Source of the DNA: a virus
Direction: 5' to 3' (one strand)
Length of the DNA: 46,407 nt
Virus record (IMG/VR): IMGVR_UViG_3300009409_001088
Coordinates: 1 to 46,407 of that record
Part shown: piece after piece, positions 1 to 46,407 of the stretch
Layout: each line of letters opens with the position of its first letter
How positions within the stretch are numbered: position 1 is the stretch's first letter
Made by a program: the position numbers and the translations under genes
Notes under the pieces: model-generated
Told to the model about the DNA's origin: nothing
Seen by the model: only the letters and a program-made list of their open reading frames with translations
Database searches by the model: none

Positions 1-1314
1 AAACTTAAAGATTGACAGCATAACAAAGGTGTTTTTTATTGATTGTAGTTTAGATGGGGTCATGGGATTCACATCATCAAAATACACGCCAATGTTATTG
101 GCATAGGGAATGAAAAAGAAAATAAAAAACTTAAAAGCCGTCAGATAATTAAACGTGATCCTCGAATTGATTAAAATAGTGCCTCTCGCAAATTTATGTT
201 TCATCAAAAACATGAATGTCTCCGAGGATACCGCTATGTCATACGAATCCTCTGGCCCAAGTTCCACAAATCTTCGTGACGATAAATGTATTTCAAACAC
301 TTTGTGTAGATCTGACACCAAGACCTTGAGAGAAAATTCATGTTTATTTTTTGGCAGGGTATTGTTGGTGAGCAAACTGTCATGAAACGCATAATATGAT
401 TGTTCAAGATCAGAGATATTTGAAATCGTGTTCGTGGTATGTTTAATTTCGACGGCATCATGGAGATGCGACCAATACGCGATAGACTTTTTGCTGTTCA
501 GATGGGTGTGTTGTGCATCAAGTTCTCTGGATAAATCGAATGCCTCATTCGGCATGGGCACAATTGGTATCACATCGTTGTTCAGGTTTTTGATCGTGTC
601 ATAGGCATGGTGAATATACTGATTGTCATTCCAATAAAAATTCTCTTCGTGTGAAAAGAACACATAGCTGGCAAACAATAAACACGACTTTGGATTGAGC
701 GTCTGTACGATGTATTTATTTTTTTCATCTATTAGTTTTTGCTGACCAATTGATATCTTTTGATCCCCCGGATTCCCTGCCCAGTTCGCATACGAAAATT
801 GAAAAGACACCATATCAAGTTTTCTATTATGTAAGTGAGGAAGGATTTCTTTTTCTAGGGCGTTGTTTACATCGACTCTTGCATCATTCACATTTAAGAA
901 GGAATGACCATTTTCGAATAAGCACAAGATAGAGGAATCATAACCATCAGACACAAATGAAACTATCTGGAGATCATCGATAGTCACGTTTTGGTTATGA
1001 GGCAGTTCAATGACTTGATGTCCTTGAGATTCAAGAAAATTCTTAACTTTTTTATCTACGGTTTCCTGATATAAAAACTTTGTTTTTGTATGCATGTCTT
1101 TCAACGTAGGTATTGAAAAATGATCTGGATGCTCATGTGAGATCCAGATATAGTCAAAGTCTACGTTGTTGATATCATGAGAATTTTCACATAACAACGA
1201 CCATCCATCTTGAAAGGCCGTGCCTTTGAACCACGGGTCGCAGAGGATTTTTATTTCATTGGTTTCAATGATTAGGGAAGCATGATTCAAAAATCGTACG
1301 TTGCTTGGGTTCAT
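1..1314 (-). CDS. Metallo-beta-lactamase-fold hydrolase, partial (C-terminus beyond left edge)
   Basis: An open frame of 438 codons runs from an ATG at 1314 to the left edge without a stop, so the C-terminus is missing. Near the N-terminus it reads LCDPWFKGTAF (residues 24-34), and the metal-binding motif HEHPDH is at residues 60-65. A later NVNDARV (141-147) supplies a likely Asp ligand. This layout is that of metallo-beta-lactamase-fold proteins related to the UlaG/CMP-sialic acid hydroxylase group, which often sit in bacterial surface-sugar gene clusters. The substrate cannot be told. The gene lies downstream of a DNA methyltransferase and a tiny ORF. The fold is well supported; the role, perhaps sugar or cofactor modification, is inference. 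Confidence 0.8.
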   Translation of the reverse strand, partial: MNPSNVRFLNHASLIIETNEIKILCDPWFKGTAFQDGWSLLCENSHDINNVDFDYIWISHEHPDHFSIPTLKDMHTKTKFLYQETVDKKVKNFLESQGHQVIELPHNQNVTIDDLQIVSFVSDGYDSSILCLFENGHSFLNVNDARVDVNNALEKEILPHLHNRKLDMVSFQFSYANWAGNPGDQKISIGQQKLIDEKNKYIVQTLNPKSCLLFASYVFFSHEENFYWNDNQYIHHAYDTIKNLNNDVIPIVPMPNEAFDLSRELDAQHTHLNSKKSIAYWSHLHDAVEIKHTTNTISNISDLEQSYYAFHDSLLTNNTLPKNKHEFSLKVLVSDLHKVFEIHLSSRRFVELGPEDSYDIAVSSETFMFLMKHKFARGTILINSRITFNYLTAFKFFIFFFIPYANNIGVYFDDVNPMTPSKLQSIKNTFVMLSIFKF

Positions 1315-1324
1315 GTTGTCTATG

Positions 1325-1414
1325 TTAGAGAGTACACCCCGTACAGGCGGACCAACTAGCGTAGGTGAAGATCGCGAGTGATACTAAGATTATGGCCCAT
1401 CGTATTGATTGCAT
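1325..1414 (-). CDS. Putative 29-residue hydrophobic peptide
   Basis: A 29-codon ORF fills the gap between the methyltransferase stop (1416-1418) and the metallo-hydrolase start. Its ATG (1412-1414) lies two bases after the TAA of the upstream gene, which suits translational coupling; GGA lies 9-11 bases upstream. After a basic start (MQSIRW) there is one hydrophobic stretch (AIILVSLAIFTYASW) and a C-terminal CTGC. It could be a small membrane peptide or a secretion-signal-like remnant. No family is recognised. Short length makes chance possible. Confidence 0.35.
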   Translation of the reverse strand: MQSIRWAIILVSLAIFTYASWSACTGCTL

Positions 1415-1415
1415 A

Positions 1416-3071
1416 TTATGATTTCCAAAACACATGTACAGGTTCATATTTCATAATTTTTCCATTCTCTAGTTTGAGATAATTCTTCGCTGTTGCTTTG
1501 CCGTCTTCCGTCACACGATTCGCTCCGGGCATGTTCATGAGTGCCATGAGAATAGTTTCCTTGTATTCAAACCCAAGTTCTTTTGCAATCGCAATGCTAT
1601 CCTGCTCCAACGGTAGATACGTCTTTCCTACCTTCAAGTCTGCAATGTTCCAGAGCATATACCGTTCGTGGTTCAGGAAGTCATACGCATTCTGCAACGT
1701 CGGGCGCAGGAAGTGATCACGCCATTCACCGTAGGTTGTATACTTCTTATAGCTCTGGTTCTCATCCTCGCTATACGCCTCACGATTGAAATACGGTGGT
1801 GACGAGAACACCAAGTCGCCGCGGCCCTTGAGCAGCTTGAAGGCCGGCGTCGTGTGGAAAAGCTCACTCCCAAGTTGGTACACATGCGACCGATGCTCTT
1901 TTTCTTCGTCCTTATACAACGACCCATCACCCGTCGATGACTCGATGCGTACTTTGTTATATGCGTCGGCAATAACACGATAGATACTCGTACCGTCTTT
2001 ATAGAAGGCGGGATTCGGATCAGTGCCGACATAGTTCAAATGTTGCATGTCACCATTCGGTAGCTGTTGGTTGAATGACATCGCACCAATAAGGCGCCCC
2101 GCCCAGCCCGCCGAGGGATCCCACACGTTGACCGCTTGCGCCTTGACGTGCTGGAGGAACGTTTGATAAAGCAGCTTCGCGGTCAACGGTGGGTAGTTTA
2201 CCGCATACTGACACATCGAAATACGAAAGCTCCGAAACAGATTCGGAAACAACCGTTGTCCCTTGTCATAAATGCGGATATGGAATTCGTGTTCTGAATT
2301 CTCATGTTTCGGAAGAATGTTTCGACGTGTGATCAATGGCAACCAGCCGCGTGATAACGCATTACTGAATTCGTCAAACGACAACGCCATCAGAGTTTCA
2401 GTTCGCATTTTATCATTGTAACCGGAATATTGCGTTTCTTTATTCACGGGCTTCGCTTCTAACAACAACTCTTGTTCGCCATACTTTCGTTCATGCACAT
2501 GAAACAATTCAACGAACTGGATAGCGGTGGCGGGTACCACCTCAGAGCGATGTTTCAGCGCCGTACCGCCCGTCACGGTCAATGCACACATGTAGAAGCT
2601 ATCACGCAAGAAATGACGACGAGCGTACGGCAAATATCGTTTGAACAACTCTGGACTCGCGAAGAAATTGTAAATACTCCGGCCGTCATCTTTCGCCGTG
2701 TAATTGATGCGAGTCTTGTACATCTCCGAGGCGTGCCAGGCGTTCACCGCACTCCCCGTGCTAACGTGCGTATTATGAATGACTCGCCGGTTAGTCAGTG
2801 TGTCGTTCTTCCAGAACTTCCCCGTAACAAAACCCGCCAGCTTCGAGAAGTCCTTGTCAATTTCACCTAGTGTCCACCCGCGGCGTGGCGGAATGCTCTC
2901 TTCGTCCCAAGACTTCAAGAAGGATTCCCGCATATGAAACACATATGCCTCAAACTCCTTATCTGACATAGCCAGAATATCATCGAACGTGCAGTTCACG
3001 GTCGGGTCGTCTAACAGCGGATGGAGACGTGCTATCGGAAAGATGTCGGTCGTCGTTTCAATAGCTATCAA
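1416..3071 (-). CDS. DNA methyltransferase, SPPY type, with long N-terminal region
   Basis: This 551-residue protein has methyltransferase motifs in its C-terminal half: a SAM-binding motif DPSAGWAGRLIG (residues 318-329), an acidic segment GTDPNP (349-354), and the catalytic motif SSPPYF (423-428). The S-P-P-Y form is typical of amino-methyltransferases acting on cytosine N4 or adenine N6. The first ~300 residues match nothing I recognise and may be a target-recognition or second domain. The only start that keeps the coding N-terminus is a TTG at 3069-3071, since an in-frame TGA lies just upstream; a weak GGTGAT precedes it. A sigma70-like promoter lies about 50 bases upstream. It may protect phage DNA from restriction. 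Target sequence unknown. Confidence 0.8.
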   Translation of the reverse strand: MIAIETTTDIFPIARLHPLLDDPTVNCTFDDILAMSDKEFEAYVFHMRESFLKSWDEESIPPRRGWTLGEIDKDFSKLAGFVTGKFWKNDTLTNRRVIHNTHVSTGSAVNAWHASEMYKTRINYTAKDDGRSIYNFFASPELFKRYLPYARRHFLRDSFYMCALTVTGGTALKHRSEVVPATAIQFVELFHVHERKYGEQELLLEAKPVNKETQYSGYNDKMRTETLMALSFDEFSNALSRGWLPLITRRNILPKHENSEHEFHIRIYDKGQRLFPNLFRSFRISMCQYAVNYPPLTAKLLYQTFLQHVKAQAVNVWDPSAGWAGRLIGAMSFNQQLPNGDMQHLNYVGTDPNPAFYKDGTSIYRVIADAYNKVRIESSTGDGSLYKDEEKEHRSHVYQLGSELFHTTPAFKLLKGRGDLVFSSPPYFNREAYSEDENQSYKKYTTYGEWRDHFLRPTLQNAYDFLNHERYMLWNIADLKVGKTYLPLEQDSIAIAKELGFEYKETILMALMNMPGANRVTEDGKATAKNYLKLENGKIMKYEPVHVFWKS

Positions 3072-3118
3072 AAATAATCACCACACTTGGAAAAGGCGCA
3101 GATTGCGCGACTCCTGCT

Positions 3119-3147
3119 ATTGTATCACTTGTGCGTCGAAACTTCAA
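3119..3147 (-). promoter_or_regulatory. Sigma70-type promoter for the methyltransferase
   Basis: On the minus strand TTGAAG (3147-3142) and TACAAT (3124-3119) are separated by exactly 17 bases. TG one base before the -10 gives an extended -10 element. It lies in the 90-bp gap between gp46 and the methyltransferase, giving a leader of about 40 bases. It resembles the -10 regions before the tmRNA and uvsX genes (GTGATAnAAT). Confidence 0.6.
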
Positions 3148-3161
3148 GCGTTGGCCGCGCA

Positions 3162-4865
3162 CTATTTTCTCAGCATGGTGAAGCCGCGATCTTTAATAAA
3201 ATGTAACACATGATGAAATTTGTCAATCAACTGATCCGTCTTGTGTGAAATGACAAAGACGTTCGCCTTCTCCAACGATTGAATGATCTTCAAGAACTCT
3301 TCGGTGCCGGACGCGTCTAATGAAGAGTCGAAGACCTCGTCGAGTACGAGTATGTTACACGCGGCACTGTTCTTCATTCGCGCCACCGCTCGCCATGTGA
3401 GCAGCAACGCCAAGTCAATGCGCTTCTTCTCTCCTTCGCTGAACGAGTCATAAGCAAACTCTTCACGGTGGCTCGACTGGATATGTTCATTAAACTCCGT
3501 GTCAAGCGTGAAGTGAATGGGAAAGTCCATTGATGTCAGATAGAAATTGATCTGCTTGTTAATGATCGGCAAATAGTGTTTGATGATCCGTGACTTGATA
3601 CCGCTATCCTTGAGCAGCGTGTTTGCCGTGTCTAAAATGGCGCGACGGCGGGATACACTTTCATGCTCTACTGTCACCTCGGCAATGCGGGCCACGATCT
3701 CGCCAATGTCTATCGTCTTGGTCGCGGTCGGTGTTTGTACCGCGGCGTGTTCCGCTTGTAGCTCCGACAACCGCCGTGTGTGCATCGGCGTCTGCACCGT
3801 CACCGTGTGGAGTTCCTGACTTAACGTGTTTGCTTCCTGCAAGTCGTTGTCGTATCCTTGCACCAGCAGGTCATACTTCTCCACCAACCCACGACACTGA
3901 TCCACGGCCGTCTGCGTGTCTGTTTCTTTACGAGTGAGGCGTGCGTATTTGCTGTCCTTGAACGTTTCAGTAATCGGCTGAGCGCACGTCGGGCATTCAT
4001 CGTGAGACTCATAGAAGTTTCGTTCTTTGGTCAACTTCTTTGCGCGTGTTTCGATTTCTTTGCGTGTCTGCCGAAACTCCCGTGCCTTGACCGATGCTTT
4101 GTCTACGGCATCTTTCACCACATCAAACACGGCAATAGATTCACGCAACGCCTCGGCACGGTCTTGTAGTTCCACCAACGTGGCCTGGGTTTTCTGAATA
4201 GTAGCATCGATGTTCGCCAGGCGCTCGTCAATGTCTTCCTGCGCCTGCGCCGTGAAGTTTTCCGACATGCGTTTCTGTTCATCGAACAACGTTCGCTGTT
4301 GCATCAGGCTATCGATTTTCGTTTTCACTGTCGCAAGTTCGTCTTTCGTCAGCGACGCCATCGCAGAGAAGATTTCAATGTCGAGCAGGTCTTCAACGAT
4401 TTCACGACGCACTGTCGGCGACAAGCGCATGAACGGCACATAGGACGCGCTCCCGAGAACCACAATCTGAAGAAAGGATTTGTGGTTCATGCCGATAATA
4501 TGATCTTCTAACATCCGCTGATAATCGTTTAACGATGCGGGTTGTGGTAACAACACGCCATCCTGATGAATCTCAAACACATTTGGTTTGATACCACGCC
4601 TGATGTAGTAGGCATGTTCGCCCACATTAAACCAGAGTTCCACCACGGCGTCGCGTTTATTAGTTGTATTCACAAGCAGCGGTTTGTTGATGCTCCGCAA
4701 CGCCCGACCGAACAAGGCGAAGCACACGGCTTCCGTCATCGTGGACTTGCCCGCACCGTTGCGGCCGACGATCAACGTCGAGGCGTGTCGGTTCAACGGC
4801 ACCTCTATCGGAACGTTGCCTGTCGCTAGAAAATTTTGGTATTTCACGCGATCAAAAATAATCAT
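3162..4865 (-). CDS. 46: Recombination endonuclease ATPase subunit gp46 (Rad50/SbcC-like)
   Basis: At 567 residues this matches T4 gp46, the SMC-type ATPase that pairs with gp47 to resect DNA ends in recombination-dependent replication. Walker A is GRNGAGKST (residues 34-42). A coiled-coil middle contains the zinc-hook CPTC (291-294). The ABC signature FSEGEKKR lies near 475, and Walker B plus catalytic Glu is LVLDEVF at 506-512. gp47 is immediately upstream, with five bases between its stop and this ATG, so the two subunits are co-transcribed. Family assignment is secure. Confidence 0.95.
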   Translation of the reverse strand: MIIFDRVKYQNFLATGNVPIEVPLNRHASTLIVGRNGAGKSTMTEAVCFALFGRALRSINKPLLVNTTNKRDAVVELWFNVGEHAYYIRRGIKPNVFEIHQDGVLLPQPASLNDYQRMLEDHIIGMNHKSFLQIVVLGSASYVPFMRLSPTVRREIVEDLLDIEIFSAMASLTKDELATVKTKIDSLMQQRTLFDEQKRMSENFTAQAQEDIDERLANIDATIQKTQATLVELQDRAEALRESIAVFDVVKDAVDKASVKAREFRQTRKEIETRAKKLTKERNFYESHDECPTCAQPITETFKDSKYARLTRKETDTQTAVDQCRGLVEKYDLLVQGYDNDLQEANTLSQELHTVTVQTPMHTRRLSELQAEHAAVQTPTATKTIDIGEIVARIAEVTVEHESVSRRRAILDTANTLLKDSGIKSRIIKHYLPIINKQINFYLTSMDFPIHFTLDTEFNEHIQSSHREEFAYDSFSEGEKKRIDLALLLTWRAVARMKNSAACNILVLDEVFDSSLDASGTEEFLKIIQSLEKANVFVISHKTDQLIDKFHHVLHFIKDRGFTMLRK

Positions 4866-4870
4866 CTAAT

Positions 4871-5968
4871 CTATTGTACTCGGGCAGATTGTGTCACCGA
4901 CATGGCATCGCGATAGACATCTTGTAGATACCGTTGGAGTTCTTTCTTGTCACACGTTACGGATAAACTATCCACGTAATCTTCCATCAAGGTGAGCGTA
5001 TCAATATCCGTCGAAAGATCATCGGCCGTCGCCTCTTGTGTCATCAACGCCACGTCATCCACGACCATTACATCTTGAGCATTCACTTTCGCCAATGCGT
5101 CCATTAACAAGTCAAACCAATACGGTTGTGCCTTGGACTTCACGACAACTTTCACATAGGCATCGTGGTGTGGTGACGCCGGATCCATGACCGTTTGAAT
5201 GAGCTTTTCGATATACTGCGGGGGCTGATCCGCGTCATCATACATCATTCGCACAAACATGCTGTACGGGTTCTCGATGAACGTGAGAACGCACGTCTCC
5301 GTGTCGAATAAATGGAAGCCGCGGGGGTCACGGTAATCACTCCACATCATCGAATATGGTGCGCCAAGATACTGTATCGGGTGCCGTGATGACCGATGAT
5401 GAAAGTGTCCTGACATGACAAGCCCAAACCGATCAAACAACGCAGGATCCATTCCCTCATGAGCGGGCATGCCGCGGTACATCAAAAAGCCTTGCATTTG
5501 CATATGTCCAAGGACAACAGCACACGCAGAGGTTTCGATCAGCCGCATGGATTCCTCACGATTGCTCTCACAAATCCACGGAAGCAGAAGAATCCCACGG
5601 CCGTCAACATCGATTTCCACGGGCCGACTGTGGATGCGAATTGTGCTATCGTGTCGGTACAATTCTTCTACAGAATTGATCTCGGTACTCTCACGAAGAA
5701 AGCAATCATGGTTGCCAACGATCACGTCCTCAACAATACCACGCTGCCGCAATGGTACACGATACGATTCTTCGACGAACCGTGCGGTCGCAAAGTTAAT
5801 ATACTTTCGACGGTCGCCATAATCACCCCCGTGCAAGACGCGAGTAATGCCGTGCGTATCCAACGTTGGAAAGAATACGTGGTCAAAGAATTTCTTCTGT
5901 GACATACGCATGGCGTCGCTATCGTTTCGCACACCGAAATGGGTGTCCGTGATGATCGCTACGTTCAA
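4871..5968 (-). CDS. 47: Recombination endonuclease nuclease subunit gp47 (Mre11/SbcD-like)
   Basis: This 365-residue calcineurin-type metallophosphoesterase carries the expected metal-site motifs in order: DTHFG (8-12), GGDYGD (47-52), GNHD (85-88), GHM (154-156) and GHFHH (187-191). It is the nuclease partner of gp46. Its ATG overlaps the end of gp55 by four bases and its stop lies five bases before gp46, so gp55, gp47 and gp46 form one tightly packed operon. Length is close to T4 gp47 (339). Confidence 0.95.
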   Translation of the reverse strand: MNVAIITDTHFGVRNDSDAMRMSQKKFFDHVFFPTLDTHGITRVLHGGDYGDRRKYINFATARFVEESYRVPLRQRGIVEDVIVGNHDCFLRESTEINSVEELYRHDSTIRIHSRPVEIDVDGRGILLLPWICESNREESMRLIETSACAVVLGHMQMQGFLMYRGMPAHEGMDPALFDRFGLVMSGHFHHRSSRHPIQYLGAPYSMMWSDYRDPRGFHLFDTETCVLTFIENPYSMFVRMMYDDADQPPQYIEKLIQTVMDPASPHHDAYVKVVVKSKAQPYWFDLLMDALAKVNAQDVMVVDDVALMTQEATADDLSTDIDTLTLMEDYVDSLSVTCDKKELQRYLQDVYRDAMSVTQSARVQ

Positions 5969-6504
5969 GCAACCACCGATTTTTTACTCACGCGGCGCCG
6001 GTCCCGTCGCCTGTCCGTATACTCGTCAAACTTCCGAATAAATTCCTGTACGTTTTCAAACGACAGTAGTTCTGTATCGATATGAAAATGTCCGGCGCCA
6101 TCCGGTGAGGTTTGTGTGGTCCCCGACACAATCGCGTTCTCAATCAGTTTATATTTTAGATAGGTATGTTTGCGTTCGCGTTGAATACGTCGGACGAAGG
6201 CATAGTAGATAACCGAGGTGAAATAGCCGAACGGATTCTTCGATTTGCGTGGATTGAAATTGTGCATATACATCAAACAATTTTCCACGCCATCGCTGAC
6301 CATATCTTCACGAAATGTGTAGTTGATGAAGTTCGGTCGATACGACAGATGGGTCGCAATTTTCAGAAAACATTCGCCAACAAATTCAGGAATGGGTGGG
6401 TTCTTTCGTCCGCGCTTTTTCGTCTTAAAGCACGCACTTCGGAATTCCGTCAATGCTTTTAGGAATGCCTTGTTGTCGATGTAGTGTTCAGTGGGTTTCG
6501 CCAT
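5965..6504 (-). CDS. 55: Late-transcription sigma factor gp55
   Basis: This divergent sigma-70-family protein redirects host RNA polymerase to phage late promoters with gp33 and the sliding clamp. The segment NPFGYFTSVIYYAFVRRIQ and the following ERKHTYLKYK match the conserved core of gp55 in T4-like phages, a reduced sigma region 2. The open frame extends to a TTG at 6523-6525, but I place the start at the ATG 6502-6504 because GGAGG lies four bases upstream; that gives 179 residues. A TATAAATT late-promoter-like element lies just upstream, suggesting self-reinforcing late expression. Confidence 0.9.
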   Translation of the reverse strand: MAKPTEHYIDNKAFLKALTEFRSACFKTKKRGRKNPPIPEFVGECFLKIATHLSYRPNFINYTFREDMVSDGVENCLMYMHNFNPRKSKNPFGYFTSVIYYAFVRRIQRERKHTYLKYKLIENAIVSGTTQTSPDGAGHFHIDTELLSFENVQEFIRKFDEYTDRRRDRRRVSKKSVVA

Positions 6505-6525
6505 AGGCCTCCAAATGTGAAACAA

Positions 6526-6533
6526 AATTTATA
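6526..6533 (-). promoter_or_regulatory. Late-promoter-like element before gp55
   Basis: TATAAATT on the minus strand matches the T4 late consensus TATAAATA at seven of eight positions. It lies 21 bases upstream of the gp55 ATG, and the GGAGG ribosome site falls between. The spacing fits a late transcript with a short leader. Inference from motif only. Confidence 0.5.
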
Positions 6534-6599
6534 CAAAACAAGATCTCTATAGTAACAGACGGCCGCCTCTCTGTCAACTCATGCACCAAAGTTTGCCAA

Positions 6600-6644
6600 C
6601 CCAAATTTGGGAAGAGGGGGGGGGATAAAGGGGGGGGAGATGGG
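6600..6644. other. Putative G-quadruplex tract next to a 12-bp palindrome
   Basis: On the plus strand four G-runs follow one another: 3 G (6609-6611), 9 G (6616-6624), 8 G (6630-6637) and 3 G (6642-6644), with loops AAGA, ATAAA and AGAT. This fits the pattern for an intramolecular G-quadruplex. The first run is the end of a perfect palindrome, CCCAAATTTGGG (6600-6611). Minus-strand transcripts would carry the complementary C-rich strand. It sits in the largest protein-free gap I see (6505-6923), between UvsW and gp55. Confidence 0.6.
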
Positions 6645-6666
6645 TCTTAATTATTATTAGGCCTTT

Positions 6667-6716
6667 ACTAGATCTAAATAAACTAGAACTTAAGAAACCA
6701 GATCTAAAGAAACTAG
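6667..6716. repeat. Three 15-bp tandem repeats (iteron-like)
   Basis: Three consecutive 15-bp units run head to tail: ACTAGATCTAAATAA, ACTAGAACTTAAGAA and ACCAGATCTAAAGAA, followed by a partial ACTAG. Units 1 and 3 are nearly identical. An AT-rich stretch lies immediately before and the G-run tract 23 bases away. Iterated sites beside AT-rich DNA are usual for a replication origin or a protein-binding array. No gene overlaps. The remainder of 6505-6923 shows only a short inverted repeat (CCTAGC/GCTAGG, 6813-6829). Confidence 0.6.
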
Positions 6717-6923
6717 TGCCCGTAGGGAAACTCGCGGCATCGCTACGCGTCGTTTTAGGCGGCTCAAAATACGCTACCCTTAGCTGACTATACATGCGTG
6801 TCTGTTTTTGCGCCTAGCGAGCGGCTAGGACGGTCTAAGACATACTCCACACATTTATTCAACCCCATAAAATGACTTCAGCCACATCAGACTGGATTTT
6901 TGGAATATCGGCATACTTGTCCA

Positions 6924-8387
6924 CTAGTGTTTTTTTTCCTTTGAAATAGTATGCATCCATTGATCAAGATCGAGTTGGAGCAACGTATATGGAAATTCCT
7001 CTGCGGCGTAATACTGCACCCGCTGTTCGGCATGTCGAAATGTGTGATTGACGGATGCGCCGATCCGGAGGTCATCTACAAAATCAATTAAGGTGGCATA
7101 AGATTTGGTGGCATGCAACCGCAAACTCCGACCAATAGACTGAAGAACCCGAATCTTGCTTTTTGACGGGCTAGCGAATATAATCATATGAAGGTTGGGA
7201 ATGTTAACACCGGTTGCCATGGTCCCATATGACGCCACAATAATTTGTTGTTCTCCATTGGTGACCCATTGACGAATTCGTTCACGTTCATCCGCAACCA
7301 CTTCACCCGAAACAAAATGCACACCGCGGTCTGGTGCCAGTTCTTGTATACGTTGATACAACGGCTTCCCATGCTTCTCGACAAAGTTGAAAAGCACCAA
7401 CACATTCCCTTTGGCATTCGCTGCCATCTGCGACACGATCTCCAAACGTGTGGGATGCGTGACCAGAAATTCTACCTCATCCTGATACAACGATTTTCGA
7501 AAATCTTTACACACATCAGGTGGATATGTCAACACACACATTTTCACTCGCAACGGCGTCAGATCTTTACTTGCGACCAAGTCTTTGGTGGTCGTAACTT
7601 TCGTCACACTGCCAAAGAGGCCTTCCAGAATAAGTCTATGCGCTTGTGTGTCATCCAACGTGCCGGTGAAACCGAAACGGTACGGCGATTGCGTACACTT
7701 TTCCAACAACCCCGTCAACGACTTGGCTTTTGCTAGATGGACCTCATCCACAATGACACAACGGAATTGGCCGAAATAGTTTTGGGGCAGATCGTAAATG
7801 GATTGCCATGTAGATACTACGACCTTTGCGGTCACGTCTTTTGAACGACCGCCTTGAATAGTTTGTACCTCCGCAACATCCATGCCGTAAGATGCGAAGT
7901 CCGACACCATCTGTGCCACAAGCCCGGTGGTTGGGACCACAATCAACGTGGGTTCATCCAACATACGCATCAATAAATAAATGATCAAGGACTTGCCACT
8001 ACCCGTAGGGGACAAGACAATACCACGTTTGTCCCGTAGCATCGCCTCAATCGCTTGTAGTTGATAGACCCGTGGGGTTAGGGGTAACTCATGCACCAAC
8101 GCCTCAAGCGCACTGTGGACGAGATCTGACGGGGTGTGTGGTACGTCGTTGGTAACAGGGTAACTACGTTGTTGAGCAAACTCTAACACACGCGGCAGCA
8201 AACCACGATAAATGAGATGTCCCCGAAGTTTGAAGAGGTGGATCTTGCCCGTCCAGTGCCGCTTCTTGAATGCAGGCATGAACTTGGCGCCCGGAATTTC
8301 ATATGAAAAATAATCACTCAATTCGTGCGCGATGTGGTCATCACAATCAATGCGGATCCACACATCATTCACGGGCACAATATTCAT
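6924..8387 (-). CDS. uvsW: UvsW-like DNA/RNA helicase
   Basis: A superfamily 2 helicase matching T4 UvsW, which unwinds R-loops and branched DNA and shuts off origin replication late in infection. Counted from the chosen start, motif I PTGSGKS is at 127-133 and motif II DEVH at 214-217; motif III-like GFTGTL and motif VI QSIGRSLR follow. The open frame extends to an ATG at 8441, but I chose the ATG at 8385-8387 (487 residues) because MNIVPVNDVWIRID is where homologues begin and the longer form would overlap a divergent gene. An A8 run at the 3' end could allow a -1 shift adding about 23 residues (see findings). Confidence 0.9.
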   Translation of the reverse strand: MNIVPVNDVWIRIDCDDHIAHELSDYFSYEIPGAKFMPAFKKRHWTGKIHLFKLRGHLIYRGLLPRVLEFAQQRSYPVTNDVPHTPSDLVHSALEALVHELPLTPRVYQLQAIEAMLRDKRGIVLSPTGSGKSLIIYLLMRMLDEPTLIVVPTTGLVAQMVSDFASYGMDVAEVQTIQGGRSKDVTAKVVVSTWQSIYDLPQNYFGQFRCVIVDEVHLAKAKSLTGLLEKCTQSPYRFGFTGTLDDTQAHRLILEGLFGSVTKVTTTKDLVASKDLTPLRVKMCVLTYPPDVCKDFRKSLYQDEVEFLVTHPTRLEIVSQMAANAKGNVLVLFNFVEKHGKPLYQRIQELAPDRGVHFVSGEVVADERERIRQWVTNGEQQIIVASYGTMATGVNIPNLHMIIFASPSKSKIRVLQSIGRSLRLHATKSYATLIDFVDDLRIGASVNHTFRHAEQRVQYYAAEEFPYTLLQLDLDQWMHTISKEKKH

Positions 8388-8421
8388 ATGCTTATTTATG
8401 GGTGGACTAACTACGTCATAT
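8388..8421. promoter_or_regulatory. 34-bp divergent intergenic region (uvsW / GT17)
   Basis: The space between the outward-facing uvsW and glycosyltransferase starts is only 34 bp. On the minus strand CATAAATAAG (8400-8391) differs from the T4 late consensus by one base. No Shine-Dalgarno sequence is visible for either gene and I see no clear plus-strand promoter, so the plus-strand gene may use a non-standard signal. Confidence 0.35.
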
Positions 8422-9219
8422 ATGAAAATCTTTGATTGCATTACGTTTTATCGCGAACTTGAATTACTTGATCTTCGACTTATGGAACTCTATGACGTGG
8501 TGGATCATTTCGTTATTGTCGAAGCAACTCGTACGCATCAAGGTCGACCTCATGAGCCTGTGTTTCATACTCACCGAGAACGATTCGCAACCTATCTCGA
8601 CAAGATCATTCATGTGCTTGTCGAGGACTTGCCTGTTTACAAACATCAAACCAAAACGGTGCGTTCTCGGACTGGTTATGTTCCGTATGCGGATTGGCGC
8701 CCGGAACATTTCAGCCGGAACGCCATTCAACGCGGACTTGACCGAGGCGGTGCCGCGTTCGGGGATCGCATTCTCATTTCAGACTCAGATGAAATTCCCT
8801 CTCGCGACATGGTGCTGGCCGAAGCGCCACGGCCAGAAAACGTAGCGTTCATTCATGATCTCTATTACTATTATATCAATACCAAGTGGGTTGCGGATCA
8901 GTGGCACGGAACAGTGATGGTCACATACGGCAGCGTTCCGTCATGTCAATATGCACGGGATCATAAACGGAAGATGCGACGAAAGGTGCTAGACGGCATT
9001 CATTGTTCGTATGCGGGTGTTGTTGAAGAGATCACGGCGAAGTTGGAGAACTTTACACACGCTCACGAATATGGATCGGCCGAGAAAACGAAACTCGCGC
9101 AGCGCCGCGCTGCTCTGATTGATCCACTGGGTCGCGGACCATTAACCGTCGTGTCGCCACCCGCATTTCACGCGATGCCTGCGTTCACAGAGAAATACCC
9201 GCACTTTGTTTATCGCTAA
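8422..9219 (+). CDS. Glycosyltransferase family 17-like protein
   Basis: One of only two convincing plus-strand genes here. The protein opens MKIFDCITFYRELELLDLRL, then has FVIVEATRTHQGR and later ILISDSDEIPSR. These are hallmarks of GT17 (eukaryotic MGAT3-like N-acetylglucosaminyltransferases and their bacterial or viral relatives), with DSD as the probable nucleotide-sugar metal site. I start at the ATG 8422 because homologues begin there; a longer frame starts at 8332 but runs into uvsW. The 3' end overlaps the convergent iscU gene by 35 bp. Acceptor unknown: host surface sugar, virion protein or phage DNA are all possible. Confidence 0.8.
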   Translation: MKIFDCITFYRELELLDLRLMELYDVVDHFVIVEATRTHQGRPHEPVFHTHRERFATYLDKIIHVLVEDLPVYKHQTKTVRSRTGYVPYADWRPEHFSRNAIQRGLDRGGAAFGDRILISDSDEIPSRDMVLAEAPRPENVAFIHDLYYYYINTKWVADQWHGTVMVTYGSVPSCQYARDHKRKMRRKVLDGIHCSYAGVVEEITAKLENFTHAHEYGSAEKTKLAQRRAALIDPLGRGPLTVVSPPAFHAMPAFTEKYPHFVYR

Positions 9220-9619
9220 TTTCGCTTTCGCTCTCTTCCGCTTGTTTCTTCTTGTAGTTGTCAATCGCGGCCTTGATCGCATCTTCGGCAAGCACCGAGC
9301 AATGAATTTTTACTGGCGGGAGTGCTAGTTCGGTAACGATGTCGGTGTTCTTGATGTCCATTGCCTCTTGGACGGTTTTGCCCTTGAGCCACTCTGTCGC
9401 CAGACTGGAACTGGCAATTGCAGAACCACACCCAAACGTCTTGAACTTTGCGTCATCGATGATGCCCGTCTTTGGATTGATCTGCACCTGTAGCTTCATG
9501 ACATCACCGCACTCTGGCGCACCAACTAAACCGGTGCCCACGTTCATGTCATTCTTTGGAAGCGAGCCGACGTTGCGCGGATGCTCGTAGTGGTCAATCA
9601 CCTTATCTGAGTAAGCCAT
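9185..9619 (-). CDS. iscU: Iron-sulfur cluster scaffold protein IscU
   Basis: The protein aligns end to end with bacterial IscU, the scaffold on which IscS builds [2Fe-2S] clusters. It starts MAYSDKVIDHYEHPRNVGS and keeps all ligands: C37 and D39 (in ECGDV), C64 (in FGCGSAIASS), and H106-C107 (in KIHCSVLAEDAI). LPPVK (residues 100-104), the docking motif for the HscA chaperone, is intact, so it could work with host ISC proteins. It has a ~16-residue acidic/Ser-rich tail absent from E. coli IscU (128 residues). The tail is encoded in DNA that also codes the end of the convergent glycosyltransferase. No other ISC gene is nearby. Confidence 0.95.
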   Translation of the reverse strand: MAYSDKVIDHYEHPRNVGSLPKNDMNVGTGLVGAPECGDVMKLQVQINPKTGIIDDAKFKTFGCGSAIASSSLATEWLKGKTVQEAMDIKNTDIVTELALPPVKIHCSVLAEDAIKAAIDNYKKKQAEESESEISDKQSAGISL

Positions 9620-9639
9620 GTCTTTGTTTCCCTCTGTCG

Positions 9640-10452
9640 TTAATTAGGTTCGTCATCCGGCGCGCCGCGGGAAAGTATGTGAACGGGTCGAGCATAACGG
9701 ACCCCGCTGCTGCTGCCTTTGTGGAGAAGTATCCATATTTCATCTTTCGTCAACCACTCAATACCCTCATTCGCGACAAGCACATTGTTGCGAATGTTCT
9801 CATCATAGATCGCCGTCGCTTTTGCGTGGGCCTCCTCGCGTGTTAGCTGAAGGCGATAGTGTTCGAGTTTTTGCTTCCACGGCGTACGAATCATATCCAA
9901 CATGTTGTCTAGATCGTACGTGCCCTGTGTCAGCCCGCGGCGTAACAGTCGCAACAGGAGATCTTTATCTTCTCGGCCGTAGAATTCGAACCTCTCGTCA
10001 AAGCCGCCTGCTGCGTATAACAAGTCACGTCGAGTGGTGAATATTCCGATGTATCCCGTGGTTTGTGACCGCAGCAGATCACATTGTGTTTCCATCAAGC
10101 GTGTGCGAATGGCTTGAAAGAAGTTCTCGCGGGGGAGAATGTCCGTTGCGCTAAGGATGACGTATTCACCATCGGATACCCGTAACGAAAGGTTTCGAGC
10201 ATTAGCCATGTGGTAGTGGTCACGGTCGCGATAGATGACATGGACAAATTGATTTGGTGCGTCCAATTTATGTAACCACGGCGAGAGCATCGGTGCGAGT
10301 GATGGCTGCTTACCGTAGTCTACAATTATGATCTCTACGGGCGGGCTCGCGTTCGCCGCAGTGATGATGTGCGGAAGCGCCTGTTCTAAATCATCCTCGC
10401 GTTGATGACACGGAATCGTGTAACTAAGTAGCGCGTTCGTAGTATTTATCAT
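9640..10452 (-). CDS. Glycosyltransferase, GT2/GT-A fold
   Basis: A 270-residue GT-A type transferase. The N-terminal half has VEIIIVDYGKQPS and a conserved HMANARNLSLRVSDGEYV, followed by SATDI at the place of the usual DxD. The second half has YAAGGFDERFEFYGREDKDL, the galactosyltransferase C-terminal-type motif in which GREDKD carries the catalytic acid. It overlaps the upstream acyltransferase by 29 bases, so the two are probably translated together. Donor and acceptor are unknown. No convincing Shine-Dalgarno site precedes the ATG. Confidence 0.8.
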   Translation of the reverse strand: MINTTNALLSYTIPCHQREDDLEQALPHIITAANASPPVEIIIVDYGKQPSLAPMLSPWLHKLDAPNQFVHVIYRDRDHYHMANARNLSLRVSDGEYVILSATDILPRENFFQAIRTRLMETQCDLLRSQTTGYIGIFTTRRDLLYAAGGFDERFEFYGREDKDLLLRLLRRGLTQGTYDLDNMLDMIRTPWKQKLEHYRLQLTREEAHAKATAIYDENIRNNVLVANEGIEWLTKDEIWILLHKGSSSGVRYARPVHILSRGAPDDEPN

Positions 10453-11059
10453 GAGGATGACGCTGTGGTTCCGCCGTGCGCTTCATGGTGTTATTGGCGA
10501 GACATATTGGACAGGTGTGCGATGACATTGGCGACAGGCGAGTTTCCGGATCCGGCATGGTGTGTCCCTGTTTACACACATAACCCATAATGCGAGCGGG
10601 GTTACCGCAAACGAGCGTATGCGTTGGAACAGAACGTGTCACAACCGCCCCTGCCGCGATCATCGCATATTCACCAATAACTATGTTGGCGAGGATGGTA
10701 GAGTGGGCTCCCAGTGACGCGCCTTTCTTGACAGTGGTGTATGCGGGTTCCCAGGGCCCAAATGCGCGTGGCGTGAGGTCGTTGGTGAAGGTGACGTGGG
10801 GACCGACAAAGACATCATCTTCTAATATCACACCATTGTAGACAGACACGCCGTTCTGAATTTTACAGCGATCACCGATCACTACACCGGTATCAATGTA
10901 AGCGTCTTTACCAATAATACACTCTGCACCTATTTTTGCTCCCGCACGAATATGTGCGAAATGCCAAACGTGCGTGTTCTCACCAATGGTAGCGCCAGAT
11001 TCGACAATCGCGGTAGAATGAATTGCCATTTGTGCTTTTAACCATTCCAATGTTGACAT
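10424..11059 (-). CDS. Hexapeptide-repeat acyltransferase (WbpD/WlbB-like)
   Basis: A left-handed beta-helix transferase with many hexapeptide turns (AIVESGATIGENTHVWHFAH, KIGAECIIGKDAYIDTGVVI) resembling UDP-2-acetamido-3-amino-glucuronate N-acetyltransferases, which acetylate amino sugars for surface polysaccharides. The open frame goes up to 11266, but that part overlaps UvsY; I start at the ATG 11057-11059 (MSTLEWLKAQMAIHS), two bases after the uvsY stop. 211 residues. The C-terminus carries an extra Cys-rich tail (YVCKQGH and HTCPIC) that may bind zinc and is not part of the helix. Substrate is inference; UDP-sugar genes lie elsewhere in this window. Confidence 0.8.
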   Translation of the reverse strand: MSTLEWLKAQMAIHSTAIVESGATIGENTHVWHFAHIRAGAKIGAECIIGKDAYIDTGVVIGDRCKIQNGVSVYNGVILEDDVFVGPHVTFTNDLTPRAFGPWEPAYTTVKKGASLGAHSTILANIVIGEYAMIAAGAVVTRSVPTHTLVCGNPARIMGYVCKQGHTMPDPETRLSPMSSHTCPICLANNTMKRTAEPQRHPHDKYYERAT

Positions 11060-11061
11060 TA

Positions 11062-11496
11062 TTATGTTCCGTGCTTGAACCGTAGGAAGTCGATACAGTT
11101 CTTGATATGATAGTTTCTCTGATGAATCTGTTTTAGAACATCTTCGATGAACCGCAGAACCTCTTCCAAATACACTTTCTTCTTTAGTGCATCCTGTATA
11201 CCGGCGTCGCCTTCGATGTAGATCCCGACATTTTGTGAGAGAATCTTTAGCGCCAATGGCGGCCACCCGAGCGTCTCGCGTTCGGCGTCATCCATCTTGC
11301 CAAGAAAGTACTCCCACTTCTGCCGGTAGATTACCTTGTAATCGCTGTCGAGCTTCTTAAACCGCAGTCGTTCGGTGGTGTAGTATCTCCACCATTTGGC
11401 GTGAAGGAGCGGTACGTTTCGCGCCGACTCATCAAGCGCAGATAGGTCAAGCACGGCGTCATCTTTCCATGTATCAAGATATTGATCGAGCGTCAT
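11062..11496 (-). CDS. uvsY: UvsY recombination mediator
   Basis: T4 UvsY loads UvsX recombinase on gp32-coated single-stranded DNA. This 144-residue protein is close to the T4 length (137) and has the family pattern: MTLDQYLDTWKDDAVLD at the start, PLLHAKWWRYY, and the C-terminal RNYHIKNCIDFLRFKHG. It lies in a UvsY neighbourhood typical of T4-like phages. A TATCAT that could act as a -10 lies only seven bases before the ATG (TGTGATATCATATACCC). Confidence 0.85.
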   Translation of the reverse strand: MTLDQYLDTWKDDAVLDLSALDESARNVPLLHAKWWRYYTTERLRFKKLDSDYKVIYRQKWEYFLGKMDDAERETLGWPPLALKILSQNVGIYIEGDAGIQDALKKKVYLEEVLRFIEDVLKQIHQRNYHIKNCIDFLRFKHGT

Positions 11497-11508
11497 GGGT
11501 ATATGATA

Positions 11509-12075
11509 TCACATAAACGTCTTAACTTCAAATGATGAACAGGAGAACGTACAGGTCGTTGTGAGTATTGGCGAATCGCTCTCGCTGGTGCTGAACTCTA
11601 CTGCCGACATTCCCATTGGGAAGAGTTCTTCAAGTAAAATTTCTGCCACTATCGCACCCGTATCTGGTTGCAATATTATTAGTGTTCCCCGAGTCTTTTC
11701 CAAGTCAACCGCATGGGCCCGTGGATTGCCCTGTAATGTGAGTTGCTGGGCACGAAAGTTCTCGACTTCTTCAAAGTTGTGAGGAAATCCAACCCCCTTC
11801 ATCCAGTAGTACAGGCTGAAGTAGTTCTTAAACTTGGCATCAATGAGATAGGTAACCTCGACGCTGCCGTAGGTCAGTTGGGTGCCAGGATGATGAATCG
11901 CGTGGAACGGATTGGGTTGTGTGGCCACCCCAAGATCCACATTCGGAATACTCACCTTCTGCACAAAGAACGACAAGTCCGGCAACCGTTCAATTTCAAA
12001 CTTGAAATGGTTGGCGTACAGCGTATTCTGTGTTTGTTGAAACTCCGAGGGGGTGTATGTTTGTGCTACTTCCAT
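11509..12075 (-). CDS. Tail-tube-like structural protein (gp19-type fold), tentative
   Basis: 188 residues with FKFEIERLPDLSFFVQKVSI near residue 24 and GSVEVTYLIDAKFKNYFSLY followed by WMKGVGFPHNF. This pattern, with a beta-strand-rich body and a short helix-bearing insert, is seen in T4-like tail-tube proteins and related baseplate/tube initiator proteins. It is preceded by a late-promoter-like CTAAATA six bases from its ATG, which suits a virion protein. I cannot tell gp19 itself from a paralogue such as a tube initiator. Confidence 0.55.
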   Translation of the reverse strand: MEVAQTYTPSEFQQTQNTLYANHFKFEIERLPDLSFFVQKVSIPNVDLGVATQPNPFHAIHHPGTQLTYGSVEVTYLIDAKFKNYFSLYYWMKGVGFPHNFEEVENFRAQQLTLQGNPRAHAVDLEKTRGTLIILQPDTGAIVAEILLEELFPMGMSAVEFSTSESDSPILTTTCTFSCSSFEVKTFM

Positions 12076-12081
12076 GTATGA

Positions 12082-12088
12082 TATTTAG
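12082..12088 (-). promoter_or_regulatory. CTAAATA late-promoter-like element
   Basis: CTAAATA on the minus strand ends six bases upstream of the tail-tube-like ATG. There is no Shine-Dalgarno sequence between motif and start. Part of a recurring set (see findings). Confidence 0.45.
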
Positions 12089-12092
12089 TTGA

Positions 12093-12446
12093 TCATAGCA
12101 ATGTCGGTGTGCCCTTCACGTATTTGATTTTGCGGTTAATATATCCCCACGGACAGGCATCCGTGTGCCCCTGCGCTCGGAGCATCTTACAGTGCCAACA
12201 TCGGATGTTTCCTTCCGACACCAATCCCTTTTCTAACTTCTCCACCACATACGGTGATTCTGAGTCGTGTAGATGGAAGTGTCGAATAAGTTGGTCAATA
12301 TGGACCGTCATCAAATTGTATTGGCGCTTCTGTTCATCGTAGTCGAGACGAAGTGGTGTAATTTTTTGCCACAGCACACATGCTGCGATGCCCAACCCAA
12401 TTGATGTTACAAGTAAGAGCGAAGTAAGACTAATCCATCCCCACAT
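12093..12446 (-). CDS. Small membrane protein with C-terminal Cys motif
   Basis: Unrecognised 117-residue protein. Residues 4-26 form one membrane helix (SLTSLLLVTSIGLGIAACVL), then a charged, probably helical region, then C83-x2-C86 with H94 and C98, a possible zinc site. AAGGAT precedes the ATG at 12444-12446. It lies just after the terminator of gp32, so it probably has its own transcription or depends on read-through. Confidence 0.6.
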   Translation of the reverse strand: MWGWISLTSLLLVTSIGLGIAACVLWQKITPLRLDYDEQKRQYNLMTVHIDQLIRHFHLHDSESPYVVEKLEKGLVSEGNIRCWHCKMLRAQGHTDACPWGYINRKIKYVKGTPTLL

Positions 12447-12455
12447 ATATTATCC

Positions 12456-12499
12456 TTAAAAATATGTCGTGACAGCCAGAAGGCCGCCACGACATATGT
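12456..12499 (-). terminator. Rho-independent terminator after gp32
   Basis: On the minus strand ATATGTCGTG and CACGACATAT pair as a 10-bp stem, and the bases inside continue pairing (with G-U pairs) down to a TTCT tetraloop, about 16 bp in all. A T-run follows. It lies downstream of the gp32 stop. A second hairpin (GTTCGT/ACGAAC, loop TTAC on this strand) spans 12511-12526, directly after the gp32 stop codon. Confidence 0.85.
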
Positions 12500-12526
12500 A
12501 GTCACCGTCTGTTCGTGTAAACGAAC

Positions 12527-13477
12527 TTACTCATCATCATTCAACACATCAGCAAAGAACTTCTTCACATCATCATCATCGTCATCCGCTACCGCGGCTT
12601 TTGGCGCAACGGCTTGCGTGGTTTTTCCCACGGTTGTCGAGGCGCTCTTGGGTTGTACCGCCGGTTTAGAGACTGGGAGTTCGGCGTCTCGCTCGATGGA
12701 GTCTTCGGCGGTTCGGGGGGCGTTTCCGGTGTCACCGAAGAGGGTTCGGTTGAATCGCTTTTCAAGCTCGCTGTAGTCTTTGAACTGCGATTCGTGAGTG
12801 AACTCCGTGAGTGAGTGTTCCCCCTCCCACGTTGTTTCTTTCTTCGCATCGTCGCCATCAAAAAGTTCAATCGGCTCAGTGAACTCTGACTTGTCATAGT
12901 TCTGATATCCTGCAACTTTCTGAGATTTCAGTTTGAAATCGCATCCTTCCCACAGATCGAACGGGTTTGCCGGCTTCTGATCAGGAAACTGTGGTTCCAA
13001 AAGTTCCATGATCTTCGTGTGGATTCTCGGGCCGTACTTGAACAGAAACGCCGAGCCGTTATTCTCGGGGTGTGCGTCGTCTTCAATAACCAGAATGTTA
13101 CTGATGTAACTCTGCTTCCGCTTACGGTCACGGGCGATGCTCTTGTCGGACTCTACACCAGAGTTCCAGAGCTTGTTGTTACCCTTACACACAGGGCACG
13201 GCCGATCCGACAATGTCGTTGGGCAGTTCTCGATGAACCACGATCCCGATTCCGACTTGAATCCGTGAGCAAAGAGACGCGCCCATGGAATTTCTTCACC
13301 CTTTGGGGCAGGCAGAAAGCGAATCTTCGCGAATCCGATGCCCGTCTTGGCGTCTACCGACAGCTTCCAAAAGCGTTCGTCGGCACTACGTTTGGTGCTG
13401 GTTTTCTTGACTTCTTCGGCGAGCTTGGAGAGGAGATCCTTGCGGTTGTTGCGGAGGGTCGTAAAGTTTGTAGCCAT
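12527..13477 (-). CDS. 32: Single-stranded DNA-binding protein gp32
   Basis: 316 residues with the gp32 plan: a basic N-terminal region for cooperativity, a core with zinc ligands H71, C85, C94 and C97 (T4 uses one His and three Cys with similar spacing), and an acidic C-terminus rich in Asp (DDDDDDVKKFFADVL) used to bind replication partners. It coats ssDNA in replication, recombination and repair. gp59 and gp33 lie upstream, as in T4. AAGGAT precedes the ATG. A CTAAATA element lies 52 bases upstream and a strong terminator follows the gene, so gp32 can be transcribed as its own short unit. Confidence 0.95.
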   Translation of the reverse strand: MATNFTTLRNNRKDLLSKLAEEVKKTSTKRSADERFWKLSVDAKTGIGFAKIRFLPAPKGEEIPWARLFAHGFKSESGSWFIENCPTTLSDRPCPVCKGNNKLWNSGVESDKSIARDRKRKQSYISNILVIEDDAHPENNGSAFLFKYGPRIHTKIMELLEPQFPDQKPANPFDLWEGCDFKLKSQKVAGYQNYDKSEFTEPIELFDGDDAKKETTWEGEHSLTEFTHESQFKDYSELEKRFNRTLFGDTGNAPRTAEDSIERDAELPVSKPAVQPKSASTTVGKTTQAVAPKAAVADDDDDDVKKFFADVLNDDE

Positions 13478-13529
13478 AGTATCCTTTTCGTTATATTTTC
13501 TGTGTACGGTGTATGACGTATTGTATCAT

Positions 13530-13536
13530 TATTTAG
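13530..13536 (-). promoter_or_regulatory. CTAAATA late-promoter-like element before gp32
   Basis: CTAAATA on the minus strand, overlapping the end of gp59, with a 52-base leader to the gp32 ATG. Motif match only. Confidence 0.4.
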
Positions 13537-14232
13537 TTACGAGAACAACTGGTATTCTTCCTGCTCTGGCGTGAGTGACGATAGCCGATACGACGCCCAG
13601 AACGCATCGGCAAGTTTGTGTGTCATCTGCCGCCATGATGGGCGTACCAGATTGAGGAGTTGATCTGCTTTACGAAGGCGCGTCAGCCATGGCATCACAC
13701 CTAGTGACGATTTCTTCCCCTCGCGGCGCTCCCAATACACTGGCCAATTATATCCCTTGTCCGGTTGTGGAATCAAGAGCAGGAGACACGCAAGATCCAA
13801 CGGCAGGATTCGGCTCATCACTTCGCTGAGACTGGTTGGCATCACGGATCGCTGCCCGTCAATCATCGGTGCGTACAGCCATTCATCCAGCAACCGTGGT
13901 TTCAGGCGTTTCCGCACCTCATAGAGATCGTGTTTCAATACCGTAATCCCGTTCTCTGCGCGAGATGATAACGCAATGCCCGCATCTACCGCCTCGGGCG
14001 TGACAACATCAGTGATGTACGCAGTTGGCTTGAAGAAGTGTGTCATCAATAACGTGGCATGGATCTGCTCATCGTTGAGCTTGGTCGAGAGTCTGTAGTA
14101 GAACTGCCTGTCCCGCTGTTGAATGAGCGGGCCGGTTTTGATGTGCCCTCGGTATTTGATGAAGTCGTAGGTGTCGGTGCTGAAGTACATACGGTACGCC
14201 TTCGCCAACGTGAAGACATGTTCTGGCGACAT
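13537..14232 (-). CDS. 59: Helicase loader gp59
   Basis: 231 residues, near T4 gp59 (217). The N-terminal part YRMYFSTDTYDFIKYRG followed by RQFYYRLSTKLNDEQI matches the HMG-like domain of gp59, which loads gp41 helicase on gp32-coated forks. Its ATG overlaps the gp33 stop (TAATG), giving coupled translation. The order 33-59-32 is exactly that of T4. Confidence 0.85.
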   Translation of the reverse strand: MSPEHVFTLAKAYRMYFSTDTYDFIKYRGHIKTGPLIQQRDRQFYYRLSTKLNDEQIHATLLMTHFFKPTAYITDVVTPEAVDAGIALSSRAENGITVLKHDLYEVRKRLKPRLLDEWLYAPMIDGQRSVMPTSLSEVMSRILPLDLACLLLLIPQPDKGYNWPVYWERREGKKSSLGVMPWLTRLRKADQLLNLVRPSWRQMTHKLADAFWASYRLSSLTPEQEEYQLFS

Positions 14233-14456
14233 TAACCGGGCAATTCATTGTTTTTCGGAATCAGGTGGAGCCGTTGGGCATCTTGTGTCAGCCCATATTT
14301 GATTTTATCACCAATCAATGGCACGACGGCGTCTACGTCGAGTTGTCGCGACTCGCAGTAGTATATGATCGCGTCGATGTACGAGAGCCGTTTCTCAGCC
14401 ACAAGATTCTGAATGTGGAGGGTGAGTTGTTCGGACGTAAGATGTGTCACTGCCAT
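14232..14456 (-). CDS. 33: Late-transcription co-activator gp33
   Basis: A 74-residue acidic-basic helical protein with LSYIDAIIYYCESRQLDVD followed by LIGDKIKYGLTQDA, matching the RNA-polymerase-binding core of gp33 in T4-like phages. gp33 bridges polymerase and the sliding clamp to activate gp55-dependent late promoters. The frame extends four codons to a TTG (14468), but the ATG at 14456 is more likely. It starts immediately after the tmRNA 3' hairpin, so expression needs read-through or a separate promoter. Confidence 0.8.
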   Translation of the reverse strand: MAVTHLTSEQLTLHIQNLVAEKRLSYIDAIIYYCESRQLDVDAVVPLIGDKIKYGLTQDAQRLHLIPKNNELPG

Positions 14457-14466
14457 AATGATTCTC

Positions 14467-14502
14467 AAAAAGGTGCTGGTTTCTGTTGCCAGGAGAGCCA
14501 GC
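14467..14502 (-). terminator. 3' hairpin and T-run of the tmRNA gene
   Basis: GCTGG (14502-14498) can pair with CCAGC (14479-14475), or an inner CTGG/CCAG can form around CAACAGAAA, followed by ACC and five T. This would end the tmRNA transcript. The CTGGCAACAGAAACCAG segment may also be part of a tmRNA pseudoknot. Confidence 0.55.
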
Positions 14503-14878
14503 GTCCCCGCTACACTATTCCTAGTCTAGCAATTTGCGACCAACTAGGCCGCGAGTGCGAACTGGTTATCAGTTCTGTGTGTCTCTGTTTTACGACAGCG
14601 ACTTGTCGATAGCCTCCCCGCGTTCGCACAGTTCCCGTCGAATCTATTTCGCCCCCATCAAAAAAAGATTAGATAAACTACGCCGCTGAGGAGAAATATA
14701 TCCGCGCAAATGGACCATACCATATATGCTCTGAGCAGCCACTTGCTTACCTCTTGGGCTAGGGGGTTCTTCATTGTTAAGCCCCTGTAGTTCTTTTTTC
14801 ACGCTAATCTCCTTTTGGTGGAGGCGGCCGGTACTGCCCCGGCGTCCGAAAACCGTTGTCCGCGCTTCAACGACTACA
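14472..14878 (-). ncRNA. ssrA: Circularly permuted (two-piece) tmRNA
   Basis: tmRNA rescues stalled ribosomes and adds a degradation tag. Here the 3' (acceptor) half is encoded first: it runs from about 14878 to the encoded CCA ending at 14816, with a T-arm stem GCCGG/CCGGC and 3' strand CGCCTCC-A-CCA. After a 159-base intervening segment, the 5' half starts at 14656 with GGGGGCG and AAATAGATTCGACGGG, the tmRNA 5' signature. The two ends pair perfectly over 7 bp and include G3-U70, the alanine identity pair. The tag frame ends at TAG 14544-14546 and reads ...TDNQFALAA; the resume codon is uncertain, in the range 14570-14585. The T-loop is GGCAGTA instead of TTCRAnY. Permuted ssrA is known from Alphaproteobacteria, some Betaproteobacteria and Cyanobacteria. 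Confidence 0.93.
14658..14774 (-). CDS. Possible small membrane protein inside the tmRNA intervening segment
   Basis: A 38-codon ORF lies wholly between the two tmRNA halves; its TGA ends one base before the mature 5' GGGGGC. It begins MKNPLAQEVSKWLL and has one clear membrane helix (WSICADIFLLSGVVYLIFF). A strong ribosome site AAGGAG (14814-14809) lies six bases before a GTG (14800-14802) in the frame one base earlier, which starts MKKELQGLNNEEPP and stays open to a TAG at 14644. Joining the two frames at a C5 run (14762-14766), by a +1 slip on CCC-C or an indel, would give a 47-residue one-helix protein. Which form is made cannot be decided here. Confidence 0.45.
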   Translation of the reverse strand: MKNPLAQEVSKWLLRAYMVWSICADIFLLSGVVYLIFF

Positions 14879-14884
14879 GAAGTA

Positions 14885-14913
14885 ATTATATCACACGCGA
14901 CGACAAATGTCGA
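14885..14913 (-). promoter_or_regulatory. Sigma70-type promoter of the tmRNA gene
   Basis: TCGACA (14913-14908) and a perfect TATAAT (14890-14885) are separated by 17 bases; TG precedes the -10 (extended -10). The 13-mer TGTGATATAATTA is repeated exactly before the UDP-glucose dehydrogenase gene. Predicted start near 14878, at the 5' end of the acceptor piece. Confidence 0.8.
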
Positions 14914-14918
14914 GGCAC

Positions 14919-15089
14919 CTAGTGTCGGAATACCTCCTTATAAAGCGGCAAGTCTTTGGTACGTTGCTCGACAAGCTCTGCCAATGTGCCATGCGCGGCG
15001 TCCCGCTCAGAGAGAAGCGGAGACTCTACACCTTGCAGATCCGTTCGTTCGGCGTGCAGATGGGTGGTGTCGGGTTTCTCAGCTATCAA
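14919..15089 (-). CDS. Small hypothetical protein (56 residues), TTG start
   Basis: This frame starts at a TTG (15087-15089) six bases after the TAA of the nuclease gene and ends at a TAG just before the tmRNA -35 box. The product is charged and probably helical (TTHLHAERTDLQG, GTLAELVEQRTKDLPLYKEV). It fills the only gap between the nuclease and the tmRNA and has codon use like its neighbours. No family recognised. Confidence 0.5.
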   Translation of the reverse strand: MIAEKPDTTHLHAERTDLQGVESPLLSERDAAHGTLAELVEQRTKDLPLYKEVFRH

Positions 15090-15095
15090 TGGTAA

Positions 15096-15764
15096 TTACG
15101 CCACAGATACCGTGGCATGTGTGTAGAAGTAGTTAATCGCTTCGCGCAGTTGATCATAATAGTCCATTGGACGAATTGTAAACACTTGTAACCCCTCTGG
15201 AGACGCGACAGGAAGCACGACCTGTTTGCACTTCATTCCCGTGCGTTCATACAAGGCGAGTGCGTAGAACGCGCCCTGTACGCAGTAGGACTGAACATAC
15301 GCTTCCTTCTTCGGTTTGTTGGATTGCTTGAAGTCTACGATAGACAACACGCCGTCCACTTCCGCAATCAAGTCGGTACGTCCTGCCACCAAGAGTTTGT
15401 CGGAATAGAGATCAACTTCCTGCTCGTAGACGCCGGTAATGTTCGCGTCGAGCCATGGATGGAGGTGTCGCCAGAGTTCCATCACATGTGGCTCGACATC
15501 GTCGATGGGTAAATTGCCGAGATATTCCTCGGCGAGTGTGTGGAGTTTGAGGCCACGCCCTGATGCCGTTTTTGAAACCTGCGCGGCTACCTTTTTCCCG
15601 ACACGCTTCTGCCATGCTATGAGTTCCGGTTTCGGTTTCGCTCCGAGAACACGCGTGATAGAAGGATAGACCAGTTCAGTGCCTACAACAGAATACACAC
15701 GACCGGTGGTCGAGTTATGCTGTTTGAGCTTGGGGAGTCCGAGCGGCGTATGATGATGAAACAT
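15096..15764 (-). CDS. PD-(D/E)XK nuclease (RecB/MGME1-like)
   Basis: 222 residues. The catalytic core is AGRTDLIAEVDG with D131, then SIVDFKQSNK with D144 and K146, followed by YVQSYCVQGAFYALAL, the QxxxY-like helix of RecB-type nucleases. It probably trims or cuts ssDNA ends in replication or recombination, as MGME1-like nucleases do. Its ATG overlaps by one base the stop of the FmdB-type gene that precedes it on this strand. Confidence 0.8.
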   Translation of the reverse strand: MFHHHTPLGLPKLKQHNSTTGRVYSVVGTELVYPSITRVLGAKPKPELIAWQKRVGKKVAAQVSKTASGRGLKLHTLAEEYLGNLPIDDVEPHVMELWRHLHPWLDANITGVYEQEVDLYSDKLLVAGRTDLIAEVDGVLSIVDFKQSNKPKKEAYVQSYCVQGAFYALALYERTGMKCKQVVLPVASPEGLQVFTIRPMDYYDQLREAINYFYTHATVSVA

Positions 15765-16024
15765 TACTCTGGAATCTGTATGGTTGATCCGCGATTTCTT
15801 TTCTTGATGTCGCGGAGCATGTCCTTGAATGTCTCTGGTGTTTTCAGCCCACCTCGGTTGATGGTGTAGCTCACGCCTGGCGCGGCGATTACACGCTCAA
15901 GTGTGCCTTCCTTTTTACACGTCGGGCACGGTTGTGTGGTCGGATAGTCACGTTCGGCAATTAAAAATTGCACGTCCTCTATCCTAAAGTCACAAGCATT
16001 ACAGGCGTAGTCATAACGTGGCAC
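15764..16024 (-). CDS. FmdB-type zinc-ribbon protein (first copy)
   Basis: 86 residues starting MPRYDYACNACDF. C8, C11, C33 and C36 form a zinc ribbon, the pattern of the FmdB regulatory-protein family. The remainder is basic (ERVIAAPGVSYTINRGG and later RDIKKRNRG) and could bind nucleic acid. A second copy is at 18595-18789. Role in phages is not established; transcription regulation is a guess. Confidence 0.7.
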   Translation of the reverse strand: MPRYDYACNACDFRIEDVQFLIAERDYPTTQPCPTCKKEGTLERVIAAPGVSYTINRGGLKTPETFKDMLRDIKKRNRGSTIQIPE

Positions 16025-16035
16025 AAAAACACTCC

Positions 16036-16374
16036 TTAGTGGATATACGTATTTGAGGAATACAGCCTGGGATTTTCAAATCGTTCATCGGGCCCGACCG
16101 AGTTCGGTAGATATGTAAGCACGCCCAATGAGGCACGAACAACCTGTGCAATGTCATCGTAAAAGTTACTATGTTCGGGTGGAACTAAGCTCGCCCGCAT
16201 TTCACAAACGTTCGCCAGCACTAGCAGACAATCCATAGCAGACTCTTGTGATGTCTCATCCATCATTGCCTGTGCGAATTCCTGCATTGCTTCCACTTCT
16301 TCTTCTTTACTTTCGAATATCGATGACATTACCGTGTCTTTGCGGTATCGAATCTTAGGTGGCGTCGGATTCAT
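16036..16374 (-). CDS. Hypothetical acidic protein
   Basis: 112 residues, not recognised. It is acidic near the N-terminus (IFESKEEEVEAMQEFAQAMM) and mostly helical. GAAGGAG lies seven bases upstream of the ATG at 16374, which fixes the start. It overlaps the upstream membrane-protein gene by 20 bases. Confidence 0.6.
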   Translation of the reverse strand: MNPTPPKIRYRKDTVMSSIFESKEEEVEAMQEFAQAMMDETSQESAMDCLLVLANVCEMRASLVPPEHSNFYDDIAQVVRASLGVLTYLPNSVGPDERFENPRLYSSNTYIH

Positions 16375-16699
16375 TATGCGACTCCTTCTCAGATGATGTC
16401 GAAGTTTCCTCGGACATCCACCGTCGAACGCGTGCTATTGAATCAGGCGTCAACCGGCGGACCAGCGGGCTGCCCATCGTCGCCCGTATGTAAACACAGA
16501 GCGCACCTATTCCCAACACTATATCCCCGAATGAATCCGCCGCCGGAAGATTGTATATAGCAATCGCGAGAGCGGACAGCGCGATGCCGATGCGAATTGC
16601 TTTATCGAATTGTAGGGTAGTTTCGCACTCTAGTTTAAGCTGCGATGCAACACGCTGCGAGACGGATTCGCTAAGGAGGTCGTTATCTTCGCTGCTCAT
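16355..16699 (-). CDS. Small protein with two membrane helices
   Basis: 114 residues from the ATG at 16697-16699, which overlaps the stop of the upstream gene as ATGA; a GTG four codons earlier is possible. Two hydrophobic segments (about 35-51 and 57-72, IGIALSALAIAIY and IVLGIGALCVYI) suggest a hairpin in the inner membrane, flanked by acidic termini. Could be a minor holin or membrane effector; no evidence beyond topology. Confidence 0.55.
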   Translation of the reverse strand: MSSEDNDLLSESVSQRVASQLKLECETTLQFDKAIRIGIALSALAIAIYNLPAADSFGDIVLGIGALCVYIRATMGSPLVRRLTPDSIARVRRWMSEETSTSSEKESHNESDAT

Positions 16700-16890
16700 T
16701 GTCTTTTCCACTCGTCATAGTCTTCAAACGCTTCCGTGTCGTTATTCTTCACCGCATGGCGCAACTCTGTTTCTATCCGTTGCTTGGTTGGTACCTTGAC
16801 GATCTTATCGGTATACGGGCTCAGTTCTCGCTTTCGGTTTAAGTTTTTGTACGCGGAGACTTTTTTTCTCTGACGTATTCCGTTAGACAT
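16696..16890 (-). CDS. Small basic hypothetical protein
   Basis: 64 residues, rich in Lys and Arg at the N-terminus (RQRKKVSAYKNLNRKREL) with an acidic C-terminal part. Unrecognised. It overlaps the next gene by four bases (ATGA), a sign of a real operon member. Confidence 0.5.
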   Translation of the reverse strand: MSNGIRQRKKVSAYKNLNRKRELSPYTDKIVKVPTKQRIETELRHAVKNNDTEAFEDYDEWKRQ

Positions 16891-16908
16891 GATACTTTCA
16901 TTAACCTC

Positions 16909-17391
16909 TTATCGAAGAAATTTAATAGAGACCGGGCGTTCCAACAAGCCAGGAAACGCCGCATCAACGATTTTCTTTGGCACTCGATAGGCATTGACAA
17001 ACTTTCCGTCCTTCGCCGCCACGATCATCGCCGCTTCAGTTGGGTGGATGCGCTCAAGAAGTTGTTGGAACAACACTTCACGTCGCCGTGGCGCGAGTCC
17101 GTCGTTGCCGCCACGCAAATAAAGGTACATGGTTCGCATCTCCCGCATCAGGTTTGATGGCGTCAATCCATGTGCGCCCTTTTCGGCTTTGTGTGGCGGC
17201 GTACCTTCGGGTAACAACCACTCAACATCCGAGTGCGCCAACTTCAAGAAATACAGTAAGGCCTGTGAGTTATTCTCGCGGAGGTTCTTGACCTTGTCCG
17301 CTATCTTGATGAGTTTCTGTTGCCGTTCGAACACTTCCCCGAGACTCCGAAGGTGCCGTGAATGCTTTATCCTCATGATTGGCAGTGCCAT
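16909..17391 (-). CDS. Conserved T4-like phage protein (resembles DUF6433)
   Basis: 160 residues. The segments KVKNLRENNSQALLYFLKLA, WLLPEGTPPHK, MYLYLRGG and FPGLLERPVSIKFLR look like a family of unknown function common in T4-like marine phages, to my recollection DUF6433. Start could be M1 or M6; both overlap the upstream gene. Function unknown. Confidence 0.65.
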   Translation of the reverse strand: MALPIMRIKHSRHLRSLGEVFERQQKLIKIADKVKNLRENNSQALLYFLKLAHSDVEWLLPEGTPPHKAEKGAHGLTPSNLMREMRTMYLYLRGGNDGLAPRRREVLFQQLLERIHPTEAAMIVAAKDGKFVNAYRVPKKIVDAAFPGLLERPVSIKFLR

Positions 17392-17620
17392 TCTCCGATA
17401 ATAGGTGACAGACTTGTTTCAATAAACGCACGATATCGACAATTGGCTGATCACACGCCGTATTCCATCGACCCGTACTCTCATAGTATTGTATCATACT
17501 TTTCAAACGAGCGAGCGTTTCTTCTTCCAGCTTTTTATATACTTCTGCCGATGATAGGTTATCAACGACGGGTTGTACGTAATCACTCCGCGGCGTAAAA
17601 GGAATAACGTTTGCAGTCAT
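17270..17620 (-). CDS. Hypothetical protein overlapping its neighbour by 122 bp
   Basis: 116 residues beginning MTANVIPFTPRSDYVQP, with a helical core (KKLEEETLARLKSMIQYYE) and a polar C-terminus (TETHQDSGQGQEPPRE). The last ~40 codons lie in the same DNA as the start of the next gene in another frame. The ATG overlaps the stop of the GT4 gene as ATGA. Unrecognised. Confidence 0.55.
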   Translation of the reverse strand: MTANVIPFTPRSDYVQPVVDNLSSAEVYKKLEEETLARLKSMIQYYESTGRWNTACDQPIVDIVRLLKQVCHLLSENGTANHEDKAFTAPSESRGSVRTATETHQDSGQGQEPPRE

Positions 17621-18588
17621 TCAATAACCAACTTCTGTACTGGTGTGCCTTCGCTAATGACCGCCTTCAACAGATGCTTCCATGATTCCACACGTCCTTC
17701 AAACGAGTAGAACTGTTGATAGTAGATGCTCTGGAGCTTGAGGATGGTGTGAATGTGTTCATCATCATAGGTGTCTATCGCTCGACGCATACACCCCAGC
17801 GTACGGGTAATCATCACTTCGGGGCGTTCATCGAATTCGAACATCCAGGCCCATTCCGCCGCGGTTTCCGGCAGCGCACCAAAGTTTGTGGTGATTGCCA
17901 AGCAGCCCGACATGAGGGCTTCCTGAATCGCCATACATGAGGTTTCCGCGTAGATGGACGGATAGACAAACACATGTGAGTCCATTAGTGCGCCACGCAC
18001 GATGCTGTTCTCCTGTGTGCCGTGATAGACGACACACGGGTTCGCCTTCAAGGCGTCGAACACGGGCTTGAACTGCTCGTCTGCGTTTTCCCATCCGTAA
18101 ATCTTGAAGGACGAATAAACGTGAAGTTCCCAATCCTGGCGTTCCTTTGCGAGTGCAGCCGCGGCCGCCGTCAAGATTGCCAGGCCACGATGCGGGGTGG
18201 ACGTATACATAAACCGCAGTTTTCCATCCTGCTTTGGTTTGGGAAGCACGGCCGCCCGATGCGGCACACCATTTTTGATGACGAGGCCTTCGCTATACGG
18301 AATACCGAGATACTGATTATACTGCTGTTGCTGCCAATGAGAGACAAACACAATGCGATTGAACTGTGTACGATACGTCGGGTCACGCAAGACAGCACTG
18401 GCGGGATCTTGCGGCAAATCTTGAAGAATAAGAACACGCGGCTTATCTTCAAAGGTGTAATTCTCTGGGCGAGACATCATAATTTGAACTTGGTCAGTCA
18501 GTTCTGGCAGCGCCTTCCGAATATTCGCTTCCAGTAATTCTGTGCCGCCCATGGGCTTTGCGTTGGGGTCGAACGCGTCGTCACTCAT
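17617..18588 (-). CDS. Glycosyltransferase family 4-like
   Basis: 323 residues with the GT-B C-terminal domain: RFMYTSTPHRGLAIL, then ELHVYSSFKIYGW, HGTQENSIVRGALMDSHVF, and the nucleotide-sugar motif FVYPSIYAETSCMAIQEAL with E as the catalytic-loop acid. The N-terminal Rossmann half is shorter than usual (typical GT4 proteins have about 370 residues), including PMGGTELLEANIRKA. AAGGA precedes the ATG. Donor unknown; the UDP-sugar genes close by suggest UDP-xylose or UDP-glucuronate, which is inference. Confidence 0.8.
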   Translation of the reverse strand: MSDDAFDPNAKPMGGTELLEANIRKALPELTDQVQIMMSRPENYTFEDKPRVLILQDLPQDPASAVLRDPTYRTQFNRIVFVSHWQQQQYNQYLGIPYSEGLVIKNGVPHRAAVLPKPKQDGKLRFMYTSTPHRGLAILTAAAAALAKERQDWELHVYSSFKIYGWENADEQFKPVFDALKANPCVVYHGTQENSIVRGALMDSHVFVYPSIYAETSCMAIQEALMSGCLAITTNFGALPETAAEWAWMFEFDERPEVMITRTLGCMRRAIDTYDDEHIHTILKLQSIYYQQFYSFEGRVESWKHLLKAVISEGTPVQKLVIE

Positions 18589-18594
18589 TGAGTA

Positions 18595-18789
18595 TCATCC
18601 TTTTTTAGAGTATCGGTTTTGGGCGTTGTAGCCTTTGATAATGAAACTGCTGACGCTGCTGAGTCTTTCAATCGTCTCACCCGCGCCGCCGCATTCAGGA
18701 CACGCAACTTCTCCAAGATTTCGGTAGGAGTGAACATACTGTTGGAAATGTTTTTCGCAGTCATGGCAAATCAATTCATAGAGTGGCAT
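18595..18789 (-). CDS. FmdB-type zinc-ribbon protein (second copy)
   Basis: 64 residues starting MPLYELICHDCEKHF. C8, C11, C30 and C33 form the zinc ribbon, with ECGGAGETIERL after it. Paralogue of 15764-16024. The start overlaps the end of the dehydrogenase gene by 14 bases. Confidence 0.7.
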   Translation of the reverse strand: MPLYELICHDCEKHFQQYVHSYRNLGEVACPECGGAGETIERLSSVSSFIIKGYNAQNRYSKKG

Positions 18790-19663
18790 GTTTTGGTTTT
18801 GGAACCACCGCTTCGACTATGTCTTTCGTATCAAGAATACCTCGTCGAATAGACCAGTTATAATCGACGGCCGCCTTTAATGTTGCGAAGTCGTATCTCA
18901 TGAGATCGCAGGCATGGAGCAACGCCGCGGTATCTTTGGGGAAACAGAAGCCGCCCCAGCCACGCTGTTGTGTGACGGTCGTGTGGTTAGCACCAATATC
19001 GTCACGCATGATGAGCAGCGACCGGACAACGTCGAAGTCCAATCCCTGCCGTTGACACAGATCGAAGATGTGATTGAAGAAGCTCACCTTCACTGCCAGA
19101 AAACCGTTCGACGCATACTTCATCATGATGGCTTCCTTGACCGCGCACTGGTGGATGTGAGCTTTGGGTAGCACCGTGTTGAAGTACTTCGTCCATGTGG
19201 CGTCAGGCGTATCATCACCAAGCACCACAAAATCCTGTGCGGCAAAGTCTGCGGCCGCGTCGGCCGCCTTTAGGAATTCGGGGGAGTATGTTATCTTCAT
19301 GTGTGGACGCTGCGCCTTGATCGTGTCCCAAGATCCAAACGTGAGCGTACTCTTGATAAGCACCGGCACGTCAGGGTACTGGTGTGCAACACGCTTAAGT
19401 ACGTCTAGAACGTTGTCGATATTACAACTACCATCGGGTGCCTGCGGTGTGGAGACACAGACGATGATACCATCGACCTCAACGAATCGCTTCGAACTGA
19501 CAACGCGACCGCCAAGCACCGTATCCGTTTGCGTCGTGCTGTGAAGAAGGTCCCACGAACCACGTTCGGGAAATTGGGGATCGATAATGTAATGGGGAAG
19601 GCGCTTCGACGCGGTGTTGTAAAGGGCAGAACCAACATAACCAAATCCAGCAATAACGTACAT
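18776..19663 (-). CDS. UDP-glucose 6-dehydrogenase-like
   Basis: Oxidises UDP-glucose to UDP-glucuronate with NAD. The Rossmann motif is AGFGYVGSAL (5-14); CVSTP (69-73) and IKSTL (103-107) follow; K182 and N186 in KYASNGF and the catalytic Cys C240 in GWGGFCFPKDTAAL are all kept. At 295 residues it is about 90 shorter than bacterial enzymes and lacks most of the C-terminal UDP-binding domain, so it may be a compact form or need checking. An extended -10 promoter lies 48 bases upstream. With the decarboxylase at 21462-22436 it gives a route to UDP-xylose. Confidence 0.85.
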   Translation of the reverse strand: MYVIAGFGYVGSALYNTASKRLPHYIIDPQFPERGSWDLLHSTTQTDTVLGGRVVSSKRFVEVDGIIVCVSTPQAPDGSCNIDNVLDVLKRVAHQYPDVPVLIKSTLTFGSWDTIKAQRPHMKITYSPEFLKAADAAADFAAQDFVVLGDDTPDATWTKYFNTVLPKAHIHQCAVKEAIMMKYASNGFLAVKVSFFNHIFDLCQRQGLDFDVVRSLLIMRDDIGANHTTVTQQRGWGGFCFPKDTAALLHACDLMRYDFATLKAAVDYNWSIRRGILDTKDIVEAVVPKPKHATL

Positions 19664-19709
19664 GCACTAATCTCCCATTAAAATTCTAGCCCGAAGCATT
19701 TGTTACCGT

Positions 19710-19722
19710 TAATTATATCACA
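19710..19722 (-). promoter_or_regulatory. Extended -10 promoter before the UDP-glucose dehydrogenase
   Basis: The 13-mer TGTGATATAATTA is identical to the one at the tmRNA promoter. No good -35 is visible, but TG one base before TATAAT makes an extended -10. The leader would be about 42 bases and holds GGGAG before the ATG. Confidence 0.6.
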
Positions 19723-20008
19723 GATCGGGAGGCGGGGGAAGCTGCACGGTCACTGCGGTCATGAAAAACTTTCGCATTTCCCTCTCCACAATCTTATCGT
19801 CTCTGTCCCGCGCTTCCATATTCAAAACACACCAATCATCCATCGCCCCCTTTACCTCTCGGCTTCCCTGCCCACTTCCGGCGGGGAATGTTGAGGAGGC
19901 GTAGAACCCGTTGACGCATTCCACCAACATGCTTATTTGCATTGTGGTTGGAGGGGCGTCGTAAAAAACCCCCAACAACATAAAAGATGTGGCGATAGAT
20001 AGAATCAT
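19718..20008 (-). CDS. Hypothetical protein with N-terminal hydrophobic segment
   Basis: 96 residues. Residues 1-16 (MILSIATSFMLLGVFY) look like a signal peptide or membrane anchor. Two Cys follow (VECVNGF and DDWCVLN) with a charged helix (EARDRDDKIVEREMRKFF) and a Pro-rich end. It could be a periplasmic protein. Unrecognised. Confidence 0.5.
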   Translation of the reverse strand: MILSIATSFMLLGVFYDAPPTTMQISMLVECVNGFYASSTFPAGSGQGSREVKGAMDDWCVLNMEARDRDDKIVEREMRKFFMTAVTVQLPPPPDL

Positions 20009-20017
20009 TAACCTACG

Positions 20018-20266
20018 CTAAAAGCTTGAATGAGTCAGTGTGTCTGTAGTCCACCCCTCCACTAGTAGCCCAACATTATTCGAATGCGTGACTAACGTAT
20101 CGTGTTTCAAACACACATCACACATAGCGGTGTGGTACTCTGCAATGGGTAGCGGTTTCTGTTCCTGTACCCACGTACTATATTTAGTCGCGCAGCGCCG
20201 ACACACTGCCGTTGGTTGTTCCTGTGCAATCTTGTAGTCTGCCACAGTTCTATTGGTCCTTGCCAT
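20018..20266 (-). CDS. Small zinc-finger-like protein
   Basis: 82 residues with C22-x2-C25 (VCRRCATKY) and C49-x2-C52 (CDVCLKHD), a likely zinc site. No known family. No clear Shine-Dalgarno site. Confidence 0.5.
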   Translation of the reverse strand: MARTNRTVADYKIAQEQPTAVCRRCATKYSTWVQEQKPLPIAEYHTAMCDVCLKHDTLVTHSNNVGLLVEGWTTDTLTHSSF

Positions 20267-20275
20267 TTCGAATGA

Positions 20276-20497
20276 TCATCGTCCCGTGGATTGATAAGAT
20301 TGCTTATTCCACACCGCGTCCTCGGAATGTGCGTCTCGCCGTGGTCGTTGCGGCCGCGTTGGTGTAATCCTAACGGGGTTCAACTGTTCTGCCTGATGTG
20401 TTGCCCGAGCGCGTTCTTTGATAAGACGCTCCGGTGTGACCTCGCCGTAGAGGGTAGTCTTGATGGTGGTGGTGCCGACGGTAGTTGTAAATGTCAT
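20276..20497 (-). CDS. Hypothetical protein, Thr-rich start
   Basis: The frame is open to 20695 but overlaps the upstream gene; the ATG at 20495-20497 follows AGGAA and lies eight bases after that gene ends. The product has 73 residues: a Thr-rich beta-like start (TFTTTVGTTTIKTTLYGEVT) and a basic C-terminal half. Unrecognised. Confidence 0.55.
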   Translation of the reverse strand: MTFTTTVGTTTIKTTLYGEVTPERLIKERARATHQAEQLNPVRITPTRPQRPRRDAHSEDAVWNKQSYQSTGR

Positions 20498-20505
20498 AAT
20501 GTTTC

Positions 20506-21420
20506 CTAGAACGTTACACTCACGACGAACCCCGTTTGATTGATGGTCACACCAGTTGTCGTGCCGACATACGGTGAGAACCACAAGTTCGTCAACGGTT
20601 GGCGCGCCAGCGACCCGAGGTTGAATGAGATCGGCGCAATACCAACGCTCTGTTCTTCTTTGGACAGTGCGACCATAGGTGTGAGGAATGCCCAACGGGT
20701 ATCTTCGGTTGCTGTCGTGTTACCACGTTTCAACCACGGAGTTGCGAAAAAGATTCGCTGCTCACCGCCCGCGTGTCCGACACCACCCTGTACCGTCAGC
20801 TTGGTGTAGAAGTGCGGCGTGTTGCCTGTAACCGCAACCGTTGTGGTTTCCGTTGTGGGAATCAGCACACGCTCGTCATTTGGGCCGATCTCATATAGAC
20901 GAATGAGGTTCGTTGGGACATTGTCTTTGTCGCGCCCAACGCTATTGACGATGGAGAACTTCTGTGTGAGCGTGTAGTTCGCGATATTATTTTCTGCGGT
21001 GAAGTCCAGTCGCCAGTCTTTGAACGTCACGGTCGCCACGGCGGGTGCTGTCTCTGTCGGTGGAACCACAGTAGTGACCGCAACGCCGGTGCCACTGCTC
21101 TGTGCTTCTGCCAACGACACCGACAGTTGTTCGACCCGTATCTTCAACTCGTCGTTTTGTTCCAGCAAGGCGAGCGCCGCGGTTTGATCCTCTATCTCAA
21201 TATATTCGACCACGACCCTCTCAGTAATGACCTCGACGGGCACCTCTATGGTGACAACATTCGGCGCGGGCTGACTGATGGTGGCGGTTGTTTCGGGTGA
21301 TGGACGTTGCAGGTAGCCAAAGAAAAACGCAGCTACAACCAATATGGTAAGAAATACCGTCACCATTTGTCCACCGCATATGCGCTTGAGTGTGGCGATA
21401 AGTTTATTCAATATATGCAT
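20506..21420 (-). CDS. Membrane-anchored protein with coiled coil and beta-rich C-terminus
   Basis: 304 residues. One membrane helix (about 19-36, MVTVFLTILVVAAFFFGY), a Val/Glu-rich linker, a coiled coil (QTAALALLEQNDELKIRVEQ), a Thr/Val-rich stretch, then about 170 residues of beta structure ending in GFVVSVTF. A terminal Phe is usual for outer-membrane beta-strands. The layout (inner-membrane anchor, helix, beta domain) suggests a protein that spans the periplasm. CTAAATA lies eight bases upstream of the ATG, indicating late expression. Function unknown. Confidence 0.65.
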   Translation of the reverse strand: MHILNKLIATLKRICGGQMVTVFLTILVVAAFFFGYLQRPSPETTATISQPAPNVVTIEVPVEVITERVVVEYIEIEDQTAALALLEQNDELKIRVEQLSVSLAEAQSSGTGVAVTTVVPPTETAPAVATVTFKDWRLDFTAENNIANYTLTQKFSIVNSVGRDKDNVPTNLIRLYEIGPNDERVLIPTTETTTVAVTGNTPHFYTKLTVQGGVGHAGGEQRIFFATPWLKRGNTTATEDTRWAFLTPMVALSKEEQSVGIAPISFNLGSLARQPLTNLWFSPYVGTTTGVTINQTGFVVSVTF

Positions 21421-21428
21421 CTTACGGC

Positions 21429-21435
21429 TATTTAG
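21429..21435 (-). promoter_or_regulatory. CTAAATA late-promoter-like element
   Basis: CTAAATA on the minus strand, in the 41-bp gap after the epimerase gene, eight bases before the next ATG. Confidence 0.45.
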
Positions 21436-21461
21436 CTCACCAACGCACTTCTTAAGAAGGA

Positions 21462-22436
21462 TCAGTTGGCGACGAGCCTCGCGAGGCCCTCTGGCGTTGA
21501 CGATGTAAAGTAATCAATAGTCTTCTGAAGGCCCTGTTCAAGTGTGACGGACGGTTCCCATTGTAACATCGTTTTGGCAAGCGTGATGTCTGGTTGTCGT
21601 TTTTTAGGATCGTCCACCGGAAGGGGACGAAAGACGATGCGACTTCTGGAATTAGTCAACCGGATTACCGTGCGGGCGATTTCCTCCACCGTGACCTCAC
21701 ATGGATTGCCAATGTTGATTGGGTCGCTCCAACTCGCATCTAATGCCATCAACCGCATCACGCCCTCGACGAGATCCGTTATGTAACAGAAGCTCCGCGT
21801 CTGACTACCGTCACCGAAGACCGTCACATCTTCATTGTAGAGTGCCTGAGATATAAACGCTGGGATAGCGCGGCCATCCTTGGGCCTCATATGTGGACCG
21901 TAGGTGTTGAAGATACGTGCAATCTTTACGTTGAGTCCGTGGGAACGATGATACGCGAGCGTCAGTGCTTCAGCAAATCGCTTCGCTTCGTCATACACAC
22001 CACGTGGTCCAGTGGGGTTGACGTTGCCCCAGTACGTTTCCTTTTGTGGATGTTCCAGTGGATCACCGTACACCTCAGACGTTGACGCGAGGATAAATCC
22101 CGCATTTTTCGCTTTCGCGAGTCCTAGCGCATTGAGTGTTCCAAGAGAACCGACCTTGAGTGTTTGGATCGGCAGTTCAAGGTAGTCCTTTGGGCTTGCG
22201 GGACTCGCCCAGTGTAGCACGAAATCAACCGGGCCATCGATGTCGATGGGATGGGTGACATCATGCCGAATGAAGTAGAACGAATCATAGAGTTCAAACT
22301 GCCGTAAATTGGCAATGTTCGCAAGACTACCAGTCAGGAGATTGTCGATACCGATCACCTTATGTCCGCGATTTAGCAGCGTCTGACTGAGATGAGAGCC
22401 GATGAATCCGGCCGCACCCGTAACAACTATTCTCAC
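21462..22436 (-). CDS. UDP-glucuronate decarboxylase-like (UDP-xylose synthase)
   Basis: A 324-residue short-chain dehydrogenase/reductase. NAD motif [10 protein letters not shown] (7-16); [14 protein letters not shown] (118-131) and [19 protein letters not shown] (135-153) contain the active-site residues including Y148 and K152. The EVYGDP-EHPQ-YWG-VNP-GPR order is the signature of UDP-xylose synthase, which turns UDP-glucuronate into UDP-xylose, rather than of GalE or RmlB. Starts at a GTG that overlaps the stop of the upstream gene (GTGA). Confidence 0.85.
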
Positions 22437-22645
22437 GACGACGCTTTTTTTAGCTCTTTCTGATATCGCTGACGTTGTCTTACGGCGCCAATACCTTTCC
22501 CCAATCGCCGATCTAGGTCATCGAGCTTATGCTGTGTCGTGAGTTCGTCCCAGCGAGCAGTGCGCTCGGCACCCTCTTTGATTCGCTCTACCTTGCGATC
22601 AGGGCGTGGCGTGTTTTTCTTTCCGCTACCTTTAAGTATAGTCAT
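22433..22645 (-). CDS. Small basic hypothetical protein
   Basis: 70 residues, highly charged, with [20 protein letters not shown] and a helical C-terminus. AGGAA lies upstream of the ATG (22643-22645). Unrecognised. Overlaps the decarboxylase start by four bases. Confidence 0.5.
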
Positions 22646-22654
22646 TTCACGTTC

Positions 22655-22924
22655 CTATTGACGGTTACGTTTGCGAGAACTTTTTGCTAATTGCGCCTTG
22701 CGACGGTTCTTCGCTTTCGTCTTTGCTTTACTCTTGACTCGCAATACACGACGTTGCTCTACTTCGACCATCTGTCGCAAAATTGCGAGTTTCTTGGCCT
22801 GCAGTTCAGCTTCGGGTACCGTGATCCGTTTCGGTGTCGTGTCTGTCGTGTCGCCTTCGGGTGCGCCGGTAATTTCATACTCGACAGGTTCGGTAGGTGC
22901 AATAAGAGTTGGTTCTTTGTCCAT
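22655..22924 (-). CDS. Hypothetical protein with Lys/Arg-rich C-terminus
   Basis: 89 residues from the ATG at 22922-22924, which overlaps the TAA of the previous gene (TAATG) and has GGGGAG four bases upstream. An acidic/Pro/Thr-rich N-terminal half is followed by a strongly basic tail (KSKAKTKAKNRRKAQLAKSS), suggesting nucleic acid binding. Unrecognised. Confidence 0.55.
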   Translation of the reverse strand: MDKEPTLIAPTEPVEYEITGAPEGDTTDTTPKRITVPEAELQAKKLAILRQMVEVEQRRVLRVKSKAKTKAKNRRKAQLAKSSRKRNRQ

Positions 22925-23382
22925 TAGACTCCCCATTCATCTGGATGGGCGATAGGCGACCATCCCATATTACGAAATGTGTCACGAACTTCGTCAGTGA
23001 CAACACCCTCTTCGACCGCACCTTCGAGGCATCCCATACCACTACAATACCAATGGACGTACGTTTCTATAACGTCGGGGTTCTCTGTCTTGTTATAAAA
23101 CTCGTTACGAATCAGTGCGATGATTTCTGCGGCTTTGCGCCATGAATACGACACCTTTATTGGATCCGCGCCTGTTGTCAATTCCTCTACACGAATAAAC
23201 TGTTGATTGCAGAGTGCCGCATACACATGCTGGGCAAACACTTCGTCTCTTCCAATACGTTTACAAATATCGGTTTGTGCCCACAAGTCCGTTTTTAAGA
23301 CATCATGAATGTCATCGGCATAGTTTTGCTCGTCGGTGGCGAAATGCTTGACCATCTCTTTTTTTGGTTTCATGTGGTCCAT
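22924..23382 (-). CDS. Conserved T4-like phage protein of unknown function
   Basis: The C-terminal part has YSWRKAAEIIALIRNEF, YVHWYCSGMGCLE and EEGVVTDEVRDTFRNMGW, a pattern shared by an uncharacterised family in T4-like marine phages. Start uncertain: ATG at 23380-23382, 23371-23373 or 23353-23355; the longer TTG frame (23394) overlaps a TATAAT (23386-23381). It lies between the tRNA-Ser gene and a Lys/Arg-rich gene. Confidence 0.6.
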   Translation of the reverse strand: MDHMKPKKEMVKHFATDEQNYADDIHDVLKTDLWAQTDICKRIGRDEVFAQHVYAALCNQQFIRVEELTTGADPIKVSYSWRKAAEIIALIRNEFYNKTENPDVIETYVHWYCSGMGCLEGAVEEGVVTDEVRDTFRNMGWSPIAHPDEWGV

Positions 23383-23398
23383 TATATCATACAATCAT

Positions 23399-23483
23399 TG
23401 GCGGAGAGTGCCGGAATCGAACCGACTACCCGATCACCGAGCGACAGTTTTCAAGACTGCTTGCCACCGTTGGCCTACTCTCC
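23399..23483 (-). tRNA. tRNA-Ser (anticodon UGA), CCA encoded
   Basis: GGAGAGT (5') pairs fully with ACTCTCC; discriminator G and CCA follow. The anticodon arm is GCAGT-CTTGAAA-ACTGT with anticodon TGA. A long variable arm (CTCG-GTGAT-CGGG), as expected for serine, precedes the T-arm GTCGG-TTCGATT-CCGGC. The first bases overlap the stop codon of the upstream GNAT-like gene. It reads UCA and wobble UCG codons. It is the only tRNA I find here. Confidence 0.93.
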
Positions 23484-23933
23484 CTGTGTTTGGCACGGAT
23501 ATTCATAGTTGTCGGACTCCTGATTAGTACTGAGTACTTTCGCCCCGTTCGCCAAATGAAAATCGCGAGCCATGTCTGTTATTGGTGAGAGCGTGACAAC
23601 TCGCGTGATTTCACTGTGCGCGGCCATGATGTGCTTCAGTGCTGCGGATACCATCTGGCGACCTGAGCCACGCACATACGACCACACGGAGTAGAGAGTC
23701 ACAATTGGCGCGCCGAGACTCATTGTCATGTCGGACAGTTCTGCCATCGTGCGAGGTACTGCCGAGACATACGCTACACAGAGAACCGCGAGAATAACAC
23801 CGTCATTGTAAAGCCCGTAAACTTCTCGTCCGTCTGCAATTCGAAATTCCATCGGGAGATGGCGGCGCACCTGATCATCCCGAATCAATGGGCATGACAG
23901 GTCGTTAATTTTTTGCAGATAATTCATTGCCAT
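23475..23933 (-). CDS. GNAT-like conserved phage protein
   Basis: From the ATG at 23931-23933 the product has 152 residues. The pattern VYGLYNDGVILAVLCVAYV, TLYSVWSYVRGSGRQMV and VVTLSPITDMARDFHLANGA resembles an acetyltransferase (GNAT) core with an RGSGR acetyl-CoA loop, and is common in T4-like marine phages. The upstream extension to 24128 overlaps another gene and is rejected. The end overlaps the tRNA-Ser gene by nine bases. Substrate unknown. Confidence 0.6.
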   Translation of the reverse strand: MAMNYLQKINDLSCPLIRDDQVRRHLPMEFRIADGREVYGLYNDGVILAVLCVAYVSAVPRTMAELSDMTMSLGAPIVTLYSVWSYVRGSGRQMVSAALKHIMAAHSEITRVVTLSPITDMARDFHLANGAKVLSTNQESDNYEYPCQTQGE

Positions 23934-24189
23934 GTTGATACTCGCGAACACGTGGCATGATCTTCTCTCCGCGTTCACGACATTCAAGCATCTCTGTCCA
24001 AAATGCAACACGATCACGTACAATTTTAAGTGACGAACTCCAGAGTGTCGGCATATTATTCTCGTTGATATAACCTTCGTAGACGGTGGCAGATTTCTGA
24101 AAGTGGGTAATGATGCCACGAATGTCATCGAGTGTGATTATGTCCGCCCACTGTGGGTGAAGGGGGCTGGCCTTGCGATATTTAGGCAT
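23905..24189 (-). CDS. Hypothetical protein
   Basis: 94 residues from the ATG at 24187-24189 (an in-frame ATG two codons earlier at 24195 is possible). It starts MPKYRKASPLHPQWADIITL and is helical afterwards. A TTGCTA-17-TATAAT promoter-like pair (24224-24196) abuts the first ATG; GGAG within it could instead be the ribosome site. Unrecognised. Longer forms up to 24546 overlap the next gene and are shadows. Confidence 0.55.
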   Translation of the reverse strand: MPKYRKASPLHPQWADIITLDDIRGIITHFQKSATVYEGYINENNMPTLWSSSLKIVRDRVAFWTEMLECRERGEKIMPRVREYQHGNELSAKN

Positions 24190-24195
24190 GTGCAT

Positions 24196-24224
24196 ATTAT
24201 AGCAAACTCCTTCTGTCGTAGCAA
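24196..24224 (-). promoter_or_regulatory. Sigma70-like promoter touching a start codon
   Basis: TTGCTA (24224-24219), 17 bases, TATAAT (24201-24196), then ATG at once (24195-24193). If real, the transcript would start inside the gene or at the second in-frame ATG, without a leader. Confidence 0.4.
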
Positions 24225-24235
24225 TAAAAATCGTG

Positions 24236-24760
24236 TTACGGTACTGGCATGTGGAGCCATTCTGGCGCGTCACGTCGCTTCCATGTGTCTGACTCGATAG
24301 TGCTGCCGCCGTAATACTTCCGATACGCATTAACGGTGGCGTCCCATGTGTTACCGCCAGCATCGGCCGATCCGGTAATTTTGTAAATATCCGGTATACA
24401 TTGCGGTGGTGGCGTATCAGTCTTGAGACTGGGTATCTTGGGTACTCGCGCAAGAGCGCGCCGCAGGCGACTGGATGCGTGTACCTTTCCGGTGCGATAT
24501 GTGTATTCCTCCCATGTCGCACACGCAAGCTCATACAGCCACGCATAGTGGAGTGGATGCGTACGCGCCCATATTGTCGTTGGATGATGCTCTTGTATCA
24601 TTTTGTATAGACCCACCAATGCCGGTTCTTCGGGGTGCGAACAGGCACGGTGGGCTGATGAGAGAAGTTGGGCATATTCGATAGACTGTTGGCGCACATG
24701 CTTATCGGTGTGCATCTTTGCCGCTTCTTTCGGGTCACGGTGAAGGACAAAAATATTCAT
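24236..24760 (-). CDS. Conserved phage protein with a DKHV motif
   Basis: 174 residues from the ATG at 24758-24760 (TAATG overlap with the previous gene). MNIFVLHRDPKEAAKMHTDK followed by HVRQQSIEYAQLLSSAHR, then TIWARTHPLHYAWLYELA and EYTYRTGKVHAS. This pattern is shared by an uncharacterised family in T4-like phages that resembles pyrimidine-dimer DNA glycosylase (DenV-like) proteins at the N-terminus. DNA repair is possible but unproved. Confidence 0.6.
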   Translation of the reverse strand: MNIFVLHRDPKEAAKMHTDKHVRQQSIEYAQLLSSAHRACSHPEEPALVGLYKMIQEHHPTTIWARTHPLHYAWLYELACATWEEYTYRTGKVHASSRLRRALARVPKIPSLKTDTPPPQCIPDIYKITGSADAGGNTWDATVNAYRKYYGGSTIESDTWKRRDAPEWLHMPVP

Positions 24761-25191
24761 TAGATACCGTATCCCGCTGCTTTCATTCCCGCCGCCGTTT
24801 GCCATGGCACACTCGGCCGGAGATGATTAACAGTCTCATCTGTCTCGCCCTCGATGCGATAGTCCACAGTTTCCAAGTTAGACAATAACTTGTTTAGGGC
24901 AGCGGCCGCGAGTCGGCGCGCCGCCTCAGGCGCCAGCGTTTGCCCGTGGACATGAGCGTAGTGCCCAGCGACTTGCCAGAAGGTGGCATACCCGTGGTAG
25001 TTCAACCACTCGTTCAGTCCGTCCATGTCGGACGAGTGAAAGTCGAGCGCCCTATCGGCGTAGTGCATCGAGTTTCTCATGTGAATATGATCGTTTCCAC
25101 TAACAACAGTCACCCAATTGCCAGAACGCACTGCCCAGACGGCAGCCGTCCAATACATCTTATGCAGACTTATCGGAAGTGTGACTGGCAC
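24760..25191 (-). CDS. Peptidase M15-like protein, candidate endolysin
   Basis: 143 residues from a GTG. The motif SMHYADRALDFHSSD gives the M15 zinc ligands H43 and D50 (S-x-H-x6-D), and GHYAHVHGQ gives H82 in the H-x-H element. M15 enzymes (VanX/VanY, several phage endolysins) cut peptide cross-links of cell-wall murein. A one-helix membrane protein lies just upstream and the pair shares a promoter at 25478-25506. A second wall-degrading enzyme is at 31799-32503, so the phage may use one for entry or a tail function and one for lysis. Confidence 0.6.
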   Translation of the reverse strand: MPVTLPISLHKMYWTAAVWAVRSGNWVTVVSGNDHIHMRNSMHYADRALDFHSSDMDGLNEWLNYHGYATFWQVAGHYAHVHGQTLAPEAARRLAAAALNKLLSNLETVDYRIEGETDETVNHLRPSVPWQTAAGMKAAGYGI

Positions 25192-25202
25192 GCGCAGGCC
25201 CT

Positions 25203-25439
25203 CTACCGCAATGGCTGAGGGCCACCCTGCGGGGGGAGTATGAACCCGTCCCTCGCCAACAGGTCGGTTTGCGTTTCATGGACTTTAGCTACCGCTTCAA
25301 GTGCCGCGGCAAGTTCACCATTGATAGCCACAAGCGTTTCCTCATGTCTGTGCGATTCGATGAGACAGATGCCAATCATGACAAAACACACGATCCATGG
25401 CCCGAATTTGTCGATGACTGCGTTGAATACATCTAACAT
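25203..25439 (-). CDS. Single-helix membrane protein (holin-like or Rz-like)
   Basis: 78 residues from the ATG at 25437-25439, fixed by AAAGGAG eight bases upstream. One membrane helix (about 13-29, GPWIVCFVMIGICLI) is followed by a charged helical region (LVAINGELAAALEAVAKVHE) and a Pro/Gly-rich end. Adjacency to the M15-like peptidase suggests a lysis role. No family match. Confidence 0.55.
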   Translation of the reverse strand: MLDVFNAVIDKFGPWIVCFVMIGICLIESHRHEETLVAINGELAAALEAVAKVHETQTDLLARDGFILPPQGGPQPLR

Positions 25440-25477
25440 TGATATTGCTCCTTTTACGATACTGTTAAACAAACACT

Positions 25478-25506
25478 ATTATACCAGATCTCTGGGTACC
25501 GTGCAA
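25478..25506 (-). promoter_or_regulatory. Sigma70-type promoter for the M15/membrane pair
   Basis: TTGCAC (25506-25501), 17 bases, TATAAT (25483-25478), with TGG before it (extended -10). The leader is about 33 bases and carries the AAAGGAG site. Confidence 0.55.
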
Positions 25507-25507
25507 A

Positions 25508-26071
25508 TTATTTTCCGGTGGTCGTGATGAGGGGATCTGATTCGCTGGACACGCCATATTTGGCGATCCAGTAAGCATCTGCCAAGTCAGAAAGCGGGGC
25601 CTTGGCACGTGGCGTTGTGGGCGAGCGGGGGAAGAACGTACTACACCAACTCTGCCCATTGGGGTAGTCCTTGAGGAACGCGGATGTCATGCGTATTTTG
25701 TCGGCGTTACCTTTTCCAGTCGCAAACTTCTTGACGACCGTGGGAGGTACAGCATACACGGGGTAATCGGCTTTCCAGAGTAAGTACTTGAGAATGCCGG
25801 TATGTTCGCCAATATGAAAGACACGCCCCGTTGCGCTGAAGGCGTAGTTCTCCAATAGTACGGCACGAACATCCGAATGATGCTTCAACCACTCAATGAG
25901 TGCAATGGCAGTTGCTTCGGCTCGTTGCGTCACGTCGAGTGTTGTGATCTTATGCGTCGAGATCGAGGGAAGTGACGCATAGGTTCGTTGACTGGCAAAC
26001 CAGAATTGTGGTGTGTCATAGGGAATACACGCCGCCGGGCACGTCATAGAGTAGTCCACACCCGCGATCAT
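25508..26071 (-). CDS. RuvC-like resolvase (RNase H fold)
   Basis: 187 residues. Acidic residues in RuvC order: D6 in AGVDYSMTCPA, E74 in VLLENYAFSATGRV, and D162/D165 in LSDLADAYWIAK; VKKFATGKGNADK fits the RuvC pre-catalytic segment. RuvC cuts Holliday junctions. Many non-coliphage T4-likes lack gp49 endonuclease VII and would need such an enzyme before packaging. Overlaps the next gene by four bases. Confidence 0.7.
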   Translation of the reverse strand: MIAGVDYSMTCPAACIPYDTPQFWFASQRTYASLPSISTHKITTLDVTQRAEATAIALIEWLKHHSDVRAVLLENYAFSATGRVFHIGEHTGILKYLLWKADYPVYAVPPTVVKKFATGKGNADKIRMTSAFLKDYPNGQSWCSTFFPRSPTTPRAKAPLSDLADAYWIAKYGVSSESDPLITTTGK

Positions 26072-26268
26072 TCATCGTCCCGGTTGAAATCTGCATCATC
26101 GTCATACACGTCTTCAAAGAATTCCTCGCGGCCGGGTTTGTCATACGGCATTGGAACTGCCTCGCTACAGAATGGACAAAATTGTACAAGCTCCACAGTC
26201 TGACCGGTGATGGTACAGGTGTATAGACAGGACGCACATTCAATAACGATTCGTTTCTTGGACGACAT
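26068..26268 (-). CDS. Small zinc-ribbon protein
   Basis: 66 residues with C11-x2-C14 and C31-x2-C34 (FCPFCSEA), then an acidic tail (FFEDVYDDDADFNRDDE). AAAGGAT precedes the ATG. A GATAAATA late-like element lies 30 bases upstream. Unrecognised. Confidence 0.6.
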   Translation of the reverse strand: MSSKKRIVIECASCLYTCTITGQTVELVQFCPFCSEAVPMPYDKPGREEFFEDVYDDDADFNRDDE

Positions 26269-26297
26269 ATATCAACTATCCTTTTTCGCTGGTTTAT

Positions 26298-26305
26298 TAT
26301 TTATC
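26298..26305 (-). promoter_or_regulatory. GATAAATA late-promoter-like element
   Basis: Seven of eight matches to T4 TATAAATA, overlapping the end of nrdJ and 29 bases before the zinc-ribbon gene. Confidence 0.35.
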
Positions 26306-28253
26306 GCGGAATGAGATCCACAATTTCACAAACACCCGCACTACAGGCGAATTCCTGTGTACCAGATGTATGGTCTGTCTTTTCATAATCTCCGAGCTTC
26401 GTCCAGTCCACATTTTTAGGCATCTTCTTCAGCCACTCCTCATATTCAGTCTTGGTGATGTCCTGATATGGTGCCTGCTGGTAAATGTGTTCTGAGTTTG
26501 GGAGGAACGACAGCCCAGATACCTTGTCGAAGTTGCGATAGATCCACGCACCAACATCGAGCCACTCATCTTCCTTGACATAGATCGTGGCACTGGGTTT
26601 ATGCTCACACCAGCTATCCTGATAGGTGCGCCAGAATTCCAATTGTTCGACCGCATCTCGCTTGTTGCGTGTGATGCACCCCTTCGGCGCTTTCTGTGGA
26701 AACGAAAACACCCACGTATGATCGGGGCGCATCACATCCGCTTCGACGGGAAAGCCCGCATCGATCATCATCTTCGCCAACGGGTCTTTCTTATCCGCCC
26801 GCACTGTTCGAATATAATACTCTGCGTGTCGTGCGTGAATACCCGACGCACTATCAACAAGGTTCGACACGGTGCCTGAAGGCTTCACACAAGTGATGGC
26901 GACGCTCTGTGGAATGCCGATCTTCTTCGCCCACTCTGCGTTTGTCGCGACAGTGATCGCCTTCAATGCTTCCAGTCGTTCAGCTAATCCTTTGCTGCCG
27001 CCGTTGGTGAGTGCGCTATCCATGATGCCCGTGAGGGAAACACCAAGCAACCGCTCTTCGTCGCAGTTCTTCTTCCAATCTTTACTCACGTAGCTAAAGT
27101 TCGTCAGGGTTGACTGGAACGTGCCGAGGATGGTCGCGAGACGCACCTTCGCCGTCAGCGTCTCCTCGGTATCATCGACGCGCACCACCACTTCGCTCAG
27201 GTTGCAGAACTCTCGACTCCGCAGAATAATCTCCGAGCATGGATTCGTGCCGAAGTCATGGTCTGTGTTTCGGCGCCCGGTTTTCTCCGATTGGATCTTT
27301 GCACCGTAACGGGAAAAGACGCCACGCTCACCGCTCTTGCTTTCGTAGAGAGCTTTCCATTCATCGAGGAAGGTAGATAGTGTCGGACGTTCCTTCTGCG
27401 CCACATAGCTGTTGTTGGACAACGCCCGCTGGGAGTTCATGTTCCACCACTCCCCGTTCTTCGCATGGCGCATTCTGTCATCATACAAATCTGAGAGCGA
27501 GATCAGCGCACTGCGACGAACGCCACCCACGACAACAATCTCCGCGATCTTACAGACAATGTCATGACACTCTAGTGTGGTCAATCTTCGTCCGGCCGCC
27601 GCACGAAAGGTTCGAACGCAGAACCGAAACAGTTCTACCAGCGGTTCTGGTCCTGACGCCCGCCCACCAAACGTCTTGAGCGGTGATCCGGCGGGCCGCA
27701 CTTTGGTGACATCCCACGTTGGGATTTGCCCAGCATAGAGCATCGCCAGTAGTTCCTTTAGCGCCTTCGCCCAGCCGAGTTTGCTATCTCGCACGTTGAT
27801 ACAGGTATCCGTGTCGTGAAAGTCTTCGGCGACGCGGGGCAACTGTGATGTGTGTTGTGACTCCACTGAGAACCCGACGCCCGTGCCGTTCATAAGAATA
27901 TAAATGATCTCATCAAACGCCCGCGGCGAGTCAATTGCCACGTACGAACAATTATAACCAGCGATGTTCTCGCGCTCCAGCGCCTCCCCTGCTGTCATAA
28001 GACATCGCATGGATGGCATAACTTTCAGCGTCAGTACCGCCTGTTCCAATTCTTTTCGAACGTTCTTCGTGAGCGTGAAACTGTTGTTCTCTTTCAGATG
28101 CTTTTCAAAGAAGTCAAAATATCGACCAACAGTTTCCGACCATGTTTCACGTCGGTTCTCTTCGGGCAGCCACCGCGCATAGCGTGAAATATGAATGAAC
28201 TTCATATAGTCCGTCATACCGAATACGTCGCGGTCGAGTCCGTCTACTGCCAT
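26301..28253 (-). CDS. nrdJ: Class II (adenosylcobalamin-dependent) ribonucleotide reductase NrdJ
   Basis: Single-chain reductase of 650 residues, close to the monomeric Lactobacillus leichmannii type. N-terminal half: IAGYNCSYVAID (first active-site Cys) and MNGTGVGFSVE. Centre: NPCSEIIL with FCNLSEV a few residues on (radical Cys and Glu). Later: CVKPSGTVSNLVDSASGIHA, and a C-terminal Cys pair in FACSAGVC for re-reduction. It makes deoxynucleotides from ribonucleotides without oxygen but needs B12. The frame reaches 28274, but GGAG five bases before the ATG at 28251-28253 fixes the start. ThyX lies directly upstream. Confidence 0.92.
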   Translation of the reverse strand: MAVDGLDRDVFGMTDYMKFIHISRYARWLPEENRRETWSETVGRYFDFFEKHLKENNSFTLTKNVRKELEQAVLTLKVMPSMRCLMTAGEALERENIAGYNCSYVAIDSPRAFDEIIYILMNGTGVGFSVESQHTSQLPRVAEDFHDTDTCINVRDSKLGWAKALKELLAMLYAGQIPTWDVTKVRPAGSPLKTFGGRASGPEPLVELFRFCVRTFRAAAGRRLTTLECHDIVCKIAEIVVVGGVRRSALISLSDLYDDRMRHAKNGEWWNMNSQRALSNNSYVAQKERPTLSTFLDEWKALYESKSGERGVFSRYGAKIQSEKTGRRNTDHDFGTNPCSEIILRSREFCNLSEVVVRVDDTEETLTAKVRLATILGTFQSTLTNFSYVSKDWKKNCDEERLLGVSLTGIMDSALTNGGSKGLAERLEALKAITVATNAEWAKKIGIPQSVAITCVKPSGTVSNLVDSASGIHARHAEYYIRTVRADKKDPLAKMMIDAGFPVEADVMRPDHTWVFSFPQKAPKGCITRNKRDAVEQLEFWRTYQDSWCEHKPSATIYVKEDEWLDVGAWIYRNFDKVSGLSFLPNSEHIYQQAPYQDITKTEYEEWLKKMPKNVDWTKLGDYEKTDHTSGTQEFACSAGVCEIVDLIPR

Positions 28254-28255
28254 TA

Positions 28256-29176
28256 CTACTCCGATTGAGAACAAGTTTGTTCAAGAAAAAATTTGAAGTC
28301 TGCGTATTCACGATCTGTCATACCGTATGAATTTTGTGGCCATGAATGATTATTATCTATTGTGCGAAGCGCAGCGCCGAGCATTTTACATTCTGCGGCA
28401 CTAAGCGTGTAGCTATTCCGCACATAATCTTCCCATGCCTTAAAAGCATGTGGGAAGTATGGTTTCGCACATGCATACATCGCGTTCGCATAATCACGCA
28501 CTTCCCGTTGGGCGTGATCGTCCATTCGCAGATTGAGAAAGTGCATGAAATTGTGGAGGTCACATTTCCAGTACAGTTCTGTGTAGGCACCGACGGGCGT
28601 GACAACCCGCGCTAGTTCACGGGCAACATTGTGATCTTTCAACAAGCGTCCATATGTATCAAACGCGTTCTGCTGCGCCTGTACGAATTCCATTTGGATT
28701 TTCTCGTATTTGTCATCCCCCACTTTCTTGCCGCGCCCTTGCTTGTTGTTCGTAGACTGCTCACTCAAATGTGAGCGCCCGGGCAGATAAAAGTCATCTG
28801 AGAGTTCCGAGTACCTCGCACTATACTCATTGACGTTCGCGGTACGATGTCGAATGATTTGCCGTACAACGAAGATGGGCGCCCGGAGAAAGAAGGTGAC
28901 CTCTGCTTGTTCCAACGGGCTCGTATGTTTGTGTCGTACCAAGTAACGAATCAGCGCCGCAGGACTTCGCTTTTGTGTCGTACCTTTCCCGTATGACACG
29001 CGGGCGGCATCGACGATTAACTGATCGCTCCCATATGTCGCCAGCAATGATACGTATCCGTTGTCGTGTAATGGTAATGACGCCAGTGCAGTATCTTCAT
29101 TCGTCGGCCGTGCGCCAAACTTGTCCGCAACATGTTCGCACCGCAAAATCCCATCATCATTTATTATTTCCGCCAT
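28256..29176 (-). CDS. thyX: FAD-dependent thymidylate synthase ThyX
   Basis: Makes dTMP from dUMP with methylene-folate and FAD. The ThyX signature RHRTANVNEYSARYSEL is intact, preceded by FFLRAPIFVVRQII and followed by LYWKCDLHNFMHFLNLRM and QREVRDYANAM. 306 residues, longer than the bacterial average of about 220-250, with extra N-terminal residues and an insert near SEQSTNNKQGRGKK. Overlaps the primase stop by 13 bases. Forms a nucleotide-supply unit with nrdJ. Confidence 0.95.
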   Translation of the reverse strand: MAEIINDDGILRCEHVADKFGARPTNEDTALASLPLHDNGYVSLLATYGSDQLIVDAARVSYGKGTTQKRSPAALIRYLVRHKHTSPLEQAEVTFFLRAPIFVVRQIIRHRTANVNEYSARYSELSDDFYLPGRSHLSEQSTNNKQGRGKKVGDDKYEKIQMEFVQAQQNAFDTYGRLLKDHNVARELARVVTPVGAYTELYWKCDLHNFMHFLNLRMDDHAQREVRDYANAMYACAKPYFPHAFKAWEDYVRNSYTLSAAECKMLGAALRTIDNNHSWPQNSYGMTDREYADFKFFLEQTCSQSE

Positions 29177-30174
29177 CGTTGTAGCTCCAGTTCCGCGCCG
29201 AGTCCTTGATATGTATGAGCGTTAACTAATGACAAAACTGAATATCCACCAGCGTACATGTCATTCAAATCTTTCGGGAGTCCGTCCGGCCAAATGACGA
29301 CCGATTTTCCCCCCTTCACGGCCCGAGCCACAAAAGAAGTGATCTGTGAATTGCGAGGTTCATTGTCCCAAATGAGGGTACACTTTGTCAAGTCAATATC
29401 AGAACGTGTAAGAGTATCTAGTCCCCCGCACAAGTCTGACCCACACATCGCGATGGCGTTCGGCAAACACAGTGAATCTAGTGGTCCTTCCACAACATAG
29501 ACGTGCTGTGTCGTGTCAAGTGCGTCAAGTCCAAACACACGTAACTGATCGTGCCCCCACCGAAATGTGATGTATTCTTTGCGCGTGAGCAAACGAAACT
29601 GGGCACCATACCATTCGCCGTCCGTGAATCGCAATGGAATAACGAGATACGGCAACCCGTCCTTCACCCGTTCCGCCTTGTCACCAACGAGTGGCGCCAA
29701 AAAGCTATGGGCGCGGGTGGTACCATAGAGTTTGGCCAGCGCGGATTTCGGCAACTTCCGCTCCACCACATAGTCTGCAATACCGAGCATATCTGCCGGC
29801 AGATCTGCTGACGATAACTGGTGCATGTCAGAATGTACGACGAGCGTCCGTGTGGGAGGGGGTATAGACACTGCTGGAGACGGCCTAGGCGCATTGCCCT
29901 GCTCTTGGAACCTCTCCATCACATATTCGTTGAACAATGCGCGAGAGTGACGCTGGAGGAATGCTCCGAAGGGCAGTGCCACTCCACAATCGTGGCATTT
30001 ATAGAGGTAGGTTTGTTTGTTGAGGAAGAAGTAGCCCCGAGCTTTGGTTCGACTCTTTTCAGAATCGCCGCAGATGACGCATCGGCAGTTTGCGACGGTG
30101 TCCGATTTCCAGGCGAATCGGGGCAACTGGCCGGAGATGAGATTGATATATTTTTTGTCTAGCCAAATGGACAT
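29164..30174 (-). CDS. 61: DNA primase gp61
   Basis: 336 residues. Zinc-binding N-terminus with C32, C35 (RCVICGDSE), C60 and C63 (YKCHDCG), then a TOPRIM-type core with VYVVEGPLDSLCLPNAIAM (metal-site Glu) and CTLIWDNEPRNS. This matches T4 gp61, the primase of the gp41 primosome. A TATAAT lies only eight bases before the ATG with no evident Shine-Dalgarno site. Confidence 0.88.
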   Translation of the reverse strand: MSIWLDKKYINLISGQLPRFAWKSDTVANCRCVICGDSEKSRTKARGYFFLNKQTYLYKCHDCGVALPFGAFLQRHSRALFNEYVMERFQEQGNAPRPSPAVSIPPPTRTLVVHSDMHQLSSADLPADMLGIADYVVERKLPKSALAKLYGTTRAHSFLAPLVGDKAERVKDGLPYLVIPLRFTDGEWYGAQFRLLTRKEYITFRWGHDQLRVFGLDALDTTQHVYVVEGPLDSLCLPNAIAMCGSDLCGGLDTLTRSDIDLTKCTLIWDNEPRNSQITSFVARAVKGGKSVVIWPDGLPKDLNDMYAGGYSVLSLVNAHTYQGLGAELELQRWRK

Positions 30175-30182
30175 ACTCTGGA

Positions 30183-30188
30183 ATTATA
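30183..30188 (-). promoter_or_regulatory. Extended -10 promoter just upstream of primase
   Basis: TGTTATAAT on the minus strand gives an extended -10 (TATAAT, 30188-30183). No good -35 box. Only eight bases separate it from the ATG, so the mRNA would have almost no leader. Confidence 0.4.
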
Positions 30189-30221
30189 ACACACTGTGCG
30201 TGGAAATTGTCGGATTAGGTA

Positions 30222-30857
30222 CTACTGTTCAGCCCAGAACTGTTTCGTGTGTTCGTAGATGAATTGTGGCGTAAGACTATAACCCGTTTGAGCATTGCTG
30301 CTTGTCGCTACGCCAACGACTTTACCGGCATAGTCCACTACAGGTCCGCCAGACATTCCTCCGACAAGTGCATTATCGAAGCCTACGAATGGGCTCCCAT
30401 TATCTGCTAGGTCTAGTATTGATACAACGGCCGTGCGGAAGGAGGGGGTCGGTCGTCCGCGAGCAAAGCCAAGCACGGCCACCCTCGTTCCAAGCCCCAC
30501 GGGGTTCGGCCGTATCTTTAACGCAGGCCGCCGTGAGGTAATCTTGACCACTGCAAGGTCTAGGTCAACATCTTCGTAGAGTATCTCAAGATCTTGTCCA
30601 TCAATCTGCGGGACATCTTCCTCTTCTTCTGCTTGGGGGATGTGAAGACAATGGGACGCCGTGAGGTAATGTCCCTGCGCTCTATCAATAGAAAACGCGG
30701 AGCATGTGATACGTTGGTGAAGTGAGCATTGAATAGGTACTGTGGCGAGACGCACGGATGGTACAATGCGCGTCCAATCGACAGCTTGCGCTGGCGTTGC
30801 CCGAGCGGGCAGTAGACTTACAGTGAGAAGGAGAAGTGTGCAGATTATTAGCCGCAT
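30222..30857 (-). CDS. Exported trypsin-like serine protease
   Basis: From the ATG at 30855-30857 the product has 211 residues. A signal peptide (RLIICTLLLLTVSLLPARA, about 2-20) is followed by a chymotrypsin-fold domain with the catalytic triad H69 (YLTASHC), D100 (VDLDLAVVK) and S169 (GGMSGGPVVD). It should act in the periplasm or outside the cell. A TTG seven codons earlier (30878) would start inside an inverted repeat. It lies right after the lysis cassette, so envelope breakdown or superinfection defence are possible roles; neither is shown. Confidence 0.8.
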   Translation of the reverse strand: MRLIICTLLLLTVSLLPARATPAQAVDWTRIVPSVRLATVPIQCSLHQRITCSAFSIDRAQGHYLTASHCLHIPQAEEEEDVPQIDGQDLEILYEDVDLDLAVVKITSRRPALKIRPNPVGLGTRVAVLGFARGRPTPSFRTAVVSILDLADNGSPFVGFDNALVGGMSGGPVVDYAGKVVGVATSSNAQTGYSLTPQFIYEHTKQFWAEQ

Positions 30858-30873
30858 ATGCGCCGAAAGGTGT

Positions 30874-30898
30874 GACAATAAGCATAGAAATTATTGTC
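30874..30898. repeat. Inverted repeat before the protease gene
   Basis: GACAATAA (30874-30881) and TTATTGTC (30891-30898) form an 8-bp stem with a 9-base loop in the 48-bp gap. No T-run follows, so it may be a weak terminator, an operator or an RNA hairpin that blocks the upstream TTG start. Confidence 0.5.
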
Positions 30899-30905
30899 GA
30901 GTGTT

Positions 30906-31394
30906 TTAAGGGACGCTGGAAAGGGCGTTGCTCCAGTTGCGAATCGACAGGCTTAAGAATTGAATGACGATCCACATGATAACGACGCCACCACCGACAA
31001 TCAGCCAGCGCCATTTTTCAAGGCCTGTAACACGCTTGTCGATTCGGACAAACTTCGTATCCCATTTTGTATCCAATTTATCAATGGATTTGTCGAAATG
31101 CTGGGCGATTTTTTCCGATTGTGTGTCGATTTTTTTTGAGAGGTTCTCTTCCACAGTTTGAATCCTAGTATTGAGATACATGTGATCTGTTTGTTGTTTA
31201 TCACGTAACTCTGAGGACACTTTATCAATCTTCCCCATGATTTTGTCCTCACTGTTTTCAACCTGCTTATTGATTTCAACCAGCGTTTCTAGTGTGGTCG
31301 CGCCGCGGCCATGCATACCTACGATGTCGCAACGCTCCGCGGCATGATCATCATCGGCCAATTTACTAGACTCTTCTGGTTGTGGTTGTGGCAT
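30906..31394 (-). CDS. Coiled-coil protein with C-terminal membrane helix
   Basis: 162 residues. An acidic N-terminus, a long coiled coil (ETLVEINKQVENSEDKI to KLDTKWDTKF), and a C-terminal helix WLIVGGGVVIMWIVIQFLSL (about 129-148). The tail-anchored layout would place the coiled coil in the cytoplasm. It sits in the lysis cassette next to another coiled-coil membrane protein; spanin-like or holin-regulator roles are guesses. Confidence 0.55.
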   Translation of the reverse strand: MPQPQPEESSKLADDDHAAERCDIVGMHGRGATTLETLVEINKQVENSEDKIMGKIDKVSSELRDKQQTDHMYLNTRIQTVEENLSKKIDTQSEKIAQHFDKSIDKLDTKWDTKFVRIDKRVTGLEKWRWLIVGGGVVIMWIVIQFLSLSIRNWSNALSSVP

Positions 31395-31400
31395 TGGGTA

Positions 31401-31817
31401 TTATTGCGCTACTATCAGCATGTACAAGCGGGTTTCTAATACTTGTATTCTGGTTTTTATTTCTCCCAGTTCTCTCTCATGGGCAGACAATGCCGTATTC
31501 TGCACATGGTCAGATGAGATGGGCTTATCTTGATTTTCCGTGATGTCCGATTCAATGGCGCTAATTTTTTCTGCGTGCGTTGTAGTTTGATTCTGGACAA
31601 TGGATATTCTGGCATCCAACTGCGAATACCCCCACACGGCAATGATGACCGTTCCCAAAATTTGAATGAGGAAGCTCATCGAGAACTGGACCCCCGCTCG
31701 TTCATTTACTTGGTACGATCCGTTGTCTTTGGGCGTAATCTGCTGTGTTGCTGGTGTGCGGAACTTCGGCGGCCGCGGTATACGAATATCGTCCTCTCCT
31801 ATTTTGTGTGATCGCAT
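31401..31817 (-). CDS. Membrane protein with periplasmic coiled coil (spanin-like)
   Basis: 138 residues. A basic, Pro-rich N-terminus (about 45 residues), one membrane helix (about 46-64, MSFLIQILGTVIIAVWGY), then a coiled coil (ARISIVQNQTTTHAEKISAI, ERELGEIKTRIQVLETRLYM). An inner-membrane anchor with a coiled coil resembles an i-spanin (Rz). It overlaps the end of the transglycosylase gene by 19 bases. No lipoprotein partner (o-spanin) is obvious nearby. Confidence 0.55.
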   Translation of the reverse strand: MRSHKIGEDDIRIPRPPKFRTPATQQITPKDNGSYQVNERAGVQFSMSFLIQILGTVIIAVWGYSQLDARISIVQNQTTTHAEKISAIESDITENQDKPISSDHVQNTALSAHERELGEIKTRIQVLETRLYMLIVAQ

Positions 31818-32503
31818 TCAACTAACCCTGGCAGTATTGCATCCTCGGGCACGTCAGTTGGTGCCGCCGGAGGAGGCTCTGGAGGCGCGGGCGGCTCACA
31901 AGAGATGCCCAATCCCCACGACAAATAGCGAGGTTGAAGATCCAACAAGATGCGGACCGGATAATTCCGATTTTCTCTGATAGCCCAGTCAGCGCGGTCA
32001 CTATATTCTTCGACATTCCCCCACCATAAGGTTGAATCCTTGCCATCGGCTGTCGCGAGCCTTCGATCACGATTGACCCAGCCCGCGCCACCGTTATAGC
32101 CCGATAGCGTAAACGCCCACCGATCACACTCCCGTGTTGCGAAGGACATCCTGTCGTAAAGGTATTTATCATATCGCGCAAGGGCACGCAATGCCCATTC
32201 CGGTTCATAGGGTTGGTTTGCTCCAAGGTAGTCCGAATACCTCATGGAGATCCAGTCGGCGGTGTCTGGTGTGAACTGCGCGAGTCCGCCGGCGTATGGT
32301 GACTGCGCGTCTGGACGCCATGCGGACTCTTGATGTATCTGTGCCGCCATCGTTGCGATAGGGGCATTCAAGCCCCATACAAAACGGGCGTTTCCGATTA
32401 AAGCGCGTTGATAGGTATAGGCGCGTTGTGGAATCTGCGCTGCGGCCGGAGCAGCAACGCCGAACAACACGAACAGCAACAGAAGGGAGGACAGAACACG
32501 CAT
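31799..32503 (-). CDS. Lytic transglycosylase-like endolysin with signal peptide
   Basis: 234 residues. Signal peptide LSSLLLLFVLFGVAAPAAA (4-22). An SLT-type domain follows with the catalytic E59 in AAQIHQESAWRPDAQ, then YAGGLAQFTPDTADW and a typical FTLSGYNGGAGWVNR. The tail is Pro-rich (CEPPAPPEPPPAAPTD). It should cleave murein glycan after Sec export. It follows the holin-like gene directly, so it is the likeliest lysis endolysin. Confidence 0.8.
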   Translation of the reverse strand: MRVLSSLLLLFVLFGVAAPAAAQIPQRAYTYQRALIGNARFVWGLNAPIATMAAQIHQESAWRPDAQSPYAGGLAQFTPDTADWISMRYSDYLGANQPYEPEWALRALARYDKYLYDRMSFATRECDRWAFTLSGYNGGAGWVNRDRRLATADGKDSTLWWGNVEEYSDRADWAIRENRNYPVRILLDLQPRYLSWGLGISCEPPAPPEPPPAAPTDVPEDAILPGLVECDHTK

Positions 32504-32827
32504 TTAGATACCAAGGGTCAAGCCGGCGATTACCGCGAGGACAACAATAGCACGTGCCAGGATACGTGCGGGTCCGAGTGAGGAGTTCTCTAAGGTTTCA
32601 TCCACAGCAACGGTGTTGCTGAAGAGTGTGCGGTCTGCAAGATACGCGAGAACGATGGCATTGATGACCTGCAAGTTCTTGAAGACAAGAACGGGAATCT
32701 GCTGAAGCGCGATATAGCCCACCACACCAAGCGCGACGACGAGCAACACCCATAGAACACCGTTACGCTTGATTGCCGCAGTGGTGGCGCCGGTCTGATT
32801 TTTGACGAATGCAATAATTGAACTCAT
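32504..32827 (-). CDS. Putative holin
   Basis: 107 residues with two or three membrane helices: LWVLLVVALGVVGYIALQ (about 25-42), a middle one ending in VLAYLADRTLF, and a C-terminal ILARAIVVLAVIAGLTLGI (89-107). The ADRTLF stretch and the topology are those of a family of 2/3-helix phage holins. AAGGAG precedes the ATG. The stop abuts the transglycosylase start. Confidence 0.65.
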   Translation of the reverse strand: MSSIIAFVKNQTGATTAAIKRNGVLWVLLVVALGVVGYIALQQIPVLVFKNLQVINAIVLAYLADRTLFSNTVAVDETLENSSLGPARILARAIVVLAVIAGLTLGI

Positions 32828-32836
32828 ATAATCTCC

Positions 32837-33145
32837 TTAGTGGGTTTTATCTTTCGTAGGGTCTTTATGCCAAGATTGTTTCCGCAACCATGTCATGGCG
32901 CCGGTTTTACTATCGCGCAGGATAATGTCGCGTTTACTTTTCCGAGCGTGTAGACGAATTCGTTCACCCTCTTCTTCTACGCCTACATACTTAGCGTAGC
33001 GTTCCCACCGACGTTTCGGTGCTTTGGTCGCCATTACGCCGTCCATATCGGTTTCGAGTACGTCTGCACCAGCGAAGGTATCTTCGTATAGTTGTACGAA
33101 TTCTTCTTCGGTGTAGGTAGCTTCGTCGATCTGCTTACGCGTCAT
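32837..33145 (-). CDS. Hypothetical charged protein
   Basis: 102 residues: an acidic start (EATYTEEEFVQLYEDTFAGA) and a basic end (KSKRDIILRDSKTGAMTWLR). Unrecognised. The ATG overlaps the previous gene by 11 bases. Confidence 0.6.
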   Translation of the reverse strand: MTRKQIDEATYTEEEFVQLYEDTFAGADVLETDMDGVMATKAPKRRWERYAKYVGVEEEGERIRLHARKSKRDIILRDSKTGAMTWLRKQSWHKDPTKDKTH

Positions 33146-34028
33146 CGTCTTTTTTCTTTCTTCTCAACCCTATTCGAGGCGGACCGCCGGGTTCACCTTT
33201 CGGTCCGACACCTAAGCCAGCAACTTCACCACCACCGACAGCATTAGCTGAAGCGTCCTCGATACGCATCCGCATGACTTCGGCCTTTTCCAAGATGGCT
33301 GCGTTGAGCGCCATCTTCTTCATCTCTGGCTTCTCCACCGTGCCGTATTGATGTTTCGGAATCTTGTTCGGTGTCCCGTATCCCTTGATACCGTAGATTT
33401 TTCCATCAGACTTGTCGATCATAAAGACGCCGCGTCCCCCGTGCGAGACTCCGCCCTGCACGGCATCGATATTGATATATTTCGATTTGTCCTTGATCGT
33501 GAGTTTATCTCGGTCTTGTTTGGGGGTACGCGTATATTCACCGCTTTGGTCTTTGGCTTTAGCGAGAATTTTATTCAGCTTGTCCACCAGCGGCTGCACA
33601 TCACGGGCGGTGACGTTCAACGGAAGTTCCCGTTCTTGTAATGACTCCTGTAACTCTGGATGACCCGTCATCAACTTCGTCATATTCCTTATATCTGGCG
33701 CCTGCACCGTGCCGTATTGGTGGCTCGTATTCGGTTTTCCATATCCTTTGGCACTGTAGATCTTTCCATTGGACTTGTCAACCGTGAAGATGACCTCGCG
33801 GCCGCGATGGCGCAGTCGGCCTCCCGACCCAACAACCGTGATATCGATAAAGGTTGTTTTTCTGGGGTCGCGAGCAAAAGATACTCCGAGTTCACTATGT
33901 ATGTTCTTATTAAGCGCGTGAAATTTTTTATTCAGTGTGACCAACACTGATTCAACGTCTCGCCAATCGACGGCGCCGCGGCCTTTAGCTTCATCCAACT
34001 GACGAAGAATTTTCTGAAACAATGACAT
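33135..34028 (-). CDS. Protein with an internally duplicated domain
   Basis: 297 residues. Two copies of a ~60-residue unit: the first has FTVDKSNGKIYSAKGYGKPN and HQYGTVQAPD, the second MIDKSDGKIYGIKGYGTPN and HQYGTVEKPE. Each follows an FIDI/YINI strand and an Arg/Gly stretch. The C-terminus is Gly/Pro-rich, then basic-acidic. A DKSxGKIY-type motif is seen in several phage internal or structural proteins, but I cannot name the family. AGGAG lies nine bases upstream of the ATG. Confidence 0.6.
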   Translation of the reverse strand: MSLFQKILRQLDEAKGRGAVDWRDVESVLVTLNKKFHALNKNIHSELGVSFARDPRKTTFIDITVVGSGGRLRHRGREVIFTVDKSNGKIYSAKGYGKPNTSHQYGTVQAPDIRNMTKLMTGHPELQESLQERELPLNVTARDVQPLVDKLNKILAKAKDQSGEYTRTPKQDRDKLTIKDKSKYINIDAVQGGVSHGGRGVFMIDKSDGKIYGIKGYGTPNKIPKHQYGTVEKPEMKKMALNAAILEKAEVMRMRIEDASANAVGGGEVAGLGVGPKGEPGGPPRIGLRRKKKDDDA

Positions 34029-34031
34029 ACT

Positions 34032-34427
34032 CTATAGCTCCTGTAATCGCCGGACGATACGCGCATCAGTCGGGATAGTGTCGGTCACAATATCATATCC
34101 ATCGATACCGACGATCACTGATGGCATTACCATCAGATACTCTAAAAAAGGTTTGAGGACACGATACGACTTCTCATCGTCGCTTTTGACGAATAAGAGT
34201 CGCACCATGGCTTCTGGTCCAAAGACGTTGAGCAGTCCGATCAAATGATTGAGAATCAGCCGCTCGCTTAACTGCCGGGTCGTCAGATATCGACGACAGA
34301 GCCGTTTGACGTATTTGAACCGTTTATAATCTTCCGCAAACTCGCTAATACTGACACACTGCGGGTTGTCGTAAGATCGCGTAGCGTACAAAAGCGCGTT
34401 CTTTGATGTCAGATTAACAAACTCCAT
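34032..34427 (-). CDS. Conserved T4-like protein of unknown function
   Basis: 131 residues. FKYVKRLCRRYLTTRQLSER followed by LILNHLIGLLNVFGPEAMVR and YRVLKPFLEYLMVMP is a pattern I know from T4-like marine phage genomes, always without function. Predicted all-helical. Confidence 0.65.
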   Translation of the reverse strand: MEFVNLTSKNALLYATRSYDNPQCVSISEFAEDYKRFKYVKRLCRRYLTTRQLSERLILNHLIGLLNVFGPEAMVRLLFVKSDDEKSYRVLKPFLEYLMVMPSVIVGIDGYDIVTDTIPTDARIVRRLQEL

Positions 34428-34429
34428 TG

Positions 34430-34648
34430 TTACACAGATGGTGGCGGTTGTGTATCACCCTCACCTTTGGACAAACCCTCAAGCACTTCAATAGCTCCTG
34501 CTACACGATGATACTGTTCGAGGCCAAGCTGTTTGGCTCCTTCCAAGTCTTCAAGTTCTTTAACGATCCGCCCCTGAAGTTCTTTCAATTCATCCAGTTT
34601 TGTGTTCATCCAATCCCTCTCATGTTGTTCGTACTGTCCGTCAATCAT
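34430..34648 (-). CDS. Small coiled-coil protein
   Basis: 72 residues, nearly all helical (LDELKELQGRIVKELEDLEG). GGAGG precedes the ATG and CTAAATA lies 26 bases upstream, so late expression is likely. Unrecognised. Confidence 0.6.
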   Translation of the reverse strand: MIDGQYEQHERDWMNTKLDELKELQGRIVKELEDLEGAKQLGLEQYHRVAGAIEVLEGLSKGEGDTQPPPSV

Positions 34649-34674
34649 ACAACCTCCATTGTGTTTTCTACCGG

Positions 34675-34681
34675 TATTTAG
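34675..34681 (-). promoter_or_regulatory. CTAAATA late-promoter-like element
   Basis: Overlaps the stop codon of the upstream nucleotidase gene. The 26-base leader with GGAGG is the best-placed of the set. Confidence 0.5.
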
Positions 34682-35196
34682 ATCAATTGATGAACTACCT
34701 TTTTCACCTGTGCAATGTCACCGTCCTGATAGACAACTCCAACACCACCGGCTTGCTGCCATTCGTTAATGTTCTTTGCGAAGTCGTCGATGAGGATGTT
34801 CGCTGTGCCATCTCGTTGCTTGGCAAACCGTCGCTTTTCTGAACGACGCACCGCGTGAAATTTGTTCATGGATGGGCGAAAATTGTGAAGATGGCGCTTA
34901 CACCAGATGAGTTTGCCAGTTCCAGCGGATGGCCAATTAGACGGTGTAGCGGTGAGAATAGACGAATGGAGCGGACCGATCACACTCCACAACTGCTGCG
35001 CGTGTGATAGCATAGGAAGATCCATCCAGAACGTCGGCCATTCCTTTGCCAGACGTGCGGATCCTTGGGGGGAATCCCATAATTTTTTGAAGGTGGCGTC
35101 GCTGTGTCCTCTAATATCTACCTCAAAGAAGCGTTCTGCTGCCTCGACAAAGTTGGCTAATACACCGTCCATGTCACAATAAATTTGTGGAGTCAT
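34678..35196 (-). CDS. HAD-type 5'(3')-deoxyribonucleotidase-like
   Basis: 172 residues. Motif I is CDMDGVLANF with D8 and D10; motif II SILTATPSN; a conserved NILIDDFAKNINEW supplies motif IV acids. This matches the NT5C family of deoxyribonucleotidases, common in phages and thought to help balance nucleotide pools. Confidence 0.8.
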   Translation of the reverse strand: MTPQIYCDMDGVLANFVEAAERFFEVDIRGHSDATFKKLWDSPQGSARLAKEWPTFWMDLPMLSHAQQLWSVIGPLHSSILTATPSNWPSAGTGKLIWCKRHLHNFRPSMNKFHAVRRSEKRRFAKQRDGTANILIDDFAKNINEWQQAGGVGVVYQDGDIAQVKKVVHQLI

Positions 35197-35223
35197 TGTA
35201 TCTGTAGAGGGGGGTTATATTCT

Positions 35224-35985
35224 CTACGTCCCAAGTTTTCTTTCAGAGGAATGCTCCGTGGAGGGATAGAAGGTCACCTCGTCGTTCTTCGTGTTATGCC
35301 TGTGAAGCAAATCGTCCTGCACTTTGTCATCCGCTTTCGCACGAAGTTTCTTTTCCCGTTCAGCTTCTTTTTGTGATGACGATTTCTTCGTTGGATTAAA
35401 ATTGCCAGACGGCGTGTCGTCTTCCTGCGCCTTCTCCGGCGCCTTCTCCGGCGCTTTGGCGACCGTGTCCTTCTTACGATTCATTTCAGCATTACTTACC
35501 GGACCCTGAAACGATTCTAACCCGAAGGGCAGATCATCTTCATCGAGTGACTCCCGGTGTAGATCGGAAAATTTCTTTCCCTTTCGGAAGTCCCTATACA
35601 GTTCCTTCTCCAATTTTCTCCAAGAAGCCATGGACGATTTTTCTTTGTCCGTCTGGGGACGACCCGAATGCGCCATTTTAGACCGTCGATCCGCGGCCCG
35701 CTGATCCCACGGCTTCACTTCATTAGGAGTAGCTGTAACAGCCCCGAGACGATAGCGAATACGGTTAGGTGGCCAAACGTCTGGCTTAAGGTTAATCTTT
35801 CCGTCAGGGTGTATAAACATGACCATGTGCTTAACACCCTTGTGCGGGCCCTTGTCCACCGTTACAGCGTCGCCCTTTTTGTAGCGGCTTTCGTGTATCG
35901 TTTCCAAGGTGTCAGACACCTCGTTAACTAACTCGGATGAGACACCAAAGAGGTCACACAGGTCTTGTTTGAGCGTTGGTGACAT
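35224..35985 (-). CDS. Conserved phage protein with KOW-like segment and charged tail
   Basis: 253 residues from the ATG at 35983-35985, preceded by AAAGGA. The N-terminal helix SPTLKQDLCDLFGVSSELVN is followed by YKKGDAVTVDKGPHKGVKHM, a KOW/SH3-like element also seen in the big protein at 36520. The C-terminal half is low complexity and very charged, with short tandem repeats APEKAPEKAQE. Probably structural or scaffold-like; not proved. Confidence 0.55.
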   Translation of the reverse strand: MSPTLKQDLCDLFGVSSELVNEVSDTLETIHESRYKKGDAVTVDKGPHKGVKHMVMFIHPDGKINLKPDVWPPNRIRYRLGAVTATPNEVKPWDQRAADRRSKMAHSGRPQTDKEKSSMASWRKLEKELYRDFRKGKKFSDLHRESLDEDDLPFGLESFQGPVSNAEMNRKKDTVAKAPEKAPEKAQEDDTPSGNFNPTKKSSSQKEAEREKKLRAKADDKVQDDLLHRHNTKNDEVTFYPSTEHSSERKLGT

Positions 35986-36009
35986 AGAATAATCCTTTGA
36001 GACAAACAG

Positions 36010-36044
36010 AAAATGGCAGTTGGCGTCCGAAGACACCAACTACC
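36010..36044 (-). terminator. Rho-independent terminator with UUCG loop
   Basis: AGTTGGTGTC (36041-36032) and GACGCCAACT (36027-36018) form a 10-bp stem (one G-U) around TTCG, followed by GCCATTTTCT. It lies after the Ser/Pro-rich gene and just before the start of the KOW-like gene, ending the upstream late transcript. Confidence 0.8.
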
Positions 36045-36063
36045 CATGATGTTACCGCCGAGT

Positions 36064-36504
36064 TTAGCTCGGCGAGGTCGACGCGGACGGACTTCCCGAA
36101 GCTGAAGCCGAACTCGACGGACTGGTCGAAGTTGACGGACTGACCGACGCAGACGGACTCTGCGACGCAGATGGACTCTGCGACAAGCTGGTTGAGCTTG
36201 ACGGACTGTACGAACTCGACGGGCTCTGCGAACTCGACGGACTGTTCGACTGCGAACTCGACGGACTGAACGATGCAGATGGACTATTCGACTGCGACGA
36301 AGACGGACTATATGACGGTGACGGACTCTGTGATGCAGAGTTCGCGGTAACCTGTCCGCCTATCGCAACAATAATCTCTTCACCCCACGGGTGTCTAAAT
36401 GTCCAACCCTGTTCAGTGGCATACGTGTTTGCAGCGGCAGCGTTATTCGGCTGCCCCCATGTTGGCTTATTCGCGTCAGTTGGATCTGATCCCCATCCAG
36501 ACAT
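36064..36504 (-). CDS. Short domain fused to a Ser/Pro repeat tail
   Basis: 146 residues. The first ~55 resemble a small T4-like structural-protein domain (SGWGSDPTDANKPTWGQPNN, ATEQGWTFRHPWG, EEIIVAIGGQV). The remaining ~90 are almost only Ser and Pro with Ala, Gln, Asn, Tyr and Thr in SPSxS-type units. AAGGAG precedes the ATG. A terminator follows. Such tails suit a surface-exposed, perhaps glycosylated, virion decoration protein; this is inference. Confidence 0.65.
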   Translation of the reverse strand: MSGWGSDPTDANKPTWGQPNNAAAANTYATEQGWTFRHPWGEEIIVAIGGQVTANSASQSPSPSYSPSSSQSNSPSASFSPSSSQSNSPSSSQSPSSSYSPSSSTSLSQSPSASQSPSASVSPSTSTSPSSSASASGSPSASTSPS

Positions 36505-36519
36505 ATTCGTACTCCTTGA

Positions 36520-38856
36520 TTAAGATGATGCCGGCGAGGCGGCGCTCTTCGGTTGATTAGCCTTGGCTTGCTGCTCGCGAGCCTTCTGTTGCACATCCCG
36601 AAGTTTTGCCGCCATCATTGTGTTCGCTTGACGGGTCTTGAGAGCGATCAATTCTTGCTGTTGCGTCGTTCGCAATTTCTCCGTTTCGGTTGGAGGTTTT
36701 ATTACAGCCGGTGGGGTAGCAGCTTCCTTTACCCACTGATCGTCCTTTTCCACCATCACATACTTGCGAGGTGCTTTGATAATACGATCACCCCACTTGG
36801 AACCCGGCTCCGGCCCTAGATTCACATAGATCCAATTACCATCGATGCGTTCCACTGTCCCGTCAAATCCCGCGCCTCCGCGAACGCGAAGGCCGGCGCG
36901 AACCTTATCACCAACCTTGACGTGCTGGTCAGGGTTGGCGGCGAAGCCCGACCGGGCCGGTGCTTCGTTTATACCGTAACCTTTAGGAGTTACGTCTTTC
37001 ACATTAAACTTGGCTTTACCCTTCGCAACTCTATCCGCGGCATCCTTTGTCAAGTTGCCGTCTCGATCAAAGAGTTTTGCAAGATGTGGCGGGAGTTTAA
37101 TTTTAGATGCTTCGTCCATTTTCATGGCTTTGCGGGTTGTCGGTTTCAGTAACTTCTGATCCCATTTGATGCCTAGCTCAGTAGCTCTGTTCAGCATCTG
37201 GCCAGCGAGGTTCCATGCTTCAACGGAATGACTATTATTCAAGAATATTTTTATCGCAGCATTAACGCTAGCCGCGGGCGTTGTTTTCTTCAAAGGATTC
37301 TGACCTCGACCCAGCGAATTGCTGATAATCCTTGCGGCGCGCCTCTGATCTGCGGAGCTTGCGGGTCGGCCGCCGAGGCGGTTGGAAGAAGGAAGAGTCG
37401 CCTCGTCCATTTGTTCCCCGGCTTCCTCTATCTGCTCGACATCTTCTTTCACCACGTTGTGTGCCGGAATTTTCTCCGACTCATACTTACCAACGTCGAT
37501 GACGTAAAACGGACTGCCGTGACGGTCGCCTTTATCGTAACGAACAACTTTCCCCCGACTTGAGCGGCTCGGCGAATCGCTAATCTTTACCCATGTACCG
37601 GGATCGAGGACGAGACCGCGGTTCGGATTGACGCGTAACGTGCCATGTTTAGCTATGATTTTCTCAATCGCCTTGTTATATGCACGTTGGGACGCGGCCG
37701 AAACGCGCTTGCCTTCTTTCACGTAGGACTCCCCAGCAACAATCACTTTGTCTGCGCTAACTTTATCTTTACCGGCCGCACCAAAATCCACGATGTAATA
37801 TGCGTCTCCAGCATACGGACCTGAGGAAGCTGCTGGGCGATTCGGTCGAGGCGCTAGGCCGCGCGCAGGGTGGTAACTAACAACTCTCCCTTTCGCGAGA
37901 TCGCCTCCGGTCGCGCCGCGGGCCCGCGCCCGGTCGAATCCACTGATCTTTACGCGTGTACCGGGCTTCAGATTCCGTAGCGACCAACCGAACTTTTTAG
38001 TCGAAGTTGACAACTCAGCCAATCCTTCTTTATACTGCTGACCTGGTTTGATAACACTCACCACGCGACCACGAGCATTCTCAATAGAAAGAGTGGCCTT
38101 TGGGTGGTCGCGTTGGAAGTTTTGGACCCCATAGGGGAGTTCCATCTTGCTGACATCCCACTGTTGATCCACCACCTTATTATTGACAATGGCTACAATA
38201 GTAAATGTCTGTGGAGCCTCAAGCAACCCGATATTAAATTGTCCTTCGCTGAGATTAAACATTTCGCGTAGCCCCATATGTTGTCGTACTTGGTTAAACA
38301 AGTCTTTTGCTACCTTCTGTGGCACATGTGACGGAATCCCCGCCCCAAATGCCTTAAAGTCGTTCGCTTTCGCGAGTGCCCGCATCTTAGATGCCGACAT
38401 CCCCGACACATCGTCTGCGTCGGGATCGCGATTACCAGGCACCGCAATAACCTGAAAGTGGTCAATGTCAATATGCTTGGCTGCATTATATTTAGGAGAT
38501 TTGCGAGGGACAAGATATTGTGCGAACTTTTGGAAGTCACGCACACGGTCACTACCGACGATCATCAGAATTCGACGATAGCCGAGAGAGGACACCTCCG
38601 CAAACGCATCAACTGGCGTTCGTACTGACACATTGCTACTAACGAACAGTTTTGGAAAGAATTTCCGCAGAAACGCGACCTTGTTTCTGAACGGCAGTGG
38701 GTTCTTTCGCGAATCTTGAGTCTGCGAGGGGTACACACGCACATCAGCACTATTGCGCTGGGCAATCTGATTGACGAAGTTAACGAGTGCGCCGTGCCCA
38801 GTGGTCGGTGGATTGAAACGACCGAAAACGAGAACGACGGTGCGAGATGATGGCAT
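36520..38856 (-). CDS. Nucleotidyltransferase fused to KOW/SH3-like repeats
   Basis: 778 residues. N-terminal ~200: a HIGH-type nucleotidyltransferase with FGRFNPPTTGHGALV (11-25, TTGH) and MSASKMRALA as the KMSKS-like loop, close to NadM/NadR-like adenylyltransferases. The rest has three similar beta domains: KPGTRVKISGFDRARARG with YYIVDFG, DPGTWVKISDSPSRSSRGKV with FYVIDVG, and VGDKVRAGLRVRGGAGFDGT with IYVNLG. Linkers are Glu/Lys-rich and the tail is Gln/Ala-rich. T4-like marine phages carry related giant proteins. Late element CTAAATA lies 16 bases upstream. NAD synthesis or a virion role are both possible. Confidence 0.7.
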   Translation of the reverse strand: MPSSRTVVLVFGRFNPPTTGHGALVNFVNQIAQRNSADVRVYPSQTQDSRKNPLPFRNKVAFLRKFFPKLFVSSNVSVRTPVDAFAEVSSLGYRRILMIVGSDRVRDFQKFAQYLVPRKSPKYNAAKHIDIDHFQVIAVPGNRDPDADDVSGMSASKMRALAKANDFKAFGAGIPSHVPQKVAKDLFNQVRQHMGLREMFNLSEGQFNIGLLEAPQTFTIVAIVNNKVVDQQWDVSKMELPYGVQNFQRDHPKATLSIENARGRVVSVIKPGQQYKEGLAELSTSTKKFGWSLRNLKPGTRVKISGFDRARARGATGGDLAKGRVVSYHPARGLAPRPNRPAASSGPYAGDAYYIVDFGAAGKDKVSADKVIVAGESYVKEGKRVSAASQRAYNKAIEKIIAKHGTLRVNPNRGLVLDPGTWVKISDSPSRSSRGKVVRYDKGDRHGSPFYVIDVGKYESEKIPAHNVVKEDVEQIEEAGEQMDEATLPSSNRLGGRPASSADQRRAARIISNSLGRGQNPLKKTTPAASVNAAIKIFLNNSHSVEAWNLAGQMLNRATELGIKWDQKLLKPTTRKAMKMDEASKIKLPPHLAKLFDRDGNLTKDAADRVAKGKAKFNVKDVTPKGYGINEAPARSGFAANPDQHVKVGDKVRAGLRVRGGAGFDGTVERIDGNWIYVNLGPEPGSKWGDRIIKAPRKYVMVEKDDQWVKEAATPPAVIKPPTETEKLRTTQQQELIALKTRQANTMMAAKLRDVQQKAREQQAKANQPKSAASPASS

Positions 38857-38872
38857 AGTTTTCCCTATAGAC

Positions 38873-38879
38873 TATTTAG
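38873..38879 (-). promoter_or_regulatory. CTAAATA late-promoter-like element
   Basis: 16 bases upstream of the ATG of the nucleotidyltransferase fusion, with AGGG between. Confidence 0.5.
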
Positions 38880-38895
38880 AGAAAATGTGTTCCCA

Positions 38896-40125
38896 CTATT
38901 GCCAATCTTTTGGTGCGAGGAAGTTCAATCGGGAGAACTCCAGACGGTCTACGAGCTTTATCGTCTTCCCCCCGTGGGAGGTTGCCACAAAGCCCTCAGG
39001 GCCTGTAACTCGAAACCCACTCGCTGTTGGCACGAACGTGCTGATACGGGAAACTTGCGCCAACTTTCGCACGATGATCGTTTTAGCGTTCATGACGGCT
39101 TGATGAAGCTGAAACCAATTCAGGTACCCGCGAGCGTTGCCACGAATCTGTTTCATGACCGCGTTGAACTTCGCTTCCTGATCCGTTTTGCCCCTCTCGG
39201 AGCCTCGCTTCCCGGCTTCCTTGTCTCGACGTGCAGCTATAAACTCCATCAGTTCGGTGACGGTCGACGCAGACACCCTGTTGCTACGCACACGCTGGTT
39301 GATAAACATCTGTACCAGCATATGCAGGGGTTCGTGTGTCATGACTTCGTACACAGATGACGCAACCTGACTCTGTAACGCAGTGACGTGCGACAGAGCA
39401 AGCGTAAAGTCGCTTTGTTCCGCGTTAGTGAAGGTGACGGTACCGGACAGATCGTCAAACGAAGCATCCAGCACAACCGCGCGGCCGGACTTGCCTAAGG
39501 ACGCAAAGGCGCCAGGGGTAATGGGTGAAGCGGTGTAACTGTCAATTGTTGAACCGCGGCCGCTATACATGGTATGTACGACAATGCCCAGATGAGCGCG
39601 ACTGATCTGTTGCCCGAGGTTACTGTTTGCTTCGACCGCATAGAGAATAGTGTTAGGACGGAAGGTTACGTAGGACTTCTCGTCTATGGTCTGTGACTTG
39701 ATATCGTCAGTAAAGAGCAAGTCACCCTGAAGAATCTGCTTTGAGTGAAGCGGTTGTAGTTCCTTAAGGCACGCCTGGAGTTTCGCACCAAGTCCACTAC
39801 TGCCATAGGTCGCGTTAATCTGTGCCTTCGACTTCATGAGCTTCGGGTTCTTGGCGAACGCGGACTTCGTTGCGACAAAGAATTTGTGATCGGCGGGATC
39901 AGGACCAAACACCACCGATGGCGCACCATCCCATTTCGTTGTGACGTTCATCGAGCGAGACACACCACCGTGTTCCAGCATGTGCCCGAAGTTCTTGAGG
40001 ACATCCAGTGCAAACGTCGCACCTGAGGCACCGTCATCCAACATCAAATCTTCAAGATGTTGAAGATGCGTCAGTTTACCGGCCTTAGATTCTTGTAGAT
40101 GTCGTGCAAATGAAATTAGCGGCAT
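38896..40125 (-). CDS. Nucleotidyltransferase/ligase-like protein with KWDG motif
   Basis: 409 residues from the ATG at 40123-40125, fixed by GGAG six bases upstream; longer frames overlap the neighbour. TTKWDGAPSVVFG (62-74) matches motif I (KxDG) of DNA/RNA ligases, where K64 would carry the nucleotide. KSAFAKNPKLMKSK and ILYAVEANSNLG follow. The family, to my recollection DUF6267, is common in T4-like marine phages. Whether it is catalytic or a virion protein is open. Confidence 0.65.
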   Translation of the reverse strand: MPLISFARHLQESKAGKLTHLQHLEDLMLDDGASGATFALDVLKNFGHMLEHGGVSRSMNVTTKWDGAPSVVFGPDPADHKFFVATKSAFAKNPKLMKSKAQINATYGSSGLGAKLQACLKELQPLHSKQILQGDLLFTDDIKSQTIDEKSYVTFRPNTILYAVEANSNLGQQISRAHLGIVVHTMYSGRGSTIDSYTASPITPGAFASLGKSGRAVVLDASFDDLSGTVTFTNAEQSDFTLALSHVTALQSQVASSVYEVMTHEPLHMLVQMFINQRVRSNRVSASTVTELMEFIAARRDKEAGKRGSERGKTDQEAKFNAVMKQIRGNARGYLNWFQLHQAVMNAKTIIVRKLAQVSRISTFVPTASGFRVTGPEGFVATSHGGKTIKLVDRLEFSRLNFLAPKDWQ

Positions 40126-40898
40126 CGTATCTCCAAGCGAAGCGATTTGTAAAACTCGGGGTGTGCGACTATCAAATCCCACCACATTTTGATCTTCCGA
40201 TGAAACACTGGCAGCGCAGCGTGTTTCGGTGTCGTCTTGAACGCTCCTGTATATACCGTATACGTGGATTTCGCGATAAACGGCCACGGAAGAATTTCGG
40301 TTTTCATCTGTTTCAACGCATCACGGTAATTAAGATCGCCATATATCGCCCACATCTCTAATGCTACGTCGTGCGAGTACGCTTCGATTTCGTCATAGTC
40401 ACCCAGATAAGTTTGTTCCGCCTTCAGATCGATACCATCCGCCTGAGAACGATACACACGGGCATTGGTCTCTTCTCCCTTAACACTCCGATACACATCT
40501 TGATGTCGATGAACCAATTCGTGTAGCAGGTATGACCAAAAATAGAAACGGCGTATGGCCCACGTTTTGCGCGACCATTGCTGCCGTCGCCCCCCTTTAG
40601 TTACATGCCATTCAAGTCGCACATCAGCCGAAGAATGTTGAAGCGGAAGAAGTTCGTTTGGCAACCATTGTGCCGTGATCAGGACGGACTTCTTGGGTAT
40701 ACCCTTTTCACCACTGCCGACAACATTTAAGACACCATATTCCTCCGTGACGGCATTAAGACGGTCTAAAAATGACGCCAAATTAAACGCACGTCCTCGA
40801 TAACAGTCCGGCCGTTTCACCGGAAAGACATCTTTCACCGCATCCTGTAATACCACTGCGTCCATTATTACTCGGCGTTGAAGTGCCTCGACTTGCAT
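40116..40898 (-). CDS. Putative HExxH metallopeptidase
   Basis: 260 residues from the ATG at 40896-40898, which has AGGAGG five bases upstream. The zinc-protease motif is FWSYLLHELVHRHQD (H126, E127, H130), with Glu/Asp in YDEIEAYSHDVALE (about 168-181) as possible third ligands. CTAAATA lies 14 bases upstream, so it is probably a late gene. No signal peptide. It might process head proteins or be a structural relic; no experimental support. Confidence 0.6.
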   Translation of the reverse strand: MQVEALQRRVIMDAVVLQDAVKDVFPVKRPDCYRGRAFNLASFLDRLNAVTEEYGVLNVVGSGEKGIPKKSVLITAQWLPNELLPLQHSSADVRLEWHVTKGGRRQQWSRKTWAIRRFYFWSYLLHELVHRHQDVYRSVKGEETNARVYRSQADGIDLKAEQTYLGDYDEIEAYSHDVALEMWAIYGDLNYRDALKQMKTEILPWPFIAKSTYTVYTGAFKTTPKHAALPVFHRKIKMWWDLIVAHPEFYKSLRLEIRCR

Positions 40899-40912
40899 TG
40901 TGCCTCCTATTT

Positions 40913-40943
40913 TATTTAGGGGGAACAAAGGCACCCCTAAATA
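40913..40943. promoter_or_regulatory. Inverted pair of CTAAATA elements (divergent late promoter)
   Basis: TATTTAGGGG (40913-40922) and CCCCTAAATA (40934-40943) form a perfect 10-bp inverted repeat with an 11-base spacer. Each arm holds one CTAAATA, facing outward: one 14 bases before the metallopeptidase ATG on the minus strand, one five bases before the ATG of the plus-strand gene. Confidence 0.6.
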
Positions 40944-40948
40944 GGACT

Positions 40949-41638
40949 ATGCAATCCTTTCGCGAACATTGCCGGGATATCACAGAAGCTCTCGACAAAC
41001 CCTACCCGTACCGCGTTGTCAACAGCCGGGGCACGGGAAGCGGCGATGGCCCCGGTGTTTTTGAGGCCGAGTTTACCGTGGCCACTTCCGGCTTGAAGTA
41101 TAATGTTCACTTTGCGAAACGCGTAGAGCAAAATATTCCTCGCACCAACGGCCGCGGTCAAGTGATCGAGCCACGGTGGGAGAGTGTAGAAAAGCCGTGG
41201 GAGTTTACGTTCGCGCTTAAGCGCACACACGGAAGCGGCGCCCCCGGTGATCCGAAAACCGATACGGAGACGTATGGCGTCTCGCGCACCGGACATGCGT
41301 TTAGTGTCTTTGCGACCGTGATTGCTGTGATGAAAGAGTTCATTACCAAGTATCATCCCGCCCTCATCTACTTTAGTGCCACGGAAAGTTCTCGCGCAAA
41401 ACTCTACGACCGTTTCATGAAGCTCGTACCCCGTTCCGTGTCGGGTTATGCGGGACACAAGTTGACTGGACAATCACGACGTAGCGCGGCCGCGCTCGGT
41501 GATTGCCACCGGGGTTCCGGTTTTCTGCGCGATCCCGAACAGAAGTGTCACGCCGATTGGATTGGCCCGGGTAACTTTGTAGTCGCAAGACGCGACGTAC
41601 CCCTCACGGCCATTCTCGCCGTGACTCAGGCCCATTAG
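40949..41638 (+). CDS. Plus-strand hypothetical protein
   Basis: 229 residues from the ATG at 40949; an upstream frame to 40883 overlaps the divergent gene. Segments YNVHFAKRVEQ, WEFTFALKRTHG, GHAFSVFATVIAVMKEFITK and LIYFSATESSRAKLYDRFMK recall an uncharacterised family in T4-like marine phages. The C-terminus has an Arg-rich part. It ends in a 4-bp tail-to-tail overlap with gp41. No Shine-Dalgarno site. Confidence 0.6.
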   Translation: MQSFREHCRDITEALDKPYPYRVVNSRGTGSGDGPGVFEAEFTVATSGLKYNVHFAKRVEQNIPRTNGRGQVIEPRWESVEKPWEFTFALKRTHGSGAPGDPKTDTETYGVSRTGHAFSVFATVIAVMKEFITKYHPALIYFSATESSRAKLYDRFMKLVPRSVSGYAGHKLTGQSRRSAAALGDCHRGSGFLRDPEQKCHADWIGPGNFVVARRDVPLTAILAVTQAH

Positions 41639-43029
41639 TCATCAGTTTTCAAGTGTGCAAGTGGTCGCCGAGCGGTGCGATCACGAAATGGCTTGGTAAG
41701 ATTGGTTGCGACAAATTGGTCTGGTGTCGGTGCAGTCTGTATCTGCTTCGGATCATACAGCTTCATACGAGAAGTATCAATACCCAGAATGAACTTCTGA
41801 AAACTCTGTCGTTTGGCATATCGATTCTTTAATACATATGCCTGTATCTGATTATTCTTATCCAAGTCATCGCTTGTGGTCAAGGCAAAGATGAAGTCCG
41901 CCGTCTGTGCGATGGCAAATGACTCACTAATCTTTTCTAACCCCGGCGCTGTCGAGGACGCCCCATCACGATTGAACTGCGCGGCCGTAAAGACGGGAAT
42001 GTTCATTTCCACCGCCAACCCACGCAACTCTTCCGCAATAGATTTGTTATAAGTGTAGCTGTTGACGGCATTGCCCATCTTTATGCGCGAGGACGCACAG
42101 ATCGACAGGTAATCCACGAACAGAATGTCCGGCGTGAAGTCCTGCTTGAGCTTCAATTCGTGGAGCAACGCACGGAAGTGCCCTGTGTGTGCAGCCGCTG
42201 TCGGATACTCCTTAATGATCATTCGCCCGGTGCTGGTTTGCTGAAGTGTTTTCAGTTTCTTGAGATATCGATCCCGCGACAACGCGATCACATCATCAAT
42301 CGGAATGTCCATGAGGTTTGCATCGACACGTTCAGCAATGCGTTCTTCCGCCATCTCCAATGTGATGTACAACACCTTCTTACTCATACGGGCACACGCA
42401 GCCGCCATATGCACAAGAAACAAACTCTTTCCGACATTCGTACCTGCCAGCACCACATTCAACGTCTTTCTAGGAATGCGATTCTTGGTCATGGTGTTGA
42501 ACACGTCGAGATCAAACGGAATCCGCGCTTCCGCACGATGATAGAAGTCGTACCGTTCTTCCGCGTCACCGAAGAAATCGTGGCCGACGTGTGTATCGAA
42601 TGAAACGGCCAACGCTTCTTTGAGAATGTCGGGAATTGCGTGAGGGTTCTCTTTCGGGTTGTCAAGCATTCCGACACTATGACGTAGAGCGATATACAAC
42701 GCTCGTTCTTGACAGAACTTCTCCGTCTCTGCGATGAGAAATTCGTGCTGTGATGAATCTTGTGGTTCGGTCTGTTCAAGCTCGTCGATGACCGTGTTCG
42801 CCTGTTTCGCTTCCGCCTCACTTAGATTCGGGACATCATCCAGCATTAACCGTAGAACCGACACCGAAGGAAGTTGGTGGTATTCATCGAAGAACTTTTG
42901 ATACACACCAAAGACGGTCGCACATTCTCCAGTCGGAAAATATTCACCCTTGAGATACGGCGCCGCCCGCTCGGCATAGCTTTGTGATGCGTACAATTGT
43001 CGAAGCACTGTTCGCTCAAACAAGAGCAT
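41635..43029 (-). CDS. 41: Replicative helicase gp41 (DnaB-like)
   Basis: 464 residues, as in T4 gp41 (475). RecA-fold core with Walker A AGTNVGKS (195-202), VLYITLEMAEERIAER, DILFVDYLSIC (Walker B) and VFTAAQFNRDG (the Gln sensor). It unwinds DNA ahead of the fork and works with gp61 primase and gp59 loader, both in this window. The uvsX-X-41 order is as in T4. Confidence 0.93.
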   Translation of the reverse strand: MLLFERTVLRQLYASQSYAERAAPYLKGEYFPTGECATVFGVYQKFFDEYHQLPSVSVLRLMLDDVPNLSEAEAKQANTVIDELEQTEPQDSSQHEFLIAETEKFCQERALYIALRHSVGMLDNPKENPHAIPDILKEALAVSFDTHVGHDFFGDAEERYDFYHRAEARIPFDLDVFNTMTKNRIPRKTLNVVLAGTNVGKSLFLVHMAAACARMSKKVLYITLEMAEERIAERVDANLMDIPIDDVIALSRDRYLKKLKTLQQTSTGRMIIKEYPTAAAHTGHFRALLHELKLKQDFTPDILFVDYLSICASSRIKMGNAVNSYTYNKSIAEELRGLAVEMNIPVFTAAQFNRDGASSTAPGLEKISESFAIAQTADFIFALTTSDDLDKNNQIQAYVLKNRYAKRQSFQKFILGIDTSRMKLYDPKQIQTAPTPDQFVATNLTKPFRDRTARRPLAHLKTDD

Positions 43030-43361
43030 CAGTGAACGCCTTTCGTCTCCGAACTGAGAAGCGCATCAAAATTTGATAGCGAAATATAGCTTAACCACGC
43101 CATCAACACCTCACCACAGAAATAATCGAAGTCCTCTGTGACATGAAACCCTTTAGGCGACTCATATACTTCCGTCTCAAACTTTGTCGGTACCATACCG
43201 TCCGGGCCAACTTTCTTCGAAACACGAAACGTTTTGAAGGAAAATACGACACCACGATACGGACCGGCTATGATTTCTAGACCTAAAATAGCTTCGCCCT
43301 TCTTCTGTGGAATCAATCGGGGCATGATCATTTCGAGAATGTTTGATTCTGATTCACTCAT
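43029..43361 (-). CDS. Hypothetical protein between uvsX and gp41
   Basis: 110 residues: GEAILGLEIIAGPYRGVVFS and DFDYFCGEVLMAWLSYISLS. It occupies the place of T4 gene 40, but I see no clear sequence match to gp40. Overlaps uvsX by 8 bases and gp41 by one. Likely a replication accessory protein by position only. Confidence 0.6.
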   Translation of the reverse strand: MSESESNILEMIMPRLIPQKKGEAILGLEIIAGPYRGVVFSFKTFRVSKKVGPDGMVPTKFETEVYESPKGFHVTEDFDYFCGEVLMAWLSYISLSNFDALLSSETKGVH

Positions 43362-44421
43362 CGGCCGTCACCTCATCTGTAATATTCACAACCGGTTCGC
43401 CTGTATAAAGGAACGTCGCCTTCATGTGCGGGGCCAAGTCCTGTAGGAGGCTGTCCGTAAAATATTTAGTAGGCTTAGCGTAAACCTGTGATTCGAACGC
43501 CTTCATGTCGCCAGGGAACACATACTTGTTTCCGACCTTCGTCACCAGCCCCGAGTTCACCGCGTGCGGCAGCAACCCATAATACCGATCCAGTCCCCCG
43601 TCAAACAGGATGCGCGTCTCCACCACTGACTCTTCTTTCGTCATACGGGATTTGACCATTTTCGCCTTGACAATGTTTCCAATGATTGTCTTGTCGCTAT
43701 CCCGCTCTTTCTTCTTGCTGAGAAACACGATGGTGTCTGCGGCATACTTCGCACCTGAACCGCCCGCCATTTCCTTGGTTGGGAAATACGCGCCGATCAC
43801 AGCATAGGTGTGGGTCGTAACGATCATCGGTACTTGCACCTTCGCCATTTTCAGACGCAACACACGAAACGCACCCTTGATCAACTGACTCTTCGTCATG
43901 TCACGGGTGTCTTTGCCCTCTGTCATGTCACCGATTTCCTTGCCACTCGGTAGCGCAGACAGAGAATCGAGAATGATCAGAAACGGAAACCGATCTTCTT
44001 CTGGGATGTTCGCATAGGTATCCAACATCTTCAATGCAACGGTGCGGAACCGTTCAATGGATTCCGGCTCGGACTTCATGACACGTTCAGGATCAATACC
44101 CCGTGAAGAAAACATGGCATTCGTAACCGCTGATTCTGTATCGAAGTATGCGACCCGTGCTTTATCATTGGCTGCCAAGTATTGCGACATAATAGAAAGC
44201 GCAAAAAAAGACTTCCCTACTGCCGGGTCACCCGCGAGGACTAACGCTTTATTATTGGGGAGACCACCAAACATATCTCCCGATAACGCGGCGTTCAATA
44301 TGTAACTGCCGCTGTCGATGAACCCCGTAAATTCAGCCGCACTCTTGCCGTCTGATGCCAATGCAGTATCGGGATCACCGATGTCCACAACGAACTGCCT
44401 AAAAAGGTCTACTTTGGCCAT
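43354..44421 (-). CDS. uvsX: UvsX recombinase (RecA-like)
   Basis: 355 residues. Walker A GDPAVGKS (64-71), Walker B FPFLIILDSLSALPSGKE, and the DNA-binding-loop region VTTHTYAVIGAYFPTKEMAG followed by GSGAKYAADTIVFLS. Forms filaments on ssDNA and drives strand exchange with UvsY and gp32, both encoded here. A good sigma70-type promoter lies 36 bases upstream, so it is probably expressed early or middle. Confidence 0.95.
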   Translation of the reverse strand: MAKVDLFRQFVVDIGDPDTALASDGKSAAEFTGFIDSGSYILNAALSGDMFGGLPNNKALVLAGDPAVGKSFFALSIMSQYLAANDKARVAYFDTESAVTNAMFSSRGIDPERVMKSEPESIERFRTVALKMLDTYANIPEEDRFPFLIILDSLSALPSGKEIGDMTEGKDTRDMTKSQLIKGAFRVLRLKMAKVQVPMIVTTHTYAVIGAYFPTKEMAGGSGAKYAADTIVFLSKKKERDSDKTIIGNIVKAKMVKSRMTKEESVVETRILFDGGLDRYYGLLPHAVNSGLVTKVGNKYVFPGDMKAFESQVYAKPTKYFTDSLLQDLAPHMKATFLYTGEPVVNITDEVTADE

Positions 44422-44457
44422 GATAATTTCAAGCTCCTGTCTTTATTCATATTAACT

Positions 44458-44487
44458 ATTTTATCACACTTTCGCGATATTATTCAA
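44458..44487 (-). promoter_or_regulatory. Sigma70-type promoter of uvsX
   Basis: TTGAAT (44487-44482), 18 bases, TAAAAT (44463-44458); the region GTGTGATAAAATAG resembles the -10 regions of the tmRNA and UDP-glucose dehydrogenase genes. The leader contains AGGAG before the ATG. Confidence 0.6.
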
Positions 44488-45532
44488 CAGAACGGTCGCG
44501 GCGGACGCGGACGGCACGTCTACCGAGACGTATAGACTTTGGGCGAATGGCGTCCAGTGTCGTATTTTCTAATGACGGTTCCGCCAGTGTTTCGGTGTCG
44601 ACCGCGGTATCCACCCACGCCTGAGCCTTCAGTATATCCACTGGTGTATCTGGTGGGACACTATTAGGTTTCTTCACGGCCTTCTTCGCAGTTTTCTTCA
44701 CAGTCTTCTTTACCTGTGGTGATGTATTCTGGTCAATGTCCGGTACGCTACTCGGCGTAATGCGCTTACCGGGAATTGATTGCGAGGCAAGCAACAACGC
44801 AATGGCCATTGGATCGAACACGGAGATGATGATAAGAATGAACACGGTCACGACGTGATCAAGAATATTGATATCGGTGCTGCCATACCATGCTTGCGCC
44901 ACAAACATCAACGGGCCCACATCAACGGACTGCTCTTGTGTACGCTGATTCACCGCCAACAATTCCTGCTCTGCGATCTGGAGTGCTTCACCCGAGATAT
45001 TCAATTGCGTTTGAAGTTCTTGTTCAAGGACTTGCTGCTCTCGTAACACATTCACCGCACCGTTGATGCTGGTGAGTCGGTCGTTCACCACAAGTCCCCC
45101 GATAACTTGATCCGCGAGATCGCTGCTTGTGAGCGTGGTGATAGCTGTTGCGCGGCGAGTATAGACGACGTTCGCTAACTCAACATTCCGTTCTGCTGCG
45201 GAACGTTCTGCGAGTAGTTGCGCCATCGGTGCTTGCTGTGTCAGGTACGCCCGCGAAAGATACCCGAAGATACCGATACCCGTGATCACTATCAACACAA
45301 AGACGCCGACACTCACATAAGCGACTAACGGTTTCGGTGAGGTGCGCCAATACCGGAATACCCACGACGCGCCGACGAGCTTGGCGACTTCGAGTGTACC
45401 TCCCATGATTACAATAGGCCAGAACACACTCACAAAGATGTATGCTAATCCGGTAACTGAGTAGAACGCGGCGATGCTAGAGAGGCCGATGCCCGTCACA
45501 AAAAGCATTATCCGCATAAAGGTAGACGACAT
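44480..45532 (-). CDS. Multi-helix membrane protein with coiled coil and histone-like tail
   Basis: 350 residues. Three membrane helices in the first ~92 residues, a coiled coil (about 105-200), a fourth helix (VTVFILIIISVFDPMAIALL) and a cytoplasmic tail with KKTVKKTAKKAVKKP, a Lys-rich repeat like histone H1 tails, then Arg-rich ends (LGRRAVRVRRDR). GGAG lies five bases upstream of the ATG. T4-like marine phages carry similar proteins, recognised by the FDPMAIALLLA stretch. It might tether phage DNA to the membrane; this is inference. Confidence 0.65.
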   Translation of the reverse strand: MSSTFMRIMLFVTGIGLSSIAAFYSVTGLAYIFVSVFWPIVIMGGTLEVAKLVGASWVFRYWRTSPKPLVAYVSVGVFVLIVITGIGIFGYLSRAYLTQQAPMAQLLAERSAAERNVELANVVYTRRATAITTLTSSDLADQVIGGLVVNDRLTSINGAVNVLREQQVLEQELQTQLNISGEALQIAEQELLAVNQRTQEQSVDVGPLMFVAQAWYGSTDINILDHVVTVFILIIISVFDPMAIALLLASQSIPGKRITPSSVPDIDQNTSPQVKKTVKKTAKKAVKKPNSVPPDTPVDILKAQAWVDTAVDTETLAEPSLENTTLDAIRPKSIRLGRRAVRVRRDRSVE

Positions 45533-45540
45533 GTGTACTC

Positions 45541-46407
45541 CTAATCGAATAGTGTGGCGTTACGCCGAGGTTCAAAATTAGTAATTATTACTTCATCGAC
45601 AGATACCGCGTCTCCGCGACCCGCCGTGTACGTCGCAGCCACTTGGTGTATCTGTGTGGCCGGGAAGTGGGTAATGTAGAAGGCATCACCAATCACTTTA
45701 TTTGAGTATGCATACGGTCCGTTATGTGTGGTGAGAAACTTCGCCAAGTGAACGTGATTGCTTTCTTCGAAATTGCACTGATAGTCCACAGACGAACTTC
45801 GATACGGTGGATCGGCGTACACGTAGTCGCCATCGCGAAGCGTTACGTCTGCATACGATCCACAATGAATGTCTGCATGGCGCAATACATCTGCCACTGC
45901 ATGAATATTGTCAGTTGTGAAAAACTTCTCACCTTGCGTACAAGTGCCCGGCGGCGTCGAGTACCGTTTCTCACATATGTTGTATGCTTTCCATATACCA
46001 TTGAAATTCACACTCAACATGAACAGTAGCATACCCGACAAGTATTCAGCCGACTTATCCTGATGTGCGAGGCAGTAACCTTTGCGTAGCTTATAGTAAT
46101 ACGGCTTTCGTGCTTCGGGAGTCAGCTTTAGCCACCCATTCACACATTCTTGCCATCGATCAATGACACCTGTGGTATTTTTCGCGAGTGTTTGATAGAG
46201 CAGGATAAGTTCCTCGTTGGCATCATTGATGACAAGCTGGCATGAGGGATAGGTTTCCGCCATCCACAATGTCGTGGTCAATGCGCCCGCAAACAAATCG
46301 ACAAACCGCGTTGGTTCCACCTTGGGAAAGAAGTATGGTTCATACAGGTTCAGCATTCGCTGTTTACTGCCTGTCCACTTAAAGAGGGGTTGAATGCGTG
46401 TACGCAT
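45541..46407 (-). CDS. dam: DNA adenine methyltransferase (Dam, D12 class), start at right edge
   Basis: 288 residues. Motif X FKWTGSKQRM (9-18), motif I FVDLFAGALTTTL (35-47, FAGA in place of the usual FxGxG), and catalytic DPPY (199-202); the end has VSVDEVIITNF. This is the T4 Dam/DpnM class of N6-adenine methylase. The first codon is the last three bases of the window, so an upstream start cannot be excluded. It is the second DNA methyltransferase in the window. Confidence 0.9.
   Translation of the reverse strand: MRTRIQPLFKWTGSKQRMLNLYEPYFFPKVEPTRFVDLFAGALTTTLWMAETYPSCQLVINDANEELILLYQTLAKNTTGVIDRWQECVNGWLKLTPEARKPYYYKLRKGYCLAHQDKSAEYLSGMLLFMLSVNFNGIWKAYNICEKRYSTPPGTCTQGEKFFTTDNIHAVADVLRHADIHCGSYADVTLRDGDYVYADPPYRSSSVDYQCNFEESNHVHLAKFLTTHNGPYAYSNKVIGDAFYITHFPATQIHQVAATYTAGRGDAVSVDEVIITNFEPRRNATLFD

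Follow-up and report, generated by a model that had tools for sequence, protein, structure and literature searches.

A conserved small protein gene in the intervening segment of a circularly permuted phage tmRNA gene

The stretch of viral DNA analyzed here (IMG/VR record IMGVR_UViG_3300009409_001088, positions 1 to 46,407; 46,407 nucleotides, hereafter the window) carries on its minus strand a complete circularly permuted (two-piece) tmRNA gene at 14917-14472. The 159-nt intervening segment (IVS) that separates the two tmRNA pieces, a region normally regarded as waste, was found to hold a 38-codon gene for a one-helix, probably membrane protein, which is conserved and under purifying selection. 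The IVS has a history different from that of the tmRNA body around it and behaves as an exchangeable gene slot. Translation and function of the small protein are inferred. No report of a protein gene in a tmRNA IVS, of its selection, of the second family described below or of exchange between tmRNAs was found in full-text literature searches, which mostly did not extend to subscription papers and preprints.

To establish the identity of the RNA gene, the region was searched with covariance models. Matches above the gathering score were obtained in permuted order with RF04321 (93.0 bits, E 8.2e-17; gathering score 47) and RF01849 (81.5 bits, E 1.2e-20; gathering score 50), values not attributable to chance, and these are the matches listed when lax thresholds are applied. 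The gene was not reported by ARAGORN. The elements of the locus are as follows.

15096-15764, minus strand: exonuclease, upstream (phrog_298, E 4.7e-53)
14885-14913, minus strand: sigma70-type promoter-like site TCGACA-N17-TATAAT with extended -10 (TGa); 11 of 12 consensus matches, a consensus match only, with 3 sites found in 13400-16100 against 2.5 ± 1.5 in shuffles
14816-14878, minus strand: acceptor (3' tRNA-like) piece, ending CGCCTCC-A-CCA; the RF04321 match runs from 14878
14657-14815, minus strand: IVS, 159 nt, carrying the nested small gene
14809-14815, minus strand: first Shine-Dalgarno sequence (SD1, AAAGGAG), also the 5' arm of the IVS-closing helix
14644-14802, minus strand: leader ORF (GTG start, 52 aa in the window), overlapping the small ORF and reading into the mRNA piece
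14782-14786, minus strand: second Shine-Dalgarno sequence (SD2, AGGGG), 7 nt before the ATG of the small ORF
14658-14774, minus strand: nested small ORF, 38 aa, one predicted helix (MKNPLAQEVSKWLLRAYMVWSICADIFLLSGVVYLIFF), stop TGA
14661-14671, minus strand: 3' arm of the IVS-closing helix, also the last codons of the small ORF
14472-14656, minus strand: mRNA-like piece, starting GGGGGCGAAATAGATTCGACGGG; the RF01849 match runs to 14472
14544-14570, minus strand: tag reading frame, inferred DNQFALAA-stop (the resume codon GAT is inferred)
14232-14456, minus strand: gp33-like late-transcription coactivator, directly downstream (phrog_254, E 9.7e-13, searched as 14468-14232; ATG at 14456), followed by gp59 and gp32

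The observation made in an earlier note, namely a promoter, an acceptor piece, a 159-base intervening segment and a piece with a frame ending ALAA-stop whose ends pair over 7 bp with a G3-U70 wobble, is confirmed in every element. The absence of a covariance-model match in permuted order, or of conserved pairing in related phages, had been named beforehand as grounds for rejection; neither was observed. The arms CGCCTCC and GGGGGCG pair over 7 bp with the G3-U70 wobble, and among 69 nested haplotypes the arms were CGCCTCC/GGGGGCG in 64, the compensated CACCTCC/GGGGGTG in 3 and others in 2. The same arrangement stands on six other IMG/VR contigs with six different sample numbers (L162-L167; L numbers denote the individual sequence stretches compared), so that an assembly artefact is unlikely. 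The tag ends in LAA-stop in 70 of 73 nested-ORF tmRNAs, the other 3 stretches containing only 71-124 nt of the piece. In the window and in L018, L011 and L007, this tmRNA clade seems to have a short tag (DNQFALAA or alike) with a resume codon other than the usual alanine codon. Elsewhere in the window, a tRNA-Ser (tga) gene overlapping listed ORFs lies at 23399-23483 (minus strand), and glycosyltransferase and UDP-glucose dehydrogenase-like genes lie at 17617-19663 (minus strand), not far from the replication genes.

The interpretation given in that note was only partly supported. A phage-borne permuted tmRNA between core genes of a T4-like genome is borne out, but the implied absence of earlier descriptions in T4-like phages is wrong, given that a two-piece tmRNA was reported in 2022 in T4-like phage Melnitz, also shortly before gp33 (PMC9004378). 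The same paper states that, of 133 unique phage tmRNA structures, 53 were called two-piece by ARAGORN. The coding capacity of the intervening segment was missed.

Close relatives of this tmRNA (L011, L013, L018 and copies) have an IVS of 10 nt, and L007 has one of 11 nt, in comparison with 159 nt in the window. The extra sequence holds an ATG frame of 38 codons predicted as one long helix (AlphaFold2 on the single sequence, residues 4-37, pLDDT 93) with a core WSICAD. Its TGA stop is followed by one T and then by GGGGGCG of the mRNA piece. A search of IMG/VR with an alignment of the protein alone gave 265 stretches encoding a relative; of the best 80, 76 run into the mRNA piece of a permuted tmRNA and 4 are free-standing. 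A second search from a diverged 44-aa member gave 246 stretches, overlapping the first. Over the loci scanned there are 83 distinct haplotypes, 73 with the mRNA piece within 60 nt of the stop and 10 free-standing, the borders having been located by a text pattern rather than by a covariance model. Nine of the ten free-standing loci also hold a permuted tmRNA, which begins 13-450 nt after the ORF in eight and about 2.3 kb after it in L254, although L050, L092, L135 and L139 came from a tmRNA pattern search and are not independent of it.

Relatives were not found outside this material. A blastn search of phage records with the region returned no match, and tblastn of 50,697 phage records with one 48-aa query from L068 returned none at E ≤ 1. 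A scan of 84,980 bacterial and archaeal genomes with one short peptide pattern matched 8 stretches, none of which encoded a relative, although diverged copies could be missed by such a pattern. Nothing significant was obtained for nested proteins in PHROGs (best E 0.42, window protein) or Pfam (best E 0.014, a relative, below its cut-off).

To assess whether the ORF is coding, selection was examined in 46 unique IVSs of exactly 159 nt, out of 69 haplotypes with both borders read. Four IVSs of 236-294 nt (L183, L200, L205 and L288) were left out. In the region after the usual end of the leader, pN/pS was 0.208 in the ORF frame, against 0.796 and 2.738 in the other two; thinned to 20 sequences differing by more than 10%, the values were 0.209, 0.83 and 2.78. 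Codon entropy was 0.44/0.12/0.78 by position. The start is ATG in 46 of 46, with AAAGGAG at the IVS start and an AGGGG-like motif before the ATG. The leader ORF, which begins with GTG, ATG or TTG at IVS nt 14 after AAAGGAG, has no conserved protein (pN/pS 0.98 where it does not overlap), and a conserved leader peptide was rejected on this basis. By contrast, its frame is open in 46 of 46, with no stop in nt 17-41, against 42 and 27 of 46 sequences with a stop there in the other frames. In the window the usual leader stop (AAGTAA) reads AAGCAA, so the leader runs on to 14644. Some free-standing copies (L050, L092 and L135) also show an SD and a start before an overlapping frame, so the leader seems to belong to the small gene and not to the tmRNA.

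The IVS is also a structural element. In 80 phage IVSs of 34 nt or more, the two ends pair over a mean of 9.9 bp, with at least 7 bp in 72, whereas permuting the 3' ends among sequences gave a mean of 4.6 (maximum 5.05 in 300 trials); in 63 bacterial IVSs the values were 5.5 against 3.4. In the window family the 5' arm is SD1 and the 3' arm the last codons, and the 11 pairs of IVS nt 1-11 with nt 145-155 are formed in 44-46 of 46 IVSs. Third codon positions there are held as pairing requires, with C in 46 of 46 at nt 149 (Val/Ile codon), A in 45 of 46 at nt 146 and T in 44 of 46 at nt 155, but T in 28 and C in 18 at nt 152, which faces G. RNAalifold found no double-sided change in this helix against its commonest pairs within the 46 IVSs, and the helix claim therefore rests on the wider phage set. 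A hairpin masking SD2 can form and looked convincing by eye, but showed no covariation (permuted sets scored as high in 33% of 1000 trials) and was dropped as evidence. The stop is TGA in 76 of 76 nested loci among the best 80 and in 72 of 73 nested haplotypes, the other (L288, which has an unusual border) being TAG, against TAA in 7 and TAG in 3 of the 10 free-standing copies. TGAT ends 78 of 105 phage IVSs and 39 of 114 bacterial ones, so the gene appears to have taken its stop from the border of the mRNA piece and its SD from the helix.

Additional analyses were performed to determine whether other phage IVSs hold genes. Here, 105 unique phage-contig IVSs and 114 unique bacterial IVSs were taken by a tRNA-domain pattern; both sets are the first rows of longer scans, duplicates were merged, 3 viral and 2 bacterial loci without a readable border were dropped, and related IVSs were counted apart. 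Of the phage IVSs, 74 are 60 nt or longer, and 20 of these hold an SD-led ORF of 28 aa or more, against 5.4 ± 2.1 in dinucleotide shuffles (maximum 11 of 100); at 20 aa or more there are 27, against 10.0 ± 3.1 (maximum 21). Of the bacterial IVSs, 13 are that long and none holds one, but given that shuffles give 1.2-1.7 this zero alone proves little, and the clear difference is length (4-116 nt in bacteria, up to 266 nt in phages). In 289 alphaproteobacterial genomes, the matches include at least two spans of 300 nt or more; read by eye, they look like inverted-repeat sequence without an SD-led ORF, which gives no support to host IVSs as a source. Long host IVSs that look by eye like inverted-repeat elements rather than ORFs were noted in L434 and L435, two genomes of the alphaproteobacterial class sample.

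The phage ORFs fall into several unlike sequences. A second, unrelated family (MFKWL...KADAKIPKYLSG) has a member, SD-led and unannotated, in the Melnitz record (L025, MZ577097.1; IVS inside the match 1514-1846). On searching, 18 of 18 relatives lie in an IVS, with pN/pS 0.29 against 0.97 and 1.24. In 13 of these 18 the frame has no stop inside the IVS and reads 42 nt into the mRNA piece, and in 5 it stops inside. Nested ORFs without a stop inside the IVS, ending 13 or 42 nt inside the mRNA piece, were seen in L064, L136, L099, L047, L119, L151 and L160 (13 nt in the first four), so the freed IVS would be a stopless mRNA. Two IVSs of the window family (L183 and L205; 256 and 260 nt) hold two genes in a row, an SD-led 34-35 aa ORF of another sequence with NYRRKCNAxYxDLCM at its end and then the small gene. 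IVSs of 247-266 nt in L066, L067 and L108 hold SD-led ORFs of 73-77 aa, two of them with hydrophobic stretches, with no Pfam family above cut-off. The phage contigs L010 and L021 carry a one-piece tmRNA (RF00023) next to tRNAs that share the GGGGCGAAATAGATTCGACG core.

Evidence that the IVS has moved was obtained by comparison with tmRNA bodies. On a tree of 111 bodies without IVS, 25 bacterial rows form one clade and the window sits with the short-IVS phages (100/100), far from the other nested-ORF tmRNAs; bootstrap values were unsettled, some branches are long (L007 among them), and the nested-ORF label needs at least 6 changes on this tree. The window and L011 bodies are 89% identical. By contrast, the bodies of L168, L171 and L170 are 49-53% identical to that of the window, yet their IVSs are identical to it at 139, 137 and 134 of 159 positions (84-87%). 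Given that IVS and body identity are only weakly correlated in other pairs too (r 0.18), part of this contrast reflects a slowly changing IVS, and sites under least constraint were therefore examined. The silent-site difference of the window ORF is 0.29 to L171, 0.40 to L168 and 0.49 to L170, with a median of 0.68 to all; the first two values are below the medians of L171 and L168 to the rest (0.50 and 0.52, respectively). The fast-changing leader-only stretch is identical at 21, 19 and 18 of 25 positions to L168, L171 and L170, against a mean of 10.1 to the others. The only blastn match (E ≤ 1e-3) between ±1.5 kb of the window IVS and each of the three is one of 188-191 nt, the IVS with its two arms, whereas the flanks match L018 at 92% and 87%, stopping at the last base before the IVS and resuming at the first base after it. 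The neighboring exonuclease and gp33 of the window and L168 are 38% and 33% identical as proteins. The simplest reading is that the IVS was exchanged as a unit at the arms; loss in the sisters alone would not explain the similarity to L168.

A gp33 homologue was found in 73 and a phrog_4973 homologue in 53 of the 83 haplotype loci, in the stretches examined. Twenty neighbors gave gp33, phrog_4973, other unknown families, a 2OG-Fe(II) oxygenase and, in L092, an endolysin, and about half had no family. The small gene thus belongs mostly to one region of T4-like phages. Given this, and that 10 of 83 haplotypes are free-standing and that L011, L013, L018 and L007 lack the ORF in the stretches examined, the nested gene may be only loosely tied to the tmRNA, and linkage may be common inheritance of one region rather than function.

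Taken as a whole, the data are best explained by an alphaproteobacterial-style permuted phage tmRNA gene whose IVS is a second gene, a reading to which we assign a probability of roughly 0.8. The sequence itself establishes the two tmRNA pieces, the acceptor stem and the tag, the leader ORF overlapping a selected 38-aa ORF for a single-helix, probably membrane-spanning protein, the closing helix of which SD1 is one strand and the last codons the other, the coincidence of the UGA stop with the UGAU that ends 78 of 105 phage IVSs, and an IVS history that breaks from that of the body exactly at the CCA and GGGGGCG borders. It is by inference only that one promoter probably makes one transcript, that RNase P and the tRNA 3'-end enzymes cut out the IVS to give two-piece tmRNA, that this is charged with alanine, works with SmpB and recycles ribosomes during infection, and that the same transcript, before cutting or as the freed IVS, is translated into the small protein, the last being inferred from selection and the SDs. 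Production of permuted tmRNA as one precursor split in two is stated in PMC9004378 and PMC11915505, although not for a coding IVS. That the nested ORF is a selected protein gene is very likely, and its translation during infection and the role of the IVS as an exchangeable slot are likely, although SD1 is paired in the folded precursor, which would reduce translation. In this view the peptide most likely acts at the host membrane (host takeover, superinfection exclusion or lysis timing), a role we consider about as likely as not. A ribosome finishing the ORF would sit over the closing helix and the RNase P site, so peptide synthesis and tmRNA maturation should compete, but this is tentative and rather less likely than not.

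Such an arrangement matters because permuted tmRNA genes are read as one RNA cut in two with a waste spacer between, whereas here 76 of the best 80 of 265 relatives lie in that spacer as a selected protein gene, a second unlike family uses it too, and one spacer can be seen to have changed tmRNAs. It reveals a hidden site of protein genes in viruses, offers a reason for phages to keep a permuted rather than a one-piece tmRNA, and makes the question of what phage tmRNAs are for testable in a cultured phage. A further reading, which is unlikely on present evidence, is that the IVS is a mobile-cassette slot in which short genes, sometimes two in a row, move between unrelated tmRNAs by recombination at the near-invariant acceptor arms, with stop codon and SD built from the processing helix, and in which cleavage turns the message into an almost stopless or stopless mRNA that the same tmRNA then rescues; each transcript would then be an effector gene, its own off-switch and a ribosome-rescue RNA.

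Among alternative explanations, two survive about equally, although both are doubtful. The first is a type I toxin-like unit of the hok/mok pattern merely housed by the tmRNA gene, in which translation of a small hydrophobic peptide depends on an overlapping leader and is held off by pairing of the two RNA ends. The overlapping leader ORF, kept open without amino acid conservation, the pairing of SD1 to the 3' end of the RNA and the SD and start before an overlapping frame in three free-standing copies are consistent with this. However, the SD2 hairpin lacks covariation, and there is no evident need of an addiction module in a lytic T4-like phage; toxicity and an antisense RNA antitoxin would be inferred by analogy alone, and for the latter the analysis covered only the promoter consensus scan, which listed no plus-strand promoter-like site in 13400-16100. 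The second is a lysis-control peptide (holin, antiholin or pinholin partner). In L092 (5274-6425), L050 and L135 the free-standing ORF lies 0.5-0.8 kb before an endolysin-like gene with a tmRNA between, and L294 and L256 also have an endolysin match within 0.8 kb. By contrast, an endolysin match is present in only 12 of 83 loci, several of them kilobases away, whereas gp33 is found in 73.

It is less likely that the excised IVS is a built-in substrate of the tmRNA made from the same transcript, its product being tagged and destroyed in a self-limiting loop. The stop 1 nt before the border in the window family, and the frames that read 42 or 13 nt into the mRNA piece, would fit such a loop, but a gene filling a short slot must end near its edge anyway, so the stop position could be mere geometry, and in 5 of 18 Melnitz-type loci the stop lies inside the IVS. 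Finally, an ordinary two-piece tmRNA with a long, meaningless IVS and a chance ORF, although two-piece tmRNAs occur in Melnitz and other phages, bacterial IVSs vary in length and the database paper mentions an IVS with a tRNA gene and one with a repeat, is very unlikely and, for the ORF, is contradicted by the frame-specific selection, the 265 stretches with a relative and the second family with the same behavior.

Of known systems, the two-piece tmRNA of Methylophilales phage Melnitz (PMC9004378) is likewise an alphaproteobacterial-type permuted tmRNA in a T4-like phage, and in its record the order is PDDEXK nuclease, two small genes, ssrA, a small reverse-strand gene, gp33 (coactivator) and gp59 (helicase loader). 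Its IVS also holds an SD-led ORF, which is neither annotated in the record nor mentioned in the passages of the paper examined. It differs in its diverged RNA body, in an IVS protein of an unlike sequence family and in the glutamine riboswitch that follows it, none being reported in the window. The permuted tmRNAs of Alphaproteobacteria (RF01849 and RF04321, the latter made in a 2025 work from known permuted tmRNAs; PMC11915505) share the permuted order, the acceptor stem with G3-U70, the tag frame and the 3' end region, but their IVSs are short, none of the 13 of 60 nt or more (a small sample) holds an SD-led ORF of 20 aa, and the 25 sampled bodies form a clade apart from the phage ones. The hok/mok-type type I toxin genes share the overlapping leader ORF, the small hydrophobic protein and the pairing of the RNA ends, but the present gene is located in a tmRNA and has no known antisense RNA. 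Homing-endonuclease genes inside group I introns of tmRNA genes (PMC11915505) also place a protein gene in a part of a tmRNA gene that is removed from the product; here, by contrast, no Rfam intron family was matched and the T-arm is uninterrupted in the match, the housing segment is the IVS of a permuted gene, and the protein is one of 38 aa without a Pfam match.
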